The notes beneath the pieces are model-generated. The model saw only the letters and a program-made list of their open reading frames with translations, made no database searches and had not been told where the DNA came from. A stretch of 28,295 bases of DNA from a virus. Within the stretch, counting starts at the first letter, position 1. Each line of letters starts with the position of its first letter. This document shows, piece after piece, positions 1 to 28,295 of the stretch. The stretch covers positions 1 to 28,295 of IMG/VR virus record IMGVR_UViG_3300009183_000292; one strand, given 5' to 3'. The translations under genes and the position numbers were made by a program.

Positions 1-1
1 A

Positions 2-1234
2 CGTCTTGTTGCTGGTATTGGTGCATCTATTTATGAACTAACTAATGCTAAGGGTTCGTCTCACGCATTACCTGCGGCTACATACACACACCCTAATACT
101 GATTGGGTATGGTCATCTATCTCTGAAGGTGGCTCTGCCATCTATGCTGCTGGTTACCTTGGCGGTAACTCTGCCATTTACAAGTTTGTTCTATCTACTG
201 TTGGTGTTATGCCCACCCTTACATCAGGAATTGTGGCAGCACAACTGCCTATTGGCGAAATAGTTTATAAGATCGAGTCGTACCTTGGTTACCTTATGAT
301 TGGTACTAATAAAGGTATGCGTGTGGCTACCATTTCAGATACAACTGGTGATCTATCTTATGGTCCACTTATATTTGAAGACACTAATGGTATCCGTGAC
401 TTTGCTTTCCGTGATAAATATGTTTGGGCTGCAGGCACAGTCAATGGTTACGCTGGTTTATATCGTATTGATTTAGGCGTAGAGATTGAATCTTTACGCT
501 TTGCTTATGCTAAAGATGCATATTTTAATGGTGCTACTGGTTACGCAACTAGCGTAGATTTTGTAGGTAATACAGACCAGATAGCCTTTACTACATCAGG
601 CAGCAATGGCATAGCCATACAATCAACTACTGTTTTATCAACAACTGGTTCTATAACTACAGGTAAGATTAGATATTCTACTTTAGAACCTAAAAACTAT
701 AAGCGTCTTATTGCACGTGGTACATTCACATCTGGTGACTTTACCTTGTCATCTCTTGCTACAGAAGCATCTGGAAATGAAACACAGTATGACCATATTA
801 GTTATAATATAGGTGTAGCCCCAGTAGAAGTAACTACAACTCAACCTGAAGTAGCACAAGAGTTTCTTGCATATAAGTTTACATTTAATCGTGATACTAC
901 AGATACTACTACTGGTCCAATTTTTAAGGGCTATCAGGCTAAAGCAACTATTGCTACACCACGTCAACGTATAATCCAGTTCCCTGTTTTTTGTTTTGAT
1001 ATAGAAACTGATAGGTTTAATACTGTAATTGGTTATGATGGCAGAGCATATGCTCGCATACAATTATTAGAAGAGATTGAAAAGACAGGTGACGTGCTTA
1101 CTTGGCAAGACCTGACAACAGGAGAATCACAGCAAGCAGTAATACAGCAGGTTACATTCACTCGTATGACACCACCTGATAAGCGCTTTGATGGCTTTGG
1201 TGGGGTTGTAGAAATTACTATCAGAACGGTATAA
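2..1234 (+). CDS. C-terminal part of a probable tail/fibre-like structural protein (5' end outside window)
   Basis: The reading frame is open from the second base of the window, so an internal ATG at 209 is not the real start and the gene is cut by the window edge. About 410 residues are visible. They are rich in Gly, Thr, Ser, Tyr and aromatic residues, with repeated short strand-like stretches such as GYLMIGTNKGMRVATI and KYVWAAGTVNGYAGLYRID, which resemble blades of a beta-propeller. The last 150 residues look like a separate domain that begins after a Thr-rich linker. No enzyme motif was seen. It sits immediately before small membrane genes and the endolysin, the usual place for the last tail or receptor-binding genes of a tailed phage. 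The structural role is inferred from position and composition, because no family was recognised. A non-structural exported protein is possible. Confidence 0.6.
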   Translation, partial: RLVAGIGASIYELTNAKGSSHALPAATYTHPNTDWVWSSISEGGSAIYAAGYLGGNSAIYKFVLSTVGVMPTLTSGIVAAQLPIGEIVYKIESYLGYLMIGTNKGMRVATISDTTGDLSYGPLIFEDTNGIRDFAFRDKYVWAAGTVNGYAGLYRIDLGVEIESLRFAYAKDAYFNGATGYATSVDFVGNTDQIAFTTSGSNGIAIQSTTVLSTTGSITTGKIRYSTLEPKNYKRLIARGTFTSGDFTLSSLATEASGNETQYDHISYNIGVAPVEVTTTQPEVAQEFLAYKFTFNRDTTDTTTGPIFKGYQAKATIATPRQRIIQFPVFCFDIETDRFNTVIGYDGRAYARIQLLEEIEKTGDVLTWQDLTTGESQQAVIQQVTFTRMTPPDKRFDGFGGVVEITIRTV

Positions 1235-1238
1235 CATC

Positions 1239-1436
1239 ATGACACCACAAGATTGGGCTGCATTTGCTCTCTCAATCACATCCCTTATAGGAGCATTTGC
1301 TCTTATGATTCGCTGGATGGTTAAGCATTACCTAGCAGAACTTAAGCCTAATGGTGGTAGCAGTGTATCTGATCGACTCAACCGAGTTGAAACTCGTGTT
1401 GATGATATTTATAGAATGTTATGTGAGAAAGAATAA
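1239..1436 (+). CDS. Small single-span membrane protein, holin-like candidate
   Basis: This encodes 65 residues. Residues about 8-28 (FALSITSLIGAFALMIRWMV) form one hydrophobic membrane span. A charged C-terminal half follows, with a heptad-like segment (VSDRLNRVETRVDDIYRML) that could be a short coiled coil. Small phage proteins with one span and a coiled-coil tail are often found beside endolysins, where they act as holins or holin partners. The gene starts 4 bases after the tail-like gene ends and its stop overlaps the ATG of the next small gene, so it belongs to the tail-lysis transcription unit. Holin function is inferred from size, topology and place only. An alternative is a membrane-anchored virion or lysis-accessory protein. 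Confidence 0.7.
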   Translation: MTPQDWAAFALSITSLIGAFALMIRWMVKHYLAELKPNGGSSVSDRLNRVETRVDDIYRMLCEKE

Positions 1437-1525
1437 TGAGCACTGCACCATATCCGCAACCTGATTGGACACCAAGTAAAGATCCAACTGCTATTCCTTA
1501 TGAAGATGATGAGGATGACGATTAA
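1436..1525 (+). CDS. Tiny acidic-tailed hypothetical protein (29 aa)
   Basis: The ATG overlaps the stop of the preceding membrane protein by one base (TAATG), which suggests coupled translation. The 29-residue product is Pro-rich at first and ends in an almost uninterrupted acidic run (EDDEDDD). No family was recognised. The open frame fills the gap up to the ribosome-binding site of the next gene, and its start-stop overlap is the main reason to call it. Similar tiny acidic ORFs are common in phage lysis regions, but this could also be a chance ORF. Confidence 0.45.
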   Translation: MSTAPYPQPDWTPSKDPTAIPYEDDEDDD

Positions 1526-1543
1526 CTAACCCGAAAGGTACAA

Positions 1544-2863
1544 GTGAAACTTCCCCGTTTACTTGCAGTTTGGTTTCTTGTATTAGGAACTTCTTTTTTC
1601 TTTATGCCTACAGCAGAAGCAGTATCACCAGAGTTAATGGCTAGAAATGTAACAATTATTTGTGCCAACCCTGCTGGTGAAACCTATACCGCACTTACTG
1701 GGTGGGATGCAGACAACTCTTACTTCAATGGCAAGGGTGACATTGCAAGATTGTTTTGCGAAGGTGGATTTATTGGTCAATGGACAACCTACATCAGTGA
1801 TAACTACACAGGTATTGGTAGATATTATAACGGTATAGCACCAGCCCCTACTGTAAGTCCCAGTCCAGAGCCAAGTGCTGCTCCCGAACCCTCACCTTCT
1901 CCAACTCCAAGCGAGACTCCAACACCCGTAGTTGAGTCTGCGACTCCTGTAGTTGAGACACCAACTCCTGTTTTAACGCCTTCTCCTGAACCTGAGCCAT
2001 TACCCAGCCCAGAAGAAACCCAAACAGTAACCATAGTGGAGACACCTACTGCTCCTTCCGAAACTTCAACTGCTCCTTCTGAACCCGTTCCATCCGAACC
2101 TCAACCAGAACCAGTAGTAGTAATCCAGCCCCAACCAGTAGTGGTACCACCACCACCAGAAATTGTTGAACCATTGCCTACTCCTCAGCCTGAACCTGAA
2201 GTAGAGCCTGAACCTGTTCCTGAGCCAGAGCCAGAAGCCCCTCCAGTGCCCGTAGAAGAGCCACCTGCTCTTGTTGAGGAGCCTCCTGCACCCGTAGAAG
2301 AGGAAGAACCTCCTGTACCTGTAGAAGAGCCTCCTGCGGAGGCAGAAGAACCTCCCGCTGAGGAAGTTCCTGCTCCTGTAATTCCTGAACCTGCTCCTGA
2401 ACTTGCACCTGAACCTCCTGTTGAAGAACCTGAACCACCAGTTGTGGCTACGGAAGATTCTACACCAGAAGAACGAGAAGTGGTAGCAAAAGCGGTCATT
2501 GAAGCAGCACAAGGCGAGCCAGTAACAGCCCAAGCAATTCAAGATGCTGGCTTAACCTATGAAGACTTACCACCTGAGACACCAGTTGAGGTGCGTAAAG
2601 ATGAAAATGGTAATGAAGTTGTAATTACAGCCGAAGTTGCTGCTGCATTGGTAATACTTAAGAGTCCAGCCGCCCTTATTGAAGCAATCTTTACTGACCC
2701 AAAGCAAGCCCTTCTTGCAATTACAAGCATCGGTGCTGATATGTCAGATGAAGAAAGAGAAGAATCAGAAAAGATCATTGTCGCATCAGTTATTGCTGGA
2801 CAGGCTGCGGTTAACGCAGCAAGTATGGCAGGAGCAGCAGCAGCCTATAGGAGAAAACCATGA
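1544..2863 (+). CDS. Exported Pro/Glu-rich rod protein with C-terminal hydrophobic segment
   Basis: A GTG start is preceded by an AAAGG ribosome-binding site. The 439-residue protein begins with a typical signal peptide (basic MKLPR, hydrophobic core, AEA cleavage site near residue 26). Residues 27-100 form a small domain with two cysteines (C40, C72) that could form a disulfide outside the cell. Residues 100-302 are a low-complexity Pro/Glu/Ser/Thr/Val stretch of SPSPEP, PEPEPE and VEEPPAP-like repeats, expected to be an extended rod. Residues 303-439 form a mixed domain ending in an Ala-rich hydrophobic segment (about 411-434) with a basic YRRKP tail. It lies between a membrane protein and the endolysin, so a role at the cell envelope during lysis or in surface change is likely. 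No family was recognised. A wall-spanning lysis or exclusion protein is a hypothesis only. Confidence 0.85.
   Translation: MKLPRLLAVWFLVLGTSFFFMPTAEAVSPELMARNVTIICANPAGETYTALTGWDADNSYFNGKGDIARLFCEGGFIGQWTTYISDNYTGIGRYYNGIAPAPTVSPSPEPSAAPEPSPSPTPSETPTPVVESATPVVETPTPVLTPSPEPEPLPSPEETQTVTIVETPTAPSETSTAPSEPVPSEPQPEPVVVIQPQPVVVPPPPEIVEPLPTPQPEPEVEPEPVPEPEPEAPPVPVEEPPALVEEPPAPVEEEEPPVPVEEPPAEAEEPPAEEVPAPVIPEPAPELAPEPPVEEPEPPVVATEDSTPEEREVVAKAVIEAAQGEPVTAQAIQDAGLTYEDLPPETPVEVRKDENGNEVVITAEVAAALVILKSPAALIEAIFTDPKQALLAITSIGADMSDEEREESEKIIVASVIAGQAAVNAASMAGAAAAYRRKP
1840..2452 (+). repeat. Degenerate Pro/Glu-coding tandem repeats
   Basis: Within the exported rod protein, short units recur imperfectly in tandem. 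Near 1855-1995 they encode SP-SPEP and TPVVE, and at about 2245-2370 they encode VEEPPAP-like units whose DNA repeats as variants of gtagaagagcctcctg. The repetition explains why several long antisense open frames appear here. They are by-products of the biased codons. Confidence 0.8.
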
Positions 2864-3030
2864 AGAAAGTAATCAGAGATATGGTTGAACAACTATGGAC
2901 TTTACTAGGCATGTTTATTGCTTGGGTAGTCCTTGATGGTTCAGCCAAAACCGTAGTTGGCTATGCAATTGCTGGAACACTAATTGCATGGGCAGTTACT
3001 TATCCACTACGCAACGGAGATGACAAGTGA
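2860..3030 (+). CDS. Small membrane protein, holin-like candidate (56 aa)
   Basis: The ATG overlaps the TGA of the rod protein gene (ATGA), and its own TGA overlaps the GTG of the endolysin gene (GTGA), so the three genes are translationally coupled. The 56-residue product has a short amphipathic start (MKKVIRDMVEQL), then two hydrophobic stretches (LLGMFIAWVVLDG and VVGYAIAGTLIAWAVTYPL) that could span the membrane, and ends with a charged RNGDDK tail. Size, two-span topology and direct coupling to an endolysin fit a small holin. That role is inference, and the first small membrane gene (1239-1436) and the last one (3504-3695) compete for it. Confidence 0.72.
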   Translation: MKKVIRDMVEQLWTLLGMFIAWVVLDGSAKTVVGYAIAGTLIAWAVTYPLRNGDDK

Positions 3031-3491
3031 CAATTGAATACAGTCAAAATGGTTGGGTAGCATCTAAAGATAAAGAAGCAATTAACATTAAACATTTTCC
3101 TGTTGCTGGAACAAAAATTAAATTACAGTGCAACGAGATATGTGGTCCAGTATTAGCAGCATTTGCTGCTGAGTTTCATACTAAAGTTGAACCTCTTGAA
3201 GAAGGCGAGTTTGATGATTGGTCATATGCATATCGTCAAGTTCGTGGTCAGACAGATAACTTATCTAACCATTCATCTGGTACGGCAATAGACCTAAACG
3301 CAGTCAAGCATCCGCTTGGTAAGGAAAATACCTTTACTGTTGAACAGCGTAAGGTATTAGATATTCTTTGCAAGAAGTATGGGTTACGCGCTGGCTATAC
3401 CTATAAGACTCGCAAAGATGATATGCACTTTGAGATAGTAGAAACACCTGAACAAGTAAAAGCACGTGTAATCAAAATGAAACTAAAGTAA
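3027..3491 (+). CDS. Endolysin, M15-family peptidoglycan peptidase (VanY/L-Ala-D-Glu peptidase-like)
   Basis: The gene has a GTG start inside a GTGA overlap with the upstream membrane gene. The 154-residue protein carries the zinc peptidase M15 signature: SNHSSGTAIDLN at residues 80-91 gives ligands H82 and D89, and DDMHFEIV at 131-138 gives the third ligand, H134. Family members are metallopeptidases that cut D,D or L-Ala-D-Glu bonds in the peptide part of peptidoglycan. Here the enzyme should degrade the host wall at the end of infection. There is no signal peptide, so it would need a holin to reach the wall, and small membrane genes lie on both sides. No separate wall-binding domain is visible, and the length fits a single catalytic domain. 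The exact bond cut cannot be told from the sequence. Confidence 0.88.
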   Translation: MTIEYSQNGWVASKDKEAINIKHFPVAGTKIKLQCNEICGPVLAAFAAEFHTKVEPLEEGEFDDWSYAYRQVRGQTDNLSNHSSGTAIDLNAVKHPLGKENTFTVEQRKVLDILCKKYGLRAGYTYKTRKDDMHFEIVETPEQVKARVIKMKLK

Positions 3492-3503
3492 AGGAACTTC
3501 CCA

Positions 3504-3695
3504 ATGAACCAAGAAAAAATAAAGCAAATTGCCCTTACATACCTACGCTCAGCAGCCGCTGTAGCCGCAGGACTTTATATGACTGGCGTTCACGACCCTA
3601 AGGTATTGGCATCAGCCTTTGTTGCTGGTCTTGTAGGTCCTGTTCTTAAGGCACTTGACCCATCAGCAAAAGAGTTTGGTATTACCAAGAAGTAA
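3504..3695 (+). CDS. Small membrane-associated protein at end of lysis cassette (63 aa)
   Basis: The start follows a purine-rich AAGGAAC site by a few bases. The 63-residue product has a basic N-terminus, a hydrophobic segment at about residues 14-26 (YLRSAAAVAAGLYMTGV), and a second Ala/Val/Gly-rich stretch (VLASAFVAGLVGPVLKAL) before a charged tail (KEFGITKK). Two weak spans suggest a holin or small membrane protein. It is the last plus-strand gene before the terminator at 3714-3757. No named family was recognised. Its size and place are like those of many short proteins found next to endolysins in aquatic actinophage genomes. Confidence 0.7.
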   Translation: MNQEKIKQIALTYLRSAAAVAAGLYMTGVHDPKVLASAFVAGLVGPVLKALDPSAKEFGITKK

Positions 3696-3713
3696 TACTT
3701 ATAGAAATAGAAG

Positions 3714-3757
3714 CCCCCGCTCAGGTACTTTAACCTACCTGGCGGGGGTCTTTTTTT
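3714..3757 (+). terminator. Strong rho-independent terminator between convergent gene sets
   Basis: CCCCCGC-T-CAGGTA pairs with TACCTG-GCGGGGG over 13 base pairs with one bulged T at 3721 and an 8-base loop. TC and a run of seven T follow directly. It ends the plus-strand tail-lysis unit. On the other strand the same stem is followed by a weaker T-rich stretch, so it may also stop the leftward unit. The stop codon of the WhiB gene falls in its T run. Confidence 0.93.
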
Positions 3758-4016
3758 ATTTGTATGTAGAGTGCATTGGTATTGGCGTTATATTAAGTTG
3801 TCGTCTTAAACCATATCGTTGACCTTCAGTAGTGTTACCCCAGTAACCCAACACATTATATTTAAGTGCATAGTCAAGACATTCTTTTTTTACTAAACAA
3901 TTGCCACAAATAGTTTTAAGTGCTTTTATTTCTTTGTAAGTGCCACTTCCATCTGGTACAAAAAACAATTCAGTATCTGTTGACTCGCAATTAGGTGTGT
4001 CACTGGGTCTAAACAT
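3756..4016 (-). CDS. WhiB-family iron-sulfur transcriptional regulator
   Basis: The 86-residue protein has the full WhiB signature. Four cysteines, C10, C37, C40 and C46 (CGNC then KKEC), would hold a [4Fe-4S] cluster. The conserved turn GYWGNTTEGQR follows at 57-67, and then a basic segment (RYGLRRQL) that contacts DNA. WhiB proteins are essentially confined to Actinobacteria and their phages. They bind the primary sigma factor's region 4 and alter promoter choice, and phage copies can repress host whiB genes. It is the last gene of the leftward unit, directly after the FmdB-like gene, whose TAA abuts its ATG. A sigma-like factor lies about 340 bases upstream, so the two may together shift transcription during infection. 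The family call is firm; the target genes are unknown. Confidence 0.95.
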   Translation of the reverse strand: MFRPSDTPNCESTDTELFFVPDGSGTYKEIKALKTICGNCLVKKECLDYALKYNVLGYWGNTTEGQRYGLRRQLNITPIPMHSTYK

Positions 4017-4178
4017 TTATCCCCCTGTTGAATAGAATCCTGGACCGTTAAATTTAACGGCTACGCTAGACCATACACGGGTCATAGTTCCATTACAAGT
4101 GGTACACATTGGTGGTATGTTTTCATTTGTTTCTATAACTGTAGTGCAAGTCTCACATTTAAAATCGTATGCAGGCAT
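4017..4178 (-). CDS. FmdB-type zinc-ribbon small protein (53 aa)
   Basis: This short gene encodes 53 residues that match the FmdB zinc-ribbon pattern. The start MPAYDFKCETC supplies the first CxxC pair (C8, C11), and MCTTCNG supplies the second (C25, C28). The closing VKFNGPGFYSTG resembles the usual family ending. FmdB-like proteins are small putative regulators that bind one zinc, and their molecular role is poorly known. The ATG shares a base with the TAA of the upstream zinc protein gene and the stop abuts the WhiB start, so all three are probably co-translated. The family call is from motif and order; the regulatory role is inference. Confidence 0.82.
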   Translation of the reverse strand: MPAYDFKCETCTTVIETNENIPPMCTTCNGTMTRVWSSVAVKFNGPGFYSTGG

Positions 4179-4375
4179 TATTCACAATCCATCCAATCCA
4201 TTGGTGTTGGTGCTGTTGTTATAGTTCCACAATCCTTACACTTTTGTGCAAGATCATACCAAGAAATCTCTCTTGATTCCCAATCCCACATCACAGTAAG
4301 TTCAAACATAAGACAGCCACATATACAAGCAAAGGCTGGCTCTCCTCTTAAGTCATTCAACCTTAGAGTCCTCAT
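4178..4375 (-). CDS. Small zinc-binding-like hypothetical protein
   Basis: The open frame starts at a GTG at 4396, but the ATG at 4375 is preferred because GGAG lies about 11 bases before it and it reduces overlap with the sigma-like gene to 23 bases. The 65-residue product has two cysteine pairs, CICGC near residue 17 and CKDC near residue 46, with many aromatics between them (MWDWESREISWYDL). This suggests a small zinc ribbon. Its stop overlaps the ATG of the FmdB-like gene by one base. No named family was recognised. Small zinc proteins of this kind often bind nucleic acids or RNA polymerase, but nothing here shows which. Confidence 0.72.
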   Translation of the reverse strand: MRTLRLNDLRGEPAFACICGCLMFELTVMWDWESREISWYDLAQKCKDCGTITTAPTPMDWMDCE

Positions 4376-4976
4376 CTGTTTGCGGTCTCCATCCACCTAA
4401 ATGTTTTATAAGAGAACCAATTGCACGTTGAACTTTCATACGTGCACCATCAGGTGTGCTGTCCATATCTTTTGCAAGCAATGTCCAGTCAGGTTGTTCT
4501 ATACTAAATCGTAAACGTAATATGTTTTGTTTTGTTTCAGACAATTTGTAGTAGCCTGCTGCTATGTCAGACCTTAACGATAACCAATTGTTACCATCTG
4601 AAATCTCACTTGTTTTGACCGTGTCACCCAAGTCTTTAATTTTTGTAGGTATTTCATAGGATTCTCCTATGATCGAGGGAAGAAAAACTTCTATAACTGA
4701 CACATCATAGTAGTATAAATCGGACATATCGTACCCGATTTTCTTTGCTTTTTCTTTTTCGCAGAACTTAAGTGCTGCATTGCGTAGCGATTTAGCAATA
4801 AGTTTATCTCGATCTTTTTGTTTTAACTCAGACCACTCTTTATACTTACGTGGGTGTCCTACAAACCATACCCACAACTCTTGCCCTATGTCATCACGCT
4901 CCACCATTGTATAGCGTCTTGCATATTCTGTGGCAAGTGTCTGTACTAAATCATTGTACTCATCAATGTAATTCAT
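4353..4976 (-). CDS. RNA polymerase sigma-70-like factor
   Basis: The 207-residue protein has two parts typical of short sigma factors. Residues about 8-75 look like region 2, with a helical YARRY segment and RDDIGQELWVWF resembling the core-binding helix. Residues about 145-195 look like region 4: KLSETKQNILRLRF followed by a helix-turn-helix (DWTLLAKDMDSTPDGARMKVQRAIGSL, split here by its turn). The linker is acidic. Such factors direct host RNA polymerase to phage promoters. It lies in the leftward unit near the WhiB gene, and its ATG overlaps the stop of the phosphoesterase gene by one base. The sequence is divergent, so a related DNA-binding protein without sigma activity is possible. 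Confidence 0.72.
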   Translation of the reverse strand: MNYIDEYNDLVQTLATEYARRYTMVERDDIGQELWVWFVGHPRKYKEWSELKQKDRDKLIAKSLRNAALKFCEKEKAKKIGYDMSDLYYYDVSVIEVFLPSIIGESYEIPTKIKDLGDTVKTSEISDGNNWLSLRSDIAAGYYKLSETKQNILRLRFSIEQPDWTLLAKDMDSTPDGARMKVQRAIGSLIKHLGGWRPQTDEDSKVE

Positions 4977-5725
4977 TACGGAATGATTACCTCGCCGTTA
5001 ACAATTGGAACAGCAAATGGTGTAACTTTACGATTGTGTTCTACTAAGATGCCAATACCATGCTGCCAGTTAGCGCTGCCTGATGTTAAGTAACTAGCCT
5101 GCTTTACATCCATCATGTGTCCAACTTCAAGACCATACAATGTATTAGTCTTACCATAAAAACCAGTGGTTTCATGTTGCAAACCCACGCGATGCGTATG
5201 TCCACATACTACTGACTTGCCTAAACGTTTTGCTAAATTTAATGCAGTAGCCCCTGGAGCACGGTTAAGTACACCTTCATCTCCGTGTGCCATGACCCAA
5301 CCTGGAAGTAACTCATGCATTTTATGTAGGTAATTAATTTTTAGTTTTTCATAGCCAAGTAGTTGTTCAATCTCTAATGACTTGAGTGACATAAATGCTG
5401 GCGCATACTTGCGCATGTATGTATCTATGCGGTCAGTATGATTACTGCGTTGAATGTAAAATGGCTTGTTACCCAGTGCTTTGCGGTAACGAGCCATTGT
5501 GTCGTGCGTTAAATCAATACCATCTTGTAGTGTTTCTGCGTATTCTCCTGCCATACCTTTGTTCCAACGACTAGGTTCGGGTGCATCTAGTTCGTCTCCA
5601 ACACACCAGAGTTCATCTGGTTTATAATCTTGGATAAATTCTAGTGTGGCATCTACGGTTTTATTATGTTGATAGGGTATCTGAAGATCGCTGAGAACCA
5701 CTACCCTCTTTGTTTTGCTTACCAT
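4976..5725 (-). CDS. Calcineurin-like metallophosphoesterase
   Basis: The 249-residue protein has the ordered metal-site motifs of the superfamily: LSDLQ at 11-15 (D13, with Q in place of the usual H), GDELD at 43-47, SNHTDR at 94-99 (N95, H96), AHGDEG at 146-151, and CGHTHR at 174-179. These hold two metal ions and hydrolyse phosphoesters, and phage members are thought to act on nucleic acids or nucleotides. The start at 5725 is supported by GGAAGG eight bases upstream, which forces a 62-base overlap with the end of the Nmad1 gene. The first motif begins at residue 11, so a much later start would destroy the site. The substrate is unknown. Replacement of the first His by Gln is known in phage relatives but may alter metal preference. 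Confidence 0.88.
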   Translation of the reverse strand: MVSKTKRVVVLSDLQIPYQHNKTVDATLEFIQDYKPDELWCVGDELDAPEPSRWNKGMAGEYAETLQDGIDLTHDTMARYRKALGNKPFYIQRSNHTDRIDTYMRKYAPAFMSLKSLEIEQLLGYEKLKINYLHKMHELLPGWVMAHGDEGVLNRAPGATALNLAKRLGKSVVCGHTHRVGLQHETTGFYGKTNTLYGLEVGHMMDVKQASYLTSGSANWQHGIGILVEHNRKVTPFAVPIVNGEVIIP

Positions 5726-6005
5726 TAGGTATACCTTCCCATTGTCCGCGTTGGACTAGTAACCCGATTATGGCATAATTTGCTAGGTCAATCAGTGTAT
5801 CTTCTACGCTTTCGTAGTTCGGCGTGTCGCCTGTATCTACTAGGTTGTTAAGCCTAGCCAACTTGTCATACATGCGTACCCTTAGCCCATTCATAGGGCC
5901 ACCTGGGGCTGCTGCTATGTTCATTGGTCCATAGTCAGCATGCTTTCTAAACATAATGGTGCATAGTTCACCAAGGATTTTTTCTACATCTTCAGGATTT
6001 TTCAT
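5664..6005 (-). CDS. Nmad1/DUF1599-like small protein, possible nucleotide-modification associated
   Basis: The 113-residue protein matches the compact pattern of the DUF1599/Nmad1 group. A KHADYGPMNI segment near residues 21-30 is followed by LRVRMYDKLARLNNL at about 41-55 and then ESVEDTLIDLANYAIIGLLV at about 65-84. The paired acidic and helical signatures resemble all-alpha NTP-pyrophosphohydrolase-type proteins. The domain was linked to DNA base modification by genome-context studies; no reaction has been shown here. Its last 20 codons overlap the phosphoesterase gene in another frame, and that tail (GKQNKEGSGSQRSSDTLST) is low-complexity, as expected where the overlap constrains it. The family is fairly sure; the function is not. 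Confidence 0.77.
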   Translation of the reverse strand: MKNPEDVEKILGELCTIMFRKHADYGPMNIAAAPGGPMNGLRVRMYDKLARLNNLVDTGDTPNYESVEDTLIDLANYAIIGLLVQRGQWEGIPNGKQNKEGSGSQRSSDTLST

Positions 6006-6312
6006 TTAGTATCTCCTTTAGTGTTGAGTCAAGGTCTTTCATAGATTCTTTGACTGCCATTTCTTCCCATACCAACTCGGCACCATTTGTAGGTATGGCT
6101 GATATTATAGCAGCAGTCATGATTAAGTATTCTTTGGCTACCTCTGGCTCGCTATCTATGGAGTCGTACACATCCCTAAGCACATCAATAATGTTTAATA
6201 CTTTGTCTTCTGATACAGGTATACCGATTGAAAACTTTTGATGATCTATATGATCCCAAAATGTTTCATCAAATGGCAACGCACTCTCTGATTCGTTGGT
6301 CAATCCACTCAC
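5992..6312 (-). CDS. Hypothetical acidic protein
   Basis: The frame encodes up to 106 residues from a GTG at 6312, which overlaps the primase 3' part by 44 bases. A GGGA site lies directly before that GTG, and a TTG three codons later has better spacing from it, so the true start is uncertain by a few codons. The protein is acidic and mostly helical by composition (VLNIIDVLRDVYDSIDSEPE and MAVKESMKDLDSTLKEIL). No motif or family was recognised. Its end overlaps the start of the Nmad1 gene by 14 bases, in keeping with the packed leftward unit. It may be an accessory to its neighbours in DNA metabolism, but nothing in the sequence shows this. Confidence 0.68.
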   Translation of the reverse strand: MSGLTNESESALPFDETFWDHIDHQKFSIGIPVSEDKVLNIIDVLRDVYDSIDSEPEVAKEYLIMTAAIISAIPTNGAELVWEEMAVKESMKDLDSTLKEILNEKS

Positions 6313-6910
6313 TCCCTTGTTTAATCATCATACTATTTACATCTTCGCCATCTGGCATAGAGATAATGTTTACATTACCTAGTTCTCTACTAATCTTTTT
6401 ACCAAACTCAAGACCTGCTGGGTCTCCGTCCGCAAGAACTATTACAACTTCAAAGTCATCTAGTATTTTAGCGTAGTGTGGCTTCCAGTTGTTAGCCCCT
6501 GGAATACCTATTGTTGCATGCATAGTTTTAACTGACATCATAATACAATCGAACTCACCTTCGGTGACGCAGATATATTTATCTGCAACAAAGCAAGCCT
6601 GTGTATTAAACATGGTTGTCTTAGCACCAATCAAGCCCATGTACTTAGGGTCTTCGTTATGCATGCTACGGAATCTAATATCAACTACACCTGACGGTGT
6701 AATGTATGGGATAGCAAGCCGTCCTTTGTATGCTTCATGTCCTGGAAGTGGGTCTTCTACCACTCCCAAGTGAAATATGCTTGCCTCTTCTACCGAGAGA
6801 TGACGGTTTAACAGATAATCTTTTGCGTTCTCTATCTTGCTCGCGTATCTCTGTGTTGCCTGTAGTAAGAACTGACGCTGCGAACTTGAGAGCCTCACGA
6901 TAATCACCAC
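6269..6910 (-). CDS. DNA primase, TOPRIM part (3' part of a primase split over two frames)
   Basis: The frame encodes the catalytic half of a bacterial/phage DnaG-type primase. DYLLNRHLS at 31-39 opens the recognisable region, and KGRLAIPYITPSG matches the basic subdomain. TOPRIM follows, with EGEFD at 117-121, GIPGANNW at 135-142 and the metal-binding DGDPAG at 161-166. The first 29 residues, read from a GTG at 6910, overlap the zinc-finger frame and do not look like primase. Shifting by one base at the A4 run (6821-6824) joins this frame smoothly to the upstream frame. So it is either produced by frameshifting, translated separately from an internal start, or split by an indel. It would make RNA primers for replication with the nearby ATPase. 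No separate helicase-binding domain is visible. Confidence 0.85.
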   Translation of the reverse strand: MVIIVRLSSSQRQFLLQATQRYASKIENAKDYLLNRHLSVEEASIFHLGVVEDPLPGHEAYKGRLAIPYITPSGVVDIRFRSMHNEDPKYMGLIGAKTTMFNTQACFVADKYICVTEGEFDCIMMSVKTMHATIGIPGANNWKPHYAKILDDFEVVIVLADGDPAGLEFGKKISRELGNVNIISMPDGEDVNSMMIKQGSEWIDQRIRECVAI

Positions 6911-7112
6911 CTTCTTTGTACATTATAAGGGAATATACGTCACCCTTGACACCACATCCATGGCAGATAAAAGCATTCTTATCATAGTTAACTGCTGCTG
7001 ATGCATGACTGTCACTGTGGAACGGACACTTCATTTTGCGCCAGCCGCTGCTCATAGAAGGCACGGCTGCGCCTATGTAGTTGAGATACTCTTCAATGCT
7101 TGGCTTCTCCAA
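6735..7112 (-). CDS. DNA primase, CHC2 zinc-finger part (5' part of split primase)
   Basis: Residues 29-53 form a CHC2-type zinc finger: CPFH supplies C29 and H32, and CHGC supplies C50 and C53, followed by GVKGDVYSLIM. This domain recognises the template start site in DnaG-like primases. EALKFAASVL, typical of the linker helix, follows. After residue about 97 (DRERK) the frame drifts into a basic, low-complexity tail (SSLGRRGKHISLGSGRRPTS), while the primase sequence continues in the +1 frame. The ORF overlaps the TOPRIM ORF by 176 bases. The start overlaps the end of the PD-(D/E)XK nuclease gene by 20 bases. As it stands the product would be a stand-alone zinc-finger protein. Homologues in which both halves form one chain would show that the split is recent or artefactual. 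Confidence 0.83.
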   Translation of the reverse strand: MEKPSIEEYLNYIGAAVPSMSSGWRKMKCPFHSDSHASAAVNYDKNAFICHGCGVKGDVYSLIMYKEGGDYREALKFAASVLTTGNTEIREQDRERKRLSVKPSSLGRRGKHISLGSGRRPTSRT

Positions 7113-7440
7113 GTGCTCTCCTTAGTAAATCTACCCATACATGAGCAGGCATGGTGCAGTACCAATCGCCAGGACTTCCCCTACCCTTGCGTTTGTGCCA
7201 CACCACGCCTGTCCATGCTTTGTCGTTAGCCATTTCGACTATCAACTCTTCTGTCCATCCAGCCAAGTCCATCTTGGCATGATTTTTAATTTCAATTGTA
7301 CATCCAGGTATACCTGAGATGTCACCCTTGTCTAACGTAGCACCAGCCAATCGCCTATCAACATAAGGGAACCATTGCTTGAGGTACTTGACTACATCTC
7401 GCTCGGCTCCTGAGCCTTTGGCTTTGGCTGCGCTACTCAT
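7093..7440 (-). CDS. PD-(D/E)XK nuclease, Holliday-junction-resolvase-like
   Basis: The 115-residue protein begins with KGSGAERDVVKYL (E13), then LDKGDISGIP (D40) and CTIEIKNH (E50, K52). This E...D...ExK order is the active site of small PD-(D/E)XK nucleases such as archaeal-type Hjc resolvases and VRR-like phage nucleases. It would cut branched or flap DNA during phage recombination or clear replication intermediates. It lies between a 47-residue gene, whose TGA overlaps its ATG, and the primase. The length fits a minimal catalytic domain. The nuclease fold is well supported by the motifs, while junction specificity is inference. Confidence 0.82.
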   Translation of the reverse strand: MSSAAKAKGSGAERDVVKYLKQWFPYVDRRLAGATLDKGDISGIPGCTIEIKNHAKMDLAGWTEELIVEMANDKAWTGVVWHKRKGRGSPGDWYCTMPAHVWVDLLRRALGEAKH

Positions 7441-7580
7441 TTTTTTGGTAGTTCTCTAATTACATCAACTATCCATCCATTTGCTGCACCTTGTTCTGCA
7501 CGTTCTTCTGCAATCTCAAGGCTAGATGCACGAATAACTTTTAGTTTATTTTTTACATATATAATTTCATACTTTGGCAT
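7437..7580 (-). CDS. Small hypothetical protein (47 aa)
   Basis: This gene encodes 47 residues beginning MPKYEIIYVKNKLKVIRASS. The ATG shares a base with the TAA of the ATPase gene, and its TGA overlaps the nuclease ATG, which is strong context for a real gene. The pattern is two short strands, a helix (LEIAEERAEQGAANG) and a final strand (WIVDVIREL). This would make a small alpha/beta unit of the kind seen in many tiny phage proteins. No family was recognised. Its place between a helicase-like ATPase and a nuclease suggests a replication accessory role, without direct evidence. Confidence 0.72.
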   Translation of the reverse strand: MPKYEIIYVKNKLKVIRASSLEIAEERAEQGAANGWIVDVIRELPKK

Positions 7581-8395
7581 TATACTTTCATCTCCATCTG
7601 TGTGCTATCTCTGATGACATCTTCAAGATGCATTTTGGCTGGGTCAAATGATAGCGTTAGGTAAGTTGCCCCTGTTGGGTCAGCCTTACCATAACGATTT
7701 TTAACTGGGGCTACACATAAGTAACTGTCTACTCCATGTATCATCTGACCTACTGTTAGTACCATTGCTGGTATCTGTGCAACCTTACCCTGTAATGCTG
7801 AACGTGGCTGACAAGGATAACCTTGTGCTCCTTCTTGGGTATGGTGCAAGACTAGTACTGCTGCATTGGTATCACGTGCTAGATATTTTAACTCTTTCAT
7901 AACTGCACGCATACCTGCAAACTCTTCATGTCCATCAATGGCTATGTCCATAAGATTATCTACAACTATAAGAGTAGGACTTCTGCCCCACATAGTTTCA
8001 AATGCTGATACTTCTTCATCTAAATCTTTTAGTGTAGGGCTAGGTTCAAATGACCAGTACATACCAGAGAACTCACGCAGATAATGCTCTGCTGATTCTG
8101 GCTTGGTCTTAATCATGTACTCAGCATCTTGCTGAGTTATCTTGGCTTTCATAGCAAGCAAACGCATTGCCATAGTATGTGCATTAGTATCGGCAGAGAA
8201 GTATAGTGTTGGTTGTTTTAACCTTGCTGCGATATGTAATGCAATAGATGACTTACCTGCGCCTGGAGTACCTGCTATGACTGTAACTTCTGCTCGACGC
8301 AAAATGATACCTTCACGTTGAAAAGCCTGAAATGGTGGGGGCAATGGTTCTCCCCCAACATCTGGCTTACCGATACTACGGCGGAGTGTTTTCAT
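7580..8395 (-). CDS. DnaB/RecA-like ATPase, probable replicative helicase
   Basis: The 271-residue protein is a RecA-fold ATPase. It has Walker A GTPGAGKSS at 42-50, a DnaB-like LYFSADTNAHTMAMRLL segment at 64-80, Walker B LIVVDN at 142-147, an LVLHHTQEG sensor-like strand near 185, and VKNRYGKADPTG near 232 that resembles the DnaB arginine-finger/KNR motif. It lacks the N-terminal DnaB domain, as in short phage helicases. It would form a ring that unwinds DNA ahead of the phage primase encoded about 0.5 kb downstream. AAAGG lies six bases before the ATG. The ATPase family call is firm. Helicase over recombinase (KaiC- or Sak4-like) is the more likely reading because of the primase partner. 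Confidence 0.87.
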   Translation of the reverse strand: MKTLRRSIGKPDVGGEPLPPPFQAFQREGIILRRAEVTVIAGTPGAGKSSIALHIAARLKQPTLYFSADTNAHTMAMRLLAMKAKITQQDAEYMIKTKPESAEHYLREFSGMYWSFEPSPTLKDLDEEVSAFETMWGRSPTLIVVDNLMDIAIDGHEEFAGMRAVMKELKYLARDTNAAVLVLHHTQEGAQGYPCQPRSALQGKVAQIPAMVLTVGQMIHGVDSYLCVAPVKNRYGKADPTGATYLTLSFDPAKMHLEDVIRDSTQMEMKV

Positions 8396-8492
8396 TTATG
8401 CCTTTCAAATGGCAGGGACATGAGCAATTGTATGAATCATTAACTGCGTCATAACATTGATTATGCATATTAGAAATACATAATCCTGACAT
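8376..8492 (-). CDS. Tiny Cys-rich protein (38 aa)
   Basis: A longer frame runs up to 8618, but its first half merely shadows the upstream gene. The ATG at 8492 has AAAGG seven bases before it and lies one base past the stop of the upstream gene. The 38-residue product has cysteines at C5, C14, C24 and C26 and C-terminal CSCPCH, so it could bind one zinc. Its end overlaps the ATPase start by 20 bases. Short CxCxCH proteins are frequent in actinophage genomes. No function is known or visible. Confidence 0.6.
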   Translation of the reverse strand: MSGLCISNMHNQCYDAVNDSYNCSCPCHLKGINENTPP

Positions 8493-8493
8493 G

Positions 8494-8931
8494 CTATGCC
8501 TTTGTTTGGTCGGCCATGAATGTAGCGAACTCTCCTGAGCCTGCCTTAACATAGATGGTTGTGCACTTAGTTGGATCGCCTTGTTTGGCTGGGCAGAAGT
8601 GGCCTTTGTATGGGCCAAACTTACCTGTTAATCCATGGATGCGTGTCATTGTACCGTGAGGACATTGACGTGCACCTGCACCTGGAGTTGTAACAACTTC
8701 ACTAGCATTAAATGCTGATGCTATTGATGCAACTGCTGGTTCTGGTGGTACTGCTGTATTAACTGGTGCGCTACCACGCACTGCTGCTTCTAGTTCTGCT
8801 ACTGCAGATGATAGTGATGCTAGTGTCAGTGCAACTGTCTGGTCTAGTTCATCTGCGTTAGCAGCACGAACTGTAACAAGTGAACCTGCTGCTGATTTAA
8901 CTGTGATACTGATTGGTGCTTCTGTATGCAT
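8494..8931 (-). CDS. Hypothetical protein with C-terminal Cys/His zinc-type motif
   Basis: The 145-residue protein has three parts. A strand-rich start (APISITVKSAAGSLVTVRA) leads into an Ala/Val/Pro-rich linker from about residue 35 to 80. The end has CPHGTMTRIHG (C89, H91), CP near 112 and C122, which resembles the zinc-finger tails seen in actinophage proteins next to single-strand-annealing or exonuclease genes. The ribosome-binding site AAGGAG is formed by the last codons of the upstream nuclease gene, two bases before whose stop the spacing fits. It may bind DNA alongside the nuclease, but that is inference from place and motif. Confidence 0.75.
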   Translation of the reverse strand: MHTEAPISITVKSAAGSLVTVRAANADELDQTVALTLASLSSAVAELEAAVRGSAPVNTAVPPEPAVASIASAFNASEVVTTPGAGARQCPHGTMTRIHGLTGKFGPYKGHFCPAKQGDPTKCTTIYVKAGSGEFATFMADQTKA

Positions 8932-8932
8932 G

Positions 8933-9706
8933 TTACTCCTTGATTGATGTTACTAGGGATTTTTTTGTATCACGGAAGGTACGGACTTTCATTGCTAGTT
9001 CTATACCTTTCCATCCTTGCTTGATGTTAACGAAGTGTAGTTCACACTTACCGCTACCTGCTGGTAGATGTACGATGATACCCTTCTCTTGGTTAACATT
9101 ACCCCAAGCGCCACGGGTTGCCGTGGCTGGGTCATACGGCAAGCCGTGTGCATACACTGCTAACTGCATGGCAATCTTGTTTGGGTAGGAGATACTACCA
9201 GTTTTTAAGTCAGAAATAAACAACTCGCCCTTGTACTCGACAACACGGTCAGGTGTGCCTGCAATTTTATACTTATCTAAAACGCAGAACTGTTCAATGA
9301 ATATGTTCTTGAAGTTTTTAGTTGCATCTGCATATGCTTGTATATCTGCAACATAATCTTCTGGTATGACACCAAGGTCTTCACCTCTGTCATATTTTTC
9401 TGTCAAGGTATGTATCGCTGTACCTATAGTTGCTTGCTTGGTAGCACCTGCTGCTTCCATTGCATCTTCAACTAACTTGTCCATCTCTAATTTGTTTTCT
9501 CTATTTGCTGATGCAGCCAACAATAAATCAGGGCGTAGTGTTAAACCTGCTGCTGCCATACGTAACTTCCATGCTACTAGTGCAGTGCCATCATCTAATG
9601 AACCTGCAACTGTAGTAGTACGTGTATACGCTACTGGTTTGCCACCTTTAGGTGGAACTACCATTGGCCTGCCGTACTTATCTCTAGGTATTTCTAACTC
9701 TGCCAT
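8933..9706 (-). CDS. RecB/Cas4-like PD-(D/E)XK exonuclease
   Basis: The frame is open to 9766, but the ATG at 9706 follows AAAGGAGAAAC, so the 257-residue product is preferred. Its motifs follow the RecB-nuclease order: GTAIHTLTEKY with H99, GTPDRVVEYKG with D153, SDLKTG with D166 and K168, and the QLAVYAHG helix with Q181 and Y185. No four-cysteine iron-sulfur site is seen, so it is closer to phage PDDEXK_1 exonucleases than to true Cas4. It probably resects DNA ends for phage recombination. Downstream in the same unit are a Cys/His protein and the ATPase. The fold and motifs are clear, while polarity and substrate are unknown. Confidence 0.87.
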   Translation of the reverse strand: MAELEIPRDKYGRPMVVPPKGGKPVAYTRTTTVAGSLDDGTALVAWKLRMAAAGLTLRPDLLLAASANRENKLEMDKLVEDAMEAAGATKQATIGTAIHTLTEKYDRGEDLGVIPEDYVADIQAYADATKNFKNIFIEQFCVLDKYKIAGTPDRVVEYKGELFISDLKTGSISYPNKIAMQLAVYAHGLPYDPATATRGAWGNVNQEKGIIVHLPAGSGKCELHFVNIKQGWKGIELAMKVRTFRDTKKSLVTSIKE

Positions 9707-9786
9707 GTTTCTCCTTTGATTAGATACCAATGGGGGCAGGACAAGGAGAGAGCCAAAACCTACCACCCACTGGCTATCCCATCATA

Positions 9787-9806
9787 GCATAGTTGACGGA
9801 CTATGC
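9787..9806 (-). other. Perfect 7-bp inverted repeat over a stop codon
   Basis: GCATAGT and ACTATGC flank a 6-base loop. The TAG stop of the winged-helix gene lies inside the right arm. No T run follows on the minus strand, so it is not a normal intrinsic terminator. It may be a processing or protein-binding site at the junction between the upstream genes and the exonuclease. Confidence 0.45.
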
Positions 9807-10175
9807 ATTGATGTCATTGCCACAGTGTGGGCAAAATTTCTCTCTCTTTTTGTATACTTCATGTATTACTAGGTCTTTGTAATCTTGATGCACATATACC
9901 TTGCATCTGTTACGTGTTTTAATAGTACGCACTATAGCACCTGATTGATGTAGTACTGATAAAATACCACTAGCAGTACCATGATGCCAACCTTGTGAAT
10001 CTGCTAATTCTTTCCACGTAACACCAGATAAACCTGATAGTTTTAAATGTGTTAACGCTAGTATTTGGTGGTTTTTTTCCCGACCTGATTTAAGATTATC
10101 TATAGCACGAGCCTTAGATGTATCAGTACCTGACCATCCAGCAGTACCATTATATGGCACGTATGGTGTGCTCAT
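9801..10175 (-). CDS. Winged-helix-like DNA-binding protein with C-terminal CxxC
   Basis: The 124-residue protein has a central segment (LSGVTWKELADSQGWHHGTA, then SGILSVLHQSGAIVRTI) with the spacing of a winged helix-turn-helix. It continues with a basic strand pair (KTRNRCKVYVHQDY) and a final CPHCGND with one CxxC. This resembles small phage replication-associated or regulatory wHTH proteins. The ATG is coupled to the end of the acidic protein gene upstream (shared base at 10175). Its stop lies in a 7-bp hairpin (9787-9806), and a 94-base gap follows before the exonuclease, so it may end a sub-unit. DNA binding is inferred from the fold pattern; targets are unknown. Confidence 0.72.
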   Translation of the reverse strand: MSTPYVPYNGTAGWSGTDTSKARAIDNLKSGREKNHQILALTHLKLSGLSGVTWKELADSQGWHHGTASGILSVLHQSGAIVRTIKTRNRCKVYVHQDYKDLVIHEVYKKREKFCPHCGNDINA

Positions 10176-10597
10176 TAGTCTTCCTCAATATCATCTACGC
10201 TTACTTGGTCAATAGAAATTGAAGCACCGTATAATTCTACAGTAATATCATCTTCAATTTTACTGATTGCATCATCAGCATCATCAGCATCTAAATCGCA
10301 GAAACTAACTGAAATTGTAATGTTGCCTGAGTATGTAGTTTGAATAGAGTGTGATCCGATACTGTTGAGTAACTCGTTAACCTCATCAAGATTGACTGTT
10401 GTTTCACGATCTGACCATTCACGCTCACTAAAGAAGTCACGTACTTGATTACGAATCGAATTGGCTGTTGCTCTGTACTCGTTTGCAACTTGCTGTACTG
10501 CATTTACTTCCTCCGCTTTGTTAATGAAGCGTAAGATTTCTGCTTCGGTATAGTTTATTACTGCACCTGATTCAATTGTAATTTGGATTGTATTCAT
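10175..10597 (-). CDS. Hypothetical acidic protein
   Basis: The 140-residue protein has a strand-rich start (MNTIQITIESGAVINYTEAE) and a long helical part (NAVQQVANEYRATANSIRNQVRDF, about residues 32-56). A strand pair (TYSGNITISVSF) follows, and then a strongly acidic end (DADDADDAISKIEDD and VDDIEED). No motif or family was recognised. The gene lies directly downstream of the DUF932 gene with about 9 bases between them. Acidic phage proteins in early units are sometimes DNA mimics, but the charge is concentrated at the C-terminus, and this remains only a possibility. Confidence 0.75.
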   Translation of the reverse strand: MNTIQITIESGAVINYTEAEILRFINKAEEVNAVQQVANEYRATANSIRNQVRDFFSEREWSDRETTVNLDEVNELLNSIGSHSIQTTYSGNITISVSFCDLDADDADDAISKIEDDITVELYGASISIDQVSVDDIEED

Positions 10598-10606
10598 GTC
10601 TCTCTC

Positions 10607-11593
10607 CTATGCTAGTACAAGGCTGAGTGCCTTGGTTTTTACTGTATCGTTGCGTCCGCTTAGTGTAGCAACAGCACGGCGTTCATCGCCACCTGTTGCA
10701 TGATGATCTGCGTACTCAACAACTGCTTGCCATACACCAAAGGCTGTGCCTCTGATGTTCTCTTGTGTTTCTGATTCACTGTATATTTGCCACGCTTTAT
10801 CACGTGCAGTAACAGCAATTGTCTGTTGTCTACGCTCACCTTGTGTGAGCAGATGGTATGGTTTGTCTTCTACTGTAGATGGCAGTGACCATACTGACTT
10901 GAAGATACGTTTAGCCGCACTGTTATCTACCTTGCGGTCAATAAGATTGGCTGCGATACCTTCATACTCTTCGATTGCTGTGTATGTAAGTTGTGTGATG
11001 TTACGAATGTCAGTGATAGACAACTCTGAATTAGAGGTGTGTTTCATGACATAAGTATAATCATTAGTCTTCTTGCCTGTAATCAAGCGATTGATTTGAT
11101 TGGCGCAGAAGATACGCTCAATAATAGGACGAATGCGTACTGCACATGAGCCATCATGTGATGACTGCACTAGTAGGAATGCAGCGTGTGGATCATTGGC
11201 TACCTGCACACCATTAGGTAGTTCCATAATCATCCAGATGTTAGCACCATTATTGTACTCACCTGCTGCTGAGTAGCGTGCATCACCTGAGTCAACGAGT
11301 GTATCAAGGGCAGAGAATACTTCCATGTTCTGTACTACCTTATACTTGTCACCAACTACACCTATGATACCAGTATGGTTATCATCAAGGCGTAGTACTC
11401 CTTGTTTTTTAGGTACCTCGTAGTAATCTGTTACTGATTCATAGTCACTGACTGGGTTGGTAAGATAGGCTTGCAATGGTGCAAGTGTTACTTCCCAGTC
11501 AAGACCTGCTTGTCGTGCTGCTTCTGACGCAGAGGTAGCATTAACTGCTGTACCTCCACGTGTCCAAGCACTACGATTTCTAGTCGTTGTCAT
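10607..11593 (-). CDS. DUF932 phage/plasmid-like protein
   Basis: The 328-residue protein matches the DUF932 / phage-plasmid-like (TIGR03299) pattern. An N-terminal segment precedes LDWEVTLAPLQAYL, VVGDKYKVVQNMEVFSALD matches the conserved core near residues 78-97, and NGANIWMIMELP is followed by FLLVQSSHDGSCAVRIRPI and ERIFCANQINRLI. Members are widespread in phages and plasmids, with roles in DNA metabolism suspected but not defined. The length is typical. The gene overlaps the end of the upstream 94-residue gene by 14 bases and lies before the acidic protein gene. The family call is firm; the function is unknown. Confidence 0.87.
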   Translation of the reverse strand: MTTTRNRSAWTRGGTAVNATSASEAARQAGLDWEVTLAPLQAYLTNPVSDYESVTDYYEVPKKQGVLRLDDNHTGIIGVVGDKYKVVQNMEVFSALDTLVDSGDARYSAAGEYNNGANIWMIMELPNGVQVANDPHAAFLLVQSSHDGSCAVRIRPIIERIFCANQINRLITGKKTNDYTYVMKHTSNSELSITDIRNITQLTYTAIEEYEGIAANLIDRKVDNSAAKRIFKSVWSLPSTVEDKPYHLLTQGERRQQTIAVTARDKAWQIYSESETQENIRGTAFGVWQAVVEYADHHATGGDERRAVATLSGRNDTVKTKALSLVLA

Positions 11594-11864
11594 AGTCTTC
11601 TTCCTCGTTTAGCCATGCGCTTAGCCTGTGTTGCTCGAAGATAGCCCACGCAGGGGCAGAAGTCGAGCCTTTATATTTAACGCCATTGGGCATGTCAATC
11701 ATGCGGTCAATGTCTTCTTCCCAGTATGCATTGAGTGCATCAACACATGTTTGTGCCATGAACCTTGGCACTGGTGGGTAGAAGTTAGTTGTTAAATGTA
11801 ATTCTATTTGATTTAGTAATGGTATATCAAATGCTGCTATGGATTCTGCTGTCTGTCTTCCCAT
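11580..11864 (-). CDS. Hypothetical protein (94 aa)
   Basis: The frame is open to 11915, but the ATG at 11864 follows AAGGAGAGAAATAAA, a strong ribosome-binding site, and so is preferred. The first part is helical (MGRQTAESIAAFDIPLLNQI). The middle has NFYPPVPRFMAQTCVDALNA, and the end is acidic (NEEEDYDND). No motif or family was recognised. It overlaps the DUF932 start by 14 bases and begins 14 bases after the end of the next gene upstream, so it is part of the same transcription unit. Confidence 0.75.
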   Translation of the reverse strand: MGRQTAESIAAFDIPLLNQIELHLTTNFYPPVPRFMAQTCVDALNAYWEEDIDRMIDMPNGVKYKGSTSAPAWAIFEQHRLSAWLNEEEDYDND

Positions 11865-11877
11865 TTTATTTCTCTCC

Positions 11878-12234
11878 TTACCAACTAGCGTAGTATTCGA
11901 ACTCTTGATCTTCAACTGACTGGTCTATAATTTCAGTTAGTTTTGTAACTGTTTCTTTTATATTATCCCAGTACCATTTATCTACTTCTGAACTACCAAA
12001 AAAGAATCCTGATGTGGGTGGTAGCATTTCTTCTGCATAGTCTGTTGTGCCTACTCGCAGTACGTCAGCACAAGTATCACGTAATTGAATAACTAATCGC
12101 TTGTTTAAATGTACTGGAGTTCCATCATCTGCTATTCCAGCAGCATTGATAATCCATCCATGAATAGCATTAGCCTTGCGCCAATACGCTACTTCATGTG
12201 TTTCTTTTTGATATAGATACATATCAAGACCCAT
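11878..12234 (-). CDS. Conserved phage protein of unknown function (MGLDMYL/AYWRKANAIHGW type)
   Basis: The 118-residue protein starts MGLDMYLYQKE and contains EVAYWRKANAIHGWI at about 14-28 and LPPTSGFFFGSSEVDKWYWD at about 71-90. Proteins with these three blocks are common in phages and bacteria and normally remain unnamed. The many conserved aromatic, Arg, His and Asn residues suggest a binding or catalytic pocket rather than a structural role. The gene sits between the DUF4192-like gene, two bases away, and the 94-residue gene. I recognise the sequence type but know no established function. Confidence 0.8.
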   Translation of the reverse strand: MGLDMYLYQKETHEVAYWRKANAIHGWIINAAGIADDGTPVHLNKRLVIQLRDTCADVLRVGTTDYAEEMLPPTSGFFFGSSEVDKWYWDNIKETVTKLTEIIDQSVEDQEFEYYASW

Positions 12235-12236
12235 GA

Positions 12237-12734
12237 CTATGACTCATCTCCGAAAATACCTGCTACTACTTTAGGGTGTAGTTCTGCACGCATGTTACCG
12301 AAGGCTTCCTTTGGCCAGCCTGCTGCAAATACACGGGTCAATAGCATGGCAAGGCTATAGTTTTTATCAGCATTTGATAGCATAATTAATGCATCTTCTT
12401 TGTTGTCTTGTTCATACTCAAGTGCAGCAAGTAAGCATGCTGGTGCATTGATATAGTCAGTATTTGTTGGTGCTGCCTCAAGTAGCACTGATAGTGCAGG
12501 TCTAAACTTGTCTGGTGTTGATGGGTCTAGCAACCCTAGTGCATAGTCACGCACCTGAATATCTGTTAGATAATACAAGACATTGACTATAACTTCATCA
12601 CTTTGTTTTGTTGCATCTGATGCAAGGAACTCATCAACTAGACGTGCACCTACACGCTGTGCTGTTTTATCTTCATTGTTTACTAGTGTACCTAGTTCTA
12701 CTAGGTGGTCATTGATTGTCATTGTTAGTGTCAT
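12237..12734 (-). CDS. DUF4192-like protein
   Basis: The 165-residue protein is helical. Its second half matches the C-terminal pattern of DUF4192: RPALSVLLEAAPTN, then APACLLAALEYEQDNKEDAL and LSNADKNYSLAMLLTRVFAAG followed by WP. DUF4192 occurs mainly in Actinobacteria and their phages and has no assigned activity. This copy is short, so the N-terminal half of the usual domain is reduced or diverged. The ATG has a purine-rich AGAGAGAG upstream, and the first codons overlap the preceding small gene by 26 bases. It supports the actinobacterial host call. The family match is from pattern memory and would need a profile search. Confidence 0.75.
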   Translation of the reverse strand: MTLTMTINDHLVELGTLVNNEDKTAQRVGARLVDEFLASDATKQSDEVIVNVLYYLTDIQVRDYALGLLDPSTPDKFRPALSVLLEAAPTNTDYINAPACLLAALEYEQDNKEDALIMLSNADKNYSLAMLLTRVFAAGWPKEAFGNMRAELHPKVVAGIFGDES

Positions 12735-12900
12735 TTGTGCTCTCTCTTTCTGATAGTTGTGTGCTTATCCAGCCGACCATTTTAAATCCGCTGAATCCTA
12801 TGGTGTCTTGCAGTAAAGCAAAAGCCGTATCATCATCTGATGCTTCGACTTCTATTTCACATTGTATAATGTAATATGATTTCATACTAGTACCATCCAT
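12709..12900 (-). CDS. Small hypothetical acidic protein (63 aa)
   Basis: The frame is open to 12939, but the ATG at 12900 has GGAG six bases before it and is preferred. The ATG five codons later is a second choice. The 63-residue protein starts with a strand (SYYIIQCEIEVEASDDD), then a helix (TAFALLQDTIGF) and a strand (FKMVGWIS), and ends in a polar Asn/Asp tail. This beta-alpha-beta pattern with an acidic turn is common in tiny phage proteins. Its start overlaps the end of the transglycosylase-like gene, so it is likely coupled. No family was recognised. Confidence 0.68.
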   Translation of the reverse strand: MDGTSMKSYYIIQCEIEVEASDDDTAFALLQDTIGFSGFKMVGWISTQLSERESTNDTNNDNQ

Positions 12901-13318
12901 GTTTTCTCCAGTGTGACCAAGCGACAGATGGTTTGTCATACTTATGTACTATGTACGACAGGCCCCTCTCGACTTGTCGAGGGGCTGGAGTTTGGGGATC
13001 AGTGTTAAGGACTTGTGCTACACCATAAGCACTAGAGTTGGGGTTGTCTGCAAGATGATCCCATCCTGATTCTTTACCCCATAGTTTAGTCAGTGCTACC
13101 CACTCGCCTCTACCCCATGATGGGTAGTTTTCATGTATGTAGGCACGGGTATATGCTTTGAGTGTAAACTTATTCCATATATGTACAGTTTTTACTTCTT
13201 TGTTTGGTTCTACTTTAGGGTGTAGTGCTGCTGCCTTGATAGGTAAACCAATTAAAGAAGCAATTGTTAGTATGATTGTACTACCCACTGATATGTACTT
13301 TGCTATGTGCTGGTGCAT
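12887..13318 (-). CDS. Exported lytic-transglycosylase-like protein
   Basis: The 143-residue protein begins with a hydrophobic segment at about 9-30 (ISVGSTIILTIASLIGLPIK), a signal peptide or membrane anchor. After a basic linker come WVALTKLWGKESGWDHLADN (catalytic Glu likely E83), NSSAYGVAQVL and YIVHKYDKPSVAWSHWRKHGWY. This is the lysozyme-like SLT/APF C-terminal pattern found in actinobacterial resuscitation- or aggregation-type wall enzymes. It would cut glycan strands outside the membrane. It lies in the early leftward unit, far from the endolysin, and so may act during infection or wall remodelling rather than final lysis. Its ATG overlaps the stop of the Cys-rich gene by one base. 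Confidence 0.82.
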   Translation of the reverse strand: MHQHIAKYISVGSTIILTIASLIGLPIKAAALHPKVEPNKEVKTVHIWNKFTLKAYTRAYIHENYPSWGRGEWVALTKLWGKESGWDHLADNPNSSAYGVAQVLNTDPQTPAPRQVERGLSYIVHKYDKPSVAWSHWRKHGWY

Positions 13319-13455
13319 TAGTCCTCATTCCCATAGAACTCATCATATGTAACATCGGGTTCACTGCATATACATTCCCATATAAAACAACCGCACTTTT
13401 CGCACTCGTCGTGCTTGCCTATTGCTGTGTCGTCATCAACTCTTGGCTCGCTCAC
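13318..13455 (-). CDS. Tiny Cys-rich zinc-type protein (45 aa)
   Basis: A GTG start is placed about nine bases after a full GGAGG and shares its first base with the TAG of the upstream membrane gene. The 45-residue product carries five cysteines in a tight cluster (CEKCGCFIWECIC at 18-30) and an acidic tail (DVTYDEFYGNED). Two CxxC-like pairs could hold one zinc. The TAA shares a base with the ATG of the transglycosylase-like gene. The strong site and double overlap make a chance ORF unlikely. No function is known. Such tiny proteins recur in actinophage early regions. Confidence 0.7.
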   Translation of the reverse strand: MSEPRVDDDTAIGKHDECEKCGCFIWECICSEPDVTYDEFYGNED

Positions 13456-13634
13456 TAGAAGGGTACCTCCACATGTTCACGCTGGCATCGTTTACGCCAG
13501 ACTGATAGCCGACTACGCAAGAATCTATTGTCGTTTAATAGTTTGTAGTTGGCTATGAATAGTAGTACTAACATGATGGCATTGATAGCACCACATATAA
13601 GCATGATTAGTAGTTCTGTGTAATCTATAAACAT
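13455..13634 (-). CDS. Small single-span membrane protein (59 aa)
   Basis: The ATG follows GGGAG by seven bases. The 59-residue protein has one hydrophobic span at about residues 8-29 (LLIMLICGAINAIMLVLLFI) and a basic cytoplasmic-type tail (RFLRSRLSVWRKRCQREH). The positive-inside rule puts the N-terminus outside. It is the first gene after the internal terminator at 13697-13741, so it may start a separate transcription unit that includes the Cys-rich protein and the transglycosylase-like protein. It could be a membrane partner for that enzyme. No family was recognised. Confidence 0.7.
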   Translation of the reverse strand: MFIDYTELLIMLICGAINAIMLVLLFIANYKLLNDNRFLRSRLSVWRKRCQREHVEVPF

Positions 13635-13647
13635 AATATCTCCCTTG

Positions 13648-13653
13648 ATTATA
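13648..13653 (-). promoter_or_regulatory. Possible -10 box for a leftward sub-unit
   Basis: A perfect TATAAT lies on the minus strand 13 bases before the ATG of the small membrane gene and just past the upstream terminator, where a new promoter would be expected. No clear -35 hexamer is found at 16-18 bases, and the start point would leave almost no leader, so this is weak. Confidence 0.3.
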
Positions 13654-13696
13654 ATGGACTCGTAGTTATCCGTTTAGGCTACGGTGGCCCCGATCA

Positions 13697-13741
13697 ATAA
13701 ATAAAGATAAAGGGTGAGTGACTATTGTTAGCCACCCACCC
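13697..13741 (-). terminator. Minus-strand intrinsic terminator
   Basis: On the minus strand the RNA from 13741 to 13712 forms a 13-bp stem, with two G-U pairs and a 4-base loop (ACAA). TTTATCTTTATTTATT follows. On the plus strand the same arms contain two A-C mismatches, so the element is directional. It lies 8 bases after the stop of the SSB-like gene and splits the leftward block into a short promoter-proximal part and the rest. Confidence 0.85.
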
Positions 13742-13749
13742 TCTGATCC

Positions 13750-14100
13750 TTAGTTTGTTGCGATTTCTAGCACCTCTAGTTGTAACTGTGGTGCACGGCG
13801 GGCACCCTCTGCTACATTGGGACGGCGATCAAAGCGGGTAACGAGACGGCCTGTAATTGTGACTGGCATTGTCTCCTCTGCACCCTGTCGTGCCTGATCT
13901 AGTGCAAGTAGGTCACCTACTGATGAGTCATCAAGGGCAACGATGTTCATACCTGCAACATATACCTGACGGTCAGCCACCCCGTCAGATGTACGGCTGA
14001 TGTCTCGTTGATTGAGCCAGCCTGTTACGAGTGTTCCTTTGCTACCTGTGAACTGTTTGATGTTCTTGAGTGTACCTGTGATGATTACTTCGTTTTTCAT
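13750..14100 (-). CDS. OB-fold single-stranded-DNA-binding-like protein
   Basis: The frame is open to 14178, but the ATG at 14100 follows AGAGAGAGCAAC and begins MKNEVIITGTLKNIKQFTGS, the usual first strand of SSB proteins. GTLVTGWLNQRD, VYVAGMNIVALDD, MPVTITGRLVTRF and LQLEVLEI supply the remaining strands of an OB fold in order. The 116-residue chain lacks the acidic C-terminal tip of bacterial SSB, so it would not recruit host partners in the standard way. It probably coats single-stranded phage DNA during replication. An intrinsic terminator follows its stop directly, which lets it be expressed at a higher level than downstream genes. The family call is by pattern and is moderately sure. 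Confidence 0.72.
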   Translation of the reverse strand: MKNEVIITGTLKNIKQFTGSKGTLVTGWLNQRDISRTSDGVADRQVYVAGMNIVALDDSSVGDLLALDQARQGAEETMPVTITGRLVTRFDRRPNVAEGARRAPQLQLEVLEIATN

Positions 14101-14177
14101 GTTGCTCTCTCTTTCGTTAGTTGTTTCGTCTGTGGAAGGTAGCCCTCCCGTAGGGGAGAGGGCTACCTGGAACTGCA

Positions 14178-14579
14178 TTATCTCACATTACTTTCTAGTG
14201 GTTTGTCGCATGACTGGCAATCGTTGTACATTTTTGGTGTGAGTATGTGACACCACTGGCACTCTGTCTCGCGTGCACGCTGGGTCATGTCTTCCAACTC
14301 CCATAGTTCCTCATAGACTCCGCCGTCCTGTAGGAATACTACGGGTAGTTTGTACTCACCTTCCCTGTCTGTCCAGTCATGACCACTTGGCTCTGTGGTC
14401 GTGAGCCATTGACGCTTGTACTGAAGGTTGCCTTCAGACGCTGACTCATACGCTTTGTCGGTGAGTCGAGCGTCTGCTGTTTCTACGCAGTCAACGCATA
14501 GCATTTCTTGTGCGATACATTCTGGGCAGACATTGTTTACTGTGAGTGAGTCGCCTTCTGTGTACTGTACTTCGTTCAT
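14178..14579 (-). CDS. Multi-Cys zinc-type protein, first gene of leftward unit
   Basis: The ATG at 14579 has GGAG seven bases upstream and is preferred over a start at 14600. The 133-residue protein has CPEC and CVDC near residues 18-31, which make a possible first zinc site. After a middle region with GHDWTDREGEYKLPVVFL come CQWC and CQSC near residues 106-125, which make a second. The two CxxC pairs at each end suggest two zinc ribbons. It is the first gene transcribed leftward from the 0.9-kb control region, a place typical of immediate-early regulators. It may act on transcription or DNA, but no family was recognised. Confidence 0.73.
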   Translation of the reverse strand: MNEVQYTEGDSLTVNNVCPECIAQEMLCVDCVETADARLTDKAYESASEGNLQYKRQWLTTTEPSGHDWTDREGEYKLPVVFLQDGGVYEELWELEDMTQRARETECQWCHILTPKMYNDCQSCDKPLESNVR

Positions 14580-14601
14580 GTTGTTCTCCTTGCTAACCAA
14601 C

Positions 14602-14625
14602 CCCTAGATTTTAGGGCAACGCCCT
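14602..14625 (-). promoter_or_regulatory. Two mutually exclusive leader hairpins before the first leftward gene
   Basis: CCCTA (14602-14606) can pair with TAGGG (14612-14616), while AGGGC (14613-14617) can instead pair with GCCCT (14621-14625). The two hairpins share bases, so only one can form at a time in the leader RNA, just upstream of the ribosome-binding site of the gene at 14579. Switching is a hypothesis only. Confidence 0.35.
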
Positions 14626-14881
14626 GACATCGCAGGCATCGAGCAGGCGAAGCATTTCTGACTGCTTACGAGCAGACCATGGAGCGCAGCGGAATAGCGT
14701 CTGTGAGTAGGAAGAAATCGAGATGCCGTCACCAGCACAGCAACCATGCATTCGTAGAACTATGTGACTGGAATGTGCAAGCACAGACTGGGACTGTGAG
14801 GCTTGTCATGCCTGAAAGGTGTGACGAGGCTCATGGTTACAGTCTGCTTGACATTCTGCTGGTGGCGATAAAATCAGAGGG

Positions 14882-14908
14882 ATCATAAGTAAAAGACGGC
14901 GATATCAA
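14882..14908 (-). promoter_or_regulatory. Possible leftward early promoter
   Basis: On the minus strand TTGATA (14908-14903) and TATGAT (14887-14882) are separated by 15 bases, shorter than ideal. It lies in the palindrome region and would give a leader of about 300 bases before the first leftward gene. No better leftward pair was seen. Confidence 0.3.
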
Positions 14909-14925
14909 TTCAATTGAATTGTATC
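14901..14925. repeat. Long near-perfect AT-rich palindrome
   Basis: CAATTCAATTGAATTG at 14906-14921 is a perfect 16-base palindrome. GATA and TATC extend it with one unpaired T at 14905. It could be a regulator site or an origin element. The overlap with a possible leftward -35 box makes an operator plausible. Confidence 0.75.
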
Positions 14926-14942
14926 GGCGGCTGGTCTGCCTT

Positions 14943-14996
14943 TGATTTGACAGGCGAAGGCGACAGAGCGGGAGCGTCGCCTTTGACTCCAAATCA
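14943..14996. other. Nested stem-loop with two perfect stems
   Basis: TGATTTG (14943-14949) pairs with CAAATCA (14990-14996), and inside it AAGGCGAC (14957-14964) pairs with GTCGCCTT (14976-14983) around an 11-base loop. The two nested stems suggest a structured RNA or a cruciform. No T run follows, so it is not a terminator. The octamer GCCTTTGA also occurs upstream at 14939-14946, which would allow competing pairing. Confidence 0.6.
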
Positions 14997-15010
14997 TAGG
15001 ACAGATTACG

Positions 15011-15070
15011 ACCATTGGTAGATAGTTGTAGGTCTGAGGGTTTACCATTGGCAGACTGAGAGGTCTGGAG
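15011..15070 (+). repeat. Two near-direct repeats (ACCATTGG[T/C]AGA ... AGGTCTG)
   Basis: The copies at 15011-15038 and 15044-15070 share ACCATTGG(T/C)AGA and AGGTCTG(A/G)(A/G)G in the same order, at a 33-base step, or roughly three helical turns. Such spaced copies resemble iterons or a regulator's paired sites. Confidence 0.5.
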
Positions 15071-15099
15071 ATACTTCTCCAGTAGTAGTATTATTTTTT
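15065..15099 (+). terminator. Weak terminator-like hairpin
   Basis: CTGGAGA pairs perfectly with TCTCCAG around TACT. T6 lies 11 bases past the stem at 15094-15099, which is far for a normal intrinsic terminator. It may instead be one of the cluster of regulatory hairpins. Confidence 0.3.
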
Positions 15100-15112
15100 A
15101 TAGTAGACTCTA

Positions 15113-15180
15113 GACTGAGCCTCAGTCAGTCAGGCAGACTGTCTCTACATACACAGTCCACACTGTGCAGTCTGTACTGC
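15113..15180. repeat. Cluster of short inverted repeats
   Basis: GACTGAG-C-CTCAGTC (15113-15127), CACAGT-CCAC-ACTGTG (15152-15167) and GCAGT-CTGT-ACTGC (15167-15180) follow one another, with CAGACTG and CAGTCTG copies at 15135-15141 and 15168-15174. This density of dyads suggests several sites for one DNA-binding protein. Confidence 0.6.
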
Positions 15181-15316
15181 TGTAGTAGTCTCTTTCTGTT
15201 CTATTTGACCCCCTATTGTTAAATATACGGCTGTAATATGTATTGTATCTCTACCTATAAATATTTCTGTATATAGTGACTGGGGGTAGTTATCTGTCTG
15301 TTTCTATTAAGTAATA

Positions 15317-15338
15317 AACTATTTGCCAGTAAATAGTT
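15317..15338. promoter_or_regulatory. Operator-like dyad before the late promoter
   Basis: AACTATTT and AAATAGTT form a perfect 8-bp inverted repeat around GCCAGT. It ends three bases before the -35 hexamer at 15342, the usual place for an activator or repressor dimer. Confidence 0.6.
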
Positions 15339-15341
15339 CGT

Positions 15342-15370
15342 TTGACCTGTTTGAACGGATTAAGTATATA
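15342..15370 (+). promoter_or_regulatory. Sigma-70-like promoter for the terminase/structural unit
   Basis: TTGACC and TATATA are separated by exactly 17 bases. Transcription would start near 15377 and leave a leader of about 110 bases before the terminase ATG. The leader includes a small TGCC-TTC-GGCA hairpin (about 15467-15477) and a GGGGATA site before the start. It is the best promoter in the window. Confidence 0.7.
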
Positions 15371-15487
15371 TGTACAGTAAAATATATTCGGAAGTCTTTT
15401 TAGAGCCTTCCTCATACTGTGACAGACTGCTGTACAGATATACTTTTATACGGCGGGATAACTCTGCCTTCGGCAAGGGGATAATGT

Positions 15488-17377
15488 ATGGCAGGGTTTA
15501 AATCAGGCGGCGAACACCACCTAGTAAAAGGTGTCACTCAAGCCAAAGAACAAGTTCTTGAGAAGGTGCGGGTGGGCGTCTCCCCTCAGGCGGCTATGAT
15601 TGCCATAGGCAAGAAGCCAGATACTATCCGTCAATGGATGGTCAGAGACCCATTATTTGCAACGGCACTTGAAGAAGCCAAGGAAGAAGGAAGTAAACAA
15701 TCCTTTGATGCCCTTGGTGTCCAAAAGGAGTCTATTCCCTTTGCAGAGTTTTCTAAGATGTTTTTTGACCAAATGGTCTTTCCTCACCACCAGAACTGGA
15801 TTGACCTTCTGGAGGGACGCGAGCCTTCTTGGGACCACCCTAATATTATATATGAGCCTGGAGAGCCTAACCGCCTCCTAATCAACGTGCCTCCTGAGCA
15901 CGCTAAGTCCACTGTTATCACGGTGAACTACCCAACTTACCGCATTGCCCTCAATCCCAACATCCGCATCATTGTGGTATCAAAGACGATTACTAAGGCA
16001 CGCGAGTTCGTATACGCTATCAAGCAACGATTGTCCCATCCACGCTGGCTTAAACTGCAGACCGCATATGGTCCAGAAGGCGGTTGGAAACAAGACGCAG
16101 ATACTTGGCGTACCGATACCGTCTATCTTGGGGGCGATGCGCGTAATTCATCTGAGAAAGACCCAACCATTCAGGCACTAGGTATGGGTGGTCAGATTTA
16201 CGGCGCACGTGCAGACTTGATTATTCTTGACGACTGTATAACTACAGCCAACGCTCATGAGTGGGAACAACAGATTAACTGGTTGCAGAAGGAAGTTATT
16301 ACCCGTTTGGGTAAGAACGGTAAATTGTTAGTGGTGGGGACCCGAATTGCAGCAAATGATTTATATAAAGAACTTCGTAATCCAAAGCATTGGTCAGGTG
16401 GCAAGACTCCGTTTAGTTATATGGGCATGCCTGCTGTACTGGAGTATTCGGAGAAGCCAGAAGACTGGGTTACTCTCTGGAAAGAGTCGGACGTCCCGTG
16501 GGATGGCGATGATGACACTCCTCAGGAAAACGGCTTCTACCCCAAGTGGGACGGGCAAGCCTTATTTAAGCGTCGCTCGGAAGTCACACCCTCAACTTGG
16601 GCACTTGTATACCAGCAAGAAGATATACAAGAAGATTCCATCTTCCCACCCATGTTGGTGCAAGGGTCAACTAACGGGATGCGGAAGCGAGGTCCACTAA
16701 GAGATGGGGCTGCTGGACATCCTGCTCACGTAGAACCTTACATTGTAGTTGGTTTTGACCCTGCTATGGCAGGTAACGCTGCATTTGTAGTTTGTACTTA
16801 CAACCGTGCAGATGGCAAAATTTACGTTAACGATTGTATTAATATGACGGAGCCAACTCCGCAGAAAATTAGGGCGACAATTGAAGAACTGGTTATTAAA
16901 TATAAGCCGCAAGAGTTTAGAGTTGAAATCAACGCCCATCAAAAAGCCTACTCCCTTGATGACGAGTTACGAAACTGGCTTGCTGGATACGGCGTACGCC
17001 TTGATGCTCACTTTACAGGCAAAAACAAGTGGGACACATCCTTCGGCGTTGCGTCAATGTCTAACTTGTTTGGCACAGTCCGAGAAGAAAAGTTCCAAAA
17101 AAACAACATTATAGAACTTCCTTCTTCTGAGGGTAGTGAAGGCATAAAGGCTCTTACTCAACAACTGTTGACTTGGAAGCCAAACACTAAAGGCAAGACA
17201 GATACTGTTATGGCGTTGTGGTTTGCAGTTATTCGCATCCGCGAACTTATGCAGTCTAATAGTCACACATCTATGTATGCCAACAATCGTTGGACTACTA
17301 AAGCACAGATGAATAATAGATACTCAATCAACCTAGACGATGCCTTTGCAGATCAATGGCACGACATATATGGATAG
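15488..17377 (+). CDS. terL: Terminase large subunit with N-terminal helix-turn-helix extension
   Basis: The 629-residue protein is a packaging ATPase-nuclease. Residues about 30-65 (VSPQAAMIAIGKKPDTIRQW, then MVRDPLF) look like the DNA-binding helix-turn-helix of a small terminase. The ATPase part has a Walker A variant PPEHAKST at 135-142 and Walker B LIILDD at 244-249. The C-terminal RNase-H-like nuclease has D424 (VGFDPAMAG), E480 (RVEINA) and D572 (TDTVMALWFA). It cuts concatemeric DNA and drives it into proheads through the portal. A GGGGATAATGT stretch precedes the ATG, and no separate small terminase gene is visible nearby, so the fused N-terminus may replace it. The function is sure; the fused role is inference. 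Confidence 0.95.
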   Translation: MAGFKSGGEHHLVKGVTQAKEQVLEKVRVGVSPQAAMIAIGKKPDTIRQWMVRDPLFATALEEAKEEGSKQSFDALGVQKESIPFAEFSKMFFDQMVFPHHQNWIDLLEGREPSWDHPNIIYEPGEPNRLLINVPPEHAKSTVITVNYPTYRIALNPNIRIIVVSKTITKAREFVYAIKQRLSHPRWLKLQTAYGPEGGWKQDADTWRTDTVYLGGDARNSSEKDPTIQALGMGGQIYGARADLIILDDCITTANAHEWEQQINWLQKEVITRLGKNGKLLVVGTRIAANDLYKELRNPKHWSGGKTPFSYMGMPAVLEYSEKPEDWVTLWKESDVPWDGDDDTPQENGFYPKWDGQALFKRRSEVTPSTWALVYQQEDIQEDSIFPPMLVQGSTNGMRKRGPLRDGAAGHPAHVEPYIVVGFDPAMAGNAAFVVCTYNRADGKIYVNDCINMTEPTPQKIRATIEELVIKYKPQEFRVEINAHQKAYSLDDELRNWLAGYGVRLDAHFTGKNKWDTSFGVASMSNLFGTVREEKFQKNNIIELPSSEGSEGIKALTQQLLTWKPNTKGKTDTVMALWFAVIRIRELMQSNSHTSMYANNRWTTKAQMNNRYSINLDDAFADQWHDIYG

Positions 17378-17385
17378 GAATTAAA

Positions 17386-17691
17386 ATGGCATCAACATCA
17401 TATTCACCAAAGCCTATGTCACCAAGGGCTAAGGCTAAGGCTGGCGCTGCTGGTAAGACAACAGCAAGACGCTACAGCGCCGATTTAGTCGCAAGAAATA
17501 CAGGTGGTATTTCTGGCACTGGAGGAAGAAACGTAACTAAAGATTACAAAGAAACTGGTAATCAAAAGTCGTTTTTGGAAAAACTAAAGTATGCATTTAG
17601 AACTATTCCAATAGAGTCTCCCGAAACTATTTCTTTTCAGAAGCAACTAGAAATTGATAGACAAAACCTAAAGAAGAAGAAGAAGAAGTAA
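17386..17691 (+). CDS. Small basic hypothetical protein (101 aa)
   Basis: The frame opens at 17356 inside the terminase gene, but the ATG at 17386 follows TAGGAAT and is preferred. The 101-residue product is rich in Lys, Arg, Ala, Ser and Thr, with little hydrophobic core, and ends in six lysines (NLKKKKKK). This would fit a nucleic-acid-binding or virion-associated protein. It lies between terminase and portal, where small head-related genes are common. No family was recognised. The A-rich 3' end encoding polylysine is prone to slippage, so the exact C-terminus should be checked. Confidence 0.7.
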   Translation: MASTSYSPKPMSPRAKAKAGAAGKTTARRYSADLVARNTGGISGTGGRNVTKDYKETGNQKSFLEKLKYAFRTIPIESPETISFQKQLEIDRQNLKKKKKK

Positions 17692-17737
17692 AATTGCTAA
17701 AAAGAAATAATTCTCCCCTTTAATCGTTAGGACAACA

Positions 17738-19513
17738 ATGGCATTATCAGTAGAACAAATAGTAGCAAGAGTTGAATCTCTGCGCTACCGTAATCACGAA
17801 CGTGATGCCCGTAACCTTGACGTACTTGCTGTCCGTAAAGGAAAGATTGCTGAAGTCTATCCTAATTTCTTTCCAGAAGGCGTAGATGCCAACGTAGTAG
17901 CAAACTTTATTGACATTGTTGCACGTGACTTATCCGAAGTTATGGCTCCGCTTCCTGCGGTTAACTGTTCTGCAGCCAACCAGGTATCTGACCGTGCTCG
18001 TACTTTTGCTGACAAGCGCACTCGCATTGCATCTAACTACTTCCAGCACTCAGACCTAGCGGTACATATGTACTCAGGCGCTGACTGGTATCTAACATAT
18101 GGATTCGTCCCTTTCATTATTGAATTAGACGATGAAGCAAAACTGCCACGTATCCGCATAGAAAACCCAATTGGGGCTTACCCAGAATTTGACCGCTATG
18201 GACGTTGTGTGGCATTTGCTAAGCGGTACTCTATGACACTTGGTGAATTAGTATCTCAGTTCCCAGAGCATGATAGACAATTGCTAGGACCAGATGGTTA
18301 CAAGCAAGACCTTAATGCACAAATTGAGATGATTCGTTATTACGATAAAGACCAATCTGTAATCTATGTACCGCGCAGAAGCAATCTAATTCTTTCTCAA
18401 GCAGCAAATCCGCTTGGCAAGATGATGGTTGTTGTTGCACGTAAGCCATCTATTGATGGTGAAATGCGTGGACAATTTGATGATGTACTTGGTATTCAGT
18501 TACTGCGTAACAGATTTGCATTACTTGCAATGGAAGCAGCAGAGAAGTCAGTACAAGCACCAATTGTTTTACCACAAGATGTGCAAGAACTTATGCTTGG
18601 TGGAGATGCGGTTATCCGTACAGCCAACCCAGCAGGTGTGCGCCGAGTAGAACTTACTTTGCCACAGGGTGCATTTACAGAACAAGAAGTTCTTAATCAA
18701 GAACTACGTGTTGGTACACGTTACCCAGAATCCCGTACTGGAAACATTGATGCTTCAATCGTCACTGGTCAGGGAGTACAGGCTCTTATGGGAGCCTTTG
18801 ATACACAAGTTAAATCTGCACAAGCAATCTTTGCTGCAACACTTCGGGACATTATTAGCCTTTGCTTCTGTGTAGATGAAATGATTTATCCCGAAGAAAA
18901 AACAATTCGTGGAGTAGATTCGGGTTCACCTTATGAAATTACTTATAAGCCAACTAAAGACATCAAAAACGATTATTCCGCTGATGTTCGCTATGGCATG
19001 CTTGCTGGTCTTAACCCAGCACAAGGTCTTATCTTTATGCTTCAAGCACTTGGAGGAAAACTCATCAGCCGAGATATGGCTATGAGAGAACTACCATTTA
19101 CTGTTAACGTTACACAAGAATTAGAAAAGATTGAAATTGAAGAAATGCGTTCAGCACTTCTTGGTTCACTTACGGCATATACACAAGCAATTCCACAGAT
19201 GGCTACTCAAGGTCAGGATGCTTCAGAAGTAGTTCGTAAGATTGCTGCGGTAATAAAGGCTCGTCAAAAGGGACAGGCATTAGAAGATGCAATAGAAGCA
19301 ACCTTTGCTCCGCAGCAAGAAGTTCCTCCTGCTGGTGCGCCGACTGATGCGGTTGAGCAAATGTCCCCTGCTCCCGCTGGTTTGCCAGCAGGAGGTCCTC
19401 CAATGCTAGAGCAACCACAAGGAAGACCAGATTTACAAACAATGCTTAGTAGTTTAACCAGTGAAGGACAAGGGCGTTCAGCCGTAAGAACAACTAGAGA
19501 ACGAGCAATCTAA
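17738..19513 (+). CDS. Probable portal protein
   Basis: The 591-residue protein follows terminase with only one small gene between them and has the size and composition of portal proteins. An N-terminal helical segment (VEQIVARVESLRYRNHERD) is followed by a core with NPIGAYPEFDRYGRCVAFAK near residues 142-161. A helical region (GVQALMGAFDTQVKSAQAIF) at about 345-365 lies near where the portal stem would be expected. The last 70 residues are Pro/Gln-rich and probably disordered. Portals are rings of twelve at one prohead corner through which DNA enters. The call rests on order, length and general pattern. No single diagnostic motif was identified. Confidence 0.75.
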   Translation: MALSVEQIVARVESLRYRNHERDARNLDVLAVRKGKIAEVYPNFFPEGVDANVVANFIDIVARDLSEVMAPLPAVNCSAANQVSDRARTFADKRTRIASNYFQHSDLAVHMYSGADWYLTYGFVPFIIELDDEAKLPRIRIENPIGAYPEFDRYGRCVAFAKRYSMTLGELVSQFPEHDRQLLGPDGYKQDLNAQIEMIRYYDKDQSVIYVPRRSNLILSQAANPLGKMMVVVARKPSIDGEMRGQFDDVLGIQLLRNRFALLAMEAAEKSVQAPIVLPQDVQELMLGGDAVIRTANPAGVRRVELTLPQGAFTEQEVLNQELRVGTRYPESRTGNIDASIVTGQGVQALMGAFDTQVKSAQAIFAATLRDIISLCFCVDEMIYPEEKTIRGVDSGSPYEITYKPTKDIKNDYSADVRYGMLAGLNPAQGLIFMLQALGGKLISRDMAMRELPFTVNVTQELEKIEIEEMRSALLGSLTAYTQAIPQMATQGQDASEVVRKIAAVIKARQKGQALEDAIEATFAPQQEVPPAGAPTDAVEQMSPAPAGLPAGGPPMLEQPQGRPDLQTMLSSLTSEGQGRSAVRTTRERAI

Positions 19514-19523
19514 GGAGTAAATT

Positions 19524-19748
19524 ATGGCAGCACGTAAACGTAAAGTGCGTACTGTTGCTGATAATGATTATTCAAAATTAGATGAATACGCAATTAGTTT
19601 GCATGAATATTATAAATCTTTACGTAAGGCTGGTTTTTCCGTAGACAATGCATTATGGTTACTGGCTTCAAAAGAATCACATCCTGATTGGATGCAAAAA
19701 ATTACATTAGATGATCTTAGAGATCATATTGAAGAAGACGAGGACTAG
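19524..19748 (+). CDS. Small hypothetical protein (74 aa)
   Basis: AAGGAG lies before the ATG. The 74-residue product is basic at its start (MAARKRKVRTV) and acidic at its end (DHIEEDED), with helical centre (YAISLHEYYKSLRKAGFS) and ALWLLASKESHPDWMQKI. No family was recognised. It lies between the portal and another small gene, where actinophages often keep small head or packaging accessory genes. The opposite charges at its ends suggest a protein-protein adaptor, but no direct evidence supports this. Confidence 0.75.
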   Translation: MAARKRKVRTVADNDYSKLDEYAISLHEYYKSLRKAGFSVDNALWLLASKESHPDWMQKITLDDLRDHIEEDED

Positions 19749-19750
19749 TA

Positions 19751-20173
19751 ATGGTTGAAAAAAGAGGCGGCTACCGACAGCCTAGCAATCCAGCACCAGT
19801 CTCAGGTCCTGGAGCGTTATCACAACGTACAGACGGTGGAGCAGTTGATGGAATGACTCAACCTGCACAAAGTTATACTGGATTTCCTTATGGACAAAAT
19901 ACAGCACTAGAGCAACAACAATCTGCTGCTCCTATGGCTGGTTCACTTTCAGCATCATTTGCTGATTTAGTTACACTTGATGCACCTACACAGCGTCCAG
20001 ATGAACCACTAACTGCTGGTGTTAATATGGGTGAAGGTCCAGGACGTGAAGCACTTAATCCTACTAATCGTGCGCCATCACTTGTTGATACACTTAAGTA
20101 TCTTGTGCAATTTGATTCATCAGGTGATGCAGAGTTAATTTATAGAACTCTTACAGACCAAGGTAATGCATGA
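19751..20173 (+). CDS. Hypothetical Gly/Pro/Gln-rich protein (140 aa)
   Basis: The 140-residue protein begins two bases after the previous gene ends. Most of it is disordered by composition (rich in Gly, Pro, Gln, Ser and Thr; for example QPSNPAPVSGPGALSQ). The C-terminal part (SLVDTLKYLVQFDSSGDAEL) is a likely helix. Its TGA overlaps the ATG of the giant downstream gene, so the two are coupled. No family was recognised. It may be a virion-associated or assembly protein that works with the giant protein. Confidence 0.72.
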   Translation: MVEKRGGYRQPSNPAPVSGPGALSQRTDGGAVDGMTQPAQSYTGFPYGQNTALEQQQSAAPMAGSLSASFADLVTLDAPTQRPDEPLTAGVNMGEGPGREALNPTNRAPSLVDTLKYLVQFDSSGDAELIYRTLTDQGNA

Positions 20174-23100
20174 CCAGGTATTTAAAACCTGTTGTAGCGG
20201 AAGTTTCGCCTAACCTTTATACGGCTGCAAAGACTGCAAATCTTTCGCAACCACAACTTAACCAAGTTGAACAGATGTCGTATGCCATAAAAAAGCATCG
20301 TGATCTTGTTAAGTTAGATGTAGATGTAGCACGTAAGCAGTTTGATCGTTTAGATGAAACTGGTAGAGCACAACTAGAATTTCTTTTTAAAGACGCTGAA
20401 TATATGAAAGCACCAGATACTGCTGCTGATAGAGTTAAAGGCGTTCTTGGTGGAGCGCTAAAGATTGCGGCTTCGCCGCTTATTGGTTTATTTAAACTTG
20501 GCGGACAGTACAACCGCTTGCTTAACACACCTTACAAAGTTGCACGACAGGTTGCACAGGGTGAAGATTTATTTTCTGGCAAAACATGGACTGACGCTTG
20601 GGGCGGCGTTGACATGTATGATGTCGGAGCATTGGATAAAGCCGTAAAGTATTTTGGTGCATCTGATGTTGAGGTAGCAAAAGGTTTACTTCTTGGTAAA
20701 ACTCCAGGCGAGATTCTTGAATACAATGGCAAGGTAGACCCTAACCTACTTGAGTCAATTAAAAAAGCATACAATGATCCAGATTATTTTAAGCAAGTTA
20801 TGGATGGCGTTAAGTACGCACAGATTTCTCCAGGCCGTGACCTTGCGCGTATGCTTGATCCACGTCCACCTGCTAATGGTGGTATTAGTGGTGACTATGT
20901 AAGCGGTAAAACAAAAAACATTTCTGGGTATATTGACTTTACTTATCAGATTGCTATTGATCCACTTACATGGCTTACTGCTGGATTTAGCAAGGGTGTT
21001 ACTAAGGGCGAACGTATTGCTGGCACAGTTCTTCAAATGATAGATAACGGTGTACCAGTTGAAAAAGCAATTGACCATGTATTTAGAACACAACCTAAGT
21101 TAACTGAGTTTTGGGAAAAGGGTCTTGGACCCGCACTTAAAACATTTTCAGAGGCTACTACTGCTGGTGCAAAGAAAGAAGCGTTTGCTGATATTTCACA
21201 GCGTTTTCCAGGTTATGCAAATCTTGATGCAGTTATTGCACTTACAACTAAAGACGCACATTTACCACTTGGTGTTGTAGACGCAGCCTCTGCACAAAAG
21301 TATTTTGAAAATGCATCTAATTTAAATCTTATGCTTGCTGGTCGTGTTGATGGTATTACATATATACGTAATGGTGTAGCCGTTGCACGCACAAGTCGTT
21401 TGTTTAGTGATGGCTTAATACGTTATCTTGATGGTGTATTTAACGCTACATCAAAAACTACTGTTGCTGGTAAAGGACGTAGCGTTGAAGAAGTTGATGA
21501 AGCAATGGAGCCAATCTATAAGACGCTTCTTAACTCACAAGATTCTCTTGAGCGTTTAGCAAATCCATTTTCTGATATGAAAGTATTACTTGATGCAAAT
21601 GCTGAAATTGCTGGATGGAAGCGTATTGGTCGTTTAGCAGCACGTTCTGCTTCAGGATTAGAAGTTCGTCTTGGCGGAAATGCTGCTTCTACTGCGGCTA
21701 ATTTTACAGCACGTGCTCGTCAGGTTCTTCCAAAAGATATGGCACAAGCACTAACATTTAAGTTTCTAGAATCTACTATAGATGAACAAGTTGTTATTAT
21801 GCGCAATCTTGATGCTGCAACCATGTACTCAATGGGACTTGGCGGAAGCCAACGTGGTATTGAGTTAATGGAAAAAACACTTGGATTAAAATATGGCGAT
21901 AGGGCTGGCTTTGCCGCTAAGGTTGAAACTGGAATTAATCCAGAACATGTAAAGGTTATGCCAGAAGGTTCACTTCGTGAAACAAGTATTGGTGTTACAC
22001 TTGCTGGTGATGGTGCAATGCACCCATACCAGGCAACAGATGCAATTGGATCATTACCATATGACGTAATTGGATCAATGATATGGGAAATTAAATCTAA
22101 AAAGAATGTTATTGGTGCAGTTGGCGGAGCAACACAAGGTAATTTTTCTAAAAAAATGGTTGATGCTTGGTCAATTTTAACTTTGTTTCCACGTCTAGGT
22201 ATTCGTTCTGCTATTGATGAAGCAACAATGTTTGTACTTGCTGCACCTACGCGTGATTTACAATCATATGCACTTCGTGTTGGTTACAAAATGGCTAATA
22301 TGTCTAAAACTACTACAGGTTCTAAGGCTGCTACTGGTCCAATCCGTGAAGGATTGCAAAAAGTGTTTCAGTTTGGTGGCAAGCGTAGTGGTACTGTACA
22401 AAAACTTGGTACAAAGATTAAAATTAATCCAGAAGAAGCCATATCTATTGAAAGACGCATGAACATTCTTGATGATATTGCTGCTGAGCGTGGTATTGAG
22501 GCTGGACTTCTTGATAATCTTGAAAAGCGTGAAGCAATTGTTGATGAAGTCTTTAAAATCTATGGTCGTTATCTTGATCCCAAGAGTGCAGAGTATCTTC
22601 GTCAGGCTTTAATACATCAACCAGATGCTTTATCTTCAATTGCTAATTCAGTTATTGCACGAAGTGGTTTATCTGGTCAATATGGTGATGAAGTTATGCA
22701 GGCTGTAATTACGCCTAGCAGTCTTGACCTTGCACTAGCACAAGCAGGCGTAAAGTTTAATCCACAATCAGCAACTGTAGATATGGCTAGTCTTGCAGAT
22801 CGTGATGCTGCATTAGTTCACTTTGAAAAATTAGTAAAACGTTTTGTTGGAAATAAGTTTAAGGTTAAGTATGTTAAAGATGGAGAATTAGTCACCAAAC
22901 TTAATCCAGCAGATATATTTTTTAGATATGATGGGCTACGCCCAGGTGCTGTAGACAAAAACGGCGTTCAAATGTTTGAGTTAGCATTAGATGCTGGCAT
23001 GCGTAACGTTGGTTTTAAGTGGGATGAGTTTGCTAAAACTTGGGTTATTGATGATGAACTTGTTGCTATGACATTTACTACAAGAACAGCAGATGCTGTG

Positions 23101-25368
23101 CGCCTTCGTGCGCTAGGTAAGACAGATGCTGAGATTGCACGTGTTCAGTTAGCCCGTATCTTTGCAGATATGTTTGAAACATTTCATGGTAGTTCAACTA
23201 AGTTTAATGATGAACTGTTTAATATGGTTACAAAGAACTATCGTGATTTAACTAGACTTGGTGCTGAATCTGGCATTGTTCCTACATGGAATCAAGCAGT
23301 TGCTAAAGTAAGCATTGATGATTTTGCTGATGCTAGTAATGGTTTCCGTCTTACTGGTATGGTTACTACAGAACTTGGTGTAGGTAACTTAGCAGATACT
23401 GAAAATGTATTCCGTCGTTATGGCAATACTATGATGGAGTGGATGGATCGTCAGGTAAATGGTATCTTCCGTCAGCCTGCTATTATGGTTGCATATACTG
23501 GACTTCGTAAGAAGTATGCTGGTTTAGAATCAGAATATGCACGTCAGTTATACCAGTCAAAAACTGGTAAAGTATGGGAACATACTATGGGTCAAGTAGT
23601 TAAAGATGATGACCTTAAGTTTGCGCTTAATTTAGCAGAAAAACGTTTTACAGAAATTGCTACCCGTGAGGCAGCAGATACTATTCTTAAGTTTGCAGAT
23701 AACCCTGCTATTCGTTCTAACTTTGCATTTGCATCACGCACAATGGGGCGTTACTACCGTGCTACAGAAGACTTTTATCGTCGTATTTATCGCATGAAGG
23801 ATGTAGCACCACGTGTTCTATATCGTGCTCGTTTAATGCACCTTGGATTAGATGCTAGCGGTATGGTTCATACAGATGCTAAGGGTGATCCATATGTAAT
23901 TATGCCTATGGATAATATTATCTTTAAGGCTACAGATGGAACTATCCGTGCCCTTACGGGACAGAGTGGATATAGTCAGCCACAGTTTAATGAGTTTACT
24001 CTTAAGTTGCGTATGATGAATCCATCATTCTCGCAGGATGCTGGTACACCTACACTATCTGGTCCTATTGCAGGACTATCTGTTATAGCAATGAAGAATC
24101 TTTTAGGATCATTACCAGGTAGTTTACCGTTTATTGGTAAGAAGATTGATCCTACAATGGAGCAAGTTGCTGAACGTATTGATACATTTGCATTAGGTAA
24201 CATTGGTGATAATGTAGATTTTATTCGTGCTATAGTGCCATCAAGTCTTCAGCGTATATATGCAATTCTTCCTTTTGATGAAAAAAGCCGTCAAGAGGCT
24301 ACCGCTGCACAGCAGGCTATGGCATACAACGCAGCACATGATTATTATTTAAATGCAGATGCTACAGATCAAGAGAAGTCTGACTATCTAAATAATATTC
24401 GTATTTCTGCACATAATATTATTATACTTCGCAATCTACTTGGTCTTATATCACCAGTTGCACCTACGCTACAAGATAGTCTAGGTGTACCTGATTACAT
24501 TAAAGATACTGGTATTACAAGTCTACGCAGCGAGTTCTTTGACATTCTTAACAGTGTTATTAAAACAAATCAAGGTGATGTAGAAGATCCATATGAACTA
24601 GCCTTGGCTACATTTATTGGTGAAAACCGAGGTAAGTTAGTTTATACAGTATCACCAACAACTAAACAATCAAAGGTTGTTATTAAGAATACAGAACAAC
24701 TCAAAGACTGGGCTATTCGTAACAAGGGCATGATTGAAACTTATGGTGAGGCAGCATATATCTTTGCTCCACAGGTAGGTAAGTTTAATGCTGCTACATA
24801 CAACTGGATTAAGGCTGCTGGTCTTGTAGAAAACAAGACTCTAGAAAAGTACTATACAGATTTGTTAGTAGCCCAAGATAAGCAATCATACTATGAGATA
24901 GCAAAACTACAGAAAGAAATGCTATCTAATGAGTCTGATCCAGAGTTACGTTCACAGATTATTATTGAAGCAACTAAAGCGCGTAAGGCGCTTAAAGATG
25001 GTAACCCACTATTAAATCCAGCCTTGATTGGTGAGGGTAATAACATTGGTGGAGAAGAAGTAATGCTTAGTAAGTTAGAACAAATGATTAGCACACCAGA
25101 TGTTTCAATGCCACCTGCTACGCGTGAGCGTATGCGCTTGGCAGTTAAGATGATCCGTGACTTTATTTCATTTGCACGTAATCCTGAATTGGCTAACGTA
25201 GTTAATTCAGTTGAGTTAAAAGCAGCACGTAAAGACCAAATTGAAGCAGGACTTAAGGAGTTAATGGTGGGAGACCTATATGTTACGGAAGCAAACCGTG
25301 CAATCTTTAGGTCCATACTTGGCTTCTATTCACGCGATTCGTACTTTACATCTAGGGAGTTGAGATAA
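20170..25368 (+). CDS. Giant virion-associated candidate protein (1732 aa), function unknown
   Basis: This is one continuous 5.2-kb frame. The 1732-residue product is mostly helical. It has a hydrophobic stretch at about 91-112 (GVLGGALKIAASPLIGLFKL) and others near 1297-1325 (GPIAGLSVIAMKNLLGSLPG) and 1415-1432 (IIILRNLLGLISPVAP). Between them are long mixed segments without recognised enzyme motifs. Very large helical proteins coded between portal and capsid or tail genes are often ejected with the DNA, as are the internal virion proteins of podoviruses, which cross the envelope. The hydrophobic segments fit that role, but it is inference. No lysozyme-like motif was seen. The start overlaps the stop of the preceding gene, and the stop overlaps the ATG of the next one. 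Confidence 0.85.
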   Translation: MTRYLKPVVAEVSPNLYTAAKTANLSQPQLNQVEQMSYAIKKHRDLVKLDVDVARKQFDRLDETGRAQLEFLFKDAEYMKAPDTAADRVKGVLGGALKIAASPLIGLFKLGGQYNRLLNTPYKVARQVAQGEDLFSGKTWTDAWGGVDMYDVGALDKAVKYFGASDVEVAKGLLLGKTPGEILEYNGKVDPNLLESIKKAYNDPDYFKQVMDGVKYAQISPGRDLARMLDPRPPANGGISGDYVSGKTKNISGYIDFTYQIAIDPLTWLTAGFSKGVTKGERIAGTVLQMIDNGVPVEKAIDHVFRTQPKLTEFWEKGLGPALKTFSEATTAGAKKEAFADISQRFPGYANLDAVIALTTKDAHLPLGVVDAASAQKYFENASNLNLMLAGRVDGITYIRNGVAVARTSRLFSDGLIRYLDGVFNATSKTTVAGKGRSVEEVDEAMEPIYKTLLNSQDSLERLANPFSDMKVLLDANAEIAGWKRIGRLAARSASGLEVRLGGNAASTAANFTARARQVLPKDMAQALTFKFLESTIDEQVVIMRNLDAATMYSMGLGGSQRGIELMEKTLGLKYGDRAGFAAKVETGINPEHVKVMPEGSLRETSIGVTLAGDGAMHPYQATDAIGSLPYDVIGSMIWEIKSKKNVIGAVGGATQGNFSKKMVDAWSILTLFPRLGIRSAIDEATMFVLAAPTRDLQSYALRVGYKMANMSKTTTGSKAATGPIREGLQKVFQFGGKRSGTVQKLGTKIKINPEEAISIERRMNILDDIAAERGIEAGLLDNLEKREAIVDEVFKIYGRYLDPKSAEYLRQALIHQPDALSSIANSVIARSGLSGQYGDEVMQAVITPSSLDLALAQAGVKFNPQSATVDMASLADRDAALVHFEKLVKRFVGNKFKVKYVKDGELVTKLNPADIFFRYDGLRPGAVDKNGVQMFELALDAGMRNVGFKWDEFAKTWVIDDELVAMTFTTRTADAVRLRALGKTDAEIARVQLARIFADMFETFHGSSTKFNDELFNMVTKNYRDLTRLGAESGIVPTWNQAVAKVSIDDFADASNGFRLTGMVTTELGVGNLADTENVFRRYGNTMMEWMDRQVNGIFRQPAIMVAYTGLRKKYAGLESEYARQLYQSKTGKVWEHTMGQVVKDDDLKFALNLAEKRFTEIATREAADTILKFADNPAIRSNFAFASRTMGRYYRATEDFYRRIYRMKDVAPRVLYRARLMHLGLDASGMVHTDAKGDPYVIMPMDNIIFKATDGTIRALTGQSGYSQPQFNEFTLKLRMMNPSFSQDAGTPTLSGPIAGLSVIAMKNLLGSLPGSLPFIGKKIDPTMEQVAERIDTFALGNIGDNVDFIRAIVPSSLQRIYAILPFDEKSRQEATAAQQAMAYNAAHDYYLNADATDQEKSDYLNNIRISAHNIIILRNLLGLISPVAPTLQDSLGVPDYIKDTGITSLRSEFFDILNSVIKTNQGDVEDPYELALATFIGENRGKLVYTVSPTTKQSKVVIKNTEQLKDWAIRNKGMIETYGEAAYIFAPQVGKFNAATYNWIKAAGLVENKTLEKYYTDLLVAQDKQSYYEIAKLQKEMLSNESDPELRSQIIIEATKARKALKDGNPLLNPALIGEGNNIGGEEVMLSKLEQMISTPDVSMPPATRERMRLAVKMIRDFISFARNPELANVVNSVELKAARKDQIEAGLKELMVGDLYVTEANRAIFRSILGFYSRDSYFTSRELR

Positions 25369-26903
25369 TGGCAGTTAATAACGATGTAAGTATTGATTAT
25401 AAAATTGAAAAATTACAAACTCGTCTATATGGATTATATGGAAATTCTGGTCTTGCTGCAGCATTAGATGATGTTGCTGCTGAAAAAGGTGAGACAAGTG
25501 CTGAGTACAAAAAATTAAAAACAGAGTTTGACACTAAGCAGGCTGAATTAAATTTATTAAAGGTAGAGGCAACAAAAGAATTTGAAGAAAAAAAATCTGT
25601 TAAAAATAAAGCAAAAGAAGAAAAGGCCGCTGCTGCACAAAAGAAAAAAGATGATGCTGCAATTGCACTATTAGAAAGCCAAGCAGCATCTGCTCGCCGT
25701 CGTAATGATGAAGCAACTGCTAAGGCAAAAGAAGAAGAACTTGCTACGCTTAAAGCGCCCAAGGATGCTTCTGGTGCGCCTATTGTTTCAGATGCTACTG
25801 AAGTTGGTAACATTTATGCCGACTATACCGTAGATGCTAAAGGTAATATTCAATCTCCTAGAGGTGCGGTTCTATTAGTAGAAACAAAAACTAAAGAAGG
25901 CGATATTCAGCCTAAAGAATATAATAGTACTGCTAGCGCAAGAGAGGCTTTTCTCAAAGCCTATTCACAACCAGGACAACTTGACCAATTAAAGAAAGAT
26001 TTAATTGCATCAAACTATCTTAAAGAGTCAAATAAAAACAGTCCTAATTGGTTTTTTTCCGTAGATGATTTAATTCTTGCACACACAAGAAAGTCTGTAA
26101 TAGACGTTAAAATCAATGGTTTAAAGCAACCAATGACTATTGATTTTTTTATAAAAGAAAAAAAGACTGGTACTGGTACAGGCGGTGGCACTAAGACTTA
26201 TCGTGAATACAGTTCACGTGGTGATGCTACCCGTATGCTTGATGGATATTTTAATGATTTACTTGGCTATGGTGCTACACCAGAACAAGAAGATGCTTTT
26301 TATAAAGAATTAAACGCAGCAGAAAACAAGGCTTTTCGTACAGTAACTGATGGTCGTGTTGGCGTAGGTGGATATTTGCAAGATGCAGATAGATTACTTA
26401 TTGCTGCAAAGATAGCAAAGAAGGCTATTAAGAATACAGATTTAGATTTACTTCTTAAGTCTGGTCAAGGTAGTCAGGTTGCTATGGATATTGCAGACCT
26501 ACAAACAACCGCTAATGAGTATGGCATTGATATGCCAGCAGCAGAAGCACTTAAGTATGTTATTGCTGGTATTGGTCAAAAAGATTATCTTCTTAAGCAG
26601 CAAGAACGTTTGCGTCAATTGTCTATGACAATGCATCCATACCTTAAGGAACATATTACAGCAGGCGGTACAGTTAAGGATGTTGCAGATCAGTACGCAA
26701 AACGTAAGGCTGCAAAACTAGGCGTGACTGTTACTGAGTCTATAAAAGACCCAGACATTATGCGTGCTGTTGCTAACAATATGTCAACAACAGATTTTGA
26801 TATTGAAATGCAGAAGAAGCCAGAGTGGAGATTTTCTGCAGAGGCTAAACAAGTAGCAAATGATTTTGCTAATACTATGTTAGAAACATGGGGATTGGGA
26901 TAA
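25368..26903 (+). CDS. Hypothetical coiled-coil protein of structural region (511 aa)
   Basis: The ATG shares a base with the stop of the giant gene. The 511-residue protein has a long charged helical part at about 50-130 (KKDDAAIALLESQAASARRR and KAKEEELATLK segments) that should form a coiled coil. A mixed region follows from about 140. A Gly/Thr linker (KKTGTGTGGGTKTYREY) lies near residue 265, and then a helical C-terminal half. No enzyme motif or family was recognised. Scaffolding proteins and internal virion proteins share this composition, so it may be a scaffold or partner of the giant protein. Its role rests only on place and composition. Confidence 0.78.
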   Translation: MAVNNDVSIDYKIEKLQTRLYGLYGNSGLAAALDDVAAEKGETSAEYKKLKTEFDTKQAELNLLKVEATKEFEEKKSVKNKAKEEKAAAAQKKKDDAAIALLESQAASARRRNDEATAKAKEEELATLKAPKDASGAPIVSDATEVGNIYADYTVDAKGNIQSPRGAVLLVETKTKEGDIQPKEYNSTASAREAFLKAYSQPGQLDQLKKDLIASNYLKESNKNSPNWFFSVDDLILAHTRKSVIDVKINGLKQPMTIDFFIKEKKTGTGTGGGTKTYREYSSRGDATRMLDGYFNDLLGYGATPEQEDAFYKELNAAENKAFRTVTDGRVGVGGYLQDADRLLIAAKIAKKAIKNTDLDLLLKSGQGSQVAMDIADLQTTANEYGIDMPAAEALKYVIAGIGQKDYLLKQQERLRQLSMTMHPYLKEHITAGGTVKDVADQYAKRKAAKLGVTVTESIKDPDIMRAVANNMSTTDFDIEMQKKPEWRFSAEAKQVANDFANTMLETWGLG

Positions 26904-26904
26904 C

Positions 26905-28152
26905 ATGGCTATTAAAAAAACTGCAAAAACTAAACCTAGAACAGATGCTGTAAATTCAGTAGGACCATTAGGTGGTCTTGCTGCTGGCGTTATTGCTGGT
27001 GTTAATATGTCACCTACAACTCCAGCGCCTGCGCCTAACTCTGCAATAACAATGCCGCCAGCAATGACTGCTGCCTTTGCACCTAAACCAGCAGTTTCTG
27101 CAACACCTGCCGCTGCAAAGACTTCTATTGAAGAAGTTGGACCATTGGGTGGTTTAGGCGCAGGAGTAGTTGCTGGCGTAATGGGTGGTACAGGTAGTAC
27201 GGGAACGGGAACGGGTACTAGCGGAAGTTCAAATACCACTCCTAAAGATATAAGTTCAGAAACAAGAGATGCATTTGAAGAACTAGGAATGACTCTTAAG
27301 GGTTGGAATCTTGAAGAACTAGCGGCTACATATACTCAACTTATGGTAGAAGGTAAGACTGCTGCTCAAGCACTAACTATTCTTAAGTACAGCAAAGAAA
27401 TTAATCCTTCAACTGGTTTACCTTATAATGCAGAATATACAAAACGTTTTGCTGGTAATGCTGCACGTATTGCTGGTGGTATGAATGCTTATGATGAGCG
27501 TACTTATATTGCAGTTGAGAATGCTTACGAAGAAACATTGCGTTTAAATGGTTTAGGAAACATGATTAGTACTGATCGTGCGGTAAATCAAGCAAAGTAT
27601 GCAGACTATATGGCTAAAGGAATTGCTCCAACAGAATTTGAAAATCGTATTGAATTAGTATCTGAACGTGTTATGAACATGGACCCTAATACTAAAGCAC
27701 AGTTTAAAGCATACTATCCACAACTTACAGATACAGATTTAGTTAGTTACTTTCTTAATCCTAAAGAAACACTACCTGTTCTCAAGAATAAGGTAACGGC
27801 AGCCGAAATTGGTGCTGTTGCAGGTGCTGCTAAATATGGCATTGGAGAAGCACGTGCTATGGACTTGGCTCAGTTTGGTGTAACCCGTGCTACAGCACTT
27901 ACTGGTTATCAAGATATTGCTGAAGCAGTACCAACTGGTACAAAGTTAAGTAATATTTATGCTGAAGAAAATATTCAGTATGGACAAACAGCAGCAGAAG
28001 ATGATTTTCTTAAGCAAGATGCACAGGCTAAATTAAAGCGTAATCGTTTGGCATCAAAAGAACGTGCTATTTTTGACGCTAGTGCAGGTAATGCACCTGG
28101 TGCATATAGCACTAGTTATCTAAGAAGATCGTCAGCAGCAGGACAAATATAA
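26905..28152 (+). CDS. Hypothetical protein with duplicated Gly-rich hydrophobic motif (415 aa)
   Basis: The ATG lies two bases after the previous stop. The 415-residue protein has two copies of a short hydrophobic motif, VGPLGGLAAGVIAGV at 19-33 and VGPLGGLGAGVVAGV at 78-92, separated by a Pro/Ala/Thr linker. A Gly/Thr/Ser-rich stretch follows to about 115. Residues about 120-415 are helical and look globular (LKGWNLEELAATYTQLMVEG and later blocks). The repeats resemble membrane-inserting glycine-zipper segments. Together with its large neighbours it may be part of an ejected or internal virion complex. No family was recognised. Confidence 0.78.
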   Translation: MAIKKTAKTKPRTDAVNSVGPLGGLAAGVIAGVNMSPTTPAPAPNSAITMPPAMTAAFAPKPAVSATPAAAKTSIEEVGPLGGLGAGVVAGVMGGTGSTGTGTGTSGSSNTTPKDISSETRDAFEELGMTLKGWNLEELAATYTQLMVEGKTAAQALTILKYSKEINPSTGLPYNAEYTKRFAGNAARIAGGMNAYDERTYIAVENAYEETLRLNGLGNMISTDRAVNQAKYADYMAKGIAPTEFENRIELVSERVMNMDPNTKAQFKAYYPQLTDTDLVSYFLNPKETLPVLKNKVTAAEIGAVAGAAKYGIGEARAMDLAQFGVTRATALTGYQDIAEAVPTGTKLSNIYAEENIQYGQTAAEDDFLKQDAQAKLKRNRLASKERAIFDASAGNAPGAYSTSYLRRSSAAGQI

Positions 28153-28272
28153 AATAGAATCCTATGTGACCAACCAGCCCACATAGCGTAGAAGACTGGT
28201 AGTAAGAGCCAGGCTAGTTCCCCGACTAGAATCTGAGGCTTGCGATTCAAACGAATAGAAGGGTGGGTTGCT
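28153..28272 (+). other. Structured intergenic gap before next gene
   Basis: Three inverted repeats follow one another: CTATGTG/CACATAG (28162-28186), CTAGT/ACTAG (28214-28229) and GAATC/GATTC (28229-28248). None has a T run, so they are not standard terminators. The gap is unusually long for this otherwise coupled gene set and may hold an RNA leader or processing site. No tRNA fits. Confidence 0.45.
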
Positions 28273-28295
28273 ATGAGCAACAACTACTGGGATGA
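28273..28295 (+). CDS. Start of next gene (cut by window end)
   Basis: An ATG preceded by a purine-rich AAGGGTGGG opens a frame with the residues MSNNYWD before the sequence ends. Its place downstream of the structural proteins fits another head or tail gene, possibly the missing capsid gene, but eight codons do not allow identification. Confidence 0.5.

Follow-up and report, generated by a model that had tools for sequence, protein, structure and literature searches.

The packaging RNA (pRNA) of phi29 is a structured phage RNA encoded close to the end of the genome. GOLLD, ROOL and OLE are large and ornate RNAs of bacteria and phages, and many members of GOLLD exceed 800 nt (PMC12286853). 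In described Streptomyces phages the region matching the one treated here is the physical end of the genome, with a direct terminal repeat (PMC9753666).

The window, which is the whole stretch of DNA analysed, is the complete record IMGVR_UViG_3300009183_000292, a virus fragment of 28,295 bases. The interval 14580-15487 has leftward genes on its left and the rightward terminase and portal genes on its right, which confirms the division between oppositely directed gene blocks stated in the original prediction. It is a compound of three parts, A (14601-15022), B (about 15050-15200) and C (15204-15487), and not a single element (Table 1). We read it, with a probability of roughly 70%, as a compound locus at a probable genome end, composed of a structured RNA (RNA-A) on the left and of packaging or terminal-repeat DNA on the right. 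Leftward genes, noncoding DNA, a repeat array, the motif GACCC..TTGTTAA, a G-run and the terminase are shared with the terminus of the Streptomyces Beephvirinae phages, whose terminases are only 43-46% identical to that of the window. In distinction to the window, the repeat word of these phages is CGGACA/ATGTCC in place of CAGAC[A/T]G, RNA-A was not found in them, and their terminal repeat is part of the deposited genomes, while in the window it is not demonstrable. By means of the terminase, 80 related viral contigs were fetched.

Table 1. Features of the interval and its surroundings, in positions of the window.
Feature	Position	Strand	Remarks
DnaB-like ATPase gene	7580-8395		
First gene of the leftward unit	14178-14579	-	ATG start at 14579 probable; kept beside the slot in relatives
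Structured noncoding RNA (RNA-A), conserved core	14601-15022	+	Fold z, 16-sequence alignment; no Rfam match
CAGACTG copy 1	14784-14790	+	Inside RNA-A, not conserved
CAGACTG copy 2	14840-14846	-	Inside RNA-A; pairs with copy 1 in the window sequence only
CAGAC[A/T]G-rich repeat segment	15050-15200		Copies at 15052, 15135 and 15168, and near-copies
CAGACTG copy 3	15052-15058	+	
Terminator-like hairpin	15065-15099	+	CTGGAGA-TACT-TCTCCAG (15065-15082) and AT-rich tail, T6 at 15094-15099; from sequence
CAGACTG copy 4	15135-15141	+	Many relatives read GGCAGAC[A/T]GT at this place
CAGACTG copy 5	15168-15174	-	
Conserved noncoding block before terminase	15204-15487	+	blastn matches in nearly all of the 80 terminase relatives
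GACCCCCTATTGTTAA motif (GACCC..TTGTTAA)	15207-15222	+	Once in the window, on the + strand
G-run	15282-15286		In conserved block
Promoter-like TTGACC-17-TATATA	15342-15370		In conserved block
Hairpin, then terminase leader	around 15390-15415		In conserved block
CAGACTG copy 6	15423-15429	+	In conserved block; not CAGACTG in aligned relatives
Terminase large subunit	15488-17377	+	phrog_38, E 1.4e-68

That the left half of the interval is a structured RNA we hold to be nearly certain; it is the main object of the locus and had been missed by the original prediction, whose hairpins are nevertheless real. The fold of 14601-15020 has a z of -7.97 on the plus strand and of -4.63 on the minus strand, the background from 200-nt pieces of the remaining window being a mean z of -1.1 (sd 1.15). 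Among the terminase relatives, L036, L044, L061 and L076 carry the same 420-nt element, and further carriers were found by two exact DNA words taken from it. The RNA-A profile matched 28 loci, a figure in which some contigs are counted twice, at this same place just before the terminase, and where flanks were present the terminase was downstream and the ribosome-binding site of the leftward gene ended just before the element. The alignment of the 16 distinct sequences (A3), with consensus pairs from RNAalifold, has 134 pairs with 98.1% of the cells paired. Changes on both sides were present in 20 of these pairs, compared to 6.1 in shuffles (none of 500 reaching 20) and to 2-5 when the partners were slid. 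They include a long-range helix closing a domain (columns 29-33 with 277-281), where U-A is replaced by G-C in four sequences. In the window sequence itself the 5' domain is much rewritten and the pairing mostly kept.

It is extremely unlikely that the structure of the left half acts as DNA (hairpins for attachment, recombination or protein binding) or that it is the leader of the leftward operon on the minus strand. The minus strand does beat its shuffles at the z given above, and the hairpin at 14601-14616 keeps its pairing through G.U on the minus strand only, beside the leftward ribosome-binding site, but the alignment contains 192 G.U cells against 10 A.C cells on the plus strand, and the RNAalifold consensus energy is -147.1 on plus compared to -114.0 on minus, plus being far better in all three alignments. 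From these counts and energies the RNA strand is plus. The small hairpin at 14601-14616, paired in relatives as just described, may belong to the leader of the leftward mRNA.

RNA-A had no match in Rfam at gathering or at lax thresholds (E up to 10) except for chance miRNA and snoRNA models, neither ARAGORN nor Rfam found a tRNA or tmRNA in the interval, and the open-access literature searched yielded no description of this RNA. In a DNA similarity search of annotated cultivated phages for the RNA, the terminase alone was matched. A perfect match of 20 nt to an archaeal MAG, which the covariance model did not recognise, was rejected as a cellular homologue and taken as chance. Protein coding in the left half was equally dismissed, since only short overlapping open reading frames are present and the changes in the alignment follow base pairs and not codons. 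A candidate switch helix (14871-14880 with 14939-14948), counted one column off the intended register, showed no covariation, and neither did its +1 slide, in which 80.6% was paired.

RNA-A resembles GOLLD, ROOL and OLE in being large and phage-encoded, with an elaborate covarying structure and no known protein partner; extensive covariation is a trait of this kind of RNA and does not define a family. It differs in that it does not match the Rfam models of these RNAs at the gathering threshold, and from GOLLD in being shorter (about 420 nt) and in sitting at a constant position, flanked by leftward genes and the terminase, and not in a tRNA island. tRNA genes are sometimes near the known RNAs, and here one is found in L024, where a tRNA-Arg gene (4908-4980, plus strand) separates the conserved block from the terminase; the corresponding place in L062 is taken by a tRNA-like sequence. 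The likeness to the phi29 pRNA is that of a structured phage RNA near a probable genome end; size and sequence are different, and the interval is without a match to any Rfam family.

The 3' end of RNA-A is probably the terminator-like hairpin at 15065-15099, judging from its sequence. L040 carries another hairpin there, GGGGAT-GCA-ATCCCC followed by T7. Stem and T-run at 15065-15099 lie farther apart than is usual in classical terminators, and a consensus scan made no terminator call there. No promoter for RNA-A was found, its 5' end abutting the start of the leftward gene, and a sigma-70 scan performed no better than on shuffles. RNA-A would measure about 420-500 nt, from 14601 to about 15022 or possibly to 15100, and its transcription would be independent, starting at a promoter near 14600 and stopping at a terminator near 15100. 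Our most likely guess is that, like GOLLD and ROOL, it would stand alone as a phage RNA produced during infection and would not be a leader of the terminase. A long 5' leader of the terminase and late operon, similar to a riboswitch or an attenuator, would fit the strand of RNA-A, its fixed place upstream of the terminase and the terminator-like hairpin between the two. Such a role is nonetheless unlikely, as a separate promoter-like site and the conserved block also lie between RNA-A and the terminase, and many relatives with the same terminase have no RNA-A or have unrelated structured RNAs, unlike what is expected of a dedicated regulator. The transcription switch proposed in the original prediction is not borne out.

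Most relatives are without RNA-A, and its covariance model recovered no divergent copies from them; they carry other structured RNAs in the slot. Complete intergenic regions were present in 29 relatives, and nearly all of these contain one or more 200-nt pieces whose plus-strand z falls below -4. In three slot groups both partners had changed in 19, 21 and 15 pairs, well above the 0-7 such pairs counted in terminase alignments of these groups; the slot alignments are thin, with three sequences each, and folding by RNAalifold leans towards structure, hence the coding controls. A module AAUCRN..N'YGAUUUGAC, named RNA-B, is present in 25 terminase-fetched loci, and two variable positions of its stem are paired in all 17 distinct sequences (G-C 11 and A-U 6 at one, U-A 9, G-C 7 and G-U 1 at the other). 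It occupies the slot of L010, L012, L024, L025, L028, L034, L040 and others, often with a UGAAUAG loop, and is without a match in Rfam. RNA-B is a second structured RNA, previously unreported, in the same slot of many relatives. A slot version of 1.2-2.4 kb is conserved among L068, L070, L075, L087 and L017, with z down to -10.2; some of these loci have minus-strand open reading frames of up to 176 codons, and this version may be RNA or gene. In FlowerPower, within 44747-46133 (L118:1748-3134), about 1.1 kb of unannotated DNA, the noncoding right end 44747-45880, extends from the last leftward gene to the terminal repeat, and some of its pieces are structured (z -5.3, -5.1 and -4.6).

One could regard the slot as a place at the genome end where unrelated large RNAs (RNA-A, RNA-B and others) swap and where the RNA has a role tied to that end. 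The slot RNA would then have a dedicated task, for instance as the first product on DNA entry or as a packaging aid; we consider this doubtful. Even less probable is that RNA-A acts in DNA packaging in the manner of pRNA. What speaks for that is its location beside the terminus and the terminase, whereas at about 420 nt it is unlike the packaging RNA of phi29, near-identical terminases have different RNAs in the slot, and a conserved pairing of terminase and RNA was not demonstrated.

The original prediction had started from a repeated heptamer, CAGACTG, and its six positions within the interval and a further one at 13498 are all exact. Six copies in 908 nt compare to 0.19 expected, and in 1000 dinucleotide-shuffled versions of the interval neither CAGACTG nor any other heptamer reached six copies, with the caveat that four other 908-nt stretches of the window, two of them resembling simple repeats, hold some heptamer 6-7 times. 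Over the whole window seven copies against 4.1 expected are unremarkable (9 of 100 shuffles). CCTGAAC, counted on either strand, occurs seven times in the 908 nt at 1817-2724, which overlap the open reading frame 1544-2863. The first two copies of CAGACTG are the two arms of one hairpin within RNA-A and vary in relatives. A single heptamer system across the 0.9 kb is thereby ruled out.

The picture differs for the segment at 15050-15200. In the relatives an anchor motif was located in 45 of 53 non-redundant sequences, and the segments upstream of it that were longer than 100 nt were used. These contained 40 copies of CAGACTG (1.7 expected, present in 27) and 38 of CAGACAG (1.5 expected, present in 24); the relatives are not independent and z-scores of these repeats are upper bounds. 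The heptamers are thus strongly enriched at the matching place, which is the outcome that the original prediction had proposed to look for in related genomes. Just upstream of the terminase are found three of the seven CAGACTG copies of G010 and three of the six of G009, and in the fragment G014 all four copies lie just downstream of its copy of RNA-A. Positions of the repeats differ among genomes with the exception of one site, 15133-15142 (GGCAGACTGT), the best conserved in place within the segment, and this variation suggests selection for the copies rather than simple inheritance. The segment is probably an array recognised by a protein. Of the earlier idea of many sites bound by one protein, the enrichment at the same place in relatives makes this part plausible, while the copies at 14784 and 14840, being unconserved, drop out. 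The first candidate to bind the repeats, put forward tentatively, is the terminase, because its N-terminus (residues 17-67) shows weak similarity to a terminase small subunit (phrog_4044, E 5.7e-4).

The motif GACCC..TTGTTAA of the conserved block is found again in four Streptomyces Beephvirinae phages, where 20-40 nt separate it from the end of the direct terminal repeat that contains it; in the deposited genomes this repeat measures 253 bp in FlowerPower, 264 bp in WRightOn, 275 bp in Immanuel3 and 263 bp in Stella. The repeat of the Streptomyces phages ends between GGGGGAGTG and AGTCCC, and CGGACA/ATGTCC words are 6-9-fold enriched in the last 600 nt of these genomes. The deposited repeat of Abafar is longer (396 bp) and contains the same sequence. 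In the family of the window the block lies immediately upstream of the terminase and carries this end motif, which is variable, the strict pattern being present in 21 of 53 relatives. Of nine near-complete relatives (38.5-40 kb), five have end overlaps of 123-127 nt and are opened at arbitrary places. This fits terminal redundancy and speaks against single cuts at fixed sites in genomes lacking redundancy. These circularised assemblies are compatible with an identical sequence at both virion ends without proving it, collapsed circles hiding a terminal repeat.

From the Streptomyces terminal repeats with the same motif and from the overlaps in the window's own family, we consider it reasonably probable that parts B and C (15050-15487) are a terminus or packaging region in front of the terminase. 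By this analogy the right half would be cis-acting DNA, made of the CAGAC[A/T]G array and the conserved block, where concatemers would be recognised and cut and after which the promoter and leader of the terminase would follow. The phage of the window may accordingly bear a direct terminal repeat here, and the repeats may bind a protein, for which the terminase with its N-terminus resembling a small subunit is the best candidate.

The right half might instead be an iteron-type replication origin, with a phage initiator binding CAGAC[A/T]G and opening the AT-rich DNA at 15204-15400. Multiple identical short repeats, as in iterons, are indeed present and adjoin AT-rich DNA, the repeat type is conserved in relatives, the cumulative GC skew changes direction near 14 kb and a DnaB-like ATPase is encoded in the window. 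We nevertheless rate an origin as rather unlikely: the turn of the skew coincides with the switch in gene direction, and the analogous repeats of the Streptomyces relatives lie in and beside the terminal repeat before the terminase, the matching region there being the genome end. The origin that the original prediction had put forward is therefore without specific support; an origin and a terminus can coexist and are not mutually exclusive.

Few large structured RNAs are known from phages (GOLLD and ROOL), and they are unexplained; here at least two undescribed ones share one position, next to the terminase and a probable genome end, in an environmental group resembling actinophages. Since the layout is common to cultivated Streptomyces phages, the claim of a terminus is directly testable, and for finding the rule by which a single-chain terminase recognises DNA the repeats are a defined target.
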